This document shows positions 1-64,000 of a stretch of DNA of 64,000 nt, one piece after another. The stretch lies in the NCBI GenBank assembly GCA_017306865.1, contig JAFKHH010000022.1, positions 62,001 through 126,000 of the forward strand, in the 5' to 3' direction. The notes beneath the pieces are model-generated. The model was not told the origin of the DNA. It saw only the letters and a list, made by a program, of their open reading frames with translations, and searched no databases. The first letter of the stretch is position 1. Each line of letters starts with the position of its first letter. The position numbers and the translations under genes were made by a program. The DNA comes from Filimonas sp. (GTDB lineage Bacteria; Bacteroidota; Bacteroidia; Chitinophagales; Chitinophagaceae).

Positions 1-417
1 CCGAGGCTGACCGCTGCGGAGAATGTTGCGTTGCCGCTTATCTATGCAGGCGTAGGCAAAAAAGAGCGTATGGAACGTGCAATGGAAGCGTTGAAAAAAG
101 TAGGATTGGGAGATCGCAGCCACCACAAGGCAAATGAAATGAGCGGTGGACAGATACAACGTGTGGCGATTGCGCGTGCTATTGTAAATAATCCTTCTTT
201 ATTATTGGCTGACGAACCTACAGGTAACCTTGATTCGAAAACATCCGTAGAGGTAATGGAAATATTCGGGCAGATACAGGCTGCGGGCAATACCGTGGTA
301 CTGGTAACGCACGAAGAAGACATTGCCGAATATGCTAAACGTGTGGTAAGATTACGCGATGGCCTGATAGAAACAGATAAGCTGAATGAACATACAAGAA
401 AGGCAGTACTACAGTGA
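1..417 (+). CDS. ABC transporter ATP-binding protein, LolD/MacB type (5' truncated by window edge)
   Basis: The reading frame is open from the first base. The visible part begins inside the region between the Q-loop and the signature, with the [11 protein letters not shown] motif typical of LolD/MacB-type ATPases. It then shows the ABC signature SGGQIQR, a Walker B block LLLADEP followed by TGNLDS, and the H-loop LVTHE. Walker A lies before the window. Such ATPases pair with FtsX-like permeases to move lipoproteins, peptides or drugs across the envelope; the partner is not visible. A terminator hairpin follows the stop codon, so this is the last gene of its transcript. It is a different protein from the LolD-like ATPase encoded further along on the other strand. 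Family assignment is firm, substrate unknown. Confidence 0.9.
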
Positions 418-503
418 GTGGTGAATGGTCAGTTGTGAGTGAATTGTCAATAGTGAAAGTGGGTTACAAGATGTAAAATAGCTGATAGTAAAATTTATAA
501 CAG

Positions 504-534
504 AACTCCGGGGTGTGATGCTCCGGAGTTTTTT
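504..534 (+). terminator. Rho-independent terminator after the partial ABC gene
   Basis: Arms AACTCCGG and CCGGAGTT enclose an 11-nt loop and are followed by a run of T. Eight perfect base pairs. Confidence 0.85.
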
Positions 535-589
535 GTTACAAAAGATCTTACCTGCTAAATCCTGCTAGTTCTTAAATACCGGTCAGGAT

Positions 590-668
590 TGGAAAAACTT
601 TGCGGCTTGGCGTTTCTCTGCGCCTTTGCGTGAAAAACATCGTACTTTGTACTTCGTAACTTGTACTT
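590..668 (+). repeat. Dispersed leader repeats: TTTGCG tract plus GTAC tract
   Basis: The leader of the adenosyltransferase gene holds a TTTGCG-family tract (CTCTGCGCCTTTGCGTGAAA) followed by a GTACTTTGTACTTCGTAAC-like tract. The second type also occurs near 1238-1275 and 26440-26475. Both end just before the start codon. Confidence 0.6.
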
Positions 669-671
669 ATT

Positions 672-1232
672 ATGGCTTTCAAAATATACACCAAGACCGG
701 TGACAAAGGCAAAACCTCTCTTATTGGCGGAACAAAAGTGCCTAAAAGTGATATCCGCATAGACAGTTATGGAACTGTAGACGAATTAAATTCCTACATC
801 GGGTTAGTAAGCGACCAGGTTGTAGATGCGCACAGCATTACTATACTTCGCGAAATACAGGACCGTTTGTTTACGATTGGTTCTTCGCTTGCATGTGACC
901 CGGATAAGGAACCTCTCATGAAAATTCCCGATCTGAAGGAAGAAGATATTGCGCTACTGGAATCGGAGATAGATAAAATGAACGAGGTACTGCCTCCGAT
1001 GAAATCATTTTTATTGCCTGGCGGGCACGTAGCTGTATCTACTGCGCACGTGGCGCGTTGTGTATGCCGCAGGGCAGAGCGTATTTGTGTAACGATGCAG
1101 GAACAGGGACAATTCATAGAGCCGATCGTTATCAAATACATCAACAGGCTGAGTGATTATCTTTTTGTACTGAGCCGCTACGTAGGGCATTTGCTGGGTG
1201 TAGAAGAGATACCGTGGAAGCCGAGAAAATAA
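672..1232 (+). CDS. cob(I)yrinic acid a,c-diamide / cobalamin adenosyltransferase, PduO type
   Basis: This 186-residue protein matches the PduO/MMAB family of ATP:cob(I)alamin adenosyltransferases, which transfer the adenosyl group of ATP to cobalt to make adenosylcobalamin. Visible signatures are the N-terminal ATP-binding motif TGDKGKTSLIGG (residues 9-20), SYGTVDELNS (32-41), the helix CRRAERIC and the C-terminal YINRLSDYLFVLSRY. Length is normal for a single-domain PduO enzyme. It acts in the cytoplasm on salvaged corrinoids and fits the cobalamin salvage cluster at the far end of this window, though the two lie about 59 kb apart. The ATG at 672 follows the repeat-rich leader directly. 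No cobalamin riboswitch is seen upstream. Confidence 0.93.
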   Translation: MAFKIYTKTGDKGKTSLIGGTKVPKSDIRIDSYGTVDELNSYIGLVSDQVVDAHSITILREIQDRLFTIGSSLACDPDKEPLMKIPDLKEEDIALLESEIDKMNEVLPPMKSFLLPGGHVAVSTAHVARCVCRRAERICVTMQEQGQFIEPIVIKYINRLSDYLFVLSRYVGHLLGVEEIPWKPRK

Positions 1233-1237
1233 ATTGA

Positions 1238-1372
1238 TGTAAGTACTAAGTACGAATTACAAAGTACAAAGTATTTGCATCATAAATAGTTTATGTCTTG
1301 TCACGATGAAATCCTTGGTGCGCCTTCATGTCTTTGTGCCTTGGTGGCAATCCCTGTGTGAAATTTAAAGCC
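1238..1372 (+). repeat. Dispersed repeats before the YciI-like gene
   Basis: Contains a GTACTAAGTACGAATTACAAAGTAC-like tract (inverted relative to the one before the previous gene) and a tract reading GTGCCTTGGTGGCAA, which recurs near 12745, 25570 and 26500. Confidence 0.55.
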
Positions 1373-1379
1373 TTGCTAT

Positions 1380-1823
1380 ATGAGAAAAATCTATTTGCTA
1401 TTTATCCTATTCTTCATTGCGTATTCTTCGCATGCACAATACAACAAAAAACTGGCAGACTCACTCGGCGCTGATCAATATGGCATGAAGCCATACGTAT
1501 TAGTCATTCTCAAAACAGGTAAAACAGAAATAACAGACAAAGCCAAACTGGATACTATTTTTCGCGGGCACATGGCAAACATTGGACGGCTGGCAAGTGA
1601 AGGAAAATTAGTTGTTGCTGGCCCTCTTGGTAAAAACGACAAAGCATACCGCGGCATCTTCATCTTTAATGTGAAGACTATAGAAGAAGCGAAAGCACTG
1701 GTGCAAACTGATCCCGTTATTCAATCCGGTGTAATGGAAGCAGAACTATACCCGTGGTATGGATCTGCGGCATTGCCCATGTACTTAAAAGTGCATGAAC
1801 AGATAGAGCAGAAGAATCCATAG
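1380..1823 (+). CDS. Secreted YciI-family (YCII-related domain) protein
   Basis: The protein has an N-terminal signal peptide (about residues 1-20, ending SSHAQ). A YCII-related ferredoxin-like domain of about 90 residues follows, recognisable from DTIFRGHMANIGRLASEGKL, VVAGPLGKND, RGIFIFN, the helix EEAKALVQTDP and the late strand VMEAELYPWYG. The conserved His and Asp positions of YciI domains appear to be kept (RGHM, TDP). The catalytic role of the family is poorly defined; some members act as small dehalogenase-like or dehydrochlorinase-like enzymes, and export to the periplasm is unusual. It is flanked by repeats and appears monocistronic. Function beyond the family is not claimed. Confidence 0.8.
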   Translation: MRKIYLLFILFFIAYSSHAQYNKKLADSLGADQYGMKPYVLVILKTGKTEITDKAKLDTIFRGHMANIGRLASEGKLVVAGPLGKNDKAYRGIFIFNVKTIEEAKALVQTDPVIQSGVMEAELYPWYGSAALPMYLKVHEQIEQKNP

Positions 1824-1866
1824 ATACATATACTAGTATTCAGTCGCGGCAGCGCTTTAAGAGCTG

Positions 1867-2283
1867 TCAGGATTTTTTGAATTGCGCGACATTACACGCA
1901 CCTAATTGTTTTGTCTCAACTAATTTCCCCGAAGTATTAAAAATCTGCCAGGTGCCGCATGGCACTTCTTCACAATCATCGCAGCCTGAAACATATTGTG
2001 ATTGTTGAAGTAATATTTTACCACTATACTTTTTCTCTGTTTTAATGTAAGCAGAAAAATCACAGGTTTGATGTTTGTCTATCACGTATTCTTTTTTCCA
2101 TTCCGAAAGGAGTGCACCTGTTTTCGAATAGCTCTTTTCTGCTATCACCTTGTCACAACCGTTTATTTTTTTCGTAGCAGATATGTGGTATGTACTACTA
2201 TCTGTGGAATACCATTTATGTGTAGACTGTGCATAGGATGTAGCGCAAACAAGAAGTAAAAGAAGTGCGAATATGTTTTTCAT
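1867..2283 (-). CDS. Secreted hypothetical protein
   Basis: I do not recognise a family. The start is placed at the methionine beginning MKNIFALLLLLVCATSYAQS, because that gives a classic signal peptide; the frame stays open seven codons further upstream, without this feature. The mature part, about 120 residues, has four Cys residues in its second half (SGCDDCEEVPCG and LGACN) and begins with a strand-rich region (SAYIKTEKKYSGKILL). The repeated phrases KTGALLSEWKKEY and TSGKLVETKQL resemble MORN-type or YwqK-type strand repeats. Convergent with the YciI-like gene, 43 nt apart. Confidence 0.7.
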   Translation of the reverse strand: MKNIFALLLLLVCATSYAQSTHKWYSTDSSTYHISATKKINGCDKVIAEKSYSKTGALLSEWKKEYVIDKHQTCDFSAYIKTEKKYSGKILLQQSQYVSGCDDCEEVPCGTWQIFNTSGKLVETKQLGACNVAQFKKS

Positions 2284-2436
2284 ACAGGTTGGCTTTAAGT
2301 ACAAGTTATCGAATAAACCAATCGAAAAGCAAGTCCGTTATGATGGGTACCAGGTCAGCGGGATAAATTACAAATACGGAAACGATGTACCTGGTACTCC
2401 CTTTCTTTAAGAAATGAAGTAACTGAAAGATGCATG

Positions 2437-3087
2437 TTAAACAATCAACCCATCTTTCATGTGAAGGGTTCTGTCGCTCATGGCAGCCAGCTCTTCATTG
2501 TGTGTAACGATCAGGAATGTTTGTTGTATCTCGTTGCGTAAACGAACAAACAATTCATGCAGTTCCTTCGCATTCTTACTATCCAGGTTGCCCGTAGGCT
2601 CGTCTGCAAATACAATGGCCGGTTTATTAATGAGGGCGCGGGCTACAGCTACACGCTGCTGCTCGCCGCCACTAAGTGCCTGTGGTTTGTTTTCTGTACG
2701 GTCGCCTAGTCCGAGCATTTCCAGCAGCTTCATAGCCTCCTTCTCCACTTCCCGCTTGTTGCGCCCGGCAATCCAGCCCGGTATGCACACATTTTCCAAA
2801 GCCGAAAACTCAGGCAGCAGGTGGTGAAACTGGAATACAAAGCCCATGTATTTATTGCGGTAGGCAGCTAACTTCTTGCCAGTAAGGTGGTGTAAAGGCT
2901 CATTTTGTAGAAAAATTTCTCCTTTATTCGGGGTGTCCAGCGTACCTAGAATATGCAACAGCGTGCTTTTGCCCGCCCCGGAAGAGCCGACAATGGAGAC
3001 AATTTCGCCTTTTTCTATGGTTAGATTTACCCCTTTCAACACCTGGAGCTGGCCATATACCTTCCTAATATTCTTGGCTGTTAGCAT
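2437..3087 (-). CDS. lolD: LolD-like lipoprotein-releasing / FtsX-partner ABC ATPase
   Basis: A complete 216-residue ABC ATPase. Walker A is GSSGAGKST (residues 34-42), the Q-loop sits at FVFQFHHLLPEFSALENV (83-100), the signature at LSGGEQQR (138-145), Walker B at AIVFADEP (157-164) followed by TGNLDS, and the H-loop is IVTHNEE. The ALENV/LSGGEQQR combination is typical of LolD, the ATPase that with LolC/E extracts lipoproteins from the inner membrane. No permease gene is adjacent, which is common in Bacteroidota. A TAAGTTTG (TAnnTTTG-like) -7 box lies on the minus strand at 3109-3116, about 20 nt before the ATG; no -33 TTTG is seen at the expected distance. The lolD symbol rests on similarity; MacB-type use is possible. 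Confidence 0.85.
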   Translation of the reverse strand: MLTAKNIRKVYGQLQVLKGVNLTIEKGEIVSIVGSSGAGKSTLLHILGTLDTPNKGEIFLQNEPLHHLTGKKLAAYRNKYMGFVFQFHHLLPEFSALENVCIPGWIAGRNKREVEKEAMKLLEMLGLGDRTENKPQALSGGEQQRVAVARALINKPAIVFADEPTGNLDSKNAKELHELFVRLRNEIQQTFLIVTHNEELAAMSDRTLHMKDGLIV

Positions 3088-3274
3088 ACGTAACGGTTCT
3101 AAAAGCTACAAACTTACCTGAAACAACTAAGGAAAAACGAAGGATTCCTGTTTTTTTAAACATTTATTTGCACGCTTGTGTAAAGCGTAATTTGGTTATT
3201 TCATTGTAACAGTTACATTTGCGAAAAAATTGGAGTTTTGGCAATAACTTGCCCTGGCGCTGCACAAAGTGGCA

Positions 3275-3282
3275 TAGTTTTG
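3275..3282 (+). promoter_or_regulatory. Possible -7 box (TAGTTTTG) for the DUF2795 gene
   Basis: TAGTTTTG fits the Bacteroidota TAnnTTTG box and lies 74 nt before the DUF2795 start. A TTTG at the standard upstream spacing is not present, so this is weak. The rest of the 3088-3356 gap shows nothing recognisable. Confidence 0.35.
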
Positions 3283-3356
3283 TAAGTAATTCATAGCAAG
3301 TAATTTATGAGCCGGTTCCAAACTAACCATATATCTAAAAAACAAAAAGTCTTACT

Positions 3357-3578
3357 ATGTTCTGGACATTAGAATTAGCCAGCTATTTAGAAGATGCACC
3401 CTGGCCAGCAACCAAAGACGAATTGATCGATTACGCTATTCGTTCAGGTGCGCCAATTGAGGTGGTAGAAAACCTGCAGGAACTGGAAGATGAAGGTGAA
3501 GTGTACGAAAGTATCGAGGACATCTGGCCTGACTATCCTAGCCAGGAAGATTTTCTATTTAACGAAGATGAATATTAG
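3357..3578 (+). CDS. DUF2795 family protein
   Basis: A 73-residue acidic protein that I recognise as the short DUF2795 family, abundant and almost invariant in Bacteroidota. Hallmarks are FWTLELASYLEDAPWPATKDEL at the start (given here in pieces: FWTLELASYLED, APWPATKDEL), IDYAIRSGAP, VVENLQELED and the C-terminal IWPDYPSQEDFLFNEDEY. It is a small, all-helical, cytoplasmic protein of unknown function, with no signal peptide. It has its own leader and a strong terminator right behind it, so it is monocistronic. Confidence 0.9.
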   Translation: MFWTLELASYLEDAPWPATKDELIDYAIRSGAPIEVVENLQELEDEGEVYESIEDIWPDYPSQEDFLFNEDEY

Positions 3579-3600
3579 CAAGTAGCTGATAAGATATTTA

Positions 3601-3623
3601 AGCCGCTGTCGAGCGGCTTTTTT
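3601..3623 (+). terminator. Terminator of the DUF2795 gene
   Basis: AGCCGCT-GTCG-AGCGGCT, seven perfect pairs, followed by TTTTTT. Confidence 0.9.
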
Positions 3624-3628
3624 ATTAT

Positions 3629-3746
3629 TTCATGCAAAGGCGCATAAGTATCGCAAAGTGCGCAAAGCCCGCATGGAGAGTATAAATCGTGAGAGGGTAA
3701 TCTTGAGTGGGCTTACTCACAACTGACCACTCACCACTCACACTTG
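3629..3746. repeat. Dispersed repeats: inverted TTTGCG tract and ACTCACCACTCAC tract
   Basis: The minus strand carries a TTTGCG-family tract with the core CACTTTGCGATACTTATGCG. Next to it the plus strand reads ACTCACAACTGACCACTCAC, the reverse complement of the tract just after the first gene (near 420-445: GTGGTGAATGGTCAGTTGTG). Confidence 0.65.
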
Positions 3747-3748
3747 TT

Positions 3749-4636
3749 TTATTTACGATTGCCGCCTGCCGGTTCACGATTCCCCAGCGGGTTCTTATAC
3801 ACCCAAATAACACCCACCAACGACACCACCACTGTGATCAGGTAAAACAGCAGGCTGATACAAACCGACTCGGACTGGTTTAGCAGGAACTGCTTACTGC
3901 CCCATAAAAAAACAACTTCCCGCGCGCCCAGGCCACCGATAGTGAATGGCAGGATAGCTACAATGGATGATAGCAGGAAGATGAATATATAGGCTGAATA
4001 ATGCTCCTGTAAGTGCAGAGACTGCATAATGGCGTAGGCGCATAGTACCTGTAACGCCTGAACGGCAATACCCAGCCATAGGGTAGGCCAGAAGCCCTTT
4101 ATAAAAGAGGGGAATAACTTTCTTACAAATAAATAATACAGCGCAATACCGGGCGCCAATAGCACCAATAGCCACAGGGAGTAATTAGCGCCATTATACA
4201 GCAGGTAATAATAAATGACTGCCAATATACCCAAACCCACAACGCCGCTGATCCTGTCCAGCAAAACGGCTGCTGTTAATTGTTTGGCGGGGTACTGGTA
4301 ACTGCGGTTTAATAAGATCACCTTATACGCATCGCCCCCGATGCCACCGGGCAGAAAGAGATTGTAAAACATCCCCAGCCAGTACAGTTGCAAATTGGTA
4401 CGCTGGGCAAGCGCCACATGGATATTGCCAAAGTAGATATTGAGCCGGATGGAAGCAACAACTTTGGACGCCGTAAAAAGAATAACAGCAAGCAACAGCC
4501 ACAACAGGTTGCTTTGTGCAAACGTGTCTATGGCCGTATGCCAGTCTATCTTCCTGCTCACATACCAGAGGCACACACCGGTCACAGCCAGTTTTAAAGC
4601 GAGCTTCGCTATGTTTTTAAACTTTTGTACGGCCAT
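3749..4636 (-). CDS. Flippase-like / LPG-synthase transmembrane domain protein
   Basis: A 295-residue integral membrane protein with about eight hydrophobic segments, of the family named after the transmembrane half of lysylphosphatidylglycerol synthase (PF03706). Signatures are the positive N-terminus followed by LAVTGVCLWYVSRKIDW, the LPGGIGGDAYKVILLNR loop (GDAYK is highly conserved) and the late FTIGGLGAREVVFLW motif. Members translocate or modify isoprenoid-linked glycolipids. It overlaps the preceding glycosyltransferase gene by 20 nt, so the two are translationally coupled; this suggests the transferase makes a lipid-linked sugar that this protein handles. The role is inferred from the family and context. 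Confidence 0.85.
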   Translation of the reverse strand: MAVQKFKNIAKLALKLAVTGVCLWYVSRKIDWHTAIDTFAQSNLLWLLLAVILFTASKVVASIRLNIYFGNIHVALAQRTNLQLYWLGMFYNLFLPGGIGGDAYKVILLNRSYQYPAKQLTAAVLLDRISGVVGLGILAVIYYYLLYNGANYSLWLLVLLAPGIALYYLFVRKLFPSFIKGFWPTLWLGIAVQALQVLCAYAIMQSLHLQEHYSAYIFIFLLSSIVAILPFTIGGLGAREVVFLWGSKQFLLNQSESVCISLLFYLITVVVSLVGVIWVYKNPLGNREPAGGNRK

Positions 4637-5558
4637 AGATCTTTCTTACACGGTATGTTTTCTTCTCTGTAGACTCGTAATAAGTACGCATATTAATTTC
4701 GGCAATGATGCCGATCGTAATCAGTTGAATGCCGCCAAGCAATAGGATCAAACCCAGTATCAGCAAAGGTTTCCCCCATATATCATGCCCCATCAGTTTT
4801 ATTACCAGCAGGTACAGGTTGATGATAATACCAAGGAATACACAAAAGAAACCGATCGTGCCAAATAGGTGCATTGGCTTTTGGCTGTAACGGCGGAAAA
4901 ATACCATCGTTACCAGGTCACTCATTACACGGAACGTTCTCCCAAGGCCGTACTTAGACGTACCAAACTGGCGTGGGTGGTGTTTTACATCTACCTGTGT
5001 AATGCGTGCGCCCTGCATAGCCGCCAGCACGGGAATGAAGCGGTGCAGCTCACCATACAAGCCTAAGTCTTCTGCTATTTCGCGTTTAAAAACCTTTAAC
5101 GTGCAACCATAGTCCTGTATATACACCTTAGTCATATATCGGATAATTGCATTGGCTATTTTACTCGGTATCTTGCGAAGAAATACGCCATCCTTTCTCT
5201 TCTTACGATTACCCGCTACCACATCCCAATCCTCTGTTTTTAAAAGGTTTAGCATAAACGGAATATCGGATGGGTCATTCTGCAAATCACCATCCAGCAG
5301 GGCAATATATTTTCCGCTGCTGTGGTCTATACCTGCAGCCATAGCAGTACTTTGTCCATAGTTCTTACGCAATTCTACCAGCACGATCCTATCATCAATA
5401 ATCTCTTTGATCCTTTTTCGTGTAGCATCAGTGGAGCCATCGTCTACAAAGATGATCTCATAATCCAACGCAGATAGTGCATTACGGATGGCTTCAACCA
5501 GGGGGCGAATATTGTCTTCCTCATTCATTACAGTAATAACTACTGATAGCTCTTTCAT
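4617..5558 (-). CDS. Family 2 glycosyltransferase, polyprenyl-phosphate sugar type (DPM1/GtrB-like)
   Basis: A 313-residue protein with a GT-A domain at residues 1-225: SVVITVMNEEDNI at the start, FVDDGSTD, the DXD-like ALLDGDLQNDPSDIP, and the RGARITQ-like segment QGARITQVDVKHHPRQFGTSKYG typical of polyprenyl-phosphate hexose synthases. Two transmembrane helices follow (about 235-262 and 270-297), as in GtrB/ArnC-type enzymes. It probably transfers a hexose from a nucleotide sugar to undecaprenyl phosphate at the inner face of the inner membrane. It is first in a two-gene operon with the flippase-like gene. A TATTTTTG (-7) box lies on the minus strand at 5619-5626, about 60 nt before the ATG. 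The sugar is unknown. Confidence 0.88.
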   Translation of the reverse strand: MKELSVVITVMNEEDNIRPLVEAIRNALSALDYEIIFVDDGSTDATRKRIKEIIDDRIVLVELRKNYGQSTAMAAGIDHSSGKYIALLDGDLQNDPSDIPFMLNLLKTEDWDVVAGNRKKRKDGVFLRKIPSKIANAIIRYMTKVYIQDYGCTLKVFKREIAEDLGLYGELHRFIPVLAAMQGARITQVDVKHHPRQFGTSKYGLGRTFRVMSDLVTMVFFRRYSQKPMHLFGTIGFFCVFLGIIINLYLLVIKLMGHDIWGKPLLILGLILLLGGIQLITIGIIAEINMRTYYESTEKKTYRVRKIYGRTKV

Positions 5559-5689
5559 ACGCTCTTCTTAACATTTTGAAGGATGAAAAGTTGCCAGGAG
5601 GAATTGGTGAAATTGCGGCAAAAATAAATCTTTTAAAATAAAGTCAGAAAGTGATCGGTCAACGGGCGTTGATTTTGCTGTTAGATGAA

Positions 5690-5822
5690 ATGCCACAAAG
5701 ACACGGAGACACAAAGAAACACTAAGACCGCTCGCGGAAAACACGGAAAGCGCAGAAGAGTATTTCCGCGAATAACTTTCTTTGCGTTCTCTGCGTCTCC
5801 TCTGTGTGCTTTGCGATACTTA
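5690..5822 (+). repeat. Inverted pair of TTTGCG / ACACGGAG family tracts
   Basis: The first half, with ACAAAGACACGGAGACACAAAG and GGAAAGCGCAGAAGAG-like phrases (quoted in part), mirrors the second half, TTTGCGTTCTCTGCGTCTCC then GTGCTTTGCGATACTTAG. The arms are imperfect reverse complements and could form a long hairpin. This tract fills most of the 5559-5927 gap, which otherwise holds the GT -7 box and the terminator of the methionine operon. Confidence 0.65.
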
Positions 5823-5829
5823 GTTGAAA

Positions 5830-5859
5830 CAAAAAAGTCCCACATTTAATGCAGGACTT
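5830..5859 (-). terminator. Terminator at the end of the methionine operon
   Basis: On the minus strand, arms AAGTCC and GGACTT around a 13-nt loop, ending in a run of T at 5830-5835. It lies about 70 nt after the homoserine dehydrogenase stop. Confidence 0.7.
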
Positions 5860-5927
5860 AACTTAAACCGAGAACAAGAGAAAAAAACAATATGTGTACA
5901 GGCACGGTTCACCAGTGCCGCTACTAT

Positions 5928-7184
5928 TTACACTATTCCCGCCAACTCCAAACTTCTCTTCTGGATATTTCTCAACTCTATACTTTCTATCACCGGATCA
6001 GGCGACAGGATTACAGATACGCCCGGCGCTTTCCACCAGTCGCTCTTAGACAATTTATCAAAATGGATAACACCCACCAGGTAGCTTCTGATCTGCCCGC
6101 TATGCCATTCTTCAATCCACTCAAAATCATCTTTATTAATATCGCTCAATGCGCCGAAGCTCACATACGTGCGTACATAGAAGTCGTTTGTCAACTCACC
6201 CGGTGTGTGATAATATAGTTTCTTGTATTCGTAACGATAGTTATAACGCAATGCAGAAATATCACTTAGTACGGCAGATGCAGTAGGGAAGCTACCTGCG
6301 CCTTTACCATAAAAGAATTGTTTGTCTGCAAATCCACTCTCAATCACCACACCATTGTATTCATTCTTCACAAAAGACAATTGCTCATCATGCTTTACAA
6401 ATTGTGGTATAACGAATGAAGCCACCTTGCCATTCTTCAGTTTCTGCGCCTGTGCAACCAGTTTAATGTCGTAGTTCTTTTCTTTCGCAACCAACGCATC
6501 AGATAATTGAATATTCTGAATGCCTGTAAACACTAAGTTGTCAGGATGTGAAACAATGCCATAAGCGTGGTTCAATAAAATAGCCCATTTGTTTACGGCA
6601 TCATAACCTTCCACATCCAGCTTAGGATTGCTCTCCGCAAAACCCAATTGTTGAGCAAGTAACAATGCCTCCTGGAAGTCCAGCTTATCCTCAAACATCT
6701 TTGTTAAGATGAAGTTGGTAGAACCATTTACAATAGCCTTAATGCCATGTAACAGGTCATTGTCATAATACTCCTCCAGGTTACGGATAACAGGTATAGA
6801 AGCACAAGCAGCAGCCTCACATAAGAACGGTAGATCCGTGTCCTTTTGAAACTGCAATATTTCAGGTAAGTGTTCTGCGATCATCTTCTTGCTCGCACTT
6901 ACAACAGCCTTACCCTGTTGAAAGGCGGTAGATACGATGTCAAATGCTGCATTCGAATCATCGATCACCTCTACGATTACATTGATGTCTTTGTCAAACA
7001 ACAATTCGTTCTTGTCCGACGTAAACAATTCCGCAGGAGCATTTCTTTTCTTATTCGGGTTCTTAATACAAACCTTCTTAATCTTTGCTTTCAGCGAAGG
7101 TGTTTGTTGCAATACTTTATACAAACCCTCACCAACCACACCAAAGCCAAACAGGCCAATTGTCAATTCCTTATGTGTTTCCAT
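5928..7184 (-). CDS. Homoserine dehydrogenase
   Basis: Converts aspartate semialdehyde to homoserine with NAD(P)H, the branch point to methionine and threonine. The N-terminal Rossmann motif reads IGLFGFGVVGEGLY; the homoserine dehydrogenase block includes SASKKMIAEHLPEI, AAACASIPVIRNLEEY and IVNGSTNFILTKM, with the catalytic Asp/Lys region around FAESNPKLDVEGYDAVNKWAIL (given in part). The C-terminal 90 residues (YYHTPGELTNDFYVRTYVSF onward) form a divergent tail that may be a degenerate ACT domain. I chose the ATG at 7184 over a GTG at 7202, because the latter overlaps the metX stop and adds MHKKRA without family support. It starts 10 nt after metX and is the last gene of the riboswitch-led operon. 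No aspartokinase is fused. Confidence 0.92.
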   Translation of the reverse strand: METHKELTIGLFGFGVVGEGLYKVLQQTPSLKAKIKKVCIKNPNKKRNAPAELFTSDKNELLFDKDINVIVEVIDDSNAAFDIVSTAFQQGKAVVSASKKMIAEHLPEILQFQKDTDLPFLCEAAACASIPVIRNLEEYYDNDLLHGIKAIVNGSTNFILTKMFEDKLDFQEALLLAQQLGFAESNPKLDVEGYDAVNKWAILLNHAYGIVSHPDNLVFTGIQNIQLSDALVAKEKNYDIKLVAQAQKLKNGKVASFVIPQFVKHDEQLSFVKNEYNGVVIESGFADKQFFYGKGAGSFPTASAVLSDISALRYNYRYEYKKLYYHTPGELTNDFYVRTYVSFGALSDINKDDFEWIEEWHSGQIRSYLVGVIHFDKLSKSDWWKAPGVSVILSPDPVIESIELRNIQKRSLELAGIV

Positions 7185-7194
7185 TGCTCGTTTT

Positions 7195-8271
7195 TTATGC
7201 ACCAGCCGGTTCTAAAATTTTCCCCGGCTTAGTTGTATTATTTTGTTGTAAAAAGTCTTTTATCAAAGTGCTGATCGCGTTATACTCAAGCAAAAAGCCA
7301 TCGTGCCCATAGTGCGAGTCGATGACTGCAAAGCGTGCGCCCGGAATATTTGCTGCCAGGTACTCCTGCTCTGCAGGCGGAAACAGCAGATCTGAGCTAA
7401 TGCCGATCGATAGTGTTTTTGCTGTTACACGCTGCAATGCTTCTGCTGCAGAACCCCTGCCTCTTCCCACATTGTGCGTATCCATAGCCTTACTTAGAAA
7501 ATAATAGCTGAACGCATTAAAACGCTTTGCCAGTTTTTCTCCCTGGTATTGCTGGTATGTTTCAGCCTTAAATACCTGCTCGTCTACAGCATTGTCCAGT
7601 GTAGCATCTGTAAAGCCATGTTGAGAATGATGGTATGTGTGGTAGTGCCTGTAAGAGATCAGGGCTATCGAGCGCGCTACCTTCATGCCAGCCAATCCCG
7701 CATCAGCGTTCTTTTCCTTCCAGGTAGGATCAGCTTCTATACACATACGTTGCGATGCATTAAAAGCAATACCCCACGGTGAATGCTTCGCATTAGTAGC
7801 TATCGGGAAAATATATTCAAACAACGATGGTTCCTCTATCGCCCATTCTATCAACTGTTGGCCGCCCATAGAACCACCAATGCCAATCTTGACAGAAGTA
7901 ATACCCAGGTGCGCCTTTAAATGCTGATACGCACGTATCATGTCCCTTGTAGTGAACAAAGGAAAGTCGTGGTAGAAAGGCTCTTGTGTCTGCGGGTTAA
8001 TGTCCAGCGGAGAAATACTGCCATAGCAACTGCCAGGCATATTTACACAAACGATAAAATACTTTGCCGGATCAAAAAAATGACCATTGCCTACAAGGCC
8101 CGGCCACCATTCAGCAGGATTAGAATTAGCAGTTAATGCGTGAAAGATCCATACAACATTGTCTTTAGCCTCGTTCAGCGATCCCAATGTTGTATAAGCA
8201 AGATGAAAGCCCTTTAATACTTTGCCGGACTCTAGCGCAAAATCCTGTCTGTATGTAAATACTTGACTCAA
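7195..8271 (-). CDS. metX: Homoserine O-acetyltransferase
   Basis: An alpha/beta-hydrolase-fold acyltransferase that makes O-acetylhomoserine (possibly O-succinyl) for the sulfhydrylases encoded just upstream. It shows HALTANSNPAEWWPGLVG (start of the oxyanion region), VNMPGSCYGS, the nucleophile motif GGSMGGQQ and the C-terminal catalytic His in SHYGHDGFLLEY; the acid Asp lies before LLFPPAEQ. The first internal ATG codon is far inside the conserved region, so the start must be non-ATG. I place it at the TTG at 8271 (SQVFTYRQDF...), where the family's usual N-terminus begins. The frame remains open to a TTG at 8325, but that lies inside a dispersed repeat. Acyl specificity cannot be read reliably by eye. 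Confidence 0.9.
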   Translation of the reverse strand: MSQVFTYRQDFALESGKVLKGFHLAYTTLGSLNEAKDNVVWIFHALTANSNPAEWWPGLVGNGHFFDPAKYFIVCVNMPGSCYGSISPLDINPQTQEPFYHDFPLFTTRDMIRAYQHLKAHLGITSVKIGIGGSMGGQQLIEWAIEEPSLFEYIFPIATNAKHSPWGIAFNASQRMCIEADPTWKEKNADAGLAGMKVARSIALISYRHYHTYHHSQHGFTDATLDNAVDEQVFKAETYQQYQGEKLAKRFNAFSYYFLSKAMDTHNVGRGRGSAAEALQRVTAKTLSIGISSDLLFPPAEQEYLAANIPGARFAVIDSHYGHDGFLLEYNAISTLIKDFLQQNNTTKPGKILEPAGA

Positions 8272-8314
8272 GGTTGTTTGTTTTTTTCTTTTGTACTCGT
8301 ATATGTATAGTTTC

Positions 8315-8360
8315 AAAAGTTTCAACGTTTACAAGTTTCATTTGAAACGTTGAAACTTTT
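8315..8360. repeat. GTTTCAA-family inverted repeat between metY and metX
   Basis: Perfect 16-nt arms AAAAGTTTCAACGTTT and AAACGTTGAAACTTTT, 14-nt loop containing AAGTTTCATTTG. A sister element with 22-nt arms lies at 60217-60273 and a relic at about 25371-25420. Confidence 0.8.
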
Positions 8361-8377
8361 TTGAAACATTGAAACCC

Positions 8378-9712
<1,335 letters not shown>

Positions 9713-9748
9713 TCAGTAATTGAAAAATGAAAGTCGATAAGTAAGATT

Positions 9749-9902
9749 GGAGATACCCGCGCAGGGTATGTAGAGTATATATTATGCCTTGCGGCAACAT
9801 GCACAACAACACGCCAACATGATAATGTTGTTTGTAGAAATTGCTATGTTGTTTTGTTTTTGCATTGATTTGAATACTCTACAAAAATAGAGGGGTATCT
9901 CC
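9749..9902 (-). ncRNA. Candidate structured leader RNA upstream of metY (possible switch or small inverted-repeat element)
   Basis: On the minus strand the element starts GGAGATACCC (9902-9893) and ends GGGTATCTCC (9758-9749), giving a perfect 10-bp closing stem. Inside it a second stem TAGAGTAT/ATACTCTA (9881-9874 with 9778-9771) is also perfect. The interior holds TGCC-GCAA-GGCA, a hairpin with a GNRA loop, and CAACAT-TATC-ATGTTG. The 3' strand of the closing stem can instead pair locally, ATACCC with GGGTAT, which would exclude the long stem. It covers most of the gap between the first operon gene and metY. Its terminal inverted repeats also allow a MITE-like origin. I do not recognise it as a known RNA family. 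Confidence 0.5.
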
Positions 9903-9933
9903 GATATTTCCAATTTTTCTTTCCTGAATTTTT

Positions 9934-11124
9934 TTAGACGGTTGCTAATTTTTTATAACTAACGCTTGTTTTTGCCTCTTCCTGTAGCGTTGCAAATGCT
10001 TGCTCCAGGTCACTGATCAGGTCTTCAACTTCTTCTAAACCAACAGATAGCCGGATCAAACTATCTGCCACGCCGCTCGCCCTGCGCTTGTTTTCTGGGA
10101 TCGATTTATGCGTCATTGCAGCCGGATGGCACAGCAAACTTTTAACACCTCCAAGGCTCTCCGCCAGCTTAAAGTATTTTGTACGCGTTACAAACTGTGT
10201 TGCAGCCACTGCCGTATCTGTTTTTAAAGTGAAGGAAACAACACCGCCAAATGCTTTGCTTTGCTTCGCAGCAATATCGTGGTTATGGTGTGTTGTTAAA
10301 CCCGGGTAATAAACCTGGTCTACCAATGGGTGTGACTGTAAATACTTCGCCACTTCCAGTGCATTCGCGCTATGCTGCTTTACACGCAAGTGCAATGTTT
10401 CTATACCACGTATTACCAGCCAGCTATCGAATGGGGAAAGGATAGCGCCGCTTGCGTTTTGAATAAATTTTATTTTATCGCCAAGCTCTTTCTCTCTTGC
10501 AACTACAAGCCCTGCGATCAGGTCGCTGTGGCCGCCGAGATATTTAGTGGCAGAATGAACTACAATATCAGCTCCCAGCGTAAGAGGTTGTTGTAAGGCT
10601 GGTGAAGCAAAAGTATTATCCACGCAAAGTAAACATCGGTGTGCTTTTGCAATTGCTGCAATAGCTGCGATGTCAGAGATCTTCAGCGTAGGGTTGGTCG
10701 GCGTTTCCAGCCAGATCAGTTTTGTTTTTTCAGAGATGGCTTCAAACACATTTTCTGCTTTTGTTGTATCAACATATTTAACTGTGATACCAAATTTTTC
10801 ATAGATGTGTGTGAACAAACGGAAAGCACCGCCATAGATATCATCTACAGCAATAATTTCATCACCCGCCTGTAATAGTTTTAATACTGCATCTATAGCA
10901 GCCAGGCCGCTGCCAAATGCCACACCTACCTCGCCTTTCTCCAAAGTGGCGATAATGCTTTCCAGTGTAGCGCGTGTTGGGTTGCCGGAGCGTGCGTAAT
11001 CATAACCCTTGTTTACGCCAGGTGCTTCCTGTACAAAAGTAGAAGTCTGGTAGATTGGTACTGCGATAGAACCTGTTTGCTCATCCACAGGTATGCTGTG
11101 GATCAATTGAGTTGCGTTGCTCAT
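9934..11124 (-). CDS. Cystathionine gamma-synthase / trans-sulfuration PLP enzyme
   Basis: A 396-residue member of the Cys/Met metabolism PLP family and first gene of the SAM-riboswitch operon. PLP lysine K194 sits in VVHSATKYLGGHSDL. YDYARSGNPTR (41-51) is the tyrosine/arginine clamp, and GSGLAAIDAVL and ETPTNPTLKI are canonical. The motif SGNPTR and the overall length fit cystathionine gamma-synthase or gamma-lyase; operon context (metY, metX, SAM control) favours a biosynthetic role. The start is the ATG at 11124 (MSNATQLIHS). The frame is open 57 codons further, but that extension is encoded by intergenic repeats and part of the riboswitch leader. Substrate preference among MetB, MetC-like and sulfhydrylase activities cannot be settled by eye. 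Confidence 0.88.
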   Translation of the reverse strand: MSNATQLIHSIPVDEQTGSIAVPIYQTSTFVQEAPGVNKGYDYARSGNPTRATLESIIATLEKGEVGVAFGSGLAAIDAVLKLLQAGDEIIAVDDIYGGAFRLFTHIYEKFGITVKYVDTTKAENVFEAISEKTKLIWLETPTNPTLKISDIAAIAAIAKAHRCLLCVDNTFASPALQQPLTLGADIVVHSATKYLGGHSDLIAGLVVAREKELGDKIKFIQNASGAILSPFDSWLVIRGIETLHLRVKQHSANALEVAKYLQSHPLVDQVYYPGLTTHHNHDIAAKQSKAFGGVVSFTLKTDTAVAATQFVTRTKYFKLAESLGGVKSLLCHPAAMTHKSIPENKRRASGVADSLIRLSVGLEEVEDLISDLEQAFATLQEEAKTSVSYKKLATV

Positions 11125-11244
11125 GTTTAGACATTTTTGTTGCCCGCCCCGGTGTGTCATCACGAACCGGATTGAAGCGTTGATTAATTGATTAGACAAG
11201 TCTTTGAGTAAAGCGTAAAAAGAAAGGTATAAGGCGTGAGGCGT

Positions 11245-11325
11245 TGAAAATTGAATGTTGTTTGTTGAGCATTGAACATTATGGCAAACGCTCAATGTTC
11301 AATTTTCAGTGATCAATGTTCAAGT
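11245..11325. repeat. AATGTTCAA-family inverted repeat
   Basis: TGAAAATTGAATG pairs with the later CAATGTTCAATTTTCA, and TTGAGC with GCTCAA. Related tracts (CAACGCTCAATATTCAATG, ATCAATGTTCAAATT) occupy the cysH-cysD gap near 12670-12718. It separates the riboswitch terminator from the first operon gene. Confidence 0.6.
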
Positions 11326-11334
11326 GAAAGAAAT

Positions 11335-11366
11335 AAAAAAAGCCTGTCCGATAAGTCAGACAGGCT
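11335..11366 (-). terminator. SAM-controlled intrinsic terminator
   Basis: Minus strand: AGCCTGTC, loop TGACTTATCG, GACAGGCT, then seven T. The loop and adjoining stem bases TCTGACTTATC (11360-11350) are the exact complement of GATAAGTCAGA (11422-11412) at the 3' edge of the riboswitch, so terminator and antiterminator exclude each other. Confidence 0.9.
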
Positions 11367-11414
11367 TGAGTATTGTAAGCGACAGAATCGCGTAAGAATC
11401 AAACATTTAAATCT

Positions 11415-11531
11415 GACTTATCTCTCCACATCCTGTTACAGATTGTGGTTGGAGTTGGCACCTTTCACGCTTGTGACGTGTGGTTGCCAAGGCTTCATCG
11501 GGCCATATCCCTCTGCCTTTCTTGATAAGTA
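11415..11531 (-). ncRNA. SAM-I (S-box) riboswitch controlling the methionine operon
   Basis: Read on the minus strand, the region shows the S-box core in order: P1 strand ACTTATC, AAGAAAGGCAGAGGGATATG, GGCCCGATGAAGCC, TTGGCAACC, a variable P3 hairpin (ACACGTCACAAGCGTG), AAGGTGCCAACTCC, a P4 region, and the closing P1 strand GATAAGT. These match the conserved SAM-I nucleotides (GAGGGA, GCCCGATGAAGCC, GGCAACC, GGTGC-AA-TCC), with minor drift. SAM binding would stabilise P1 and free the downstream terminator, shutting off the cystathionine synthase, metY, metX and homoserine dehydrogenase genes. The promoter sits immediately upstream. Confidence 0.95.
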
Positions 11532-11549
11532 ATACTAAAAGAACTGGCG

Positions 11550-11582
11550 CAAAGATAGGGAGCGGGGAAGATTCGACGCAAA
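11550..11582 (-). promoter_or_regulatory. Promoter of the methionine operon
   Basis: Minus strand: TTTG (11582-11579), 21-nt spacer, TATCTTTG (11557-11550). This is the full Bacteroidota consensus TTTG/TAnnTTTG. The expected transcription start is a few bases downstream, just before the riboswitch P1 helix. Confidence 0.8.
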
Positions 11583-11596
11583 TTTTTTTTAGCGCT

Positions 11597-11697
11597 GAAT
11601 GGTTGCATTGCTAAATTGTTATATGGTTACATTGTTTAGTAGATGTGAAAGCAGAATACATCCCCAACAATTTAGCCATTCAGCAATGCAACCATTC
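11597..11697. repeat. AACAATTTAACC-family inverted repeat between divergent promoters
   Basis: GAATGGTTGCATTGCT and AAATTGTT on the left arm recur as reverse complement on the right (AACAATTT, then AGCAATGCAACCATTC), the right arm having an 8-nt insertion. It separates the methionine and sulfate-assimilation promoters. Confidence 0.7.
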
Positions 11698-11747
11698 GCC
11701 TCTCCATTCACAAACAATCGTAAGCATATAAAACTTTTTTTCAAAAT

Positions 11748-11766
11748 AGTCTACAAAATTTGTGGA
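11748..11766. promoter_or_regulatory. Candidate sulfur-regulon operator upstream of cysH
   Basis: AGTCTACAAAATTTGTGGA is a degenerate palindrome (TCTACAAA/TTTGTGGA) overlapping the -33 TTTG of the cysH promoter. A better copy, AGTCTA-N9-TAGACT, precedes the TonB receptor gene at 22302-22322. The layout is that of an Rrf2-type (CymR/IscR-like) site, but the regulator is not in the window. Confidence 0.5.
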
Positions 11767-11791
11767 AAATAAAAAATCCGTATTATTTTTG
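11759..11791 (+). promoter_or_regulatory. Promoter of the sulfate assimilation operon
   Basis: TTTG (11759-11762), 21-nt spacer, TATTTTTG (11784-11791): the same architecture and spacing as the divergent methionine promoter. A short palindrome CCTAC-TTA-GTAGG follows at about 11797-11809, near the expected transcription start. Confidence 0.75.
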
Positions 11792-11933
11792 GTCTACCTA
11801 CTTAGTAGGGTTTAAAGTAAAAACGAGTAGTTGATGGTACGAATGATTATAAATATGTGTTGTTGTCCTTGCTGTAAATAGTACAGCAAATTCTCCTGTC
11901 CTTTCTCTTTTCACCATCAACAATTTTTCAAAA

Positions 11934-12659
11934 ATGTCAGTAACAACACAGATTTCCAACATAACAGCAGAGGTAGAAGCAATCGTAGCTCAATCAAATG
12001 GTATTGCTGACACGATCAAAAATTTAGCGGAAGCTTTTCCTGGTGAAATTGTTTTCTCAACCAGTTTTAGCTGGGAAGACCAGGCCATCAGTCATTTCAT
12101 CTTCAGTCAAAATTTACCGGTTGACGTATTTACATTAGATACGGGCCGTTTATTTCCTGAAACATATTCTACCTGGAGCAGTACGCTGAGCAGGTACAAC
12201 CAGCGCATCACCGCGTACTACCCGGATGCACAATTGCTGCAGGAATTTATTGCAGAAAAAGGGCCCAACAGTTTTTACGAATCAGTAGATAATAGAAAGC
12301 AATGCTGTTTTATACGTAAAGTAGAGCCATTGCAACGTGCATTGAACGGTAAAAAGGTGTGGATCACAGGTATCCGCGCGGCACACTCGCCTAACAGAAA
12401 CGATATGACGCAGGTGGAATGGGACGGCTCAAATAACCTGGCAAAATATCATCCGTTACTGAACTGGACAACAGAGGAGTTAACTGGTTTTATACGTCAA
12501 AATAATGTACCTTATAACCCTTTACAGGATAAAGGTTTTGTAAGTATAGGATGTGCGCCATGTACAAGAGCCATTAAGCCGGGCGAAGATTTTCGCGCAG
12601 GCAGATGGTGGTGGGAAGATGCAGATAAAAAAGAGTGCGGGTTGCATGTACATAAATAA
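11934..12659 (+). CDS. cysH: Assimilatory adenylylsulfate (APS) reductase, CysH family with [4Fe-4S] motif
   Basis: A 241-residue PAPS/APS reductase that reduces activated sulfate to sulfite with thioredoxin. The N-terminal FSTSFSWEDQAISHF is the PP-loop-like nucleotide site. Cysteine pairs C124-C125 (KQCCFIRKVEPL) and C207-x2-C210 (GCAPCTR) are the [4Fe-4S] ligands that mark APS-preferring enzymes. The catalytic C-terminal cysteine is C235 in KECGLH. ITGIRAAHSP and SIGCAPCTRAI are classic. No APS kinase (cysC) is present in this operon, consistent with APS being reduced directly. First gene of the operon, 143 nt after its promoter and candidate operator. Confidence 0.95.
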   Translation: MSVTTQISNITAEVEAIVAQSNGIADTIKNLAEAFPGEIVFSTSFSWEDQAISHFIFSQNLPVDVFTLDTGRLFPETYSTWSSTLSRYNQRITAYYPDAQLLQEFIAEKGPNSFYESVDNRKQCCFIRKVEPLQRALNGKKVWITGIRAAHSPNRNDMTQVEWDGSNNLAKYHPLLNWTTEELTGFIRQNNVPYNPLQDKGFVSIGCAPCTRAIKPGEDFRAGRWWWEDADKKECGLHVHK

Positions 12660-12809
12660 ATATCGAACAAGGAATATCGAACGTTCAACGCTCAATATTC
12701 AATGATCAATGTTCAAATTAGAAAAAGCCCTTGGTGTTCCTTTGTGATTTTGTGCCTTAGTGGCCCTTGTGGTTTTAAAGTTTTTTTATAACAAACGACG
12801 GAAGAGAAT
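12660..12809 (+). repeat. Dispersed repeats in the cysH-cysD gap
   Basis: AATGTTCAA-type tract (AACGCTCAATATTCAATG, ATCAATGTTCAAATT) followed by a GTGCCTTAGTGGCCC-type tract. No terminator is seen, so read-through from cysH is expected. Confidence 0.55.
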
Positions 12810-13718
12810 ATGGGAGCAAAAAATTTTGATTATTTAGATCAATTAGAATCTGAAGCGATTCACATATTTCGTGAAGTAGCAGGGCAGTTCGAAAGACCGG
12901 CTTTATTATTCAGTGGTGGTAAAGATTCTATTACACTGGTACATCTTGCATTAAAAGCATTCAGGCCGGGTAAGTTTCCTTTTCCATTAGTACACATAGA
13001 TACAGGGCACAACTTCCCTGAAGCATTACAGTTTCGTGATGAGCTGGCGGAGAAGATAGGTGAGAAACTGATTGTGCGCAAAGTAGAAGATACAATCAAA
13101 ACGAAAGGCCTGGCAGAGCCTAAAGGCAAATTCGCCAGCCGCAATGCACTACAAACATTCACCCTGCTAGACACAATTGAAGAGTTCGAATTTGATGCCT
13201 GCATCGGTGGCGCAAGAAGGGACGAAGAAAAAGCAAGAGCGAAAGAAAGGATCTTTTCTGTGCGTGATGAGTTTGGTCAGTGGGACCCCAAACGCCAACG
13301 CCCTGAACTGTGGAATATTTACAACGGTAAGATCAACAAAGGAGAGAATGTACGTGTGTTCCCGATCAGTAACTGGACTGAGTTAGATATCTGGAATTAT
13401 ATCCGTCGCGAAAAAATCGATTTACCTTCTATCTACTTCGCACATGACCGTGAGGTACTGGAACACGAAGGACAATTCGTGGCTACATCAGAGTTCATCA
13501 AACTGGAAGAAGCAGATGTAATCTCTACAAGACGCGTACGTTACAGAACAGTGGGTGACATGACTTGTACGGCAGCAGTAGAATCAAGTGCATCCAACAT
13601 TGATGACATCATTAAAGAAATTATCGCTACCAAAACAAGTGAACGTGGCGAAACAAGAATAGACGACAGGGTATCAGAAGCAGCGATGGAGGATAGGAAG
13701 AAGAATGGATATTTTTAG
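12810..13718 (+). CDS. cysD: Sulfate adenylyltransferase subunit 2 (ATP sulfurylase small subunit)
   Basis: A 302-residue CysD. It forms APS from ATP and sulfate, driven by the GTPase CysN encoded next. The PP-loop SGGKDS is at residues 35-40, followed by VHIDTGHNFPEALQFRD, ACIGGARRDEEKARAKER (the conserved RRDEEKARAKER block), WNIYNG and ISNWTELDIWNYI. The C-terminal RYRTVGDMTCTAAVES is also canonical. Full length, cytoplasmic. It is separated from cysN by an 88-nt gap made of repeats. Confidence 0.97.
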   Translation: MGAKNFDYLDQLESEAIHIFREVAGQFERPALLFSGGKDSITLVHLALKAFRPGKFPFPLVHIDTGHNFPEALQFRDELAEKIGEKLIVRKVEDTIKTKGLAEPKGKFASRNALQTFTLLDTIEEFEFDACIGGARRDEEKARAKERIFSVRDEFGQWDPKRQRPELWNIYNGKINKGENVRVFPISNWTELDIWNYIRREKIDLPSIYFAHDREVLEHEGQFVATSEFIKLEEADVISTRRVRYRTVGDMTCTAAVESSASNIDDIIKEIIATKTSERGETRIDDRVSEAAMEDRKKNGYF

Positions 13719-13724
13719 CGTGAA

Positions 13725-13806
13725 TCGTGAGCCGGTAATCGTGAATGTATAACTCACTACTGACCACTCACCACTCACAATCTCAAATTTCAAATCTCAA
13801 ATTTTC
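13725..13806 (+). repeat. Stacked dispersed repeats in the cysN leader
   Basis: GGTAATCGTGAATG (CACGATTCACG family), then ACTGACCACTCACCACTCAC, then TCAAATTTCAAATCTCAAAT, which ends 6 nt before the cysN ATG. Three families in one short leader. Confidence 0.65.
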
Positions 13807-15048
13807 ATGGACTTACTTCGATTTATAACAGCAGGCAGTGTAGATGATGGCAAAAGCACATTGATTGGTCGTTTATTATACGATAGCAAAAGTATAATGA
13901 TAGATCAGTTAGAAGCGATAGAGCGCCAGAGTAAAAACAAAGAAGAAGGTGAAATAGACCTCGCTTTGTTAACGGACGGTCTGCGTGCAGAGCGTGAACA
14001 GGGTATTACCATAGATGTAGCATATAAATATTTCTCTACGCCTAAGCGTAAATTCATTATTGCAGATGCGCCGGGACATATTCAATACACGCGCAACATG
14101 GTAACGGGCGCATCTAATTCAGACCTCATTATCATATTGGTAGATGCAAGGCATGGTGTAATTGAGCAAACGCGTCGCCATTCCATCATCGCCTCATTAC
14201 TGCGTATTCCGCATGTAGTGGTAGCGGTTAACAAAATGGATTTAGTAGAATATTCGCAGGACGTTTACAACAACATCCTGATCGACTATGCTGCTTTAGC
14301 AAAAGAATTAGGGCTTACGGACATCACTTATATTCCTATCAGCGCGCTGAATGGCGACAATATTGTAGAAAATTCTACGAACATAAAATGGTACGAAGGC
14401 GCAAACCTGCTGGAAATACTGGAAAACGTGGAAGTGAAGAATGATGTTGACCTGAAACATGCACGCTTCCCTGTGCAATATGTGATCCGTCCGCAGACAG
14501 AAGACCTGCACGATTATCGCGGTTATGCAGGCAAGCTGGTAAGCGGTGTGTACAAAAAGGGAGACACGGTTACGATTCTGCCATCTGGCTTTATAAGCAC
14601 TGTAAGCGATATAGAAATAAACGGCAAAAGTGTAGACGAAGCGTTCGCACCTCAGAGCATCATTCTGCACCTGGCAGATGATATAGACATCAGCCGCGGC
14701 GACCTGATCGTAAAAAGCGATGATCTGCCTAAAGTAGAGCAAGAGATAGAAGTACTGCTTTGCTGGATGGATGCAAAACCATTGCAGGCAGGAAAAAAAT
14801 ATCTACTGCAACTGAATAGTGCAGTTGTAAAAAGTGTAGTAAAAGAAATTGAATATAAAATAGACGTGAACACGTTGGAGAAATTACCTTCTCCTGAGCA
14901 GGCCGGTCTAAATGACGTAGTAAAAGCGGTAATAAAAACAGCAAAGCCAATTGCATTTGATCCATATCAGAATTCTCGTGCAAATGGTGGGGCCATATTG
15001 ATAGATGAATCGAGCCTGGTAACCGTGGGAGCGTGTATGATACAGTAG
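13807..15048 (+). CDS. cysN: Sulfate adenylyltransferase subunit 1 (CysN GTPase)
   Basis: A 413-residue translation-factor-type GTPase that powers ATP sulfurylase with CysD. G1 is GSVDDGKS (10-17), G2 lies around EREQGITIDVAY, G3 is DAPGH (87-91), G4 is NKMD (142-145) and G5 is PISALNGDN. EF-Tu-like beta-barrel domains 2 and 3 follow (PVQYVIRPQTEDLHDYRGYAG; quoted in part). It lacks the C-terminal APS kinase seen in CysNC fusions and is shorter than the E. coli protein, which fits the APS-reductase route. The start ATG comes right after an AAATTTCAAATCTC leader. Confidence 0.96.
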   Translation: MDLLRFITAGSVDDGKSTLIGRLLYDSKSIMIDQLEAIERQSKNKEEGEIDLALLTDGLRAEREQGITIDVAYKYFSTPKRKFIIADAPGHIQYTRNMVTGASNSDLIIILVDARHGVIEQTRRHSIIASLLRIPHVVVAVNKMDLVEYSQDVYNNILIDYAALAKELGLTDITYIPISALNGDNIVENSTNIKWYEGANLLEILENVEVKNDVDLKHARFPVQYVIRPQTEDLHDYRGYAGKLVSGVYKKGDTVTILPSGFISTVSDIEINGKSVDEAFAPQSIILHLADDIDISRGDLIVKSDDLPKVEQEIEVLLCWMDAKPLQAGKKYLLQLNSAVVKSVVKEIEYKIDVNTLEKLPSPEQAGLNDVVKAVIKTAKPIAFDPYQNSRANGGAILIDESSLVTVGACMIQ

Positions 15049-15152
15049 CGACCGTCAATCGTGAATCGATAATCGTGAATAGGGCTTCTCCTTCACGACT
15101 CACGTTTCACGATTCACGAACAACAAATCAATAACATCATCAATTTTAAGCA
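15049..15152. repeat. CACGATTCACG-family inverted repeat in the cysN-cysE gap
   Basis: TCGTGAATCG (15059-15068) is the exact reverse complement of CGATTCACGA (15110-15119); inner copies ATCGTGAAT and TTCACGACTCACG extend the pairing. Confidence 0.75.
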
Positions 15153-16001
15153 GTGAGTCAACAGCAATTCATAAACAATCTTCTCAACCGCAACAGGCAG
15201 GCCGTTGCAGGTTTTGATAGCAAACTGCTGACAACAGAGTTTGCAGAAAAAGTATTCCGTTTCCTTTTCGGAACATCCAAAAGGATCCGCACCGCTACAG
15301 AAGTAGAGAATGAATACAGGTTATTAAAAAGTCATTTGCAATCATTGTTGCATGATATTATCCATAATGTAAAGCTGGTAGAAGAAACCACTGCAGCGTT
15401 CTTTGAAGCATTACCTGCTATCTACGACACATTACTGGAAGATGCAGAAGCTACAGTAGCATTTGATCCGGCAGCGGAGTCTGTGGAAGAAGTGATCATC
15501 GCCTATCCGGGCTTTTATGCAACCGTAATCTATCGCATTGCTCACCAGTTGTTGCAATTGAAAGTGCCGGTTGTGCCACGTTTATTAACAGAGCATGCGC
15601 ATGGACAAACAGGTATTGACATTCATCCTGCGGCAAGAATAGCAAAAGCTTTTGCCATCGATCATGGTACGGGCATCGTAATAGGTGAAACAACTGTGAT
15701 CGGTAACAATGTGAAATTGTACCAGGGTGTTACACTCGGCGCATTACATAGCGGTAGTGATGATGGTACTGGTAAGCGTCACCCTTCTATAGAAGACAAC
15801 GTAATCATATACCCGGGTGCAACTATATTAGGCGGCAATACCGTGGTAGGAAGAGACAGTATCGTAGGTGGTAATGCCTTCCTCGTGTATAGCGTACCTC
15901 CTTCATCTGTAGTATTCCACAGAAGTGAAGTAAGTGTAAAGGAGAAAGAATACTTTCCGGAGTATCTGCAGCCTTCACAGAAAATAGCAATAGCAGTCTG
16001 A
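15153..16001 (+). CDS. cysE: Serine O-acetyltransferase
   Basis: Makes O-acetylserine, the carbon skeleton for cysteine. This 282-residue protein is a left-handed beta-helix acetyltransferase of the long SAT/EpsC type: helical N-terminal half, then hexapeptide repeats from about residue 150. Key blocks are YRIAHQLL, EHAHGQTGIDIHPAARI, IDHGTGIVIGETTVIGNNVK, LYQGVTLGA, GKRHPSIEDNVIIYPGATIL and GGNTVVGRDSIVGGN. The catalytic His residues lie in IDIHP and IDHGTG. The start is GTG at 15153, since an in-frame TAA lies two codons upstream. No cysK is seen in the window; the acyl-homoserine sulfhydrylases use the parallel route. Confidence 0.93.
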   Translation: MSQQQFINNLLNRNRQAVAGFDSKLLTTEFAEKVFRFLFGTSKRIRTATEVENEYRLLKSHLQSLLHDIIHNVKLVEETTAAFFEALPAIYDTLLEDAEATVAFDPAAESVEEVIIAYPGFYATVIYRIAHQLLQLKVPVVPRLLTEHAHGQTGIDIHPAARIAKAFAIDHGTGIVIGETTVIGNNVKLYQGVTLGALHSGSDDGTGKRHPSIEDNVIIYPGATILGGNTVVGRDSIVGGNAFLVYSVPPSSVVFHRSEVSVKEKEYFPEYLQPSQKIAIAV

Positions 16002-16042
16002 TCTTTTTTTATATCGTATTATCCTAGTAAAATAGTGGAATA

Positions 16043-16894
16043 ATGCAAACAAACAAACAAATGGGAAGAGTAATCATAGCAGCAGCAGGACCGGGCGATC
16101 CGGAACTGATCACCGCAAAAGCAATACGCTTTCTGCAACAGGCAGACATTGTATTGACTGACCGCCTGGTGAGCGACGTAATCCTTAGTGAATACGTAAA
16201 TGAAAATGCGAAGATTATTTATGTAGGTAAGCAGTGCCGAAGAGGTGCATCCACGCCACAGCAAACGATTAACGAGCTAATGGTACAACACGCACAGGAT
16301 GGAAAACTGGTTGTACGCCTGAAAGGTGGCGATGTTTCTATCTTTTCCAACGTACTGGATGAGTTGGAAGCTTTAAAGGCGAATAATATTGCGTACGAAA
16401 TTGTACCCGGCGTTACTTCCGCATTAGGCGCAGCAGCATATGCCGGTATTCCGCTTACTGCCCGTGGATACAGTACTGCAGTTCGTTTTCTCACTTACTA
16501 TAAGTCTGAAGTGATCAACGACGGGTATTGGAAAGAATTGGCTTCCACCAACGATACACTGGTGTTTTACATGTCTGCAGACACATTGGAAGATGTAGTA
16601 TCAAACCTCATCAAACATCATGTGTCACACGATGTACATATTGCCGTGGTAGAGCAGGCAACCACGCCTTTACAAAATATCTATCACGATAATATTTATG
16701 CTTTTGCCAATGTGGTAAAACAACAATCTTACGTTTCACCTACACTGGTGATCATTGGCAAAGTAGCTGCATTGACGCAGCAATATGGCTGGATTGAAAA
16801 TAGCGGAAGTAAAGACTACTATTTCAAACCGGTGGCCTCTATACACCCTTCTACTCACACTACTAATACGATATCACATGTTAGCAGAGCCTAA
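16043..16894 (+). CDS. cobA: Uroporphyrinogen-III C-methyltransferase (SUMT)
   Basis: Methylates uroporphyrinogen III at C2 and C7 with SAM to give precorrin-2, the first step to siroheme for the sulfite reductase encoded downstream. Motifs are VIIAAAGPGDPELITAKA (SAM-site loop), DIVLTDRLVS, RGASTPQQTINELM, VVRLKGGDVSIFSN (the GGDP-like motif reads GGDV here), PGVTSALGAAAYAGIPLTAR and LVFYMSADTLED. Two ATGs, 16043 and 16064, are possible starts; the second begins MGRVIIAAAGPGD and matches the family edge best. The gene overlaps cysJ by 17 nt, showing translational coupling. Length is normal. Confidence 0.93.
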   Translation: MQTNKQMGRVIIAAAGPGDPELITAKAIRFLQQADIVLTDRLVSDVILSEYVNENAKIIYVGKQCRRGASTPQQTINELMVQHAQDGKLVVRLKGGDVSIFSNVLDELEALKANNIAYEIVPGVTSALGAAAYAGIPLTARGYSTAVRFLTYYKSEVINDGYWKELASTNDTLVFYMSADTLEDVVSNLIKHHVSHDVHIAVVEQATTPLQNIYHDNIYAFANVVKQQSYVSPTLVIIGKVAALTQQYGWIENSGSKDYYFKPVASIHPSTHTTNTISHVSRA

Positions 16895-18572
16895 TTTAAA
16901 AGTATTCCAGGAACTTGTAAGTAACGCATCCCGTGATGAACTGATCTGGATGAATGGCTTTCTTGCGGGGCTCATGCAAACGGGTAATGGCGTGCAGGCT
17001 CCTGTAGAAACTACGCCCGCTATTACGGTGAAGAAAATAACTATTGCCTACGGAACAGAAACCGGTAATGCAAAAAAACTGGCTACACAGTTTGCAACTG
17101 GCGCTAAGAAAAAAGGCATAACCGTAAAACTAAGCGGACTGGATCAATACAAGCTGAATGACCTGGCTAAAGAAGAATACCTGTTTGTAGTGATCAGTAC
17201 GCAGGGGGACGGCGAACCACCAGCCACAGCAAAGAAGTTTTACGATCATATACATAGCGCCACAGCACAATTGCCCAATTTGAAATTTGGCATCCTTGGA
17301 CTTGGCGATACATCCTACCCACTCTTCTGCAAAGCAGCAGAAGATGTAGATGGACAGTTGGAGAAACTGGGCGCACAGCGCATTGTTCCTTTGCTAAAGT
17401 GCGATACAGACTATGACGCAGATGCCCAGCAATGGATAGAACAATTGTTTCAAAATCTGTCATCTGCACCGCAAACAGCGGGAGCCGTTGCTACGCCTAA
17501 AAAAACAGGTCACAAAAAAACATATACGGGCACTATAGCTGCTAATATAAACCTGAACGACAGAGGTTCTAAAAAGCAAACGCATCATATAGAAATTACC
17601 AGTGAGGAAGAAGTGGATTACCTGCCGGGCGATTCATTGGGATTAATTCCGCATAACAAAAAGCAGGTAATAGAAACCATCTTATCTGTATTGAGTACAA
17701 CGGCAGATAAAGAAGTGTTTTACAAAGAACAAGCCTATACATTAGGCGACCTGCTTACAAAAAGAATAAACATCATACATCTGCCAGAGCGTGTTGTTGC
17801 AAAATATGCTGCAGTGGTAGGACAGGAAATACCTGCTACACGTATAGACCTGGCAGACCTGCTGAAAATATACCCGGTAAAGGATTTTGCACAGTTTGAA
17901 GAAGTGCTGGCTATCCTGGAGCCTATTACGCCGAGATTATATTCCATTGCTTCTTCACCTGCTGCGCATAGCGGTGAAGTACATTTAACTGTATCATTGA
18001 ACACTTTTGATATTAATGAGGAAAAGAAATACGGCTTATGCTCTGAATTTTTATCTCAATTGGAAGAAGGTGCACTGGTAGATTTTTATGTGCATCGCAA
18101 CAACCAGTTCCGGTTACCGGCCGAGGATAAAAATGTGATCATGATCGGGCCGGGTACAGGTATTGCTCCTTTCCGTTCCTTCATTGCAGAGCGCGATGCA
18201 AACGGTGCAAGTGGACAGAACTGGCTTTTCTTTGGGGAACAACATTTTGTATCTGACTTTTTGTACCAGACCGAATTCCAGGACTACGTGCAGACTGGTG
18301 TGCTGAACCGGATCAACCTGGCGTTTTCCCGTGACCAAAAAGAAAAGATTTACGTGCAACACCGCATGAAAGAGCAAGCGGCTGAACTATGGGAATGGTT
18401 AAACAATGGTGCATATCTCTACGTATGTGGCGCTAAAGCACCTATGAGCCTGGATGTAGAACAGGCACTGACAGAAATAATACAGGAATACGGAAATAAA
18501 ACGGAATCAGAAGCGAAAGCTTATATAGAGCAGTTAGAGAATGAGGGAAGGTTTTTGAAGGATGTCTATTAA
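16878..18572 (+). CDS. cysJ: Sulfite reductase [NADPH] flavoprotein alpha-component
   Basis: A 564-residue diflavin reductase passing electrons NADPH-FAD-FMN to the sulfite reductase haemoprotein. The flavodoxin domain (about 53-200) holds the FMN loop YGTETGNA (58-65), VISTQGDGEPPATAKKF and GLGDTSYPLFC. The FAD/NADP half carries PRLYSIASSP, the GLCSEFL motif, the NADP motif MIGPGTGIAPFRSFIAER and the terminal RFLKDVY ending typical of CysJ. The true start is the ATG at 16878 inside the cobA end; an earlier ATG at 16785 would overlap cobA by 110 nt and add a non-conserved segment. The CysI partner is the next gene. Confidence 0.95.
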   Translation: MLAEPNLKVFQELVSNASRDELIWMNGFLAGLMQTGNGVQAPVETTPAITVKKITIAYGTETGNAKKLATQFATGAKKKGITVKLSGLDQYKLNDLAKEEYLFVVISTQGDGEPPATAKKFYDHIHSATAQLPNLKFGILGLGDTSYPLFCKAAEDVDGQLEKLGAQRIVPLLKCDTDYDADAQQWIEQLFQNLSSAPQTAGAVATPKKTGHKKTYTGTIAANINLNDRGSKKQTHHIEITSEEEVDYLPGDSLGLIPHNKKQVIETILSVLSTTADKEVFYKEQAYTLGDLLTKRINIIHLPERVVAKYAAVVGQEIPATRIDLADLLKIYPVKDFAQFEEVLAILEPITPRLYSIASSPAAHSGEVHLTVSLNTFDINEEKKYGLCSEFLSQLEEGALVDFYVHRNNQFRLPAEDKNVIMIGPGTGIAPFRSFIAERDANGASGQNWLFFGEQHFVSDFLYQTEFQDYVQTGVLNRINLAFSRDQKEKIYVQHRMKEQAAELWEWLNNGAYLYVCGAKAPMSLDVEQALTEIIQEYGNKTESEAKAYIEQLENEGRFLKDVY

Positions 18573-18718
18573 TAAATTGTTGCATTGTTGTATTGTAACA
18601 TTGTTGTGTTAAACAAACTAGCCATATAACAATTAAACAATTTAACCATGTAGCGATTTAGTGAAACTTTGCGCCCTTTGCGATACTTGGCGCTTTTGCG
18701 TGAAACAACAAACAAACA
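18573..18718 (+). repeat. AACAATTTAACC inverted pair plus TTTGCG tract in the cysI leader
   Basis: TTGTTGCATTGTTGTATTG and the later CAATTAAACAATTTAACCAT can fold back on each other. A TTTGCG-family tract (GCGCCCTTTGCGATACTTGG) then runs to within 11 nt of the cysI ATG. Confidence 0.65.
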
Positions 18719-20395
18719 ATGGAAGAGCAACAACAAAACAACTTATCACCTGTAGAAAGGATCAAGCAAGCCAGTGACGGCCTGCGGGGTACTTTGAAAG
18801 AAAGTCTTGCCGATGGACTAACAGGCGCTTTATGGGAAGATGACCAGTCTTTGATCAAATTTCACGGTATGTACCAGCAGGACGATCGTGACAGGAGGGA
18901 GGAGCGCAGTGCAAAAAAGCTGGAATGGCTTTACTCTTACATGATCCGGCTGAGATTACCAGGGGGATTTATCACGGGTGAGCAATGGGAAGCATTGCAT
19001 AATATTGCTGGTGAACATTCCACAGGTGTTATTAAGATAACAACGCGACAAACAATACAATTACATGGCATTTTAAAATCCCATGTAAAACCAACGATAC
19101 AGGATTTTCATACGGCGAAACTGGATTCTATTTCCGCCTGCGGCGATGTGAACAGGAACGTAGTATGTGCGGCACATCCTAAGCAATCAGCTATACATGA
19201 GCAGATCTATGCTTATGCCGGGAAGCTGAGTGAGGTAGGATTGCCGAAGACGAGGGCTTATTATGAAATATGGCTGGACGATCAACCACTGACGGATAAA
19301 AAACAGGAAGAAGATCCGCTATACCAGGACAGGTACCTGCCACGTAAATTCAAAATGGCAATTGCCATTCCGCCAAACAACGACGTGGATGTATTTGCGA
19401 ATGATCTTGGTCTGATCGCTATTATTGAGAATGATAAACTAATTGGTTTTAATGTAGCAGCCGGTGGCGGCCTGGGTGCTACACATGGCAATGCCAATAC
19501 CTATCCGCGATTGGCGAGTATGCTCGGCTTTGTGGAAGCAGATGAAGAAAAGGTCTTGAAAGTGGCGTATGAAATAATCACTATTCAACGTGATTATGGC
19601 AATCGCAGTGATCGTAAAATGTCCAGGCTGAAATACACCATTGATAAAATGGGCGTGGAAGCATTTAAAGCAGAGTTAGAAAAACGTTGTGGTTTTCCGT
19701 TAGAGAAAGAAAGGCCATACGCATTTACAGAGCGTGCAGACATTTATGGCTGGCAGCAGAATCATGAAGGCAAATGGTTTTATACTGTGTTTACAGAAAA
19801 CGGACGTGTATTAGACCATGAAACCGTGGCACTGAAAACTGCGTTGCTGGAAGTATCGCAGACAAGAAAAGCAAATTTCAGGTTTACCTGCAACCAAAAG
19901 CTGATCTTGTCCGACATAGAAGAGAAAGATAAAAAAGAGGTGGAAGCTATACTGGCAAAGCATAATGTGCTGAAGCATACAGATGACGCGAGCGATGTGC
20001 GTAAGAATGCAGTAGCATGTGTTGCATTCAATACATGTCCGCTTGCACTGGCAGAAGCGCAACGTTACCTGCCGTCGCTCATTACTAAGATAGAAGGATT
20101 GTTCTCTAAACATAAACTGGAAGATAACGGCACCATCATACGTATGACCGGTTGCCCTAACGGATGCGGAAGGCCTTATGTAGCGGAGATCGGTTTTGTT
20201 GGTACATCTTATGGACATTATAACATGCACTTAGGTGGAGACAGGCAGGGTGAAAGGTTGAATAAAAAATACAAAGAGAGCCTGAACGAAGAAAGCATTT
20301 TACAAGAACTGGATTCACTTTTCGCACTGTATAGTAAGAAGCGGAAGAAAGCAGAAACATTTGGGGATTTTGTGGTGAGAGAGAATATTGTGTAA
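18719..20395 (+). CDS. cysI: Sulfite reductase haemoprotein beta-component (siroheme/[4Fe-4S])
   Basis: Six-electron reduction of sulfite to sulfide. This 558-residue protein has two nitrite/sulfite reductase half-domains and two siroheme/cluster domains. The cluster and siroheme ligands are C434-x5-C440 (CVAFNTCPLALA) and C479-x3-C483 (TGCPNGCGRP), with C483 expected to bridge to siroheme. Arg/Lys-rich motifs KITTRQTIQLHG and GDVNRNVVC are conserved. Paired with CysJ and length are as in NADPH-sulfite reductases. The ATG is preceded by a repeat-derived leader and no Shine-Dalgarno sequence. Confidence 0.96.
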   Translation: MEEQQQNNLSPVERIKQASDGLRGTLKESLADGLTGALWEDDQSLIKFHGMYQQDDRDRREERSAKKLEWLYSYMIRLRLPGGFITGEQWEALHNIAGEHSTGVIKITTRQTIQLHGILKSHVKPTIQDFHTAKLDSISACGDVNRNVVCAAHPKQSAIHEQIYAYAGKLSEVGLPKTRAYYEIWLDDQPLTDKKQEEDPLYQDRYLPRKFKMAIAIPPNNDVDVFANDLGLIAIIENDKLIGFNVAAGGGLGATHGNANTYPRLASMLGFVEADEEKVLKVAYEIITIQRDYGNRSDRKMSRLKYTIDKMGVEAFKAELEKRCGFPLEKERPYAFTERADIYGWQQNHEGKWFYTVFTENGRVLDHETVALKTALLEVSQTRKANFRFTCNQKLILSDIEEKDKKEVEAILAKHNVLKHTDDASDVRKNAVACVAFNTCPLALAEAQRYLPSLITKIEGLFSKHKLEDNGTIIRMTGCPNGCGRPYVAEIGFVGTSYGHYNMHLGGDRQGERLNKKYKESLNEESILQELDSLFALYSKKRKKAETFGDFVVRENIV

Positions 20396-20401
20396 AGTGT
20401 G

Positions 20402-20615
20402 AATGGTTTAATGGCTGAATGGTTACATTGTTTCTATCGTTTCGGATGTGCGCTTTGCGGTCTCTGCGTATCCTTTGCGCCCTTTGCGATATGTCCGCCT
20501 TTACTCGAAAGAGTGGGCCACTTTCGAAAAGCCAGTTTAAATTATAAAATGAACACTTAAAAAGTGGCCCACTCTATAGGACGCTGGGAAACTGAATAAA
20601 TAATATACCAATTAA
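20402..20615. repeat. Repeat cluster between cysI and the siroheme/TSUP gene
   Basis: Contains GGTTTAATGGCTGAATGG, a TTTGCG tract (CTCTGCGTATCCTTTGCGCC then CTTTGCGATATG), and an inverted repeat with perfect 15-nt arms AGAGTGGGCCACTTT (20510-20524) and AAAGTGGCCCACTCT (20561-20575) around 36 nt. Ends with CCAATTAAACAATGCAACAA overlapping the next start region. Confidence 0.75.
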
Positions 20616-20618
20616 ACA

Positions 20619-22139
20619 ATGCAACAATTGGAAAATATAGAGACGGAACAGTTTGCAGAAACAGTAAACACGCAAGAGAAGAATCATCTCTTCCCTGTTT
20701 TCCTTAAACTGGAAAATCTGAAAGTGCTGTTAGTCGGTGCAGGCAAGGTGGGGCTGGAAAAACTTACAGCCATTATACACAATGCACCTGCTACTGAGGT
20801 GACTGTTGTAGCCGATAAGATAAGTGCAGAAGTAAAACACCTGGCACAAACGCACGACAATATCCACATAACAGACCGTTTGTTCCAGGCAGATGACCTG
20901 GATGATAAAAATATTGTTGTAATTGCTGTAGACGATAAAGAAACCAGCGCATACATCCGCGCCCTGGCGAAAGAAAAACGATTATTGGTAAACGTTGCCG
21001 ATACGCCGGACCAGTGCGATTTTTACCTGGGTTCTATTGTACAGAAAGGAAGTTTGAAAATTGCTATATCTACCAATGGTAAATCACCCACGGTAGCTAA
21101 ACGGATAAAGGAAGTATTGCAAACTGCATTGCCTGCCGACCTGGACAGCGTGATCAATAACCTGAATGCGATCAGGAACAGGCTAAGCGGTGACTTTGAG
21201 GCTAAAGTAAAAAAGCTGAATGCGCTTACGAAAAGCCTTGTTGAAAATGAGCAGGCAGAAAAAGAAAGAAAATGGAGACGCGTAGCAACCTATTCATTAA
21301 TTGTTTTTGCATCCATGCTCATCGGTCACTTTATCTTCTACTACATACCTATGCAGAAAGTAGCGGATGGTGCAGTTAGTTTATACAATTCCCTCGACAG
21401 GACTTTTCTCATTATGATTGGAGCTGGGTTCCTTGCGCAGTTAGTGGATGGTGCTTTGGGCATGGGCTATGGTGTAACCAGTGCCACGATCCTGTTGTCT
21501 GCCGGTGTAAACCTTTCCGCTATTAGTAGTAGCATTCATACCGCAGAAATGTTTGCAAGCGGTGCGTCAGGTTACAGCCACTACAAGTTTGGCAATGTAA
21601 ATAAGAAGCTGTTTAAAATATTGGTGATCCCTGGTGTGATAGGCGCTGTTGCCGGAGCCTATCTTCTGAGTAAGTATGGTGATAAATACGCCAACTATGT
21701 ACGCCCCTTCATGGCGGTTTATACATTGCTGATCGGTGTACGCATTATGATGAATGCTTTTCGTCAGAAACTGCAACAGAAAAAATTTAAAAATTATCGC
21801 GTGCTTGCATTAGCTGGCGGTTTTTTAGATTCATTTAGTGGCGGTGGTTGGGGGCCGATCGTAACAACGACATTAATCTCGCGCGGCAGAAATCCGAAAT
21901 ATGTAATCGGGTCTATTAGCCTGACGGAGTTTTTTGTAACACTGGCAAGTGCGCTCACCTTCTTTTCACTGATTGGTGTAAGTCACTGGCAGGTAATAGT
22001 AGCGCTCATTATAGGAGGGTTAACGGCTGCTCCTGTTGCTGCAAAGCTGGCAGGAAAATTACCGAAGAAAATTTCCTTTATCTTATTAGGGCTACTCGTT
22101 ATTACATGGAGCATTAAGATATTGGTAAAGATATTTTAG
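20619..22139 (+). CDS. Fusion: siroheme synthase (Met8-type) N-domain + TSUP/TauE-SafE permease C-domain
   Basis: Residues 25-215 are a precorrin-2 dehydrogenase/sirohydrochlorin ferrochelatase of the Met8/CysG-N type: FPVFLKLENLKVLLVGAGKV (Rossmann G40-x-G-x2-G45), VVIAVDDKE around the catalytic Asp, NVADTPDQCDFYLGSIV and AISTNGKSP. After a charged linker (EKERKWRR) come eight to nine membrane segments with TSUP signatures: AGFLAQLVDGALGMGYGV, TSATILLSAG and LDSFSGGGWGPIVTTTLI. The first half finishes siroheme for CysI; the second probably exports sulfite or imports sulfate or a related anion. No stop or frameshift separates the halves, so it is one polypeptide. It sits in the same direction as the cys genes. 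Confidence 0.92.
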   Translation: MQQLENIETEQFAETVNTQEKNHLFPVFLKLENLKVLLVGAGKVGLEKLTAIIHNAPATEVTVVADKISAEVKHLAQTHDNIHITDRLFQADDLDDKNIVVIAVDDKETSAYIRALAKEKRLLVNVADTPDQCDFYLGSIVQKGSLKIAISTNGKSPTVAKRIKEVLQTALPADLDSVINNLNAIRNRLSGDFEAKVKKLNALTKSLVENEQAEKERKWRRVATYSLIVFASMLIGHFIFYYIPMQKVADGAVSLYNSLDRTFLIMIGAGFLAQLVDGALGMGYGVTSATILLSAGVNLSAISSSIHTAEMFASGASGYSHYKFGNVNKKLFKILVIPGVIGAVAGAYLLSKYGDKYANYVRPFMAVYTLLIGVRIMMNAFRQKLQQKKFKNYRVLALAGGFLDSFSGGGWGPIVTTTLISRGRNPKYVIGSISLTEFFVTLASALTFFSLIGVSHWQVIVALIIGGLTAAPVAAKLAGKLPKKISFILLGLLVITWSIKILVKIF

Positions 22140-22191
22140 CATTGTTGCATGGTTGTATGGTTAAATTGTTTCGTCACGGTTCGTAGGACGA

Positions 22192-22224
22192 AAACCTGAC
22201 AGGTCTTAAAGACCTGTCAGGTTT
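22192..22224. repeat. CCTGACAGG palindrome (near-perfect 33 nt)
   Basis: Arms AAACCTGACAGGTCTT and AAGACCTGTCAGGTTT are exact reverse complements around a single A. A sister lies at 28654-28680 and a related ACCTATAAGGTT palindrome at 56513-56545. It is flanked on both sides by AACAATTTAACC-type tracts. Confidence 0.85.
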
Positions 22225-22269
22225 AGAGATCATCAACAATGTAATCATATAACCATAAAACAATTTATC

Positions 22270-22290
22270 CCGGGCTTTGCCCGGTTTATT
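22270..22290 (+). terminator. Probable terminator of the siroheme/TSUP transcript
   Basis: CCGGGC-TTT-GCCCGG followed by TTTATTTAT. Strong GC hairpin just before the operator of the next gene. Confidence 0.65.
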
Positions 22291-22301
22291 TATCATCTTT
22301 T

Positions 22302-22322
22302 AGTCTACAAAAATTATAGACT
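22302..22322. promoter_or_regulatory. Palindromic operator candidate upstream of the TonB receptor
   Basis: AGTCTA-CAAAAATTA-TAGACT: a perfect 6-bp inverted repeat with a 9-bp AT-rich centre, matching the palindrome over the cysH promoter in 11 consecutive bases (AGTCTACAAAA). Suggests common sulfur control. Confidence 0.55.
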
Positions 22323-22438
22323 TATATTTTTTAAACATAGCAATGAAAAAAGCAACCAAACCTAACATCGCTTCAAATGAATCAACATTCTTAGTTGATC
22401 ATTTTCAAATTTTCAAATTCCCAAATTTTCAAATTGTC

Positions 22439-25369
22439 ATGAAGTACTTACTAACTGCTTTACTCGTGCAGCTATTCTTCTCTGCACAATTATTGGCGCA
22501 AGGCAACGCACTGATAGAAATATCGGGCAAGGTAACCAACGAAACAAAAGAGCCTTTATCGGGCGTAAGCGTACAGATCAAAGGCGCTGTTTCAGGTGCT
22601 GTTACTGCCAGCGACGGCGTATTTAAGCTACGCACAAAATTAAAACTGCCATTAACACTTGTATTCTCCTCTGTAGGTTTTCAGCAGCAGGAGTTCACTG
22701 TGGAAAGCCTCGGTTCTCAGTTGCAAGTGGCATTGGTTACGCAAACTTATCTTGGTAATGATGTAGTCGTAACTGCATCGCGTGTACCGGAAAGTATTTT
22801 GAAATCTCCGGTAGCAATAGAGAAACTGGATATACGCGCTATCAGGGAAAGTCCGGCGCCAAGTTTTTACGATGCGTTGGAAACGGTAAAAGGTGTACAG
22901 ATGACCACATCGAGCCTTACGTTCAAAGTGCCTAACACAAGAGGTTTCAACATTCCTAACAACTTCCGGTTTATGCAACTGGTAGATGGCATAGACATGC
23001 AGGCGGCAACATTGGGTGTGCCTTTAGGCAATGCTATCGGGCCAACAGAACTTGATATTCAGAGCGTAGAAATAACGCCTGGTGCGGCTTCTGCTTTGTA
23101 TGGTATGAACGCGATCAATGGTATGGCAAACCTGATCACCAAAAGCCCATTCACAGACCAGGGGTTAAGTTTTTATCAAAAGACAGGTTTAAACCATGTA
23201 GGTGGTACGGGCCGTGACCTGAGCAACCTGACTGAAACAGCTATCCGTTTTGCAAAAGCCTTCAACAACAAGTTTGCCTTTAAGGTAAATGCAAGTTATA
23301 TGCGTGGCACAGACTGGGTCTCTGACACAAGGAAGGACCAGAACCCGAACAACCTGAAATCTGCCAACCCGGCTTTTCCTGCTTTGAATGATGCGAATGC
23401 TGCATTTGACGGATGGAATAAATACGGTGATGACGCACTTGCAGGAAGTAATACAGTTTCTATTACAGGATTAACAATCAACGGGCAGGCAAACCAGACA
23501 TTGACTGTTGCCCGTACAGGCTATTGGGAAAAAGATTTAGTTAGCCCTACAGTTGACAACCTGAAATTTGACGGCTCTATTCACTTCAGACCAAGTGACA
23601 AAGTAGAGATCTCTTATGGTTATCGCTTTGGTAAAATGGATGGTGTATTCCAGCGTGGCAATAAAGTGCAGTTGGATAACGTGATTGTACAAAACCATAA
23701 CATAGAAGTAAAGGGAGACAACTTTGTGATCCGCGGCTATGTGTCTTTAGAAAATACGGGGGACTCTTATAACGTAAAGCCACTGGCTGATAACATGGAT
23801 TTGTATAGCGGCGGCAGTGGTTCTGCATGGGCTGCAAAATACAAAGCAGCATTGTCCTCTTATGCTGCTTCACATGGTGGTTCATTATCGAATGATAACC
23901 TGGCTGCTGCTACCATCTTTGCGAGACAGCAGGCAGATGCAGGACGTGCGGAACCAGGTACGGCGCGTTTTGACTCTATCAAAAACGTAATACGCCATAT
24001 CAATAACTGGGATATACAATCCAGCGCCATCCCTGATGCGCCGGTAACAGGTGGTGCTGCTTTAATTCAGAAAAGCCACCTATATCATATAGAGGCACAA
24101 TGGGACCTGACTAAATATGTAAAGGTGTTCAACCTGTTGGTTGGCGGCGATACGCGTATTTATGAAGTGATCCCTGATGGTAATAACTTTGTAGACTTCT
24201 CACGTCCTATTGCAGATAGGAACAAGGTATTGCCAGACGGTAGCTTTGGTAAAAATGTGTATTATAAAAAATATGGTGGCTTTGCACAGGTAACTAAAAC
24301 CTTGCTGGAAGACCGGTTAAAATTGTTCGGTTCATTGCGTTATGATTACAACCCTGAATTTACCGGTAAGTTTACGCCACGTATAGCTGCGGTGTACACT
24401 GTAAACAAGGTGCATAATTTCCGTGTAACGTACCAGTTAGGGTATCGCTTCCCTGCATTGTTTGAGGCGCTGTCTTATGTAAACAATGGTCGTGTAAAAC
24501 GTGTGGGCAGCCTGCCTTACATCAACGAAGGGCTTGGTTACCTGAACAACAGCTATACACAGACATCTGTTGTAAACTTCAACGCTGCGGTAAAGGCCGC
24601 AGGCAATACAGACGCCGCTGCATTAGCCAACAGGAATTTACTACAGGTGGCTAACCTGCCTGATGCCGCACCTGAAGAAATAAAATCGTTAGAGTTTGGT
24701 TACAAAACTGTACTGCTCAACAACAAACTGACTTTTGATGTAGATGCTTACACAAATACATACAATGGCTTTCTCGGACAGGTACAAGTGTATGTGCCAA
24801 AAGGAGAAACGGTAGGCTCTGATGCTGCTGTAATAGCAATGCTGGACAGGAACCGTGATGCAACCGTGGCAAGCGGAGGTAACGCAGCAAGCCAGGGGCA
24901 GGATAGATACCGCGTATATACCAATGCGAAAAACTCTTACCGCAACTATGGCTTTGCTGTAGGTACAACGTATAATTTCTATAAAAAATATACCATTGGT
25001 GGTAACGTTAGCTTCAACAAGATGAAAGCGAATAATACGGACGACATTTTTGTAACTGGCTTCAATACGCCGCAGTGGTCTACGAACATCAGCTTCGGCA
25101 ATCGCGAAGTAGTGAAGAATTTTGGTTTCAGCGTAGTGTACAGGTGGCAGCAATCTTTCCTGTGGGAAAGCCCGCTTGTAACAGGCCAGGTGCCGGCATT
25201 CAGCACGTTTGATGCGCAGGTATCTTATCGCTTACCTGCATCCAAAACGACACTTAAGTTTGGCGGCACCAACATCTTCAATAAAAAATATATACAATAT
25301 GCCGGTGGTCCTACGCTCGGAGGCTTGTACTATGCTTCTGTAACGATCGATGGCATATTGACTAAATAG
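22439..25369 (+). CDS. TonB-dependent outer membrane receptor (non-SusC)
   Basis: A 976-residue receptor. The signal peptide is MKYLLTALLVQLFFSAQLLA; a CarboxypepD_reg-like domain follows (about 28-105, with GKVTNETKEPLSGVSVQIKG), then a TonB-box region NDVVVTASRVPES (108-120), a plug (about 120-245) and a beta-barrel ending in FGGTNIFNKKYIQYAGG and an aromatic-poor tail. No STN domain and no SusD partner, unlike the SusC protein in this window. The start is set at 22439; the frame opens earlier at 22343, but that stretch is made of AAATTTTCAAATT leader repeats. Its place at the end of the cys cluster and its operator suggest uptake of a sulfur compound or a cofactor; the ligand is unknown. 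Confidence 0.88.
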   Translation: MKYLLTALLVQLFFSAQLLAQGNALIEISGKVTNETKEPLSGVSVQIKGAVSGAVTASDGVFKLRTKLKLPLTLVFSSVGFQQQEFTVESLGSQLQVALVTQTYLGNDVVVTASRVPESILKSPVAIEKLDIRAIRESPAPSFYDALETVKGVQMTTSSLTFKVPNTRGFNIPNNFRFMQLVDGIDMQAATLGVPLGNAIGPTELDIQSVEITPGAASALYGMNAINGMANLITKSPFTDQGLSFYQKTGLNHVGGTGRDLSNLTETAIRFAKAFNNKFAFKVNASYMRGTDWVSDTRKDQNPNNLKSANPAFPALNDANAAFDGWNKYGDDALAGSNTVSITGLTINGQANQTLTVARTGYWEKDLVSPTVDNLKFDGSIHFRPSDKVEISYGYRFGKMDGVFQRGNKVQLDNVIVQNHNIEVKGDNFVIRGYVSLENTGDSYNVKPLADNMDLYSGGSGSAWAAKYKAALSSYAASHGGSLSNDNLAAATIFARQQADAGRAEPGTARFDSIKNVIRHINNWDIQSSAIPDAPVTGGAALIQKSHLYHIEAQWDLTKYVKVFNLLVGGDTRIYEVIPDGNNFVDFSRPIADRNKVLPDGSFGKNVYYKKYGGFAQVTKTLLEDRLKLFGSLRYDYNPEFTGKFTPRIAAVYTVNKVHNFRVTYQLGYRFPALFEALSYVNNGRVKRVGSLPYINEGLGYLNNSYTQTSVVNFNAAVKAAGNTDAAALANRNLLQVANLPDAAPEEIKSLEFGYKTVLLNNKLTFDVDAYTNTYNGFLGQVQVYVPKGETVGSDAAVIAMLDRNRDATVASGGNAASQGQDRYRVYTNAKNSYRNYGFAVGTTYNFYKKYTIGGNVSFNKMKANNTDDIFVTGFNTPQWSTNISFGNREVVKNFGFSVVYRWQQSFLWESPLVTGQVPAFSTFDAQVSYRLPASKTTLKFGGTNIFNKKYIQYAGGPTLGGLYYASVTIDGILTK

Positions 25370-25370
25370 T

Positions 25371-25420
25371 TTCATAAGTTTCAATTGTTTACGGGTTTCA
25401 TTTGAAACTATAAATTTCTC
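25371..25420. repeat. Relic of the GTTTCAA hairpin family
   Basis: ATAAGTTTCAATTGTTTACG, then GGTTTCATTTGAAACTATAA: the same order of phrases as the intact copies at 8315-8360 and 60217-60273, but with decayed arms. Confidence 0.5.
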
Positions 25421-25440
25421 ATTTCCGTTGTTTGTTTTTT

Positions 25441-25479
25441 GGGCGGCGTTTGTTCTCAATCGCTGCCCTTCTTTTTTTT
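25441..25479 (+). terminator. Terminator of the TonB receptor gene
   Basis: GGGCGGCG and CGCTGCCC arms (8 pairs, one G-T) around a 12-nt loop, followed by TTCTTTTTTTT. Confidence 0.8.
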
Positions 25480-25524
25480 AAGTCATTGAGACATTAGTCA
25501 GGGAGTCATTATATGCCATGAATT

Positions 25525-25592
25525 TTTTTGCCACTGAGCCACAGATATACAGGGGGGCTTTTTCCGTGTTTCTGTGCCTCAGTGGTAATTCT
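25525..25592. repeat. CCACTGAG inverted repeat
   Basis: TTGCCACTGAGCCACAGATA mirrors TCTGTGCCTCAGTGGTAA with one or two mismatches, loop about 25 nt. Phrases are shared with the GTGCCTTGGTGGCAA tracts elsewhere. Confidence 0.6.
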
Positions 25593-25639
25593 TTCTCTGG
25601 CGCAGACCTCGCTGCTATAGGTGTTTGAAAGATCAGAAA

Positions 25640-25807
25640 GTCCCGGAGGGACGCCAGATTGGTAGCCCAATATGTCCCCAAAATGTTTAAGCTCCGGAGG
25701 AGCGGCAGAATAAATTCGTGCGGCCTTTGAGAATGATTCTGTCGCCGCGCTGCGGCTCAGGCTATTGAAATGTATGCCTTTCTACCATTCTATCGAGCCT
25801 CTGGCTC
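25640..25807. repeat. Symmetric four-hairpin BIME/REP-like element
   Basis: Four 13-nt mini-hairpins, each a 5-bp stem with a 3-nt loop: GTCCC-GGA-GGGAC (25640), GCTCC-GGA-GGAGC (25691), GCCGC-GCT-GCGGC (25744), GAGCC-TCT-GGCTC (25795). Read inward from each end, the order is identical: hairpin (13), G-x2-AGA-x-TGGTAG (13), 25-nt spacer, hairpin (13), then G-x-CAGAAT. The two halves are thus inverted copies with the same spacing, but with stems that differ by paired changes. This is the arrangement of a bacterial BIME (two inverted REPs). It lies in the 612-nt gap before the OsmC gene. Confidence 0.75.
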
Positions 25808-25956
25808 TTCCTCATTGTGATCTTAAGATCAGCAGAGAGGGGGTTCATTTTTCATTCATTCTTCCTTGTTCCTTGATCGTTATTCCGAAGACTAACGCCT
25901 ATTCGCTCAGCCATTAAACAATTCGTCTATCTAACCATTAAACCATCTTCCCTTCG

Positions 25957-25964
25957 TATCTTTG
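25957..25964 (+). promoter_or_regulatory. -7 promoter box of the OsmC-family gene
   Basis: TATCTTTG followed by CGACC, 18 nt before the ATG; matches TAnnTTTG. No clear -33 TTTG at 19-21 nt. Upstream of it are AACAATTTAACC-type tracts (25910-25950). Confidence 0.5.
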
Positions 25965-25981
25965 CGACCTAAATTATTTAT

Positions 25982-26419
25982 ATGGCACTAATGGAAGTCG
26001 TACGCACAAGTGGTGATTACGGATTTACTGCCACTGATGCAAAAGGTCATAGTTTAAAGATAGATATACCAGAAGACCAGGGAGGCAATGGAGATGGCTT
26101 ACGTCCGATGCAACTGCTGCTGGCAGGCTTAGGTGGTTGTAGTGGCGTTGATATTGTAAGTATTCTGAAAAAGCAAAAACAAGAGCTGAAAAACTTAGCG
26201 ATAAAGATCGACGGTGAAAGAGAGCATGGTAAAGAGCCTTCTGTATGGGCAAGGCTGGAGATCATATTTGAAATAGAAGGTGATGTGGAAGATGCAAAAG
26301 CTTTTCGCGCAGTAGATCTTTCTATGAATAAATATTGCTCAGTAGGAGAGACCCTTCGCCGTGCAGGCGCACTGTTTCACTGGAAGGTGAAGGTGAATGG
26401 AAGGGAAGTGAATGGATAA
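25982..26419 (+). CDS. OsmC/Ohr-family peroxiredoxin-like protein
   Basis: A 145-residue OsmC-like protein. The two redox-active cysteines are in GGCSGVDIVS and KYCSVGETL, both in their usual sequence surroundings. The N-terminal SLKIDIPEDQGGNGDGLRPMQLLL block is typical (cited in part: DGLRPMQLLLAGLGGCSG). Members reduce organic hydroperoxides or bind small thiols in the cytoplasm. It lies between the sulfur TonB receptor and a metZ-like gene, so a role in thiol or persulfide chemistry is possible but only inferred. Confidence 0.88.
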   Translation: MALMEVVRTSGDYGFTATDAKGHSLKIDIPEDQGGNGDGLRPMQLLLAGLGGCSGVDIVSILKKQKQELKNLAIKIDGEREHGKEPSVWARLEIIFEIEGDVEDAKAFRAVDLSMNKYCSVGETLRRAGALFHWKVKVNGREVNG

Positions 26420-26420
26420 A

Positions 26421-26546
26421 ACAATGTACGATGTTAGATGTACGATATAAGTACGAAATACAAAGTACGAAGTACGTTTTACCCTGGTGTTTCTTTCAGA
26501 CTTAGTGCCTTGGTGGCAAATTTCAAATTTCAAATCTCAAATTATA
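26421..26546 (+). repeat. Stacked dispersed repeats in the metZ-like leader
   Basis: TACGATGTTAGATGTACGAT, then AAATACAAAGTACGAAGTAC, then CTTAGTGCCTTGGTGGCAAA, then TTTCAAATTTCAAATCTCAA ending 6 nt before the ATG. Four families lie back to back. Confidence 0.65.
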
Positions 26547-27722
26547 ATGTCTAACAACTATCATCCAAATACAAAAGCTGTGCGCATACAGACGGAGCGT
26601 ACGGGACAAATGGAACACAGCACGCCACTTTACCTGACATCAAGTTTTACTTTTGGTAGTGCGGACGATATGCGCGGTGCATTCGCAGAAGAAAACGACG
26701 ACAATATTTATACACGCTTCAGCAACCCGACTGTACAGGAGTTTATTGATAAAATATGTGCGCTGGAAGGTGCGGAAGACGGTTTTGCATTTGCAAGCGG
26801 TATGAGTGCTGTATTTGGATCATTTATGACTTTCCTTAGTACAGGTGATCATATTTTAAGCTGTGCATCTGTATTTGGTTCTACACACACAATTCTCACA
26901 AAGTACCTGCCTAAATGGGGTATTGACCATACATATGTTGACGTAAACGATGTAGCATCATGGGAACAGCATATTAAGCCTAATACCAAAATGATCTACC
27001 TGGAAACGCCAACCAATCCGGGTTTGGATATAGTAGACCTGGAGGCGGTAGGTAAGCTGGCTAAAAAGCACAACATTATCCTGAACGTAGACAACTGTTT
27101 TGCAACACCTGTATTGCAGCGCCCGATAGAGTTTGGTGCTGACCTGGTATTGCACTCTGCTACTAAATGGATAGATGGGCAGGGTCGCGTATTGGGCGGT
27201 GTGGTTGTTGGTAAAAAAGAACTGATCCGCGAATTGTATCTTTTCTGTCGTAATACGGGGCCGTCTATGTCTCCGTTCAATGCATGGGTATTGAGCAAGA
27301 GTTTGGAAACGCTGGATGTGCGTATTCAACGCCATTGCGATAATGCGGAAGCGCTTGCCAACAGGTTGGAGGGCAATGCTAATATTAACTGGATCAAATA
27401 TCCTTTCCATAAATCTCACCCGGCATACGATATTGCTAAAAAACAAATGAGCCGTGGTGGTGGTTTGCTTACATTTGAGCTGAAAGGCGGATTGGAAGCA
27501 GGCCGTAAATTTCTGGATGCGTTACAACTATTGTCTATGACGTCTAATTTGGGCGATAGCAGAAGTATTGCTTCTCATCCGGCGTCTACTACACACTCTA
27601 AATTGAGTGTGGAAGAGCAGGCTGCTGTAGGCATTACGCCGGGCCTGATCCGTATATCGGTAGGTTTGGAATACATTGATGATATTGCAAATGATATTTT
27701 GCAGGCGCTTGACAAGGTGTAA
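26547..27722 (+). CDS. metZ: O-succinylhomoserine sulfhydrylase / MetZ-like PLP enzyme
   Basis: A 391-residue PLP enzyme of the Cys/Met family. PLP lysine K207 lies in VLHSATKWIDGQGRVLGG; the WIDGQGR variant following the lysine is characteristic of MetZ-type O-succinylhomoserine sulfhydrylases rather than MetB (YLGGHSD) or MetY (WIGGHGT). YTRFSNPTVQEF is the clamp motif and SASGMSAV-like FASGMSAVFGSF the PLP-binding loop. The true start is the ATG at 26547; the longer frame from 26487 begins inside repeats. It is the third such paralog in the window, outside the riboswitch operon. The acyl group used (acetyl or succinyl) is uncertain. Confidence 0.88.
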   Translation: MSNNYHPNTKAVRIQTERTGQMEHSTPLYLTSSFTFGSADDMRGAFAEENDDNIYTRFSNPTVQEFIDKICALEGAEDGFAFASGMSAVFGSFMTFLSTGDHILSCASVFGSTHTILTKYLPKWGIDHTYVDVNDVASWEQHIKPNTKMIYLETPTNPGLDIVDLEAVGKLAKKHNIILNVDNCFATPVLQRPIEFGADLVLHSATKWIDGQGRVLGGVVVGKKELIRELYLFCRNTGPSMSPFNAWVLSKSLETLDVRIQRHCDNAEALANRLEGNANINWIKYPFHKSHPAYDIAKKQMSRGGGLLTFELKGGLEAGRKFLDALQLLSMTSNLGDSRSIASHPASTTHSKLSVEEQAAVGITPGLIRISVGLEYIDDIANDILQALDKV

Positions 27723-27829
27723 ATAAAGCATGAGGAATAAGGTTTAAGGTGAAGAAAGCCAATACTTTCATATCTTGAACTTTACATCTCACACTATAAA
27801 CCTTAAACCATAAACCTCACATTTATACA

Positions 27830-28330
27830 ATGGAACGAGTAGAAGGACAACAAATAACGATCGACGGAGTTGGCGAGTTCTTTTTAACTAAAGGACCCGA
27901 TAGCATTTTACTATGGCAAACAGAGTTAAGTCAGCCTGTAGTTTATGCTGAAGATCCTGTAGTGGTAAATATTTTACTGGAAGGAAATGACAAGCTTGAA
28001 GATGTCAACTTTCCACTTGTTCAACAAGTCGTTTCATCGTTGGATGATTTTCTTCTTAAAGGGGTTTCTTTCCTGCGGGAAAAATTGCAGAGCGAGCCTG
28101 ATTTCTTTGAACTGGACGAAACGGAAGCGCAATCTTTTCTGGAAGAGCCAATTGAAACGTTTCCATTGTACGGCCCAGGCTTGACATTTTACACAGGCGG
28201 GAATTGGTTCATTCAATTCGCCGAAGGCGATTTGCCTATCTGCGATCCTTACGGCATCATCATTGCTTTTAAAGGCGAAGAGCCGGTGGAAGTGGAAAAC
28301 CTGGCAGACAGTGATGAATTTGAAGATTAG
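27830..28330 (+). CDS. Hypothetical acidic protein
   Basis: I do not recognise this 166-residue protein. It has no signal peptide or membrane segment, is strongly acidic (ending DSDEFED) and appears to be an alpha/beta domain. Notable phrases are GVGEFFLTKGPDSILLWQ, FPLYGPGLTFYTGGNWFIQF and GIIIAFKGEEP. Its leader carries a TTTAAGGTGAAGAAAG / CTTAAACCATAAACC inverted pair. It is likely cytoplasmic and may be lineage-specific. No function is proposed. Confidence 0.7.
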   Translation: MERVEGQQITIDGVGEFFLTKGPDSILLWQTELSQPVVYAEDPVVVNILLEGNDKLEDVNFPLVQQVVSSLDDFLLKGVSFLREKLQSEPDFFELDETEAQSFLEEPIETFPLYGPGLTFYTGGNWFIQFAEGDLPICDPYGIIIAFKGEEPVEVENLADSDEFED

Positions 28331-28440
28331 TGAACTTGAAAATTTGAGAATGCCTGAGCGATTAGTTATAGGCGATTCGGTTTCAAATTTGCACATCTTC
28401 AAATTTTCAAAATTATTATCTTTAATTAAAACCATTTCCC
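28331..28440. repeat. AAATTTTCAA-family inverted repeat
   Basis: TTGAAAATTTGAGAATG (28335-28351) pairs with CATCTTCAAATTTTCAA (28396-28412), 15 of 17 positions complementary. Confidence 0.6.
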
Positions 28441-28605
28441 ATGTCACTATTAAATGCAGGTAAAAACAACAATAAAGACAAGAAAAAAGGCGGTCAACCA
28501 ATAAATAAACCAGGAGGTTTTGCTGCACCACAAGGTGGTAAAGGCAATACGAAATCTGCTGCCAAGAATACAAGAGTAACTGGCAGAGCGCAGAGGGGAT
28601 CGTAA
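28441..28605 (+). CDS. Small basic hypothetical protein (54 aa)
   Basis: ATG to TAA encodes 54 residues: MSLLNAGKNNNKDKKKGG, a Pro/Gly/Gln-rich middle (PINKPGGFAAPQGG) and a basic tail TRVTGRAQRGS. It is highly basic and probably disordered, with the composition of a small nucleic-acid-binding or ribosome-associated protein. The coding frame is supported by its position right after an inverted-repeat leader and before the terminator region. I recall similar short MSLLNAGKNN-type proteins in Bacteroidota but cannot name a family. Function unknown. Confidence 0.6.
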   Translation: MSLLNAGKNNNKDKKKGGQPINKPGGFAAPQGGKGNTKSAAKNTRVTGRAQRGS

Positions 28606-28798
28606 GATTCGAAATTTTAAATTTGAGATTTGAAATTGTGATAAGATAAAAAGCCTGACAGGTCTTTAAGACCCGTCAGGTTTAGGTGAGTAAAGTTTAT
28701 ACAGATGAAGAGTGCGACGCAACGAAAGTTATATAGCAATTCTGTTATCTCGGTTCATATGCTAATCTCAAATATTAAATTTCAAATCTCAAATCATA
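28606..28798. repeat. CCTGACAGG palindrome flanked by AAATTTCAAATCTC tracts
   Basis: CCTGACAGGTCTTT/AAGACCCGTCAGG at 28654-28680 (one mismatch), with an AAATTTGAGATTTGAAATT tract before it and its inverse AAATTTCAAATCTCAAAT after it (28775-28795). Confidence 0.65.
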
Positions 28799-28800
28799 AG

Positions 28801-28831
28801 AAAAGCCGTTCAAAATTTTTGAACGGCTTTT
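28801..28831. terminator. Bidirectional terminator between convergent genes
   Basis: AAAAGCCGTTCAAAA and TTTTGAACGGCTTTT, 15 perfect pairs around one T, with T or A runs on both sides. Serves the small basic gene and the OmpA gene. Confidence 0.9.
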
Positions 28832-28881
28832 CTATTATCTATGATTAACAATTTAACCATGTAACAATATAAGAATGTCTT

Positions 28882-29553
28882 CTACTGCGCAGCTTCTTTC
28901 TGTGCATCTTTCTTCATCTTATCATTGGCAGTGATCAGGAATTCTACACGTCTGTTTTGCGCGCGTCCTTCTGGCGTGCTGTTCGGATATTTCGGAAAGT
29001 TCTTACCAAAGCCTTTTGTAGTTACCCTTGCAGATGCAATGCCGTTTGTAAATAAATAACCTGCAACCGCACCAGCTCTTTTTTCAGACAAAGTCTGGTT
29101 GTACTCCGCTGTACCTGTGCTATCAGTATGTCCATCTACTTCCAGGTTGGTATCCGGGTACTTGTTCAGGATAGTGATCAGGCTGTTCAGGTTTTGTTTA
29201 GCGCCATCATTCAGGTCAAACTTGTTTAACTGGAACAATACGGCACTGTTGAACTCAACTACGATACCCTCTTCCACACGTTCTACTTTTGCATCAGGCA
29301 CCTGTGTTTTAATTTCCTCAGCCTGCTTGTCCATTTTGTGACCGATTACTGCGCCTGCACCACCACCTACTGCTGCACCTATAATGGCACCGAGGGCAGT
29401 ATTACCAGCTATTTTACCTACAATAGCGCCTGCGGCTGCACCACCGGCTGTACCATAGGCTGCGCCTTTTTGAGAATTATTCCATGTCTTACATGAGCTA
29501 AAAGCTATGGCTAATGCTGCGAAACCAATGAAACTTAATCTGAGGGTTTTCAT
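28882..29553 (-). CDS. OmpA-family lipoprotein with glycine-zipper segment
   Basis: The start at 29553 gives MKTLRLSFIGFAALAIAFSSC, a lipoprotein signal with lipobox Cys21. A glycine-zipper stretch follows (AAYGTAGGAAAGAIVGKIAG and GAIIGAAVGGGAGAVIG), then an OmpA C-terminal peptidoglycan-binding domain (about 100-215) with VDGHTDSTGTAEYNQTLSEK (partly), RAGAVAGYL and GRAQNRRVEF. It anchors the outer membrane to peptidoglycan. Codons upstream of this start (MAITFFKINI) add no signal. Ten-residue Lys-rich tail. Monocistronic. Confidence 0.92.
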   Translation of the reverse strand: MKTLRLSFIGFAALAIAFSSCKTWNNSQKGAAYGTAGGAAAGAIVGKIAGNTALGAIIGAAVGGGAGAVIGHKMDKQAEEIKTQVPDAKVERVEEGIVVEFNSAVLFQLNKFDLNDGAKQNLNSLITILNKYPDTNLEVDGHTDSTGTAEYNQTLSEKRAGAVAGYLFTNGIASARVTTKGFGKNFPKYPNSTPEGRAQNRRVEFLITANDKMKKDAQKEAAQ

Positions 29554-29712
29554 AATGTTTATTTTAAAAAATGTGATTGCCAATTATTATGCCATTTTCT
29601 ATAAACGGCACTATAACTATTTAAAAATCAAAGGTAAGAGAGAATGGTTTGTATTTTGTAAATTATCAACTTTTATCATCACTCTTTGTTCTACCTTCGA
29701 ATATTGAAAGTT

Positions 29713-32586
29713 ATGGCCAAGGCAAAAAAAGAAATCCTGGTACCACAGGAAAATATAACAGAAGAATCGATAGAAGTGTTTGGTGCAAAGGAACATAATT
29801 TGAAAAACATTGATATCAGGATTCCCAAAAATAAGTTAGTCGTTTTTACAGGAGTTAGTGGAAGTGGTAAATCCTCACTCGCATTCGATACTATTTATAA
29901 TGAAGGGCAGCGCAGGTATATGGAGAGTTTCAGCGCTTATGCCCGCCAGTTTATTGGCGATATGGAGCGGCCTGATGTAGACAAGATACTTGGTCTTAGT
30001 CCGGTTATTTCCATTGAGCAGAAAACGACAAATAAAAACCCCCGTTCTACAGTAGGCACTATTACAGAGTTGTACGACTTTATGCGTTTGCTTTATGCGC
30101 GCATAGGTGAAGCATATAGTTACAACACTGGTAAGAAAATGGTGAAGTTTAGTGAGGAAGAAATAGTACAGGATATTTATACCAAGTACAAGAATAAAAA
30201 GATCACTCTGCTGGCGCCGTTGGTTCGTGGACGTAAAGGCCACTACCGGGAGTTGTTTGAAGATATACGTAAGAAAGGATTTTTAAAAGTGCGTGTAGAT
30301 GGGGAGGTGCAGGACATTACGCCGCGCATGCAGTTGGACCGCTATAAGATACACGATATAGAAGTAGTGATAGACCGCCTGCAGGTAACGCCTGATATGA
30401 AGGTGCGCATAAGCCAGAGCGTGCAGCAGACACTGAAGATGGGTAAAGACCTGATGTTCCTGCTGGTGAATGAAGGCGGTAATGTAGTGCAGTATTCAAA
30501 GCAACTGATGTGCGCGGATACAGGTATTAGCTATGAAGAACCTTCACCAAATAGTTTTTCGTTCAACTCACCTTATGGTGCATGCCCTACGTGTAAAGGT
30601 TTAGGTGTTGTGTACACGGTGAGCATGGACGCAATATTGCCCGATAAATCGCTAAGCATTAAAGATGGCGGTATTGCCCCATTAGGCGAAGAGCGTGAAG
30701 CCTACATGTTTAAAAGTGTGCAGCAGGTTGCAAAGAAAAACAAGATCAATCTTGACAAGCCTATCAAAGACCTGTCTGAGCGTGCAATGAACATCTTGCT
30801 CTATGGCAATGAGGCTGGTGAGACGGAAGATATTGTAGAATACGATACTGCTACTGAGGCGCAGCCGTATGAAGGCGAGTATGAAGGTGTAATACCTATG
30901 TTGCGCAGATGGTTTGCAGGTGGTAACAGTAGCGATAGTGTGCGTGAGTGGGTAGAGCAGTTTATGGAACTGAAAACCTGCCCTACCTGCGATGGTGCAA
31001 GGCTAAGAAAAGAAAGCCTTTGGTTTAAAATAGATAAAAAGAATATCTCTGAGATAAGTGAGCTGAACCTGGATAAACTCATGCTGTGGTTTAACGGCAT
31101 AGAGAAAAGACTGAGTGATAAACAAAACGCGATAGCAAAAGATATTCTGAAAGAAATACGTGAGCGTCTGCAATTCCTCTTAGATGTGGGATTGACTTAC
31201 CTCACGGTTAACCGTCCTTCGAGAACGCTGAGCGGCGGTGAATCACAACGTATCCGTTTGGCTACGCAGATCGGTTCTCAACTGCAAGGTATCACCTATA
31301 TACTGGATGAACCTTCTATCGGGTTGCACCAGCGGGATAACCATCGCCTGATAGAAGCGTTGCGTAACCTGCGTAATATAGGCAACAGCGTACTGGTGGT
31401 GGAGCATGATAAAGACATTATGATGGCGGCTGATCACCTGGTGGATATTGGCCCCCGTGCAGGTAAGTATGGCGGACAGATCGTAGCCGCGGGTACACCA
31501 CAGGACGTATTGAAATCTGACTCCGATACAGCGCTATACCTGAATGGAAAAAAAGAAATAGCTGTACCAAAAGAACGAAGAGAGGGCAATGGTAAATTTC
31601 TTGAACTGATAGGAGCGAAGGGGAACAACCTGAAAAATGTATCAGTCAAACTTCCTTTAGGCAAACTTATACTGGTAACAGGTGTGAGCGGTAGTGGTAA
31701 GAGTACGCTGATCAACGAAACATTATACCCAATCCTTTCTAAACATTGCTACAACAGCCGTATGACGCCGCTGGAGTATAAGAGTGTAAAGGGGCTGGAT
31801 AATATAGATAAGGTAATAGAGATAGATCAGTCACCAATTGGGCGTACGCCAAGAAGTAATCCTGCTACGTATTGTGGCTTCTTTACAGAGATACGCCAGT
31901 TGTTTGCTGCAGTGCCGGAAGCTAAGATACGTGGTTACAACGCGGGGCGCTTCTCCTTCAATGTGAAGGGAGGACGTTGTGATGTATGTGAAGGTGGTGG
32001 TATGCGCGTGATAGAAATGAACTTCTTGCCGGATGTGTATGTGCATTGTGAAAAATGTAATGGCAAGCGATACAATAGGGAAACACTGGAAATACGTTAT
32101 AAAGGAAAATCTATCAGTGATGTGTTGGAGATGACGGTAGATGAAGCATGTGAATTTTTCCAGCAAGTGCCATATCTCTATCGCAAGATCAAAGTGTTGC
32201 AGGATGTTGGTTTAGGATATATCACGCTAGGTCAGTCTGCAGTTACATTGAGTGGTGGCGAAGCACAACGTGTGAAGCTGGCTACAGAACTGGCGAAGAA
32301 AGATACAGGCAAAACATTTTATATACTGGATGAGCCTACTACGGGTTTACACTTCCAGGATATACATCATCTGCTGGATGTGCTGAACAAGCTGGTAGAT
32401 CGTGGCAATACAGTCTTAGTGATTGAACACAACCTGGATGTGATAAAAGTAGCGGATCATGTAATAGACATCGGCCCTGAAGGTGGAGACGGAGGAGGTG
32501 AAGTATTGTTTGAGGGCACACCGGAAGAAATGATCAAAAACAAACGTAGCCATACCGCGAAGTTTTTAAAAGAGGAACTGAAGTAG
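29713..32586 (+). CDS. uvrA: Excinuclease ABC subunit A
   Basis: DNA damage-recognition ATPase of nucleotide excision repair. 957 residues with two ABC modules: Walker A GVSGSGKSS (47-55) and GVSGSGKST, signatures LSGGESQRIRLA and LSGGEAQRVKLA, and Walker B YILDEPSIGLHQRD and YILDEPTTGLHFQD. Zinc-finger cysteines are CDVC/CEKC in the second module (complete) and CADT/CPTC in the first, where one Cys of the first pair is Thr; I recall this as usual in Bacteroidota UvrA. Start ATG at 29713 (MAKAKKEILV). A TACCTTCG box lies 14-21 nt upstream. It stands alone. Confidence 0.97.
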   Translation: MAKAKKEILVPQENITEESIEVFGAKEHNLKNIDIRIPKNKLVVFTGVSGSGKSSLAFDTIYNEGQRRYMESFSAYARQFIGDMERPDVDKILGLSPVISIEQKTTNKNPRSTVGTITELYDFMRLLYARIGEAYSYNTGKKMVKFSEEEIVQDIYTKYKNKKITLLAPLVRGRKGHYRELFEDIRKKGFLKVRVDGEVQDITPRMQLDRYKIHDIEVVIDRLQVTPDMKVRISQSVQQTLKMGKDLMFLLVNEGGNVVQYSKQLMCADTGISYEEPSPNSFSFNSPYGACPTCKGLGVVYTVSMDAILPDKSLSIKDGGIAPLGEEREAYMFKSVQQVAKKNKINLDKPIKDLSERAMNILLYGNEAGETEDIVEYDTATEAQPYEGEYEGVIPMLRRWFAGGNSSDSVREWVEQFMELKTCPTCDGARLRKESLWFKIDKKNISEISELNLDKLMLWFNGIEKRLSDKQNAIAKDILKEIRERLQFLLDVGLTYLTVNRPSRTLSGGESQRIRLATQIGSQLQGITYILDEPSIGLHQRDNHRLIEALRNLRNIGNSVLVVEHDKDIMMAADHLVDIGPRAGKYGGQIVAAGTPQDVLKSDSDTALYLNGKKEIAVPKERREGNGKFLELIGAKGNNLKNVSVKLPLGKLILVTGVSGSGKSTLINETLYPILSKHCYNSRMTPLEYKSVKGLDNIDKVIEIDQSPIGRTPRSNPATYCGFFTEIRQLFAAVPEAKIRGYNAGRFSFNVKGGRCDVCEGGGMRVIEMNFLPDVYVHCEKCNGKRYNRETLEIRYKGKSISDVLEMTVDEACEFFQQVPYLYRKIKVLQDVGLGYITLGQSAVTLSGGEAQRVKLATELAKKDTGKTFYILDEPTTGLHFQDIHHLLDVLNKLVDRGNTVLVIEHNLDVIKVADHVIDIGPEGGDGGGEVLFEGTPEEMIKNKRSHTAKFLKEELK

Positions 32587-32662
32587 GAATCGTGAGACGG
32601 GAATCGTCAATTCACGATTCTGCGTAACATTATTCACGATTATCGATTCACGCTTCACGAAA
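32587..32662. repeat. CACGATTCACG-family inverted repeat
   Basis: GAATCGTGA (32587-32595) and TCACGATTC (32612-32620) are perfect arms; a second set, ATTCACGATTATCGATTCAC, follows up to the next gene. Confidence 0.7.
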
Positions 32663-32668
32663 AATACC

Positions 32669-33172
32669 ATGGGACTATTAGATAACTTAAGTGGGATGCC
32701 CGATTGGGATGATGAGTTCATGAGTATGTACCAGGACAGCGAGAAAGAAGACTGGCAGCCTGATGCAACACATGAAGCCTGTAAGGCATTGTACCTGCAA
32801 TGGAGACAGGTCGTATTGCTGCTAAACGGCTTACTGGATTCTGTTACTACTACGGAAGATTCTTTTCCCATGGAAATACTGGAAAGCCAGAAGGAGATCG
32901 TATTGGTAGACGCGCATGAAGTGGCAGCTAAAATACGCAGCTCTGAAGCTGGTGGCATTTATATTCTTCGCATGGAGAATGCGGCCATCATTCGCAAGAA
33001 TGCACAATTCATCAAAACATCTATTGCAGGTATGCTTGCTGAAGAGGTGATAGAAGAACAACACGGTGAACTGGTGCGCGCAGAAATAGACAAGTTCCGC
33101 GAACTATTTAAACAATGGATAGCGACGTTTAAGAAAGATGAATTTGATGATGAGTGGGGATTGTTTGTGTGA
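32669..33172 (+). CDS. Conserved hypothetical protein
   Basis: A 167-residue soluble protein with no recognised domain. It starts MGLLDNLSGMPDWDDEF, is mostly helical and acidic, contains the phrase ILRMENAAIIRKNAQFIKTS and ends DEFDDEWGLFV. No signal peptide or membrane segment. It follows uvrA by 82 nt and precedes the glutamine cyclotransferase gene by 34 nt, so it may share a transcript with the latter. I cannot assign a function. Confidence 0.75.
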   Translation: MGLLDNLSGMPDWDDEFMSMYQDSEKEDWQPDATHEACKALYLQWRQVVLLLNGLLDSVTTTEDSFPMEILESQKEIVLVDAHEVAAKIRSSEAGGIYILRMENAAIIRKNAQFIKTSIAGMLAEEVIEEQHGELVRAEIDKFRELFKQWIATFKKDEFDDEWGLFV

Positions 33173-33206
33173 GGGTATAGTAAAATGGATCTACAATAAG
33201 TACCGC

Positions 33207-34001
33207 ATGAAATATTGGTTTTTCTTTTTTTCAATTATTATTTTATCCTGTAACAATTCATCAACCCCTGATTCTGCCAAAGTAGAGCCGGTAGCGATGA
33301 GCTATCTCAAATACAACATTCTCAAAACCTATCCGCACGATACTGCCTCATTTACGGAAGGCTTATTTCTGCATAATGATGTGCTATATGAAGGCACAGG
33401 CCTCGAAGGGAAAACGAATATCTACCAGCTAGACCTGCAAAGCGGAAAAGTCTTAAAGCACTATAAAGAGAAGGATGCCTCTATATTTGGAGAAGGTATT
33501 TCAATTGTTGGAAATGATTTATACCAATTGACGCTGGATAATAAAGTAGTCTATGTGTATGATGCGAAAACATTGGAAAGAAAAAGGCAGATGGTGTCAC
33601 CTCTAAAGCAAGGCTGGGGTATGACGACGGATGGCAAGCAACTTATAGCCGGCGATGGTAGTAGCAAAATATATTTTCTTGATCCTGTTGCATTAAAGAT
33701 TATCTCCTCTTTGAATGTATCTGACAATTACGGCTATGTAAGTAATATTAATGAGCTTGAATTAGTGGATGGTTACATTTATGCCAATATCTGGCAAACC
33801 AACTATATCGTCAAGATCAATGCAACAACAGGTAAGGTGGAGGCGAAACTGGACTTAGCTGGCATTTTGGATAAAGCCGGAATACCGCATGACCCATCTA
33901 AAATAGATGTACTGAATGGCATCGCTTACAATCCTGCCAATAAACATTTCTATGTAACTGGTAAGTATTGGCCTGCTATTATTGAGATTAACATTCAATA
34001 A
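33207..34001 (+). CDS. Glutaminyl-peptide cyclotransferase (bacterial QC), lipoprotein
   Basis: Converts N-terminal glutamine to pyroglutamate. The start at 33207 gives a lipoprotein signal MKYWFFFFSIIILSC with lipobox Cys15. The mature 250-residue part is a five-bladed beta-propeller of the glutamine cyclotransferase family: TYPHDTASFTEGLFLHNDVL, YEGTGLEGKTNIYQ, EGISIVGNDLYQLT, GWGMTTDGKQLIAGDGS, INELELVDGYIYANIWQTNY and LNGIAYNPANKHFYVTGKYW. The catalytic Glu lies in FTEG. It acts in the periplasm or at the outer membrane. Normal length; stop followed by a repeat-free leader. Confidence 0.93.
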   Translation: MKYWFFFFSIIILSCNNSSTPDSAKVEPVAMSYLKYNILKTYPHDTASFTEGLFLHNDVLYEGTGLEGKTNIYQLDLQSGKVLKHYKEKDASIFGEGISIVGNDLYQLTLDNKVVYVYDAKTLERKRQMVSPLKQGWGMTTDGKQLIAGDGSSKIYFLDPVALKIISSLNVSDNYGYVSNINELELVDGYIYANIWQTNYIVKINATTGKVEAKLDLAGILDKAGIPHDPSKIDVLNGIAYNPANKHFYVTGKYWPAIIEINIQ

Positions 34002-34084
34002 ACAGAAAGACTTATGCCTTTAACTTTTTAGCAACCATAGCATTATTATTTTGAGGTCACAAAATCAACCTTAAACATTTTGCC

Positions 34085-35233
34085 ATGTTTGTCAAATTGC
34101 TTTTACTATCGTTTGCTGTATGCGTGTTCTCTTTTGGGTATGCACAAAATCCATGTTCGGTTAAAATTTTATTACCTAAACAATTACAGGCGAAAAAAGT
34201 AACTTTTACTTTTTTCAATGGGAAAAAGAAAAAACAATGGGATGTAACTAACAAACAGTCAAATATTACATTTTCAGATAGTCTTTTTGTAAAGTATGGA
34301 AGTGTAAAAATTAGTATTGACTCCAATAAATTAAATGTTTACCCAGGGACATATCATTCTTTTTTCATTCTGCAGGGTAACTCTCTTATTGATCTATCTC
34401 ATTATTATAAAAGGGAAGGATATGCTTTTCTACAATCAAGTTCGAAAAACGCAATGAGTATAGACACAGAAATGGTGGGATTCCTGTCTTGTGCAGAGAA
34501 AGAACAGGAAAAATATATTCAATATTGCAAATCCCCTGAAGGATTAGATCTTGATTCTGTAAGGTTATATAATGAACCTGTTCTTGCGAAGCAGTTGTCT
34601 TTTTTGAAAGACAGCTTGAAAGGTGAGGCTACCGAATATATTGCACTTGAACTTTTCAGAACCTTCCTTGCGCCAAACATGAACTATGAAGCAAGGAAGG
34701 TGGAGGATTTTTATAACACATTTTTCTCGGCAGAGTTAAAGAAAACTGATGCAGGGAAAAACGCCAGGGATATTGTAAATGGAAGATTATTAGCCTCGCA
34801 GGATAGCGCCCAAGCGCCGCCTTTTTCAACAAAGGACATAACAGGTCAAATTCTTAGTTTTGGCGACCAGCCAGGTAAATTGATATTACTCAATTTTTGG
34901 TCGTCTTCCTGTGGTCCTTGTATAGCTGAAATGCCTGCTATAAGAGAAATAAGGGCACAATTTCCGAAGGAGGAATTAGAGGTGATCTCCGTTTCGGTTG
35001 ACAGGGATTCTACTGTTTTTATCAAATCCATTAAAAAGCACCAGATGAATTGGACGAATGTTTACCGGGACATGGATTTGATTGCTTTATTTGGTGGGGC
35101 GCAAGCAATACCGCAACTTTTCTTGATTAATAAAAAAGGCATGGTTGTGTATAATCGGGAAAGAAGTGCGGAAAATGATCCAGAGAAACTTACGACACTA
35201 AAAAGTATCATTGCCCATGAGTTACACCAATAA
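34085..35233 (+). CDS. TlpA-family thiol-disulfide oxidoreductase with N-terminal DUF
   Basis: A 382-residue secreted protein. Signal peptide MFVKLLLLSFAVCVFSFGYA; then a 220-residue region typical of Bacteroidota TlpA proteins (beta-rich DUF4369-like, then helical), then a thioredoxin fold from about 245: LILLNFWSSSCGPCIAEMPA with the redox pair C276-GP-C279, VISVSVDRDSTVF and the cis-Pro motif AIPQLFLIN. It likely reduces disulfides in envelope proteins. Base composition here is more AT-rich than in neighbouring genes, by eye. Its 3' end overlaps the convergent GNAT gene by 12 nt. Confidence 0.88.
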   Translation: MFVKLLLLSFAVCVFSFGYAQNPCSVKILLPKQLQAKKVTFTFFNGKKKKQWDVTNKQSNITFSDSLFVKYGSVKISIDSNKLNVYPGTYHSFFILQGNSLIDLSHYYKREGYAFLQSSSKNAMSIDTEMVGFLSCAEKEQEKYIQYCKSPEGLDLDSVRLYNEPVLAKQLSFLKDSLKGEATEYIALELFRTFLAPNMNYEARKVEDFYNTFFSAELKKTDAGKNARDIVNGRLLASQDSAQAPPFSTKDITGQILSFGDQPGKLILLNFWSSSCGPCIAEMPAIREIRAQFPKEELEVISVSVDRDSTVFIKSIKKHQMNWTNVYRDMDLIALFGGAQAIPQLFLINKKGMVVYNRERSAENDPEKLTTLKSIIAHELHQ

Positions 35234-35668
35234 CATCTTCACATGATCAATTCCATCCTCATCATATACCTCGCTACAACGGACAAAGCCGAATGAACCG
35301 TAGAATTTTTCCAGGTATAACTGTGCGCCGATCTTGATCGGGCCTTTTCCGAAAAGGCGATAGCAATGCGCAATAGATTCGGCGATCAATTGTTTGCCCG
35401 CGCCTGTGCCACGGTACGCCGGGTTGCTAACCACGCGGCCTATAGACATTTCATCATAGGTAACGCCGGGCGGTACAAGACGGGCATAGGCTACAATGGC
35501 GTCGCCATCCAGCAGCATCAGGTGGTGACAGGGCTGGTCATTATTATCCATGTCCAGGAATACACAGTTCTGTTCTACCACAAACACCTCGCTACGCACA
35601 CGTAGGATCTGGTATAACTCATCCACAGTCAAGTCGTTAAAGTGCTTCACTACCACACGGATATTCAT
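35222..35668 (-). CDS. GNAT N-acetyltransferase, ElaA-like
   Basis: A 148-residue GNAT protein. ELYQILRVRSEVFVVEQNCVF is the N-terminal ElaA signature; acetyl-CoA binding is at SIGRVVSNPAYRGTGAGKQL (R-G-T-G-A-G-K, motif A) followed by LYLEKFYGSFGF. Substrate unknown. On the minus strand a TATTTTTG box lies at 35706-35699, 31 nt before the ATG. Overlaps the TlpA-like gene tail-to-tail. Confidence 0.87.
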   Translation of the reverse strand: MNIRVVVKHFNDLTVDELYQILRVRSEVFVVEQNCVFLDMDNNDQPCHHLMLLDGDAIVAYARLVPPGVTYDEMSIGRVVSNPAYRGTGAGKQLIAESIAHCYRLFGKGPIKIGAQLYLEKFYGSFGFVRCSEVYDEDGIDHVKMLLV

Positions 35669-35798
35669 ATAGTTATTTTAATAGGTGAGAACAGGCTGCA
35701 AAAATAATCTCCACCTGCCAAAGGATAAAATCAGCCTGAAAATCGCTCTGATTGTCGGTGAAAAGGATAAATGGCCATTCCCATAAAAAGAATCCAGT

Positions 35799-35806
35799 TA
35801 TCTTTG
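35799..35806 (+). promoter_or_regulatory. -7 promoter box of the outer-membrane protein gene
   Basis: TATCTTTG followed by CGCC, 36 nt before the ATG; fits TAnnTTTG. No -33 TTTG at the usual distance. Confidence 0.5.
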
Positions 35807-35841
35807 CGCCGTTTATAACTCGAATAAGATTTATATCTACT

Positions 35842-36693
35842 ATGCGTAATTTAAAGACTGCCGGATTTGTTGTTGCATTGGCTTTTTTATTTCCACTTTT
35901 AGCTACCGCACAACAAGGTGAAAAGAAAGAAAAAAAAGAAAGGAAAGGAGAGTTTTATTTTTCGTGGGGCTACAACAAAGAATGGTACACGCGTAGCAAT
36001 GTAACCATTGATCAGCCAGAGCTTGGGAACAAATTCACAATGCGTAATGTTCGTGCGCATGATCACCCGGGATGGGATGAAGGCCTGTTTTCAAAAGCTA
36101 TTTCTATTCCTCAGTACAACTACCGTATAGGCTGGTTCTTCAACAGGAAGAAAGGCTGGGGTGTGGAGATCAACTTTGACCATACAAAATACATCATTGC
36201 AGACGGGCAATATGTGCATGTAACAGGTACAATGAATAATAAGCCCGTTGATGACAGGGTAACATTCAAGGAAAATCAAAATGCACACGCTGGAGATAGC
36301 AGCTCTTACTATTTTCTGAACAACGGCGCAAACTTTTTACTATTTAACATCGTTAAACGTTGGCACCTGTACAGCAACAAAAAAGAAACGGTGGTTATAG
36401 ATGGATTGACAAAAGCCGGTATAGGTCCTGTGATCCCGCACGTTGAGAATAAATTTTTCGATCAGCCGGGTAATGATCCTCATTTCCAGGTGGGCGGTTG
36501 GAACGTAGGTTTGGAAGGCGCAGTACGTACAACCTTCTTCAAATATGTTTACCTGGAGTATGCAAACAAACTTGACTACGCACGTTATTCCGGTTTGAAA
36601 ATATACAAAGGCAAAGCAAAGCAAGCTTTTGGTACATACGAAATGATCCTCAACCTCGGTGTTACATTCCCGATAGGAAAGAGAGAAGAGTAA
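35842..36693 (+). CDS. Outer-membrane beta-barrel-like hypothetical protein
   Basis: The start at 35842 gives the signal peptide MRNLKTAGFVVALAFLFPLL ending ATAQQ; codons upstream of it do not. After a Lys/Glu-rich spacer (GEKKEKKERKGE), the 240-residue remainder alternates short amphipathic strands with Tyr/Trp/Phe-rich turns (FYFSWGYNKEWY, YNYRIGWFFNRKKGWGVEINF, EMILNLGVTFPIG), as in small outer-membrane barrels. I do not recognise a named family. Monocistronic, with its own -7 box and terminator. Confidence 0.75.
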   Translation: MRNLKTAGFVVALAFLFPLLATAQQGEKKEKKERKGEFYFSWGYNKEWYTRSNVTIDQPELGNKFTMRNVRAHDHPGWDEGLFSKAISIPQYNYRIGWFFNRKKGWGVEINFDHTKYIIADGQYVHVTGTMNNKPVDDRVTFKENQNAHAGDSSSYYFLNNGANFLLFNIVKRWHLYSNKKETVVIDGLTKAGIGPVIPHVENKFFDQPGNDPHFQVGGWNVGLEGAVRTTFFKYVYLEYANKLDYARYSGLKIYKGKAKQAFGTYEMILNLGVTFPIGKREE

Positions 36694-36749
36694 TTCTATG
36701 TGTGATGTTAGATGTACGATGTAATTCTGCTCATCTAATTATAAATAAT

Positions 36750-36784
36750 AAAGAACCAGAAGTTGTTACAGCTTCTGGTTCTTT
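36750..36784. terminator. Bidirectional terminator hairpin
   Basis: AAAGAACCAGAAG and CTTCTGGTTCTTT, 13 perfect pairs, 9-nt loop. Lies between convergent genes. GATGTTAGATGTACGATG and its inverse (CATACATCTAACATCGTAC) flank it at about 36700-36720 and 36815-36838. Confidence 0.85.
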
Positions 36785-36841
36785 AACTATTAGGTATAAG
36801 CTATTATATTTTACATCATACATCTAACATCGTACATGTGA

Positions 36842-38194
36842 CTATCTTCCTACTCCCGGCACTACCGGCAGGCTTTCATTGCCTGATTCGGTTACGGATT
36901 GTATAGCGAAGAAATAATTGTCTTTAGAGTAAGGTAATTTTATTTCTGTAGCAGTCGTAAAAATCTTCTTTTGCCATACCGCGCTTGTTGTCTCACGCAT
37001 CATTACATAGTAGCCTTTCACTTTACCGGTAGCTGGTGCTTTCCAGTATAAGTAAGTTGAGTTAGTCAGGTTCTTTACATCCACCTTTACCTCTTGTGGC
37101 ATAGATGGTGCTTTAGCCAGGTTGGCTAACGTGGCAAGATTAACGCCTGTATTCTTGCGTAAATATTCAAAGTCCATAAACTCGGTGAGGTCACCATATT
37201 GTATATTGTTTTCCTTGCGTATATCCTGGTGCTGGTGATTATAGTTCTCATTCATTTCTGTCAGGCGCACGGCAGTAAAACCATTTTCTACAAATGGAGA
37301 ATGATCACCACCACGCAAAAAACGATCATTGCGATAGATCATCACTACCTCAAGATTATCTACATAGCGCTCACCCGTTTCTTTTACATAACGCGCCAGT
37401 TGCCTTGATGCACCATCATTTTCCAGTCCCATCTGGCGGATCATTTTTCCTTTCTTATCAAGATCAACAGCGGGAATACCTTCACTAAATACACGCAGCC
37501 GGGTATTGTCAATAATATTTGTTTCATTGCTGTTGTTGCTACCCATTATATCATTGTTCAGCATAGCCTCCACATTCCATGATTCCTTCTTTGCTTTGTT
37601 CGCCATAAATGTAGAGCCAAGCAATGATTGTTCTTCACCGCTTACAGTAACAAAAATAATCGTTGCAGGAAATGAATGTTTACTCATTACGCGCGCGCAC
37701 TCTATTACCGCCGCAGAGCCGCTGCCATCATCATTTGCCCCCGGCGCATCCTTCTCCCTGTCCATTACATCTGTACGCCGGCTATCTAAGTGACCACTTA
37801 TAATAAAGACACGCTTATCGTTCGGGTCTGTACCTTTTAATGTAGCTACCACATTGCCCAGCAACGTAGGCGCATCTACACGCTTGCCATCTGCGGCAAT
37901 AGTAGTTGTATCAATAAATGCAGAAAGCCTGCCGTTGGATTGTGGTGCAAATGATTGGAACTTCTGTAACACCCAATTACGTGCGGCACCTATACCCCTT
38001 TTAGTGCCGGACTGTGCACTGAGTGTATTACGTGTGCCAAAGCTTACGAGTGATTGGATATAGGACTGTAATGAATCGGATGAAATCTCTTTCACCATTT
38101 GTTCTATCTCTGCATCGCGTTGTATAATTGTTTGTGATCTGCCTTGTGTATAAACCAGCATAGCAAATGCTGCAATACAAATAGATTTTCTCAT
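36842..38194 (-). CDS. M28-family zinc metallopeptidase with C-terminal FN3-like domain
   Basis: A 450-residue secreted aminopeptidase-like enzyme. Signal peptide about residues 1-20 from the start at 38194 (MRKSICIAAFAMLVYTQGRS). Zinc-site motifs of family M28 are SGHLDSR (His135), GANDDGSG (Asp155), SGEEQSLLGS (Glu187 catalytic and Glu188 ligand), NNDIMGSNN (Asp) and a late His near NENYNHQHQD. After the peptidase domain, residues about 360-445 form an FN3-like module (VDVKNLTNSTYLYWKAP, YYVMMRETTSAVWQK). Probably secreted or periplasmic, releasing amino acids from peptides. Leader carries no recognisable box. Confidence 0.9.
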   Translation of the reverse strand: MRKSICIAAFAMLVYTQGRSQTIIQRDAEIEQMVKEISSDSLQSYIQSLVSFGTRNTLSAQSGTKRGIGAARNWVLQKFQSFAPQSNGRLSAFIDTTTIAADGKRVDAPTLLGNVVATLKGTDPNDKRVFIISGHLDSRRTDVMDREKDAPGANDDGSGSAAVIECARVMSKHSFPATIIFVTVSGEEQSLLGSTFMANKAKKESWNVEAMLNNDIMGSNNSNETNIIDNTRLRVFSEGIPAVDLDKKGKMIRQMGLENDGASRQLARYVKETGERYVDNLEVVMIYRNDRFLRGGDHSPFVENGFTAVRLTEMNENYNHQHQDIRKENNIQYGDLTEFMDFEYLRKNTGVNLATLANLAKAPSMPQEVKVDVKNLTNSTYLYWKAPATGKVKGYYVMMRETTSAVWQKKIFTTATEIKLPYSKDNYFFAIQSVTESGNESLPVVPGVGR

Positions 38195-38419
38195 GTAGTG
38201 TAATGATTGAATCTTAAAGATAACCAACGGGTAATAAAGAAAATGTATTCATTCAAACTTCTCGGCGAGATGCCGCAAATGGATTGCGGGCTTGTGCTGT
38301 TTTATGTAGATGGGAAGAAAAATATTCAATCCACTTATTTATACCTGTTGAAAAAATTATTTCTTTATTATCATTTTATTTCTAATTTGGTGGAGTAACG
38401 CACATGATTCCTTGCTATA
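38195..38419. other. Intergenic gap between the divergent M28 peptidase and sigma factor genes
   Basis: AT-rich; contains a short hairpin CGGCGAGATGCCGC and a stretch TAATTTGGTGGAG that only partly resembles the -7 consensus. No repeat family and no gene. Confidence 0.5.
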
Positions 38420-39004
38420 ATGCTATCTGCTGAACTGATAAAAGCCACAATAAACGTTGCTGAAAACGATGACCAGTCTTCGTTCCAGGTAATATTTCGT
38501 CACTTCTTTCCGGGTCTGCTTTCCTTCGCTGAGTCTTATATGAAGAACAGGATGTTTGCAGAGGAAGTAGTGGAGGATGTGTTCATTAAATTGTGGGAAG
38601 GAAGAAAAATGTTGCCCGCCATCAAGAACCTCAACTATTATTTATATGTAGCCACCAAGCATGCTGCTATCAACTATCTTGAAAAGAACCGGAGAAATAA
38701 TAAACGTTTCGACATTGAGGAGTTGGAAGAAGAAGCATTGCATTTCCGCTACACACCAGAAGACGCACTGATCTCCAGCGAAGCGCTAAGAGAGATTGAG
38801 CACGCCATCAATACATTGCCAACAAAGTGCCGTCTCATATTCCGTCTTATTAAAGAAGAAGGGCTTCGTTACAAAGAAGTTGCCGAGCTACTAGGCATCT
38901 CCATTAAAACGGTTGAAAATCAAATGACCATTGCACTGCAAAAGATCACCTCGCAAGTAGCGCATATAGTGCCGATGAGGAAAATTGGCGGGCGTGAATC
39001 GTAA
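38420..39004 (+). CDS. ECF RNA polymerase sigma factor (Bacteroidota PUL type)
   Basis: A 194-residue sigma-70 family ECF factor. Region 2 spans about residues 25-90 (FFPGLLSFAESYMKNRMFAEEVVEDVFIKLWEGRK, quoted in part: AEEVVEDVFIKLWEG) and region 4 about 125-180 (LPTKCRLIFRLIKEEGLRYKE; then EVAELLGISIKTVENQ, the helix-turn-helix). It pairs with the FecR-like anti-sigma encoded next, as in FecI/FecR surface signalling: a polysaccharide bound at the SusC receptor would release it to transcribe the SusC/D genes. Confidence 0.93.
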   Translation: MLSAELIKATINVAENDDQSSFQVIFRHFFPGLLSFAESYMKNRMFAEEVVEDVFIKLWEGRKMLPAIKNLNYYLYVATKHAAINYLEKNRRNNKRFDIEELEEEALHFRYTPEDALISSEALREIEHAINTLPTKCRLIFRLIKEEGLRYKEVAELLGISIKTVENQMTIALQKITSQVAHIVPMRKIGGRES

Positions 39005-39201
39005 ATCGATAATCGGCAATAATTACTTTACAATATTTTTCGAAGATTCAAATTACCATAACTGACTAGTTATTAACTCGTTTGCCTATTCACGATTGCC
39101 GATTCTCGTCTCACGAAAAAAATAAATCAATTTTTTTTCTTTTGTTTTAGGGGTATCCTCAAAAAAAACTGCCTTTATATAGTCAGGTAGTCAATTTATT
39201 T
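39005..39201. repeat. CACGATTCACG-family inverted repeat between sigma and FecR genes
   Basis: GTAAATCGATAATCGGCAAT on the left and TTCACGATTGCCGATTCTCG on the right are partial reverse complements (ATAATCGGCAAT/ATTGCCGATT). A GGGGTATCC tract follows. Confidence 0.6.
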
Positions 39202-40305
39202 ATGACACAGAACAGATTGTCCGATCTTATTGCAAAAAAGAAAGCCGGTGAAATCTCGCCTTCAGAGCTGATAGAATTGAATGCGCTGCTGAAAGGAGAT
39301 GAGACCGCTGGCGAAATGCTGGCTACAATTGATACAATCTGGAACGTCCCTCTCGAAAACGATTTTAGTAGCGACAGCTATCTTAATGACAGATGGCAAT
39401 CATTGAACAGTAAGCTGTTTAAGGAAGAAGTAAAGCCCGAAGAAATAAAGAAAAGAAACGTGGTAAAGTTATTTACCCGTTATGCTGCAGTAGCTGCTTG
39501 TGCAGCGGCTGTTGTAGTAGGCAGTTGGGCTGCTTTCCGTTATTTCAGTGCGCATGAAGCACCTAAGCAAAATATTGTTTCTACAAAAAATGGGTCACGT
39601 TCTAAGATAGAGTTGCCAGATGGTACACAAGTATGGTTAAATGCCGGTAGTAAACTGATTTATAACGAGGCTTATGGTAAAGAACTGAGAGAAGTAAAAC
39701 TGATCGGCGAAGCGTTCTTTGATGTAACGAAAGATGCTGAACATCCATTTGTGATACATGCAAATGAGATGAACATAAAAGTTTTAGGCACTGCATTTAA
39801 TGTGCGTGCTTACCCGGATGATAAGAGAACTGAAGCAGCTTTGTTACGGGGTTTGATTGAGGTTTCTTTCAACGGGCGGCCTTCGGACAGGTTATACCTG
39901 AAGCCAAATGAAAAAATATCTGTAATGAATGGAGAGATCCAAAAGATGGATTTGAATAACAATATCATTGCTGATACCAAACATCCGGTAAACAGGAATG
40001 CGGATGAGCCACTTATTGCATTCTCTAAAATTTCTTACGAGTCACCAACAGATAGCACCATATTAGAAACGGCCTGGGTAAAAAATAAATTCATATTCAG
40101 AAACAAAAGCTTTGAAGAACTATCGCGCGATATGGAGCGCTGGTACAATGTGAGTTTTGACTTTAAAGATAGCCTGATCCTGCAAAAGCACTTTACCGGA
40201 TCATTCTATCATGAGTCTGTGATCGAAGCGCTGGAAATATTGAGATTATCTTATCCATTCCATTATAAAGTAAATAAGACTACAAACTCAATCACTATTG
40301 AGTAG
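39202..40305 (+). CDS. FecR-family anti-sigma factor (transmembrane)
   Basis: A 367-residue sigma regulator. The N-terminal 85 residues form the cytoplasmic sigma-binding part; one transmembrane helix lies at about 93-113 (RYAAVAACAAAVVVGSWAAF); the periplasmic FecR domain holds SKIELPDGTQVWLNAGSKL, LIGEAFFDVTKD and MNIKVLGTAFNVRAYPDD; and a C-terminal DUF4974 domain (about 290-365) ends FHYKVNKTTNSITIE. It senses the TonB receptor's STN domain in the periplasm and controls the ECF sigma factor encoded upstream. Confidence 0.94.
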   Translation: MTQNRLSDLIAKKKAGEISPSELIELNALLKGDETAGEMLATIDTIWNVPLENDFSSDSYLNDRWQSLNSKLFKEEVKPEEIKKRNVVKLFTRYAAVAACAAAVVVGSWAAFRYFSAHEAPKQNIVSTKNGSRSKIELPDGTQVWLNAGSKLIYNEAYGKELREVKLIGEAFFDVTKDAEHPFVIHANEMNIKVLGTAFNVRAYPDDKRTEAALLRGLIEVSFNGRPSDRLYLKPNEKISVMNGEIQKMDLNNNIIADTKHPVNRNADEPLIAFSKISYESPTDSTILETAWVKNKFIFRNKSFEELSRDMERWYNVSFDFKDSLILQKHFTGSFYHESVIEALEILRLSYPFHYKVNKTTNSITIE

Positions 40306-40395
40306 CCAAAATATCACTGACGCCATATGACTATTACTAACTAAAAACGATTGCCCATGAGTTCCCCAACTTAACCACCATACCATAAAAACATA

Positions 40396-40424
40396 AACGG
40401 GAAATGCTGCGAACATTCCCCGTT
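40396..40424. promoter_or_regulatory. Hairpin between FecR and SusC genes
   Basis: AACGGGAAATG and CATTCCCCGTT pair at 10 of 11 positions around a 7-nt loop, 84 nt before the SusC start. Without a T run it is not a classic terminator; it may be an mRNA processing or attenuation site. Confidence 0.4.
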
Positions 40425-40508
40425 GGAAAGACAGTTTACTAAAGGCCACGCTCTTTTTGGAAGGAGGGTAGTGACCTCTATTATCTAAACCGTAATCAAA
40501 ACTAAATT

Positions 40509-43500
40509 ATGAAAAAAAATCAACTGGAATGTGCTTTTTCCAGGAAAAGCATGTTGTGGAAAATAACTGTGCTTATGAAGTTGACTTTGATCCTGACACT
40601 TGCCTTTTGCCTGAATGCCTCAGCCAGGTTGCATTCACAAACCACACTAAGCCTGAAGGTACGCCAGATGCCGCTTAGCAAAGTATTTCTTGAGATAGAA
40701 CAAAAGACGAACTATCGTTTTCTTTTCAACAATGAGTCCATTCCTGTAAACAAAATGGTGGACCTCGACATTAAGAATGAGCAGATCAACAAAGTATTAG
40801 ATAAAATTTTATCTAATACCTCGCTCACATACAGAATGATCGACGACAATGTGATCGTGATCATGTCTGCCGAAGCACAAAAAGAAAAGATCAAAGGCCG
40901 TGTTACAGACAGTAAAGGCCAGCCTGTACAAGGTGTATCGGTAGTAGAAAAAGGTACTTCTAACGGAGCTGTTACAGATAACGATGGCTGGGTAACACTA
41001 AACGTAAACAGTGCTGAAACCGCGGTGCTGGAACTAAGCGCCTTAAACTACCAGGTTGCCAACTATGCTTTACAAGGTAAAACAGAATTTTCTGTAGCGC
41101 TAAAAGATGCGGTTGCAGGCCTGGACGAAATAGTAGTGATTGGTTATGGCTCACAAAAAAGAAGTAACGTAACTGCTGCTGTTTCATCTGTAAAAGCAGA
41201 CCAGATTGCTACAACTTCTGCGGGCCGCATAGACCAGGCATTACAAGGCAGAACACCCGGTGTAACTGTATTGCCGGCTTCAGGCTCTCCTGGCAGCGGT
41301 ATGAAAATAAATATCAGGGGTGTTGGTACAAACGGATCTGCAGACCCTTTGTATATAGTAGATGGTGTGCGCGCTGGCGGTATTGAATACTTAGATCCCT
41401 CCGAAATAGCAACCATAGATGTACTGAAAGATGCATCAGCCGCTATTTATGGTATGGACGGTGCAAATGGTGTAATTATTATTACCACAAAAATGGGTAA
41501 GAAAAATTCATCAGAGATCACTTACAACATGCAGTATGCGCAGCAGTCTGTAGGTAAGAAAATGAAAATGATGAATGCGCAGGAATACCAGCAATACCTG
41601 ACAGCATCTGGTACACCGGGCGGCCCAACTGCTGCGGATGCAGCAAAGGTTGGCAACGGTACAAACTGGATGGACCAGGTATTTCAGACAGCGCCTTTAA
41701 TGCGCCATACATTGGCATTTAGCGGTGGCGGAGATAAAGGCACCTACCTCGTAGATGGTACCTACTTTACACAGGATGGTATTATTGGCGGAAGCAAAGC
41801 AAAATTTGACCGCTATACAGTACGTGTAAATACAGAAAATAAATTAAGATCATGGTTGACTGTAGGTGAAAGATTGTCTTACGCCAACTTCAAAAAACAA
41901 GGTATTGCAGAAGATAACGAGTTCGGTTCTGTATTAAGCAGCGCCATCGTATTCGATCCGCTTACGCCAACTGTATATACCGGCGCATTATCTACACGCG
42001 CACAAAATGCGTTGAACGCTGGTAACACACTGGTAAAAGATGATGCAGGCCGTTACTACGGTATTTCTGATTACATCTTTGGTGAATATGGCAATCCATT
42101 GGCAATGATGCAGACAACACATGGCAACACCATACAAAACAAAATAGTTGGTAATGCGTATGTAAATATTGAGCCAATCAAAGACCTCGTTATTACATCC
42201 CGTTTTGGCATAGATGCCGCTTTCCAAAAGCAACATAGCTGGACACCTACTTTCTGGTATTCCCCTGAAAAGCTGAATACAGTAGCCGGTGGTGCAGATC
42301 GCCAGGATAACTGGTTTAGCTGGCAGTGGGAAAACTTCGCTACTTACAGCAGGAAGTTTCATGACCATGCATTCAGCCTACTTGGTGGTATGTCTATCCG
42401 TAAAAGCACATGGAACTATGTGGGAGGTTCTTTCTCCGGCTTGTTTAGAGAAAGCGATGCATTTTCCTATGCCGACTTTACACCAGATACACAAGACAGA
42501 ATTGGTAGCAATGCAACTGCTACTACACAGGCATCATTCTATGGCCGTGTAAGCTATGACTATAAAGGAAAATATTTAATACAGGCATTAGTAAGAAGAG
42601 ATGCCTCTTCAGATTTTGCTGATGGACACAAGTGGGCTACTTTCCCATTCGTATCAGGGGGCTGGGTAGCATCTAACGAAGGTTTTTATTCTTCAGGCCT
42701 TGCTAACGTAATGAACTACTTAAAACTGCGTGCAAGCTGGGGTAAAAATGGTAGCAGCTTAAACGTAGGCCCAGGTAAATGGCAAAACTCCATCTCTACA
42801 GCGCCTCCGGGTTATCCTGACGCAAGCGGTACATACCTGATCGGAGCAGCTCCGTCAAACCTGCCTAACCCAGACCTGACATGGGAAGTGAGTGAGCAAA
42901 CAGACTTTGGTGTTGATATGGCATTTCTCAGCAACAAACTGAGCGTTACTATTGACTATTATAAAAAGACAACAAAGAACCTCTTAACTCCTGGTGGTGG
43001 TGTTACACCACTGTTTGCAGGTAATACATTGAACGTTGTAAACAGTGGTAATGTATTGAACAGAGGCTGGGAGTTTGACGTATCATACCGCGGTGGTAAA
43101 CAAAAAGGGTTCCACTATGAAATAGGCGGTAACCTCTCTACTATTCATAATGAAGTACTTTCTATCAACCAGTTTGTAAGCCAGTTAAATGGCGCAGGTG
43201 TTGGTACGGGCTGGACAGCATCCATCTTCAAACCGGGCAACCCTATCTGGTACTTTAGCGGCTATAAAACAAATGGCATTTTCCAGAACCAGGCACAGAT
43301 CAACGATTACCTGGCTAAAACCGGTATCACAGGCTATTCACCAAAACCAGGTGACCCGATTGTACAGGATGTGAATGGTGATAAACAAATAAGTCCTGCC
43401 GACCAGACATACATTGGTAATCCACATCCAAACTTCGTATATGGTTTTCGTGTAAACCTTGCGTACAAAGGCTTTGATCTGATCGCATTCTTACAGGGCC

Positions 43501-43910
43501 AGTCTGGCAACGATATCCTGATGGGCTTCAACCGTACGGACCGTCCTACTGCCAACAAGCCTGAATTTTTCTATAACGATCGCTGGACTGGCGATGGCAG
43601 CACCAACAAATGGTTTGCGCCAAACACAAGCAGCATCTATGTGTACAATAGTGACATGATGATCTTCAAAGGCTCTTATGCACGTATCCGTCAATTACAA
43701 TTAGGTTATACGTTCCCTAAATCACTAATGGATAAAGCATACCTGCATAATGTAAGAGTATATGTTTCATTGGATGACTTTTTCACGTTCACAAAATATC
43801 CAGGGCTGGATCCGGAAGCGGGTAGTTCAAAAGACAACAGCCTCGGTATAGACAGAGGTGTTTATCCTATTCCAAGGAAAGCGATGGTAGGCTTAACATT
43901 AAGCTTCTAA
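40509..43910 (+). CDS. SusC/RagA-type TonB-linked receptor with STN domain
   Basis: A 1133-residue outer-membrane importer. After a long signal region (about 1-45), an STN signalling domain occupies about 46-120 (LSLKVRQMPLSKVFLEIEQK, NNVIVIM-like end DDNVIVIM), then a CarboxypepD_reg-like domain (about 128-205, GRVTDSKGQPVQGVSVVEKG), the conserved SusC segment DEIVVIGYGSQKRSNVTAAV (about 208-227), a plug (ADPLYIVDGVRAGG, GMDGANGVIIITTK) and the barrel, ending PIPRKAMVGLTLSF. The STN domain is what couples it to the FecR/ECF pair. With the following SusD it imports an oligosaccharide, probably beta-glucan, given the GH3/GH16 genes. Confidence 0.95.
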   Translation: MKKNQLECAFSRKSMLWKITVLMKLTLILTLAFCLNASARLHSQTTLSLKVRQMPLSKVFLEIEQKTNYRFLFNNESIPVNKMVDLDIKNEQINKVLDKILSNTSLTYRMIDDNVIVIMSAEAQKEKIKGRVTDSKGQPVQGVSVVEKGTSNGAVTDNDGWVTLNVNSAETAVLELSALNYQVANYALQGKTEFSVALKDAVAGLDEIVVIGYGSQKRSNVTAAVSSVKADQIATTSAGRIDQALQGRTPGVTVLPASGSPGSGMKINIRGVGTNGSADPLYIVDGVRAGGIEYLDPSEIATIDVLKDASAAIYGMDGANGVIIITTKMGKKNSSEITYNMQYAQQSVGKKMKMMNAQEYQQYLTASGTPGGPTAADAAKVGNGTNWMDQVFQTAPLMRHTLAFSGGGDKGTYLVDGTYFTQDGIIGGSKAKFDRYTVRVNTENKLRSWLTVGERLSYANFKKQGIAEDNEFGSVLSSAIVFDPLTPTVYTGALSTRAQNALNAGNTLVKDDAGRYYGISDYIFGEYGNPLAMMQTTHGNTIQNKIVGNAYVNIEPIKDLVITSRFGIDAAFQKQHSWTPTFWYSPEKLNTVAGGADRQDNWFSWQWENFATYSRKFHDHAFSLLGGMSIRKSTWNYVGGSFSGLFRESDAFSYADFTPDTQDRIGSNATATTQASFYGRVSYDYKGKYLIQALVRRDASSDFADGHKWATFPFVSGGWVASNEGFYSSGLANVMNYLKLRASWGKNGSSLNVGPGKWQNSISTAPPGYPDASGTYLIGAAPSNLPNPDLTWEVSEQTDFGVDMAFLSNKLSVTIDYYKKTTKNLLTPGGGVTPLFAGNTLNVVNSGNVLNRGWEFDVSYRGGKQKGFHYEIGGNLSTIHNEVLSINQFVSQLNGAGVGTGWTASIFKPGNPIWYFSGYKTNGIFQNQAQINDYLAKTGITGYSPKPGDPIVQDVNGDKQISPADQTYIGNPHPNFVYGFRVNLAYKGFDLIAFLQGQSGNDILMGFNRTDRPTANKPEFFYNDRWTGDGSTNKWFAPNTSSIYVYNSDMMIFKGSYARIRQLQLGYTFPKSLMDKAYLHNVRVYVSLDDFFTFTKYPGLDPEAGSSKDNSLGIDRGVYPIPRKAMVGLTLSF

Positions 43911-43951
43911 TCGGCAGTGTATTTATCTATTGAATTATTAAACATTACGTG

Positions 43952-45481
43952 ATGAAAAACTTATTCATAAAAAAAGCAATGGTTATAGCAGGGATCTCTG
44001 CACTTACTATATCCACTGGTTGTAAAAAATTTTTAGAACAACCGGTAACCGGCATCTTGTCGGAAGATGAATTTTATAAAACGGATGCAGATGCTATGCA
44101 GGCCACTACAGGCGTGTACGATATGATGCAAACAGATTACAATACTGTTTGGGGCAGCTTGTATATGGTAAAGCTGATGATGTCAGATGAAAGCAATGCA
44201 GGCGGCAGCGGCCCCGGTGACCAGCCAGGTTACCAGGACCTTGACCAGTTCAAGCACGATAGCCAGAATGATGAAGTGTACTGGACATGGCGCATGTGCT
44301 ACTACACGATCTATCGTGCAAATAAAGTAATAGCGAAAGTAACGCAGGATAATGATCTGCGTAAAAGACTTGTAGCAGAAGCAAAAGCACTGCGTGCTTA
44401 CAATTATCTCGATCTTGTTTCCCTGTGGGGAGATGTGCCGTTGGTGCTGAATGATATTGCCCCGGCAGATTATACAAAAACACCTCGCGTAGCAAAGGCT
44501 ACTGTCTATGCACAGATCGTAAAAGATCTGCAGGAAGCAATCGCTGTATTGCCAAACAAAAGCGCCTATAGTACAGGCGACAAGTTCCGCGCGTCTAAAG
44601 GTATGGCGCAGGCATTATTAGGTAAAGCATACCTGTACCAGGAGAAATGGCCGGAAGCAGCAGCACAGTTTGATCTTGTAATTAAATCAAATGAATACGG
44701 TCTTGAACCATCCATCGCAAAAGTATTTTCCAAGGCAGGTGAGTTTGGTTTAGAATCACTTTTTGAATTGTCTTACGACTCAGGCCAGTCTTACGATTGG
44801 GGTAACTTCCCTTGGGGCGGCAGACCAGAGAGTAACATTCACATACAGTTAATGGGGCCACGTTCTGACTATTACACTAAAGCGCCAAATGATTCGTTGT
44901 TGGCAGGCTGGGGCTTTAACTGCCCTAAGAAAAAAATGTATGATGCTTACGTAGCAGCAGGCGATGTAGTAAGAAGAACAACTACTGTTATGTCTGAAGC
45001 TGAGTTGAAAGCAGCCGGTGGCAACTGGAGCGCGCCAACAGCGTATGAATATGAAGGTTATTTCCAACGCAAATACGGTTCATTCAGCTCGCAAACAAGC
45101 TCTGCAGGCAGTGCAATTCCAGAGTTGAACTATGGTACAAACTGGCGCCTTATCCGTTTTGCAGATGTATTGTTAATGGCCGCAGAAGCATACTATCGTG
45201 CGGGTAACGAACCTCAGGCACGTACCTATCTTACAACAGTAAGAAACAGGTCAGGCCTTGGTACAGTAACTGCAACAGGTGCGGCATTGTTTAATGTGAT
45301 CGTCTCAGAGCGTCAACTGGAATTAGCATTTGAAGGCTTCCGCTTTATAGACCTTGTACGTTGGGGCCTGGCAGACCAGGAATTATCTCCTTTAGGATTT
45401 AAGAAAGGTAAAAACGAATTGTTACCTATTCCTAACCAGGATGTGATTACCGCAGGTTTGAAACAAAATCTTCTTTATTAA
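43952..45481 (+). CDS. SusD/RagB-family nutrient-binding lipoprotein
   Basis: A 509-residue outer-membrane lipoprotein that caps the SusC channel. Lipobox: LTISTGCKKFLEQPVTG with Cys about residue 25. SusD-type TPR architecture is shown by DEFYKTDADAMQATTGVYDM, LRAYNYLDLVSLWGDVPLVL, KGMAQALLGKAYLYQEKW, NWRLIRFADVLLMAAEAYYRAG and the C-terminal RQLELAFEGFRFIDLVRWG and NELLPIPNQDV. The start ATG at 43952 is one codon after an in-frame GTG. Follows SusC by 41 nt and ends at a terminator hairpin. Confidence 0.96.
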   Translation: MKNLFIKKAMVIAGISALTISTGCKKFLEQPVTGILSEDEFYKTDADAMQATTGVYDMMQTDYNTVWGSLYMVKLMMSDESNAGGSGPGDQPGYQDLDQFKHDSQNDEVYWTWRMCYYTIYRANKVIAKVTQDNDLRKRLVAEAKALRAYNYLDLVSLWGDVPLVLNDIAPADYTKTPRVAKATVYAQIVKDLQEAIAVLPNKSAYSTGDKFRASKGMAQALLGKAYLYQEKWPEAAAQFDLVIKSNEYGLEPSIAKVFSKAGEFGLESLFELSYDSGQSYDWGNFPWGGRPESNIHIQLMGPRSDYYTKAPNDSLLAGWGFNCPKKKMYDAYVAAGDVVRRTTTVMSEAELKAAGGNWSAPTAYEYEGYFQRKYGSFSSQTSSAGSAIPELNYGTNWRLIRFADVLLMAAEAYYRAGNEPQARTYLTTVRNRSGLGTVTATGAALFNVIVSERQLELAFEGFRFIDLVRWGLADQELSPLGFKKGKNELLPIPNQDVITAGLKQNLLY

Positions 45482-45488
45482 AAAATAA

Positions 45489-45514
45489 AAGCGATTACCA
45501 TTAGGTAATCGCTT
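45489..45514 (+). terminator. Terminator after the SusD gene
   Basis: AAGCGATTACC-ATTA-GGTAATCGCTT, 11 perfect pairs, then CTTTAAA. May reduce expression of the downstream hydrolase genes relative to SusCD. Confidence 0.85.
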
Positions 45515-45718
45515 CTTTAAAATTGATGCATTGCTAAATGGTTGAATTGTTACTTGAATGCTGTAGCTGGCAACAACACAACAATTTGGCCATTTAACAA
45601 TGTAACAATCCTTAGCGATCTCTGCGTATTCTTTGCGCCCTTTGCGATACTCATATCTCGTGACAAAAAACAATTTAACCATTTAGCAATGCAACCATTG
45701 CACTCTAACAGATCATTC
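45515..45718 (+). repeat. AACAATTTAACC and TTTGCG tracts in the GH3 leader
   Basis: ATGCATTGCTAAATGGTTGA and its inverse CAATTTGGCCATTTAACAAT, then CTCTGCGTATTCTTTGCGCC and CTTTGCGATACTC, then AACCATTTAGCAATGCAACC near the ATG. Same three-part arrangement as in the cysI-siroheme gap. Confidence 0.65.
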
Positions 45719-47872
45719 ATGTTTAGGAATACATTCAAAAAATTGCCTGCGGCAATACTACTTTTCGCATCCTATAGCTTACAAGCACAATCAACGGCAG
45801 ACAAAGACATTGATGCGAAAGTGAATGCTACGCTGAAGAAGCTGACACTGGAAGAAAAAGTAGCGATGATACATGCCAATTCAGGGTTCACCTCTACCGG
45901 CGTGCCACGCCTCGGCATTCGGGAAATAGTCATGTCTGATGGCCCGCATGGGGTAAGGCCGGAACAGGGACGCTATTGGGTACAGACAGAAAAAGTATTA
46001 GACTCCGGTACATACCTGCCAACAGGTGTTTGCCTTGCAGCAACATGGAACCCTGCATTAGGATATGCTTTCGGTAGTGTGCTGGGAAGTGAAGCCGCAT
46101 GGCGTGGAAAAGACATTATACTCGGTCCCGGTATCAATATTATTCGTACGCCAGTTAATGGCAGAAACTTTGAATACCAGAGTGAAGATCCGTATCTCGT
46201 ATCCAGGATGGTAGTGGGATACATTAAAGGCGTACAGGACCAAGGCGTATCTGCCTGCGTAAAACACTACGCAGCAAACAATATTGAGACAAGAAGAAAT
46301 TTTGTAAATGTATTGATGAGTGAGCGCGCACTACGCGAAATATATCTTCCTAGTTTCAAAGCAGCAGTTACTGAAGCAAATGTAAATACGCTGATGGGTG
46401 CTTACAATAAGTTTCGCGGACAGTACTGTACACACAACGATTACCTTATGAACCAGGTGCTAAAAAAAGAGTGGGGTTTTAAAGGATTCGTAATGAGTGA
46501 CTGGGGCGCAGTGCACAATACAATAGAAGCGCTCTATTATGGCTGTGATCTTGAAATGGGAACCGACCTGAGTATGTTGCCCAATCCCAACTATGGTAAA
46601 TTTTTTATGGGCGACACCGTTATTGCTTTAGTGAAAAGCGGGAAAGTTGCAGAAAGTATAGTTGACGAAAAAGTGAGAAGGATTTTATATGTAATGTATA
46701 AAACAAATATTATAGAAGGCCAGCGTAAAAAAGGGGAATACAATACACCCGCGCATCAGCAAACAGCAGAAAAAATAGCTGAAGAAGGAATTGTATTATT
46801 AAAGAACGAGAACAACACATTGCCATTAAGCGCATCTGTAAAGTCTGTTGCCATGATTGGTTATAATGCTGACAGAAAACAGTCTATGGGCGGAGGCAGT
46901 TCGCAGATAAAAGCATTTTATGAGATAACACCGCTACAAGGGTTGAAAACATTGGCTGGAAATAAGATAAACATTGCCTACAGCAAAGGCTATAATATAG
47001 CGCGTGGTGCAAAAGCAGATCCGGCATTGATCAGCGAAGCGGTAGATGCTGCAAAAAAAGCAGATGTGGCGATTGTTGTTGGAGGCTGGACACACGGTTA
47101 TAACTATAGCGTATGGTCTGATAATGCCTATGATGCAGAAGATACAGACAAGCCGGATATGTCTATGCCTTTCGGGCAGGATGAACTAATAAAAGCAGTA
47201 GTAGCCGCAAACCCTAAAACCATAGTAGTACTGATAGGTGGTGGTGCAATCGATATGTCACAATGGGTAAATAAAACACCGGCTATTGTACAAGCGTGGT
47301 ATCCTGGAATGGAAGGTGGAACTGCGCTGGCTAAAATTTTATTGGGACAAGTAAACCCTTCGGGTAAACTACCAATGACATTCCCTAAAACATTAGCAGA
47401 TGTACCAGCCGAAAGACTGGGCATGTATTCCAAAGATTCATTGACCATGTACTATACCGACGACATCTATGTAGGCTACAGGTATTTTGATACATACAAA
47501 GTAGAACCGCAGTTTGCATTTGGCCACGGATTATCATACACTTCTTTTGCCTATAGCAACCTGAAAGTAAATGGGAATACCGTAACGTTTACAGTGAAAA
47601 ACACAGGTAAAGTTGCAGGAGCAGAAGTAGCACAGTTGTATGTAAAACAAGAGAAGGCTTCATTGCCACGCCCAGAAAAAGAGCTGAAAGGATTTGATAA
47701 AATTGCATTGCGGCCAGGCGAAGAAAAACAAGTGAGTATTGCACTGACAGAAGATGCCTTTAAATACTTTGATGACAACAAACATACATGGGTATTAGAG
47801 CCCGGCACGTTTGACATACTTGTTGGCGGATCATCGAGAGACATTAAGCTGAATGGAAAAGTGACAAAATAA
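45719..47872 (+). CDS. Glycoside hydrolase family 3 beta-glucosidase
   Basis: A 717-residue secreted exo-beta-glucosidase. The start at 45719 gives the signal peptide MFRNTFKKLPAAILLFASYSLQAQS; an earlier start at 45542 lies in repeats. GH3 N-domain motifs: SDGPHGVRPEQGRY, KHYAANNIETRR, MGAYNKFRGQYC and the nucleophile Asp261 in GFVMSDWGAVHN. The (alpha/beta) C-domain includes ILLKNENNTLPL-like VLLKNENNTLPLS, and a fibronectin-III-like domain closes the protein (KNTGKVAGAEVAQLYV, ELKGFDKIALRPGEEKQVS). It should trim oligosaccharides released by the GH16 enzyme encoded next. Confidence 0.94.
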   Translation: MFRNTFKKLPAAILLFASYSLQAQSTADKDIDAKVNATLKKLTLEEKVAMIHANSGFTSTGVPRLGIREIVMSDGPHGVRPEQGRYWVQTEKVLDSGTYLPTGVCLAATWNPALGYAFGSVLGSEAAWRGKDIILGPGINIIRTPVNGRNFEYQSEDPYLVSRMVVGYIKGVQDQGVSACVKHYAANNIETRRNFVNVLMSERALREIYLPSFKAAVTEANVNTLMGAYNKFRGQYCTHNDYLMNQVLKKEWGFKGFVMSDWGAVHNTIEALYYGCDLEMGTDLSMLPNPNYGKFFMGDTVIALVKSGKVAESIVDEKVRRILYVMYKTNIIEGQRKKGEYNTPAHQQTAEKIAEEGIVLLKNENNTLPLSASVKSVAMIGYNADRKQSMGGGSSQIKAFYEITPLQGLKTLAGNKINIAYSKGYNIARGAKADPALISEAVDAAKKADVAIVVGGWTHGYNYSVWSDNAYDAEDTDKPDMSMPFGQDELIKAVVAANPKTIVVLIGGGAIDMSQWVNKTPAIVQAWYPGMEGGTALAKILLGQVNPSGKLPMTFPKTLADVPAERLGMYSKDSLTMYYTDDIYVGYRYFDTYKVEPQFAFGHGLSYTSFAYSNLKVNGNTVTFTVKNTGKVAGAEVAQLYVKQEKASLPRPEKELKGFDKIALRPGEEKQVSIALTEDAFKYFDDNKHTWVLEPGTFDILVGGSSRDIKLNGKVTK

Positions 47873-47875
47873 GTA

Positions 47876-48135
47876 GACGTGAATCGTAAGACGGCAATCG
47901 TGAATCAGCTTACTCACAATTCACTTTGTGACCTTTGCGTTTCCTTTGCGCCCTTTGCGATACTTATGCGTCTTTGCGTGAAATAAGCAGTAGTTTATAG
48001 TTTTATAGCAGTCGTAGGTTTTCTCAGGGCATCCGTTTGAATAAAATGGGTGCCTTATTTTCAAGTACGAAGTGAAGAAACTTTGCGACCTCTGCGTCTT
48101 CTCTGTGTTCTTTGCGATACATTTTGTGAAACATA
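47876..48135 (+). repeat. CACGATTCACG and two TTTGCG tracts between GH3 and GH16 genes
   Basis: GTGAATCGTAAGACGGCAAT, then CCTTTGCGCCCTTTGCGATA, TTATGCGTCTTTGCGTGAAA, and a second TTTGCG tract CTTTGCGACCTCTGCGTCTT, TTCTTTGCGATACATTTTG that ends just before the GH16 ATG. Two copies of the same family in one gap. Confidence 0.7.
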
Positions 48136-48140
48136 ATAAT

Positions 48141-49328
48141 ATGAACAACAAACTCTACATATTACTTATAACCTTACTCTCACTCAACTGTAGTAAAAAA
48201 AGTGATGGCGGCAATCCTCCATCATTACCCGCAGTATCTGTAGACGATATTAAACTGCTGGAAGGCAATAGCGGTTATACCAATGCAATATTCACTATTA
48301 AGCTGGATAAGCCCACTGACAAAACAGTAACGGTTACCTGCAATACAATAGATAAATGGGCTGTACACGACCAGGATTTTGTGCCGCTTACAAATAAGCA
48401 AATATCTCTTCAGCCCGGTGAAACACAAGTACAATTAATTGTACAAATAGTAGGGGATGATATTAAAGAAGGAGACGAACCTTTTGTTCTTTCTTTATCC
48501 AATGCCACCAATGCTATGTTTAACAGGGAGCAAGCCGTGTGTACGATCCTGAACGATGATACAAAAGTACCCTTTACAGAAGCCGGCTACACAACGCCGC
48601 TTTCTTATCCCGGTTATACACTTGCATGGAGTGACGAATGCAACGATGGTAAACTAAATACAACTATCTGGAGTTACGAAAATGGAGATGGCTGTCCGGG
48701 TATCTGCGGCTGGGGAAATAATGAACAGGAATATTACAAACCGGACAACTTGTTTTTCCAGGATGGCAAAATGATCATAGAAGCACGTAACGACGGTTAT
48801 AGTGGAAAGCCATACACTTCTACTAAAATTTTGACACGCGATAAAAAGCTCATCAAATTCGCACGCATAGATATTCGTGCAAAACTACCGGTAGGCAAAG
48901 GCATCTGGCCTGCCTTCTGGCTACTGCCACAAAGCAATGTGTACGGAAGCTGGCCTAAGAGTGGGGAGATAGATATGATGGAAGCGCTTGGGCATGAAAC
49001 CAACAAAGTATATGGTACGGCGCATTATGGTCCCGGACCAGGTAGCACACAGATCGGCAGGAACTATGTGATTCCAAACGGTAGCTATAACGATTCGTTC
49101 CATGTGTACTCGCTTATATGGAAACAAGACCAGATACAATGGCTGGTAGATGATAAACTCTATTCAACAGTAAATAAAAGCGATGTAGGCAGCAATACCT
49201 ATCCGTTCAATGAAGACTTCTTCTTTATCATCAACATGGCTGTAGGCGGCAACTGGCCTGGCAACCCCGATGCCTCCACCTATTTTCCGCAATGGCTGAT
49301 CGTAGATTATGTGAGAGTGTTTCAGTAG
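48141..49328 (+). CDS. Glycoside hydrolase family 16 beta-glucanase (laminarinase-like) lipoprotein with Calx-beta domain
   Basis: A 395-residue lipoprotein: signal MNNKLYILLITLLSLNC with lipobox Cys. Residues about 30-135 form a Calx-beta-like domain (LLEGNSGYTNAIFTIKLDKP, GDDIKEGDEPFVLSLSNAT). The GH16 domain (about 150-395) has NNEQEYYKPDNLFFQDGKM (partly), the active-site motif GEIDMMEALG with E276, D278 and E281, GTAHYGPGP and the jelly-roll end WLIVDYVRVFQ. The EIDMME spacing with the extra residue is that of beta-1,3-glucanases (laminarinases). Surface-exposed endo-glucanase starting the pathway finished by GH3. Confidence 0.94.
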   Translation: MNNKLYILLITLLSLNCSKKSDGGNPPSLPAVSVDDIKLLEGNSGYTNAIFTIKLDKPTDKTVTVTCNTIDKWAVHDQDFVPLTNKQISLQPGETQVQLIVQIVGDDIKEGDEPFVLSLSNATNAMFNREQAVCTILNDDTKVPFTEAGYTTPLSYPGYTLAWSDECNDGKLNTTIWSYENGDGCPGICGWGNNEQEYYKPDNLFFQDGKMIIEARNDGYSGKPYTSTKILTRDKKLIKFARIDIRAKLPVGKGIWPAFWLLPQSNVYGSWPKSGEIDMMEALGHETNKVYGTAHYGPGPGSTQIGRNYVIPNGSYNDSFHVYSLIWKQDQIQWLVDDKLYSTVNKSDVGSNTYPFNEDFFFIINMAVGGNWPGNPDASTYFPQWLIVDYVRVFQ

Positions 49329-49362
49329 GCGGCAAAATGTACGATGTAAAGAGGAATAGCAT

Positions 49363-49427
49363 AATTGTTAAATGGCTATATGGTTAAATTGTTTTTTTCT
49401 TATTAACTATATAGCCATTTAACAATT
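49363..49427. repeat. AACAATTTAACC-family long stem-loop between convergent genes
   Basis: A 25-nt left arm (49363-49387, containing GTTAAATGGCTATATGG) and right arm (49403-49427, TATATAGCCATTTAACAATT) differ at one position; loop of 15 nt, TTTTTTTCTTA. Acts as a plausible bidirectional terminator. A CACGATTGCC tract follows at 49457-49488. Confidence 0.8.
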
Positions 49428-49500
49428 AAACAAGAGACTGAAAGTAGTGTAAACTTATTCACGATTGCCGTCTCACGATTCACGATAATGCTTCGTGGCC

Positions 49501-50508
49501 TCAACTCCTACGCAACGACGACTCCCTCACAATCAGCTTTGGTTTCAATACCACCTCCACATCACGCATATCACCATCATTGTGTAATTGTTCAATAAAC
49601 AATTTAGCCGCCGCCTTTCCTATATCAAATGCAGGCTGGTCTACACTGGAAATGGACGGTGCTACAAGACTGGTAACAGGATCGTTGTTAAAGCCAACCA
49701 ATCCAATATCATCCGGCATGGACAAGCCCTTCTCCTTCACTGCGAGCATAGCGCCAATGGCAAGCCTGTCGCTTATAGTAAAAATTGCATCCGGGCGTTT
49801 CTTCTTGGAAAGCAATTCTTCTGTAGCAAGAAAAGCATAATGCTGGTTGAAATCGCAATAGATAATATTATCTTCTTCCACTTTGCGCTTATATTTCTTC
49901 AATGCAGCGAGATAGCCATCCAGTCGGTGATTGCTGATAGATAAATTTTGCGGCCCCGCCAGTATAGCAATATTTTTATAACCCTGCTCTATCAAATGTT
50001 CTGTAGCAATAAAGCCCCCTTCAAAATTATCTAACCGCACACCCGGCGCATGAATGCCTTTTGCAAGCCGGTCAAAGAACACCATAGGCGCATTCAGTTT
50101 TTTAAAATGATCATACACCTTTGTTTCACTGGATACAGAAATGATAAAGCCATCTACTAAGCTATCTGCAAGCCGCTTTGCATTAATGGTTTCCCTGCCA
50201 AACGATTCATTGCTCTGGCATACCATTACTGTATAGCCTGCCTCCAGCGCCACCTCATCAATGCCCTTTACCATATTAGACATTACATAGTCCAGGTTAG
50301 GAACAATCACACCGATCGTATGCGTTTGCTTTTGTTGCAGGCTAAGCGCCAGTTTATTCGGGCGATAATTTAATTGTTCGGAAAGCGCCTGCACTGCATT
50401 ACGTGTTTCAATGCTTACATCAGATGCGTTGCGCAACGCACGTGAAACGGTAGAGGTAGATATTTGTAAGGCTTTTGCAATATCCTTGATCGTAGCAGGT
50501 TTATTCAT
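49501..50508 (-). CDS. LacI-family transcriptional regulator
   Basis: A 335-residue LacI/GalR regulator. DNA-binding domain: ATIKDIAKALQISTSTVSRA with the hinge NYRPNKLALSLQQKQTHTIG; ligand-binding domain: GVIVPNLDYVMSNMVKGID, GFIISVSSETK, PMVFFDRLAKGI and AIFTISDRLAIGAMLAVKEKG. It starts at the ATG at 50508 (MNKPATIKDI). It is divergent from the alginate/uronate operon, with three palindromes between them (50558-50621), so it probably represses that operon and responds to an uronate derivative such as the DEH or KDG-type intermediate. The inducer is inferred. Confidence 0.93.
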   Translation of the reverse strand: MNKPATIKDIAKALQISTSTVSRALRNASDVSIETRNAVQALSEQLNYRPNKLALSLQQKQTHTIGVIVPNLDYVMSNMVKGIDEVALEAGYTVMVCQSNESFGRETINAKRLADSLVDGFIISVSSETKVYDHFKKLNAPMVFFDRLAKGIHAPGVRLDNFEGGFIATEHLIEQGYKNIAILAGPQNLSISNHRLDGYLAALKKYKRKVEEDNIIYCDFNQHYAFLATEELLSKKKRPDAIFTISDRLAIGAMLAVKEKGLSMPDDIGLVGFNNDPVTSLVAPSISSVDQPAFDIGKAAAKLFIEQLHNDGDMRDVEVVLKPKLIVRESSLRRS

Positions 50509-50557
50509 TTGTCCGGTATTACACAGCGGCAAGTTAGGCTAAATAATGAGAGAAATT

Positions 50558-50570
50558 CCGGGAATCCCGG
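50558..50570. promoter_or_regulatory. Palindrome CCGGGA-A-TCCCGG
   Basis: Perfect 6-bp arms around one base, in the divergent regulator/operon gap. Confidence 0.5.
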
Positions 50571-50578
50571 TAGCGATG

Positions 50579-50594
50579 CCGGGAACGTTCCCGG
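50579..50594. promoter_or_regulatory. 16-bp palindrome CCGGGAACGTTCCCGG, candidate LacI-type operator
   Basis: Perfect palindrome with the AACGTT centre common in LacI-family sites. Confidence 0.55.
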
Positions 50595-50609
50595 TGTGCA
50601 ATCGTTAGA

Positions 50610-50621
50610 AAAAACGTTTTT
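50610..50621. promoter_or_regulatory. 12-bp palindrome AAAAACGTTTTT, candidate LacI-type operator
   Basis: Second AACGTT-centred palindrome, 135 nt before the SDR start. Both share the spacing needed for a dimer on one face. Confidence 0.5.
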
Positions 50622-50755
50622 AAAGCCTTGTTTGATGAAAATATTTTAAAAGGATGCGGTTTTTTTTATTTTTTTCAAATGAGCACCCTTTGCTTCCCGC
50701 AGGAAAATGGAATTAATATTACACTTATAATTTCTAACCGATTTAATCTGATAAG

Positions 50756-51511
50756 ATGTACACGTTAAAAGGTAAAGTAGCTATTGTAACTGGTGGAGCA
50801 AGAGATATAGGCAGACAGGTTTCGTTAAAGCTGGCTGCTGCGGGCGCAAAAGTTTGTGTGAACTATTTTGAAAATGAAGAAGCAGGTAAAGAAACATTGG
50901 CTGCTATTAAAGCGGCAAACGGCGAAGCAATACTCGTACAAGGTGATGTAAGTAAAAGTGCTGATGTAAAAAAAATAGTAGAAGAATGCACAAAAGCATT
51001 TGGCAATACAATACATATAGTAGTGAACGTAGCAGGTGGTCTGTTCGGTAGAAAACCATTAGCAGACCTGGACGAAGAGTTTTGGGATAGAGTAATAGAT
51101 GTAAACCTGAAATCTGTTTATCTCACATCCCGTGCAGTTGTACCACACATGACAGAAGGCGGCGCTATTGTAAACTTTAGTTCGCAGGCTGCACGTGATG
51201 GTGGTGGAGGTGGTGCATTGGCATACGCAACATCAAAGGGTGGTGTATTAACCATGACAAGAGGCCTATCCAAAGAGCTAGGGCCTAAAGGCATTCGTGT
51301 AAACTGTGTGTCTCCGGGCATGATCAATACTACTTTTCACAACACATTTACAAAGCAGGAAATCAGGACAAACGTAGCTGCTGCAACACCTTTGCGTCGT
51401 GAAGGCGAAGCAGGAGAAGTAGGCGATCTTGTTCTATACCTCGTGAGTGATGCTGCCTCCTTTATCAATGGTGAAAGTGTAGAGATAAATGGAGGGACAT
51501 ATTTCAGTTAA
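50756..51511 (+). CDS. SDR-family oxidoreductase, probable uronate (DEH) reductase
   Basis: A 251-residue classical short-chain dehydrogenase. NAD(P) motif TGGARDIGRQ (about 12-21, TGxxxxIG), NVAGG (NNAG equivalent), catalytic Ser in NFSSQAARDG and Tyr-x3-Lys in LAYATSKGG, with the C-terminal PGMINTTFH. Next to a PL17 lyase, KdgF and a hexuronate transporter it most likely reduces 4-deoxy-L-erythro-5-hexoseulose uronate to KDG, as A1-R/DehR-type enzymes do. The G-rich run DGGGGGALAY is unusual. First gene of the operon under the LacI regulator; the leader holds the palindromes. Confidence 0.88.
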   Translation: MYTLKGKVAIVTGGARDIGRQVSLKLAAAGAKVCVNYFENEEAGKETLAAIKAANGEAILVQGDVSKSADVKKIVEECTKAFGNTIHIVVNVAGGLFGRKPLADLDEEFWDRVIDVNLKSVYLTSRAVVPHMTEGGAIVNFSSQAARDGGGGGALAYATSKGGVLTMTRGLSKELGPKGIRVNCVSPGMINTTFHNTFTKQEIRTNVAAATPLRREGEAGEVGDLVLYLVSDAASFINGESVEINGGTYFS

Positions 51512-51623
51512 ATTGTTGCATTGTTTAATTGTTATATGGCTAAAAAGCTTTTCAACAATTTAACCAAATAACAATTAAACAATTTAATCTTACTCAAGCT
51601 TTCATTATACTAAACGATTAATC
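51512..51623. repeat. AACAATTTAACC inverted pair
   Basis: TTTAATTGTTATATGGCTAA and CAATTTAACCAAATAACAAT-type tracts fold back on each other between the SDR and lyase genes. Confidence 0.6.
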
Positions 51624-53789
51624 ATGCGATTGCTTCTCATATCCCTCTTTTGTAGTCTTGCTGCTTTTGGGCAGCGGCCATCTGTTTACTTCACACCGAA
51701 AGAAGTAACACAGGTGAAAGCTGCTTTAAGTAAATACCCGCTATTGCAACAATCACTGGACGATATAAAGCATAGCACAGATGTGTATGTAGGAAAAGAT
51801 GTAGATGTGCCGTTTCCCAAAGACATGGCTGGTGGCTACACGCACAATAGACATAAAGAAAACTACATGCTCATGTTTAACGCTGGTGTACTGTACCAGT
51901 TCACAGGCAATGAAGCGTATGCAAAACTGGTGAAAGATATGTTGCTGAAATATGCGGTGCTGAACCCAACATTGAAAAATCACCCGCAGGCAAAAAGCAA
52001 TGCGCCCGGACACCTGTTTCACCAGGCATTGAATGATGCCAACTGGATGGTATATACAGGCATGGCCTACGATTGCATTTACAATACACTGTCAGCAGCA
52101 GACCGTAAAAAGATAGAAGATGGCGCATTCGCACCGGAAGTATATTTTATTACACATGACCTGGAAGAAGAGTTTAATCTTATACATAACCACGGTACGT
52201 GGGCTTGTACAGGAGTAGGCATTATTGGGTTAGCCACAAAAAATGAAGACTACGTACAGCAAGCGCTATACGGCACGCATAAAGATGGTAAAGGGGGCTT
52301 TATGGCACAGATGAGCCAGCTCTTTGCACCAGATGGTTATTATACAGAAGGGCCATATTACGCCCGTTATGCTTTATTGCCTTTTTATGTTTTTGCAAAT
52401 GCATTGGACAATGCAAAGCCTGAGCTGAAAATATTCTCTTACAGGAACGATATTCTGAAAAAAGCATTGGACGCGTGCCTGCAACAAACAAACACAGACG
52501 GTAAATTCTTTCCGCTAAATGATGCGCTGAAAGAAAAAGACTTTACAACAGCGGAGCTGGTAACAGCCATAGACATAGCTGCAAAAGTATATGGCGCAGA
52601 CAGTGGTTTGCTCGCTGTTGCCAAAAAACAAGATGCCGTATCTCTAACTGGTGGTGGCGCCATAGTAGCTGCAAAGTTGGCTGGTAAAGTGCCTGATTAC
52701 TACAGTTATCGTTCTGTTGCCTATACCGATGGCGCTAAAGGAGACGAAGGTGGCCTCGCAATACTACGCGCAGGCAAAGGGCAACATCTCACCTCGCTCG
52801 TATATAAATATTCTGCACATGGTTTGTCACACGGTCATTATGATAAACTGCACTTCTCGCTTTATGATGATGGTAATGAAATATTCCAGGATTACGGCGC
52901 TTCGCGCTTTGTAAACGTAGAGCAAAAAGCCGGTGGCAGATACCTTCCTGAAAACAAAGGCTATGCTATGCAGACCATTGCACACAATACGCTGGTGGTA
53001 GATAGCAAAAGCAACTTTGGTGGTAAAGAAGAAGCAAGTGAAAAATATCACCCCGAAAAAATATTCAGCGACCTGGGCGGAAATGTACAAGCGGTAAGTG
53101 CGAAAGAAGAGCATGCGTACGATGGCGTGGCGCTGCAACGTACTTTGTATATGATCAAACTGCCAGAAAGCAAAAAGCCTTTGATTGTAGACTTGTTTAA
53201 AGCAAACGCAACTGCACAGCACCAGTACGATCTGCCATTTCACTACCTGGGCCAGTTCATAAACGCATCTTTTACATACGAACCCAATACTAAGAAATTA
53301 GAGCCGCTGGGTAATAAAAACGGGTATCAATACCTATGGAAAGAAGCAGAAGCCACAAAATTAAAAACGCCTGCACAGTTTACTATCCTGAATGGCAATA
53401 TGTATTACTCTGTTTCCTCGCTGGTTGATGAAAGCGATACCATCTTCTTTGCAAGAAGTGGTGCAAACGATCCCAATTTCAACTTGCGTAGCGAACCGGC
53501 TTATATAATCAGGAAACATGGCGATAACAAAACTTTCCTGAATGTGATAGAGCTACATGGTAAATTTGATCCTGTGAGTGAATTTTCTGTTGACTCAAAA
53601 CCTGCGGTAAGCAATATGCAATTATTGTATGACGATGCAAACTATACTGTAGTATTGGTAACAATTGGCAATAACAAGATCCGTATTGCGCAGGTAAATA
53701 ACAAAACAAGTGAGACTTCGCACACAGTAAATGCAAGCGGAGAAACGATAAAGTGGAGTGGTAATTACAAAGTGGATTTTTTAAAATAA
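51624..53789 (+). CDS. PL17-family (oligo)alginate lyase
   Basis: A 721-residue secreted exo-lyase. Signal peptide MRLLLISLFCSLAAFG. The N-terminal (alpha/alpha) toroid carries LIHNHGTWACTGVGI (Asn189, His190) and DGYYTEGPYYARYA (Tyr246), the positions expected for the PL17 active site; the C-terminal heparinase II/III-like beta-sheet domain contains SAHGLSHGHYDKLHFSLYDD with candidate catalytic His residues. PL17 enzymes cleave oligoalginate from the end and release unsaturated monouronate, which the KdgF encoded next would linearise. No PL6 or PL7 endo-lyase is in the window. Length and operon context fit PL17 well; PL15 is less likely. Confidence 0.88.
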   Translation: MRLLLISLFCSLAAFGQRPSVYFTPKEVTQVKAALSKYPLLQQSLDDIKHSTDVYVGKDVDVPFPKDMAGGYTHNRHKENYMLMFNAGVLYQFTGNEAYAKLVKDMLLKYAVLNPTLKNHPQAKSNAPGHLFHQALNDANWMVYTGMAYDCIYNTLSAADRKKIEDGAFAPEVYFITHDLEEEFNLIHNHGTWACTGVGIIGLATKNEDYVQQALYGTHKDGKGGFMAQMSQLFAPDGYYTEGPYYARYALLPFYVFANALDNAKPELKIFSYRNDILKKALDACLQQTNTDGKFFPLNDALKEKDFTTAELVTAIDIAAKVYGADSGLLAVAKKQDAVSLTGGGAIVAAKLAGKVPDYYSYRSVAYTDGAKGDEGGLAILRAGKGQHLTSLVYKYSAHGLSHGHYDKLHFSLYDDGNEIFQDYGASRFVNVEQKAGGRYLPENKGYAMQTIAHNTLVVDSKSNFGGKEEASEKYHPEKIFSDLGGNVQAVSAKEEHAYDGVALQRTLYMIKLPESKKPLIVDLFKANATAQHQYDLPFHYLGQFINASFTYEPNTKKLEPLGNKNGYQYLWKEAEATKLKTPAQFTILNGNMYYSVSSLVDESDTIFFARSGANDPNFNLRSEPAYIIRKHGDNKTFLNVIELHGKFDPVSEFSVDSKPAVSNMQLLYDDANYTVVLVTIGNNKIRIAQVNNKTSETSHTVNASGETIKWSGNYKVDFLK

Positions 53790-53903
53790 ATGAATTTGAA
53801 GTTTTAGATTTCAAATTTGAAATGAACATTCTTGAGTTATAAGTCATCTCAAATCTAAAATTTCAAATCTCAAATTATAGCATCGCGCCTTTGCGTAAAA
53901 AAC
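53790..53903. repeat. AAATTTCAAATCTC inverted pair and TTTGCG tract in the kdgF leader
   Basis: AAGTTTTAGATTTCAAATTT and TCAAATCTAAAATTTCAAAT are nearly complementary; a short TTTGCG copy (GCGCCTTTGCGTAAAAAAC) then runs to 10 nt before the ATG. Confidence 0.65.
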
Positions 53904-53912
53904 TAAAATATT

Positions 53913-54269
53913 ATGGCAATACAATTTGAAGAAGACAAAGTCTTCATAAAAGACGAGAACATAGAGTGGGAACAGGTAGACCCGAAGGTAAAACGCAAGA
54001 TCATGGCTTATGACAAAAGCCTGATGATGGTGAAAGTAGCGTTTGAAACCGGTGGCGTAGGTGCATTGCACAGCCACTTTCACACACAGATCGCACATGT
54101 AGAAAGTGGCGTGTTTGAAGTAGAAGTAGAAGGCATAAAGCACATTTTAAAAGCAGGCGATGCCTATTACATTCCACCCAATGCCGTACATGGTGCAGTA
54201 TGCCTGGAAGCAGGTGTGCTCATAGATATGTTCAGCCCGATGAGGGAAGATTTTATCCAGGCTAAATAA
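53913..54269 (+). CDS. kdgF: KdgF-like cupin (uronate ring-opening)
   Basis: A 118-residue single cupin. Metal-ligand motif GALHSHFHTQIAHVESG, with His53, His55 and Gln59 as candidate ligands, and the second cupin motif GDAYYIPPNAVHGA with His93. KdgF proteins speed conversion of 4,5-unsaturated uronate released by lyases to the linear 5-keto form. Between a PL17 lyase and a hexuronate transporter this is the expected role. Ends 7 nt before the MFS gene, so co-translated. Confidence 0.87.
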   Translation: MAIQFEEDKVFIKDENIEWEQVDPKVKRKIMAYDKSLMMVKVAFETGGVGALHSHFHTQIAHVESGVFEVEVEGIKHILKAGDAYYIPPNAVHGAVCLEAGVLIDMFSPMREDFIQAK

Positions 54270-54276
54270 ACGACGT

Positions 54277-55533
54277 ATGCGCCATATGAAAGGACTCAGG
54301 TGGTGGATCATCGGCCTGATCATGCTTGCAACCATTATCAATTATATAGACAGAAATGCCCTTGCCGTTATGTGGCCAGGCATCTCTGCCGACCTGGGTA
54401 TGGATAAAACACAGTACGCATTTATTGTTAGCTGTTTTACCATTACCTATGCCATCAGCCAGGCACTTACCGGAAAGCTATTTGATAAAATAGGTACACG
54501 GCTAGGCTTCGTATTATCCATTGCCGTATGGTCTGTTTCTGCTGCCTTACATGCTGTTGCAAAAGGCATTACCAGCTTTGCCATTTTCAGGGCAATACTC
54601 GGTAGTGGTGAAGCAGGTAACTGGCCGGGAGCCGCAAAGAGTAATGCGGAGTGGTTCCCGGTAAAAGAGCGTGCATTGGCGCAAGGGTTATTCAATGCCG
54701 GCGCAGCTATAGGCTCCATTATATCAGCGCCATTGATCGCATTTCTATATGGAGCAATTGGCTGGAAAGGAAGTTTTGTTATTATAGGTGCATTGGGTTT
54801 GCTATGGATTATCCCGTGGCTCATCATCAATAAAAATATTCCCTCAAAACATAAATGGATCACGGAAGAAGAGAAGCAATACATACTGGATGGTAAGGCA
54901 CCTGTAACAGATGAGCTAGCCGTAAGCTGGAAACAAATACTGTCACATCGCCAAAGCTGGAGCGTGATCGTATCCCGCTTCCTGCTCGATCCTGTCTGGT
55001 GGTTATTTGTAATCTGGTTGCCGATCTATCTTGTAGACAGGTTCCATTTCGATATAAAACAGATAGGTTCATTTGCATGGTTTCCCTATGTAGGTGCTAT
55101 GATCGGCAGCATTGGCGGAGGCTGGCTCTCCGGCTACTTCATCCGCAAAGGATGGAGTGTAAATAAAGCACGTAAAACAGTTATCACCATTGGTGGGTGT
55201 TTTATGATGCCTGCACTCATCATTACCATGTTCCTCAACGACCCGCATTATGCAATGGTCAGCATTTTCTTTGCCTTACTTGGCTTTCAGTGTAGCATTG
55301 GCATTATACAAACCCTTCCATCTGATTTCCTGAGTGGGAAAGCGGTTGGTTCTCTTGCAGGGCTTGGTGGGTTTAGCGCCAACCTCGGCGTGTTATTATC
55401 TACATGGCTTGTACCGTATTTAACGAAAGTGTCATATACCCCCTTTTTTATAATGGCTGCACTCCTGGTGCCACTAGGCATTGCAGCCATTTATTACTTC
55501 AGCGGGCACATCAAAAAAATAGATACTATATGA
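54277..55533 (+). CDS. MFS transporter, hexuronate (ExuT/ACS-type)
   Basis: A 418-residue 12-helix major facilitator of the anion:cation symporter type. RWWIIGLIMLATIINYIDRNAL is the first helix with NYIDR; the motif-A-like loop is KLFDKIGTRLGF; GEAGNWPGAAKSNAEWFP is the highly characteristic ACS segment. It should import monomeric uronates across the inner membrane. The gene ends in ATGA, overlapping the start of the following esterase by 4 nt. Confidence 0.92.
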   Translation: MRHMKGLRWWIIGLIMLATIINYIDRNALAVMWPGISADLGMDKTQYAFIVSCFTITYAISQALTGKLFDKIGTRLGFVLSIAVWSVSAALHAVAKGITSFAIFRAILGSGEAGNWPGAAKSNAEWFPVKERALAQGLFNAGAAIGSIISAPLIAFLYGAIGWKGSFVIIGALGLLWIIPWLIINKNIPSKHKWITEEEKQYILDGKAPVTDELAVSWKQILSHRQSWSVIVSRFLLDPVWWLFVIWLPIYLVDRFHFDIKQIGSFAWFPYVGAMIGSIGGGWLSGYFIRKGWSVNKARKTVITIGGCFMMPALIITMFLNDPHYAMVSIFFALLGFQCSIGIIQTLPSDFLSGKAVGSLAGLGGFSANLGVLLSTWLVPYLTKVSYTPFFIMAALLVPLGIAAIYYFSGHIKKIDTI

Positions 55534-56414
55534 AAAAAATATTGATTGGTTTGTTCTTCGCCTTATTTGCGCTCAACTGCTTTGCACAGGATGCTGATAC
55601 TGCAAAGAAAGCAGTAGTCATGCCCACAGGATATACTTCACAGATAGATGTAGTATATACCAAAGTAAAAGATTGGGAAGGTAAGATGGACTTGTACCTG
55701 CCTGCGAATAATGGCAAGCCCACTCCCGTCATCATCAACATTCATGGGGGTGGCTGGAACCACGGTACAAAAGAATCGCAAACAGGGTTCAATACCTTTT
55801 TCAAAATGGGCTATGCTGTTGCCAATGTAGAATATAGGTTAGTACAGGTAGCTACTGCGCCGGGCGCCATAGAAGACACACGCTGCGCACTCATCTACCT
55901 GGTCAAAAATGCAAAGCAGTTAAATATAGACGTGAACAAAATCGTTGTAATGGGCAGCTCTGCTGGCGCGCACCTTGCATTGATGACGGGCCTGCTTGGC
56001 AATGATCATCGCTTCGATACTAACTGTCCGGGCACTGACAATATTAAAGTAGCAGCCATAGTAGATAAGTATGGCATTGCTGATGTAGGCGACTGGGCCT
56101 ATGGCCCAAATATTCGCAGCAAGTCAGCCGTAAACTGGTTGGGCGCAAAAGCAAATGATGAGAAGTTTCGCCAGTCTGTATCGCCGGTATCTTATGTCAC
56201 AAAAAATAGTCCACCTACTATTATTATTCATGGTGATGCTGACCCGGTAGTACCCTATCAGCAATCAGAAGACCTGCATAAAAAATTTGTAGAAGCTGGC
56301 GTGAAAACTCAATTCCTGCCAGTGGCTGGCGGTAAACACGGCGGCTTCCCTACAGAGCAAAATTCAGATGTAAACAAAGCGATCGCAGCGTTTCTGAAAG
56401 AAGTGGTGAAGTAG
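55530..56414 (+). CDS. Secreted alpha/beta hydrolase (BD-FAE/esterase-like)
   Basis: A 294-residue secreted hydrolase. The start is the ATG at 55530, which overlaps the MFS stop (ATGA) and gives the signal peptide MKKILIGLFFALFALNCFAQ. Oxyanion motif INIHGGGWNHG, nucleophile Ser144 in VMGSSAGAHLA, acid in IIHGDADPVVPY and catalytic His in GKHGGFP. It resembles acetyl-xylan/feruloyl-type or general carboxyl esterases. Tight coupling to the uronate transporter suggests a role in removing O-acetyl groups from alginate (an inference; bacterial alginates are often acetylated). Confidence 0.85.
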   Translation: MKKILIGLFFALFALNCFAQDADTAKKAVVMPTGYTSQIDVVYTKVKDWEGKMDLYLPANNGKPTPVIINIHGGGWNHGTKESQTGFNTFFKMGYAVANVEYRLVQVATAPGAIEDTRCALIYLVKNAKQLNIDVNKIVVMGSSAGAHLALMTGLLGNDHRFDTNCPGTDNIKVAAIVDKYGIADVGDWAYGPNIRSKSAVNWLGAKANDEKFRQSVSPVSYVTKNSPPTIIIHGDADPVVPYQQSEDLHKKFVEAGVKTQFLPVAGGKHGGFPTEQNSDVNKAIAAFLKEVVK

Positions 56415-56449
56415 GGGGATTGTTTAATTGTTGTATGGTTAAATTGTTA

Positions 56450-56494
56450 TCAAAAAGGGTGGTCCACTTTTAAAAAGTGGACCACCCTTTTTGA
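56450..56494. terminator. Perfect 45-nt palindrome, probable operon terminator
   Basis: 22-nt arms (56450-56471 and 56473-56494) are exact reverse complements around one A; core GTGGTCCACTTTT/AAAAGTGGACCAC, with T/A-rich ends. Core shared with the GTGGGCCAC repeat at 20510-20575. A second palindrome follows at 56513-56545. Confidence 0.75.
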
Positions 56495-56512
56495 TATAGC
56501 TACTAGCATAAC

Positions 56513-56545
56513 AGACCTATAAGGTTCTAAAAACCTTATAGGTCT
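56513..56545. repeat. ACCTATAAGGTT palindrome
   Basis: AGACCTATAAGGTT and AACCTTATAGGTCT, 14 perfect pairs, 5-nt loop. Form resembles the CCTGACAGG palindromes at 22192 and 28654. Confidence 0.75.
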
Positions 56546-56592
56546 TGAGATAGAACCGTAATGCATTACAAAAAAATGGAATGAAAAGATGA

Positions 56593-56925
56593 TTACCACT
56601 CCCGCTCTCTTAACGCCTCCTCTGGATCTATATTGATTTCAAAATAGTGAATGATGTTGTCGACTGTTGCGCCGATAGACTCTCTTGCACCTGTTTCCAA
56701 TTCGCTATCGTGTTCATAAAACTCGTCCTGTAAATCATTTATTTTTAATACCGCATTGTCAAATTGTGCTTGTATTAAATCTGTGTCAGTATTACCTTGT
56801 TCAAGAAAGGATACTACACTTTGAAGAATTTCTTTGATTTTATCAACGAGAAATTTTGGAAAGTATTCATCTGAATACATGTCTTCCAAATAAACAAAGT
56901 CGGCAGGTAATTTTTTTACGCCCAT
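56593..56925 (-). CDS. DUF5713-like small protein
   Basis: A 110-residue acidic, helical protein. Phrases YLEDMYSDEYFPKFLVDKIK, LQDEFYEHDSELET, ARESIGATVDNIIHYF and NIDPEEALREREW match what I recall of the DUF5713 family of bacterial proteins, function unknown. No signal peptide. The 3' end is next to the palindrome cluster. Confidence 0.65.
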   Translation of the reverse strand: MGVKKLPADFVYLEDMYSDEYFPKFLVDKIKEILQSVVSFLEQGNTDTDLIQAQFDNAVLKINDLQDEFYEHDSELETGARESIGATVDNIIHYFEINIDPEEALREREW

Positions 56926-57026
56926 CTTTTTGGTTTAGGTTAATAATACCGCAATATAAAAATTACTTTCTTTCAATGGTCTGATGCTTACGTAGAAATG
57001 CTGAGAAATTCTTATTTCAGTATCAT

Positions 57027-58358
57027 TTACAAAGGCATCAACGTAGTGCCATTTACCGATACAACGGTAGTTGGAAATAATGCTTTAATTTTTCTTGCTT
57101 CTGTTGGATCAATCTTACCAGATAGTTCCAGTTTTTTAATATTAATCTTCGCAAGTTCATCAGGAATGTGAATATCCTTGTTAAAGAAAATCCACAATAT
57201 GCCAATTGACTTGATAGATAAAATTTTGTCAGGTACCTCATCTACATTGCTTATAGATAAATCTTCCACCGCATCGTTGTATGAAGCGTTTATGGCAGGT
57301 GAATTCTTGTTTACCACAGCCCAACCTATTTCTGGGTTTAACGTATAGTCAGTTTTGTTTTGAGACAGCCCGGCGAAGCCTGCCCAGAATTCCATCTTAT
57401 ATTGCTTGCCTGCTATTGGATCTTCTAAAATAAAAGGCACTTTTACAATTTCAGAAGCAAGGTCACTGATCTTCGTAATGGGTTTTAGCCCTGTCTTTTT
57501 ACCTTCTTTTGTGTAAGGAAAAAATTTGACGATCCATCCGTCTATCGTAGTCGGCGAGCCATATTTTTTCGCTGTATGCACCTTCACCATATTCATCCAG
57601 AATTTTTTATCAAACCTTCCTTGTTTCGCTTCTATGATTTTAGATAAGATCGGTTCCAATTCATTTGTCCACCATTGCAGGTCATACTTTGCGAGCGTTT
57701 TTGTTTTCACCAGCACACTTTCCCAATCCTGTACAGATCCTTCAATGGTGATTGTAGGAATACCACAGCCCACCAGCAATACCTTGTAATTGAAATAAGC
57801 CTGCATGGCATCCATAATAGTGATCTGCGAAGCGATAAGCGATGTGGAAGTAGTGGTAGAAAAGTTAGCAGTAAGCGTATTGGTCAAACCCTTGTCTATA
57901 TAATCATCGATCTGTTTGGTAAACTGGGGAAAGACTGATTCCCAGTTGCTCTTTGGATCACCAAGTCTAATCTCCTGTGAAGCGACTGTCAAAGTCTTTT
58001 TCCCATTAAACTGTACAAGTTTACTTCTCAGTGCTTCTGCATTGTTGCCTACATGTTTGGCAAATCCCTGGTTGATCAATAACCAAATAATATCCGGTGA
58101 AAGTACAAATGGCCTATGTTCCTGGTATGCTTTTAAAATACCCACCAGGAAACTGTGGTCTCCAAACGAAACAAGGCTATCCTGCGTAATGGAATTTTTC
58201 TCGATTTTGTCCTGGTAGGAAGCAAATACGGATTGCTTAAATGTCTCTGGTAATAAATTTTCCGGCTTCGGTTTCTGCTCTATTTCGAACCTTGTTGCAT
58301 CCTGGGCAACACAATGGGTGCTAAGGAATAACAGGATGATGATGAATACTTTTTGCAT
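57027..58358 (-). CDS. Secreted DUF4419-domain protein
   Basis: A 443-residue secreted protein with signal peptide MQKVFIIILLFLSTHCVAQ. The block AYQEHRPFVLSPDIIWLLINQGFAKHV is the hallmark of DUF4419 (quoted in pieces: HRPFVLSPDIIWLL, INQGFAKHV). It continues with VVKFFPYTKEG-like IVKFFPYTKEGK, WAGFAGLSQN, a later Leu-rich tail. Function unknown; some relatives are found near immunity or effector genes, but nothing here points that way. Monocistronic, with a plain gap to MarC. Confidence 0.8.
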   Translation of the reverse strand: MQKVFIIILLFLSTHCVAQDATRFEIEQKPKPENLLPETFKQSVFASYQDKIEKNSITQDSLVSFGDHSFLVGILKAYQEHRPFVLSPDIIWLLINQGFAKHVGNNAEALRSKLVQFNGKKTLTVASQEIRLGDPKSNWESVFPQFTKQIDDYIDKGLTNTLTANFSTTTSTSLIASQITIMDAMQAYFNYKVLLVGCGIPTITIEGSVQDWESVLVKTKTLAKYDLQWWTNELEPILSKIIEAKQGRFDKKFWMNMVKVHTAKKYGSPTTIDGWIVKFFPYTKEGKKTGLKPITKISDLASEIVKVPFILEDPIAGKQYKMEFWAGFAGLSQNKTDYTLNPEIGWAVVNKNSPAINASYNDAVEDLSISNVDEVPDKILSIKSIGILWIFFNKDIHIPDELAKINIKKLELSGKIDPTEARKIKALFPTTVVSVNGTTLMPL

Positions 58359-58521
58359 ATAGCTAAGTTTGTCAGGATTGCAAATCCTGAAACCAGATGC
58401 ATAAGAAAGAAAGATTACATAAAGAATTTTTTAAAAATACATAGGTGGGAATAGCGTACATAGATGATCTCTTTGTGTCCTTCGCGTAACTCCCCGCCCT
58501 TCCCGTCTCCGCGGTGAATAA
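58359..58521. other. Intergenic gap before marC
   Basis: Holds a weak TTTGCG-like phrase (CTCTTTGTGTCCTTCGCG) and otherwise AT-rich DNA; no gene seen. Confidence 0.4.
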
Positions 58522-59100
58522 CTATTTCCCGAACGACCCGATGTTACTTGCAAAGATCTTTACTGCAATCGCCAATAAGATCACACCAAAGAATTTACGC
58601 AGTGCGTTTAAACCATTATCACCTAAAATGCGTTCCAGCCATACCAGTGATTTCAGTACGAAATAAATAAAGAAGAGATTGAGTAAAATACCTAATAAAA
58701 TGTATTTCTGTTCGTAGTTTGCCTTCAGCGACATGATCGTAGTCAGCGAACCACTACCCGCAATGATAGGAAATGCAATGGGAACCAGCGTGCCGGATTT
58801 GGCGTCAGAACTGCCTTTAAATATCTCATGCCCAAGTACCATTTCCAGGCCCAGCAGGAATATAACGATAGACCCCCCGACAGCGAAAGAAGCCGCTTCA
58901 AGCCCCAGCATGTTCAGGAACTGTTGCCCCACAAAGTAGAACACAATCATCAGTGCGCCTGATATAAGTGTTGCCTGTAATGCGCGGATGCCCCCCATCT
59001 TTTCTTTAAGACTGATCAGTAACGGAATAGAACCGATAATATCTATTACCGCGAAAAGGCTGAAGGTAACAGTAAACAGTTTGCTGAAGCTAAAATCCAT
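58522..59100 (-). CDS. MarC-family integral membrane protein
   Basis: A 192-residue protein with six predicted membrane segments of the MarC/UPF0056 family (VTFSLFAVIDIIGSIPLLISL at the start, then LMIVFYFVGQQFLNMLG, ASFAVGGSIVIFLLGLEMVLG, VPIAFPIIAGSGSLTTIMSL and the last helix VILLAIAVKIFASN). Despite the name, the family's role is unclear; it is not a proven multidrug exporter. Normal length, ATG start, no obvious partner. Confidence 0.93.
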   Translation of the reverse strand: MDFSFSKLFTVTFSLFAVIDIIGSIPLLISLKEKMGGIRALQATLISGALMIVFYFVGQQFLNMLGLEAASFAVGGSIVIFLLGLEMVLGHEIFKGSSDAKSGTLVPIAFPIIAGSGSLTTIMSLKANYEQKYILLGILLNLFFIYFVLKSLVWLERILGDNGLNALRKFFGVILLAIAVKIFASNIGSFGK

Positions 59101-59175
59101 TGGAAGGGTGTTTGGTTAGTGTAAAGATAAATTTTAAAAGATAAATTGTTTAATTGTTGCATGGTTTAATGGTCG

Positions 59176-59580
59176 TTCACAACAATTGTTGTCCGACTAA
59201 AGTCAATGGATAGTTGTCTGTAATCGTTTCCAGGAAAGGATTGTAGGCGAAAAGAATGGGTTTCGAAATTTGAGAGATTTTCCCTATTAGCTTTTTAGGA
59301 GAAACGTGCGGCCTCAGAAAAACTGCGTTAAGAAAATTGGCATGAACGCCGGAAAAATCCATTGCTGTTTGAGCCAGACGCTACTTGCATACTAATGATG
59401 TTAGCGGCGAGTTCAATGGATTTCGGCGGTCGAGACAATTTTTAGCCTGTTTTTCTGGAGCCTTGATTTTTTTGGTTACTTTTTGTATCAAGACAAAAAG
59501 TAACACCGTCGGTAGACAAATAAAAGCTTGCAATTGAATATCTGCTAAGCTTAATCGGACAATAATGATTCACAACAATT
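59176..59580. repeat. 12-bp direct repeats flanking the MITE-like element
   Basis: TTCACAACAATT occurs at 59176-59187 and 59569-59580, just outside the element's ends. Could be a target duplication or part of the host AACAATTTAACC-type tract. Confidence 0.4.
59189..59562. mobile_element. MITE-like 374-bp element without a transposase gene
   Basis: Ends are TTGTCCGACTAA and, as reverse complement, TTGTCCGATTAA: 11 of 12 identical terminal inverted repeats. Internal 12-bp perfect hairpin GTTACTTTTTGT-ATCAAG-ACAAAAAGTAAC (59475-59504). Reading the minus strand gives fragments (KLSRPPKSIELAANIISMQV; NYPLTLVGQQLL) that I recall as recurrent short hypothetical peptides in many Bacteroidota genomes, which suggests a widespread non-coding repeat rather than a gene. 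No transposase frame. Fills the gap between marC and the cobalamin cluster. Confidence 0.65.
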
Positions 59581-59602
59581 TTTCCATATAACCATCCAAC
59601 AG

Positions 59603-60199
59603 TTAACCTGGCTTATGCGTTTCCCTTTCATCCGGCTTAATATTATGTAAAACCTCATGCTGAAATCCTGCACCCTGCTTTGTAATACGTACCACACAGC
59701 CATAATGTAAGGAGAAAGCGCCGAAAGAGTCTTTCAGGTCAGTATGCGTGATATGGGAAAGAATACTACGCATGACACCGCCATGCGTTACTATGGCCAG
59801 GGGGCTGCTATCTTGTAGCGAGTCAAACAAAGCAGCCGTGCGCTCATATAACTGTACATAATTTTCGCCATTTGGAATGCGTACGTTCACAAAATCTTCC
59901 ATCCAGGGTTGTATCTGTTCTTTAGCAATGTCGTCCCACTTCATTAACTCCCAGTCGCCACAATTGATTTCTTTCAGTGCATCATGATATACGACATCCT
60001 GCTCCGGAAATAAATATTCTGCCAGCTTGCGGCAACGTTGCAGCGGGCTGCTATGTATATGGCTAATAGAGGCAGGAATATGTGTACGGATCAATGCAGC
60101 TTCCGAATGAAATGATTCTATGACATCTATATCCGCCTGTCCATAACAGACACCCCGTTCTACAGCCGGCGTAGTATGCCTGATTAAATATATTTCCAT
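59603..60199 (-). CDS. cobC: Histidine phosphatase family protein, probable alpha-ribazole phosphatase
   Basis: A 198-residue member of the RHG phosphatase superfamily. Catalytic phosphohistidine motif IYLIRHTTPAVERGVCYGQ, then SSPLQRCRKLAEYL, the acid in EINCGDWELMKWDDI and the second His in VTHGGVMRSIL. Cobalamin context (cobS, cobT, cobU) supports the alpha-ribazole-5'-phosphate phosphatase role in lower-ligand assembly. The ATG at 60199 is chosen over a start 11 codons upstream in the repeat. Last gene of the minus-strand cobalamin operon. Confidence 0.85.
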   Translation of the reverse strand: MEIYLIRHTTPAVERGVCYGQADIDVIESFHSEAALIRTHIPASISHIHSSPLQRCRKLAEYLFPEQDVVYHDALKEINCGDWELMKWDDIAKEQIQPWMEDFVNVRIPNGENYVQLYERTAALFDSLQDSSPLAIVTHGGVMRSILSHITHTDLKDSFGAFSLHYGCVVRITKQGAGFQHEVLHNIKPDERETHKPG

Positions 60200-60216
60200 A
60201 AATATTGTTTCAAAAG

Positions 60217-60273
60217 TTTCAAAGGTTTGCAAGTTTCATTTTTGAAACCATTGAAACTTGTAAACCTTTGAAA
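60217..60273. repeat. GTTTCAA-family hairpin between cobS and cobC
   Basis: 22-nt arms with one mismatch: TTTCAAAGGTTTGCAAGTTT and the inverse AAACTTGTAAACCTTTGAAA (end bases omitted), 13-nt loop. Sister of 8315-8360. Confidence 0.8.
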
Positions 60274-60275
60274 CG

Positions 60276-61076
60276 CTATTTAAATGTTGTCAAAATCAAA
60301 ACAGCTATATACAAAGCTACTTCGCAAACCTGCTGTGTCGCGCCAGCGCAATCACCTGTCTGCCCACCGATCCATTTATAAAAATAAGCACCCAGATACA
60401 AGCGTGCAATGATCACCAACACCAGTGCTATAAGATAAAGTGGTGGAAGAAAGCAAAACGGTAAAAGGCCACCTATAATAGCAATGATCAATTCTGTTGT
60501 ATTCAGTTTTCTGTCTGCAACAGGTTTGGATTTGCTCTGATCAGCATCTGTTACGTAAGCATATTGTTGCAATAATGTAACAGCAGCTAACCTGCTGCTA
60601 CTATGTCCTGCCAGCAAGACAAAAAGAAACGTTTGTAATGGTAAATGACCCGCCAATTCTTGTAGTAAAAGAAACTTTGTACCCAACATAGCGATCAGGC
60701 CAATAACACCATAGGTGCCAAGCCTGCTATCTTTCATAATAACCAATATTTTTTCCTTTGTCCATCCGCCGCCAAAGGCGTCGCATACATCAGCAAAACC
60801 ATCTTCATGAAATGCGCCGGTAGTAAGTATGCTGATGATCATTGCAAACACAAGCGTTAACTGCAAAGGAAAAATAAAATGCAGCAACCAGAATGCAAGT
60901 ACATTGATACCGCCTACCAGCAAACCTACCCAGGGGAAATAGCGTGATGATTTTTGTAGCATGTCGCTACCATGCCCGATATTACGCGGAACAGGGATGC
61001 GTGTGAAGAACATGACTGCAGTGAGAAAAATATCACGCTCCTTGCGAAGCTTACTGTTAGACGTATTTGTGTTCAT
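60276..61076 (-). CDS. cobS: Adenosylcobinamide-GDP ribazoletransferase (cobalamin synthase)
   Basis: Joins activated alpha-ribazole to adenosylcobinamide-GDP. 266 residues, about six membrane helices. Motifs: FFTRIPVPRN near the start, FPWVGLLVGGI, the catalytic TTGAFHEDGFADVCDAFGGG (HEDGLAD-type) and MKDSRLGTYGVIGL. It is the inner-membrane end point of nucleotide loop assembly, downstream of CobT and CobU. Confidence 0.95.
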   Translation of the reverse strand: MNTNTSNSKLRKERDIFLTAVMFFTRIPVPRNIGHGSDMLQKSSRYFPWVGLLVGGINVLAFWLLHFIFPLQLTLVFAMIISILTTGAFHEDGFADVCDAFGGGWTKEKILVIMKDSRLGTYGVIGLIAMLGTKFLLLQELAGHLPLQTFLFVLLAGHSSSRLAAVTLLQQYAYVTDADQSKSKPVADRKLNTTELIIAIIGGLLPFCFLPPLYLIALVLVIIARLYLGAYFYKWIGGQTGDCAGATQQVCEVALYIAVLILTTFK

Positions 61077-61154
61077 ACCTTTTTATGCTATAGGGTGTAA
61101 GGAGTAAGGTATAAGATAAAACCCTTATGCCCTATGTCCCATGCCTTCTACCTT

Positions 61155-62183
61155 TTATGCTTTATTGCTTACCTGTGCGCTGTCAAAACTAGCCATCTCA
61201 TTCAGGAAGTTGACAGCAGATTGAATCAGTGGCATTGCCAACGCTGCGCCTGTACCTTCGCCCAATCGCATGCCTAATTGTAACAAAGGAGTTGCCTCAA
61301 AGTGATCGAGTAAAGCCGCATGTGCATGCTCATCGCTTTGGTGGGCAAAGATGCAGTTGTGCAGAATACCCGGATACAATTGTTGTGCAACCAGCAAGGC
61401 TGCCGTGGCAATAAAGCCATCAACAACAATGATCATATTGTTATCCGCTGCTGCTATAAATGCACCCACCATCATAGCTATTTCATAGCCACCCACAGTT
61501 GCCAATAATTGTAAAGGATTCGCTGCAAGTGTAGTCAACTCGTGAAATTCAAACACCTGCTGCAGCGTACTGATCTTTGTTGACAACTGTGCATCATTTA
61601 CACCAGTACCCCTACCTGTACAAGTTGCTACGGGTAAGCCAGTAATAGCACTCATCAGCAGTGTGGCAGATGAAGTATTACCAATGCCCATTTCTCCAAA
61701 GCCAATACAGTTACAGTCATCATTTGCAAGTCGTGCCACAATCAGTTTGCCTGCTTTTATAGCTGCATCACAATCGGCTTTAGTCATTGCCCGTTGCTCC
61801 ATATAGTTGGCAGTACCTTTCGCTATCTTACTATGTATAATGGGTAGCTGTGGATCAAAATCAATATTTACGCCTGCATCTACCACCTTCAGTTCAAGCT
61901 TATGTTGCCTGCAAAACACGTTAATAGCAGCACCGCCTGCCACGAAGTTCAGTACCATTTGTGCTGTTACAGCCTGTGGGTAGGGGTTTACTAGTCCCGT
62001 AGCCGAAATGCCATGGTCGCCTGCAAACACCACTATAGCAGGATTAGTAATCTGTGGCGTAACCGTGTCCTGGATTAGCCCTACCTGTAGCGCAATTGCT
62101 TCCAGTTGTCCCAATGCACCTACAGGTTTTGTTTTATTATTAATGGCCTGTTGTAATACAGGTCTCAGGTTCGCTGTTTCCAT
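61155..62183 (-). CDS. cobT: Nicotinate-nucleotide-dimethylbenzimidazole phosphoribosyltransferase
   Basis: Makes alpha-ribazole-5'-phosphate from a lower-ligand base. 342 residues, normal for CobT. Motifs: NKTKPVGALGQLEAIALQVG, VVFAGDHGISATGLVNPYPQ (partly), NFVAGGAAINVFCRQH, GFGEMGIGNTSSATLLMSA, CTGRGTGVND, VVDGFIATAALLVAQ and the catalytic Glu in LGMRLGEGTGAALAMPL. Neighbouring genes supply the other steps. A short 6-nt gap separates it from the Dph6-like gene upstream. Confidence 0.95.
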   Translation of the reverse strand: METANLRPVLQQAINNKTKPVGALGQLEAIALQVGLIQDTVTPQITNPAIVVFAGDHGISATGLVNPYPQAVTAQMVLNFVAGGAAINVFCRQHKLELKVVDAGVNIDFDPQLPIIHSKIAKGTANYMEQRAMTKADCDAAIKAGKLIVARLANDDCNCIGFGEMGIGNTSSATLLMSAITGLPVATCTGRGTGVNDAQLSTKISTLQQVFEFHELTTLAANPLQLLATVGGYEIAMMVGAFIAAADNNMIIVVDGFIATAALLVAQQLYPGILHNCIFAHQSDEHAHAALLDHFEATPLLQLGMRLGEGTGAALAMPLIQSAVNFLNEMASFDSAQVSNKA

Positions 62184-62189
62184 AATTAT

Positions 62190-62909
62190 TTACGCTGGTA
62201 GTAAATCACAAAAATAAAAGTTATAGGAAGACGGTTGGTCCATTGAATTAGCGCTGTCCGCATTTGCCGGTGCTTTATACGTACGTGCCACTATTTCACC
62301 TTTTGTATAAGGAACGGGAGATTTAAAAAACGGGCCGTCGAAAACAAAAGAATGATATTCTCCATTTTCTCCGCATACATCTACATTGGCAGGCAGGTCC
62401 CGTATAAAGTTCTCATCTATTAACCTGCCACAAAAACTTTTGTCGAGGTATTGTTCATTCACACAAACAATGATCGCCTTAAAACCAAATGATAAAAACT
62501 CCTGCATCAGTTCTTTTGTATCCTCTTTCCAGAGCGGGAAGAGGCAATCTATACCCATGGAAGCTAGTTTTTGCTCACGATATATTTTTAGATCTTCAAG
62601 AAAAATATCACCAAAGATAGCATGCGTCAGCCCATCCGCTTTTAAAGCCTGCACTTTCTGCAGCATGGTTTGTTCATACACATCCATAGAGGGCTGCTCC
62701 GGCAATTCAATTGTCTGCAAAGGAATACCTATTGCGCTGGCCTGTGCCTGCAACAAAGTTCGCCGCACGCCGTGCATAGAAATGCGTTCATGCGCACTGT
62801 TTACACTCGTGAGCAGGTATGGTATATGATAGTTATTATCCCGTAACAGCCTGTTCAGTGCAAGGGAAGAATCCTTACCTCCGCTCCAGTTCATATAAGC
62901 ATTCATCAT
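62190..62909 (-). CDS. Dph6-like (diphthine-ammonia ligase family) ATP pyrophosphatase
   Basis: A 239-residue adenine nucleotide alpha-hydrolase fold protein. PP-loop SGGKDSSLALNRLL near the N-terminus, then TSVNSAHERISMHGVRRTLL, GDIFLEDLKIYREQ, FPLWKEDTKELMQEFLSFGF and the GENGEYHSFVFDGPFF motif of the Dph6/MJ0570 family. Archaeal and eukaryotic relatives amidate diphthine, which bacteria lack, so the substrate here must differ. Its location between cobU and cobT suggests a role linked to cobalamin, perhaps amidation of a corrinoid side chain. Two start ATGs are adjacent. The function is inferred only from context. Confidence 0.85.
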   Translation of the reverse strand: MMNAYMNWSGGKDSSLALNRLLRDNNYHIPYLLTSVNSAHERISMHGVRRTLLQAQASAIGIPLQTIELPEQPSMDVYEQTMLQKVQALKADGLTHAIFGDIFLEDLKIYREQKLASMGIDCLFPLWKEDTKELMQEFLSFGFKAIIVCVNEQYLDKSFCGRLIDENFIRDLPANVDVCGENGEYHSFVFDGPFFKSPVPYTKGEIVARTYKAPANADSANSMDQPSSYNFYFCDLLPA

Positions 62910-63001
62910 GCTGCTAAGATAGAAGCTTTGGAGCCGCTTTAAAATTCCTTATTGGCTTTTGTTGCAAACAAAAGCAACAAGTGAATAGTTAAAACGGGCA
63001 T

Positions 63002-63511
63002 TCATGCTTTTATGACTACGGGAATACCTGAGATCATCAGTACAACCTTTCTGGCTTTTTCTGCTATGTATTGGTTCGCCCATCCTTGCAGATCAGTGAA
63101 CTTCCTACCTATTTCCGTTTCTGCATGTACACCCATCCCAATCTCATTACTTACAATCAGAAAAACACCCGGATAGCTGTAAAGAAGGTCTATTTCTTTT
63201 TTTATTGCTTCCAGGCTTTCTTCCACATTGTATTTGAACCGGGAAAAAAAGTTAGTGAGCCATAAAGTGACACAATCGACCACTACGGTTTTGTCAGTGA
63301 TGGGTAAAGCGCTTACGTGTAAAGGTTCTTCAATTGTTGTCCACCTGTCGTCGCGATCATTTTTGTGACGGGTTACCCTTCGTTCAAACTCGTCGTCATT
63401 AGTCACGTTGGCTGTTGCTACATAAATAGGGCTTCCGGATAATTGCAGGGCCTCGGCCTGAGCATAGCTGCTTTTGCCGCTGCGTGCGCCTCCGGTAATA
63501 AAGTAAATCAT
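63002..63511 (-). CDS. cobU: Bifunctional adenosylcobinamide kinase/guanylyltransferase
   Basis: A 169-residue CobU/CobP. P-loop GGARSGKSSYAQ (7-18), GMP-accepting His in RRVTRHKNDRDDRWTTIEEP, DCVTLWLTNFF and the VSNEIGMGVHAETEIGRKFTD block. Phosphorylates adenosylcobinamide and then forms adenosylcobinamide-GDP. The stop-start overlap with the CWC gene is 4 nt (63508-63511), showing coupling. Confidence 0.95.
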   Translation of the reverse strand: MIYFITGGARSGKSSYAQAEALQLSGSPIYVATANVTNDDEFERRVTRHKNDRDDRWTTIEEPLHVSALPITDKTVVVDCVTLWLTNFFSRFKYNVEESLEAIKKEIDLLYSYPGVFLIVSNEIGMGVHAETEIGRKFTDLQGWANQYIAEKARKVVLMISGIPVVIKA

Positions 63512-63720
63512 TGTAAAAATTTTTCCTTAAATAGTACGTATTTGTTTTTTAACTCGTAAAGACAAGCAACGCAAAGACAATCGTTAAATCTTTCTTCTAT
63601 AAATTTTTTTTCTTCATCTGTAAATGTTAGGCCGTAGCATTGGCAATGTGTTATATCACCAACTTTACATTCAAAAGTTTTCTGGCATCTTGGGCATTTT
63701 TTGTGTTCATGGTGTGGCAT
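63508..63720 (-). CDS. Cysteine-rich CWC-family protein
   Basis: About 70 residues. The sequence KKCPRCQKTFECKVGDIT then HCQCYGLTFTDEEKKF and DCLCVACLYELKNKYV is the CWC family signature: Cys pairs CPRC, CQC, CLCVAC that probably bind metal. The start at 63720 (MPHHEHKKCPRC) matches the family edge; an alternative start at 63798 would add a 26-residue Cys-containing leader that overlaps the upstream gene's coding end. In Bacteroidota it is often found in this position next to cobU. Function unknown. Confidence 0.8.
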   Translation of the reverse strand: MPHHEHKKCPRCQKTFECKVGDITHCQCYGLTFTDEEKKFIEERFNDCLCVACLYELKNKYVLFKEKFLQ

Positions 63721-63755
63721 AAGTTCGGTAACCGTTTTTTCATTTAAATGGATTC

Positions 63756-64000
63756 TTAAACTGTTACAGTAGCAACTTTTTCCTCCACGGCAAGACATTT
63801 ATGTCGTAGCCGTTTAGGCATTTTAAACAACTGCGGATGAAATAAGGCAGCCAGCAATTCTATGCCGTCTGTAAGGGTAGAAGCGCTAGGTTGTGTAAAC
63901 AGATCGAAGTCTATTATATACACCTGCTTCTTTTTTACGGCAGTCAATTGGGGCCATTCTTCTTTTTCCGTCAGTAAATGAATTTCTTCCAGCGATCGTG
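63756..64000 (-). CDS. BtuF-like cobalamin ABC transporter substrate-binding protein (5' end beyond window)
   Basis: The C-terminal 81 codons or so, open to the window edge. The visible protein has SLEEIHLLTEKEEWPQLTAV, KKKQVYIIDFDLFTQPS, TLTDGIELLAALFHPQLF, which are typical of the last lobe of periplasmic corrinoid/iron-siderophore binding proteins (ERSLEEI, PSxxLxxGIExLA, HP). First of the minus-strand cobalamin salvage genes visible. Its stop lies 36 nt before the CWC start. Confidence 0.85.
   Translation of the reverse strand, partial: RSLEEIHLLTEKEEWPQLTAVKKKQVYIIDFDLFTQPSASTLTDGIELLAALFHPQLFKMPKRLRHKCLAVEEKVATVTV

Follow-up and report, generated by a model that had tools for sequence, protein, structure and literature searches.

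In actinobacteria, candidate leader peptides with runs of cysteine residues have been described for cys operons, and that study reports no conserved terminator hairpin for them (PMC1262725). Polycysteine uORFs of mycobacteria appear in the title of a later paper as cysteine-responsive attenuators (Canestrari et al. 2020, cited in PMC13236596). As reported, both systems resemble the locus analysed here in having a short uORF with a cysteine run near its stop, located before sulfur or cysteine genes. Our locus differs in belonging to another phylum, in preceding metY and cysH, in having a recurring hairpin that is fused to the cysteine codons, and in often standing behind a SAM-I riboswitch; moreover, the uORF studied here has a predicted 5′ leader, in place of the leaderless start of the mycobacterial uORFs.

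Cysteine codons within a uORF stem are also a property of the uORFC-8-2 motif, found upstream of cysS in Rhodobacterales, whose tandem cysteine codons led to a proposal of ribosome-mediated attenuation (PMC8632094). However, that motif belongs to Alphaproteobacteria and to a tRNA synthetase gene, has only two cysteine codons and a 3′ U run, and differs in its sequence and hairpin. In the same phylum as our locus, leader-peptide attenuation has been suggested upstream of amino-acid operons in Flavobacterium psychrophilum, the relevant section of that paper naming no cysteine case, although its supplementary list may include one (PMC9723704), and a study on B. thetaiotaomicron mentions sORFs in long 5′ UTRs (PMC7366714). 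Among the matches listed by full-text literature searches, which covered few subscription papers, none describes a leader peptide of this cysteine type upstream of metY or cysH for Bacteroidota. On our best reading, the kind of regulation is known and its setting (Bacteroidota, metY and cysH) is new.

Here we analyse a 154-nt element upstream of metY, which we consider, with a probability of roughly 85%, to be a ribosome-mediated, cysteine-sensing leader-peptide attenuator of metY-metX-hom. On the best reading, this attenuator belongs to a sulfur regulon of polycysteine uORFs and forms a second layer of control below a SAM-I riboswitch.

A polycysteine uORF in the metY leader

The window, by which we mean the whole stretch of DNA that was analysed (64,000 nucleotides), contains an operon headed by a SAM-I riboswitch, with the element standing before the second gene (Table 1). 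A preliminary description of this DNA had proposed two stems, a GNRA hairpin and a local alternative pairing, all of which were recovered on the minus strand exactly where it had placed them. It had missed two features, namely a TAnnTTTG box inside the element and a cysteine-rich ORF between the stems. The latter has five clustered cysteine codons ahead of the O-acetylhomoserine sulfhydrylase gene, and its stop codon lies 84 nt from metY.

Both in the window and in one related locus (L080), the hairpin that follows the cysteine codons is read in another frame, giving RKA, with the cysteine run still in frame. The run is thus kept although the hairpin is translated differently, which indicates that the peptide tail and the hairpin are separable. 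Two other loci (L163 and L165) have copies of the hairpin pattern described below before metY, in which the best frame ends in CRKA like that of the window and contains only two cysteines in seven residues. Between the riboswitch and the cystathionine gamma-lyase/synthase family gene, we also observed a 38-bp stretch (11245-11282) with six further matches in the genome, at 85-89% identity.

Table 1. Positions of genes and RNA or DNA features in the window
Feature	Position	Strand	Remarks
154-nt element	9749-9902	-	in front of metY; contains all pairings of the preliminary description
Outer stem GGAGATACCC / GGGTATCTCC	9902-9893 / 9758-9749	-	10 bp
P1 TAGAGTAT / ATACTCTA	9881-9874 / 9778-9771	-	inner stem of the preliminary description
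Hairpin 1, TGCC-GCAA-GGCA	9796-9785	-	begins within last Cys codon
Hairpin 2, ATACCC-TGCGC-GGGTAT	9769-9753	-	without U tract; 3′ arm common with outer stem
Palindrome CTCTA-TTTTTG-TAGAG	9892-9877	-	contains -7-like box; predicted internal promoter
TAnnTTTG box TATTTTTG	9889-9882	-	ends 16 nt before uORF ATG
Polycysteine uORF MQKQNNIAISTNNIIMLACCCACCRKA, then stop	9865-9782	-	between the element's stems
Cys codon run TGT TGT TGT GCA TGT TGC	9811-9794	-	runs into hairpin 1
metY, O-acetylhomoserine sulfhydrylase	8378-9697	-	TIGR01326, E 1.2e-208
metX-like gene	8325-7195	-	after metY
Homoserine dehydrogenase gene (hom)	7202-5928	-	after metX-like gene
Cystathionine gamma-lyase/synthase family gene	9934-11124	-	upstream of element; no equivalog cut-off reached
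SAM-I riboswitch	11531-11415	-	RF00162, 85.5 bits; operon head
Polycysteine uORF MVRMIINMCCCPCCK, then stop	11834-11881	+	52 nt before cysH; inner ATG start also possible
Hairpin TTGCTGTA-AATAG-TACAGCAA	11869-11889	+	5′ arm is last Cys codons; uORF stop in loop
9-bp stem GTTGATGGT / ACCATCAAC	11830-11838 / 11913-11921	+	encloses uORF, ends just before cysH start
cysH	11934-12659	+	head of divergent gene run reaching 22139

Recurrence upstream of metY

We took the best 80 metY relatives from one scan of genome contigs, and counted uORFs with an ATG start, 8-80 codons and at least three cysteines in six residues, located at most 450 nt before metY. This rule was passed by 43 of the 80 loci, compared with a mean of 1.0 (maximum 3) in 20 rounds of shuffling, 9 of 80 on the reverse strand, and 7 of the upstream regions of 199 further long ORFs taken from these loci. 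With at least four cysteines, the corresponding numbers are 34 for metY, 0.1 for the shuffles, 1 for the reverse strand and 2 for other ORFs.

In the remaining 37 loci there is no ATG-initiated uORF under this rule. A SAM-I riboswitch occupies the same stretch in 11 of them and 26 have neither device. Two of these 26, L063 and L074, do contain a polycysteine frame, but one that begins with TTG or GTG. In total, a SAM-I signature was detected by motif within 450 nt before metY in 17 of the 80 loci, and Rfam confirmed a SAM riboswitch in all 17; six of these loci also have a polycysteine uORF. Under these rules, the leader of metY in relatives thus contains either device alone, the two in tandem, or none. 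The SAM-I riboswitch itself (RF00162) is a ligand-binding aptamer and is distinct from the 154-nt element.

For further comparison we curated 44 leaders, from 43 relatives and the window. They include L063 and L074 despite their start codons, and omit L059, L062, L076 and L113, whose cysteine ORFs do not fit in position or hairpin. In the curated leaders, the uORF stop is 69-149 nt before metY (median 95), the uORF has 3-7 cysteines (median 5), and the last cysteine is a median of two residues from the end. Typical uORFs end in CCCICCMP, CICCCCCMP or CCICCLCCMP. Two loci (L115 and L122) have a different cysteine-containing ORF before metY and after a TAnnTTTG box; it fails the three-in-six rule, and might represent a variant form of the leader peptide. 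That of L122, read by eye, is MKPQTSTQKFLACRQRRCCSLS.

The uORF is not confined to one family. In a phylum sample of 198 genomes, 13 of the best 30 metY loci pass the rule (shuffles 0.4, maximum 2) and eight do so with at least four cysteines (shuffles 0.05). Eleven of the 13 lie outside the family of the window, although in three of them (L296, L298 and L300) the uORF is about 320 nt from the gene. At that distance (about 318 nt) these three share a near-identical short ORF, MKLTNQYIAREMMCMCCYMQTLH, which can be linked to metY only tentatively. In another family, L287 and L290 have long uORFs that end in CCCTPCCCCC or CCWCPCCC, lie farther upstream than in Chitinophagaceae, and share the 450 nt before metY with a SAM-I motif.

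A second uORF upstream of cysH

The window contains another polycysteine uORF ahead of a divergent run of genes, cysH-cysD-cysN-cysE-like-cobA-cysJ-like-cysI-cysG N-terminal-like. Among the best 30 cysH loci of the family, a polycysteine uORF lies at most 420 nt before the gene in 19 (window included; 18 of the 29 others), whereas shuffles yield a mean of 0.95 of 30 and a maximum of 3. The phylum sample added 27 cysH loci, five of which pass the uORF rule, some with the uORF far upstream (shuffles 0.5, maximum 3).

The cysH operon would be controlled by a device of this kind that has a sequence of its own, and whose enclosing stem can cover the nucleotides immediately ahead of the start codon of cysH. 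For the leader stretch at 11830-11921, the fold has only a small advantage over shuffles (z -1.6), and a permutation test of the enclosing stem gave p 0.08. In modelling, the arm before cysH was 11% unpaired without a ribosome or with a ribosome on the cysteine run or stop, and 81-86% unpaired with a ribosome at the uORF start. Opening of the stem thus required a ribosome at the start of the uORF, so that the model depends on ribosomes that are queued or initiating. With this proviso, the modelled stem suggests control of cysH initiation.

In the genome of the window, 100 of the 123 CCxCC-like sites were checked, and among these the two uORFs in the window precede sulfur genes; Pfam searches found no further sulfur gene behind short cysteine ORFs at these 100 sites. 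Among the listed sites, short cysteine ORFs at L154, L243 and L249 have an ORF of 131-166 aa lying 56-64 nt behind them, for which Pfam returned a DUF420 protein (L249), a sub-threshold glycosyltransferase (L243) and nothing (L154).

Promoter box and palindromes

The sequence TAnnTTTG is the -7 promoter consensus of Bacteroidota. In 31 of the 44 leaders, such a box lies no more than 60 nt ahead of the ATG of the uORF, while 50 rounds of shuffling gave a mean of 1.7 and a maximum of 5. Because the box of the window is inside the element, the 5′ arm of the outer stem lies upstream of the predicted internal start, and would therefore be present only in RNA that reads through from the operon promoter. 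From the 16 nt between box and ATG, a short leader is expected in the window; in L050, L056, L096, L106 and L107 only 7-8 nt separate the box from the ATG, so that the uORFs there could be leaderless.

The box of the window also overlaps a palindrome. Palindromes of the form YCTAY-N4-8-RTAGR, mostly with a spacer of 7, precede 22 of the 80 metY genes (shuffles 0.7) and 14 of 30 cysH genes (shuffles 0.1), and in the window they occur at 11793-11809 on the plus strand, 9892-9877 on the minus strand and 22304-22320 (for example TCTACTAAATTTGTAGA). One of them precedes a TonB-dependent receptor gene at 22343. These palindromes are likely the operator of a putative shared sulfur repressor, perhaps of the Rrf2/CymR type.

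These frequencies, and the overlap of the palindrome with the -7-like box, could mean that only a promoter with a repressor operator matters and that the uORF rides along. Such a reading would leave the cysteine run and hairpin 1 unexplained, the spacer of the palindrome before metY in the window is shorter than is typical, and repressor and uORF layers can coexist. We therefore regard the operator alone as an unlikely explanation, and continue to favour a cysteine-sensing leader peptide.

Selection on the cysteine codons

We compared codons in 24 close pairs of equal-length uORFs. Over the whole uORF, 152 nonsynonymous and 54 synonymous codon differences indicate no coding constraint. However, codons that specify cysteine in either member of a pair were identical in 113 cases, synonymous in 14 and nonsynonymous in six, whereas all other codons were identical in 303 cases, synonymous in 40 and nonsynonymous in 146. 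The contrast in codon differences between cysteine and other codons has a Fisher p of 2e-5, calculated on pairs that are not independent. The six nonsynonymous losses of cysteine trace to two lineages (L072 and L185), and both cysteine codons are in use (265 TGT, 88 TGC). At the level of sequence, these comparisons show that the cysteine codons are constrained while the N-terminus and the remaining peptide drift.

This selection would also be compatible with a small, cysteine-rich protein that acts in trans, by binding metal or sulfide, with the RNA folds being incidental, and a conserved cysteine cluster with a CCxCCMP-like end is indeed seen in many relatives. However, the peptide shows no conservation outside its cysteines and varies in length from 14 to 47 residues, the tail is in a different frame in the window and L080, and the position of the ORF is fixed relative to metY. 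Constrained cysteine codons in an otherwise drifting peptide fit a cis-acting codon run better than a trans-acting product, and we judge the protein to be slightly less probable even than the operator alone. The codon run of a leader peptide thus remains our preferred reading.

A recurring hairpin at the cysteine codons

In most leaders, TATGCC-loop-GGCATA directly follows the cysteine codons, with a loop that is usually GYAA. The stop codon is inside this hairpin in about 25 of the 44 curated leaders, a count that includes L085, where another hairpin was likely taken, and that rests on a pattern which missed the hairpins in L072, L081 and L096. There are few changes in the pairs, such as TATGTC/GACATA in L094 and GTATGT/ACATAC in L086, and RNAalifold found one of five hairpin pairs changed on both sides. 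The underlying alignment has 40 sequences, without L050, L081, L084, L107 and L121 and with L109 added, and outside of hairpin 1 and the cysteine codons it has almost no conserved positions.

In a blind search that did not refer to metY, we represented the hairpin by a 17-nt pattern, with the reversed pattern as control. The pattern occurs once each in 34 of 294 Chitinophagaceae genomes, and the control in none. Of 30 copies examined, 29 are located 94-138 nt before metY (the exception is L181), 27 have at least three cysteines in seven residues in the best frame, and 18 have a SAM-I signature upstream, by motif only. The pattern did not match the hairpin context of the window itself. It was absent from 395 phylum-wide genomes, of which 13, besides that of the window, belong to the family of the window. 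The exact hairpin pattern is therefore family-bound on these genomes, and the uORF rule extends further. DNA homology searching with 231 bp against 147 family genomes was uninformative alone, with three weak matches (in G007, G103 and G106) that coincide with hairpin-pattern copies preceding metY; the loci of the metY relatives and these numbered genomes may overlap in species, and their counts are not independent.

The preliminary description had suggested a second layer of control below the SAM-I riboswitch. A conserved, metY-linked cis element is indeed present, in which the hairpin recurs, as does, less firmly, the inner stem. It had further considered a separate ligand-binding switch, i.e. 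a riboswitch for SAM, SAH, homocysteine or methionine that alternates between the two folds. Such a switch would be consistent with the folding energy of the 154 nt, which is -48.1 kcal/mol compared with -27.7 +/- 3.6 for 200 dinucleotide shuffles, none of which equalled it (z -5.68). It would also suit the location of 29 of 30 hairpin copies before metY, the alternative pairing open to GGGTAT, and the SAM-I riboswitch that is already in the operon. However, the conserved content consists of the cysteine codons and a hairpin, and the conserved run follows the reading frame. In a search of the whole window, RF00162 at 11415-11531 was the only Rfam family found, with none at gathering threshold in the element, and a permissive Rfam search of 9600-10000 gave three unrelated matches with E values of up to 5, far under the cut-offs. 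Lacking both an Rfam match and a conserved unpaired core, a riboswitch in its own right was rejected, and we rate it as the least credible of the regulatory explanations discussed so far. An in-frame run of cysteine codons with a hairpin, and no unpaired aptamer core, points instead to a leader peptide sensed by the ribosome.

The other proposal of the preliminary description, a MITE or other small mobile repeat suggested by the 10/10 matched ends 154 nt apart, was rejected and is barely conceivable, since the element is single-copy at BLAST sensitivity in its own 6.15-Mb genome (the next-best match has 26 nt, E 0.05). By itself, moreover, a 10-bp outer repeat is unremarkable: the 64 kb contain 32 perfect inverted repeats of 10 bp whose arms are spaced 100-200 nt, and five mononucleotide shuffles give 3-12.

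Long-range stems and read-out at metY

Conservation of the stems in relatives, which the preliminary description had named as a check, holds for the GNRA hairpin and less firmly for the inner stem. P1 joins the beginning of the leader to the sequence that follows hairpin 1. Segment permutation over 51 non-redundant leaders, in which the 5′ and 3′ segments of one leader matched better than segments swapped between leaders, gave for P1 p 0.006, 0.004 and 0.006 with 5′ segments of 24, 20 and 16 nt, and 0.065 with 12 nt; a first test on 44 leaders had been weak (p 0.03). Like all of our permutation tests on stems, these values ignore shared descent. Examples of P1 pairings are GGGTAA/TTACCC, GGAGTA/TACTCC and GTCGGG/TCCGAC, in addition to that of the window. 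Part of the signal in the 5′ arm may stem from the DNA palindrome. The outer stem, with p 0.002 with the window and 0.018 without it, has weak comparative support in these sequences.

We then considered how the leader could act on metY. There is no terminator with a U tract in the leader of the window, and an intrinsic terminator at its end was accordingly rejected; only two of the 44 leaders (L072 and L103) have a U-tract stem better than 95% of shuffles. Hairpin 2 exceeds 95% of shuffles in four of the 44 leaders (median p 0.37). Direct hiding of the metY start was likewise rejected, as its modelled access is constant across ribosome positions (0.49-0.53). Alternative pairings exist in the leader, without a U-tract terminator in the window and without a predicted change in access to the metY start.

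Proposed mechanism and implications

The class of the element is well supported, whereas its read-out at metY is not. In our proposal, RNA that is read through or begun at the internal promoter would be translated into the short peptide, whose cysteine run borders on hairpin 1. If charged tRNA-Cys is in short supply, the ribosome would wait at the cysteine codons; when cysteine is plentiful, it would proceed to the stop beyond hairpin 1, adjoining the 3′ arm of P1. The two ribosome positions would favour different downstream folds, involving P1, hairpin 1, hairpin 2 and the outer stem, and metY expression should then rise when cysteine is short. As the read-out, we would prefer lost elongation, or loss of RNA, downstream of the uORF to direct blocking of the metY start. 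The metY enzyme incorporates sulfide into homocysteine, from which cysteine can in turn be supplied by transsulfuration, and control of metY by cysteine scarcity would fit this role.

More tentatively, and with somewhat less than even odds, these observations could be united in a polycysteine-uORF regulon of Bacteroidota that covers sulfur assimilation through the cysH operon and homocysteine synthesis through metY. In this regulon, the frequent tandem of SAM-I riboswitch and uORF would gate metY by both SAM and charged tRNA-Cys, and the stop codon, which in many leaders lies in a GNRA-type hairpin starting at the last cysteine codon, would be part of an attenuator without a classical terminator.

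If the main reading is true, Bacteroidota have a cysteine-sensing control system, in which a metabolite riboswitch and a sensor of tRNA charging are paired before the same gene. Since metY in relatives is led by either device, both or neither, one could compare the two either as exchangeable devices or as the inputs of a single gate. From this reading one can also name the short ORFs in which stalling of ribosomes should depend on cysteine.
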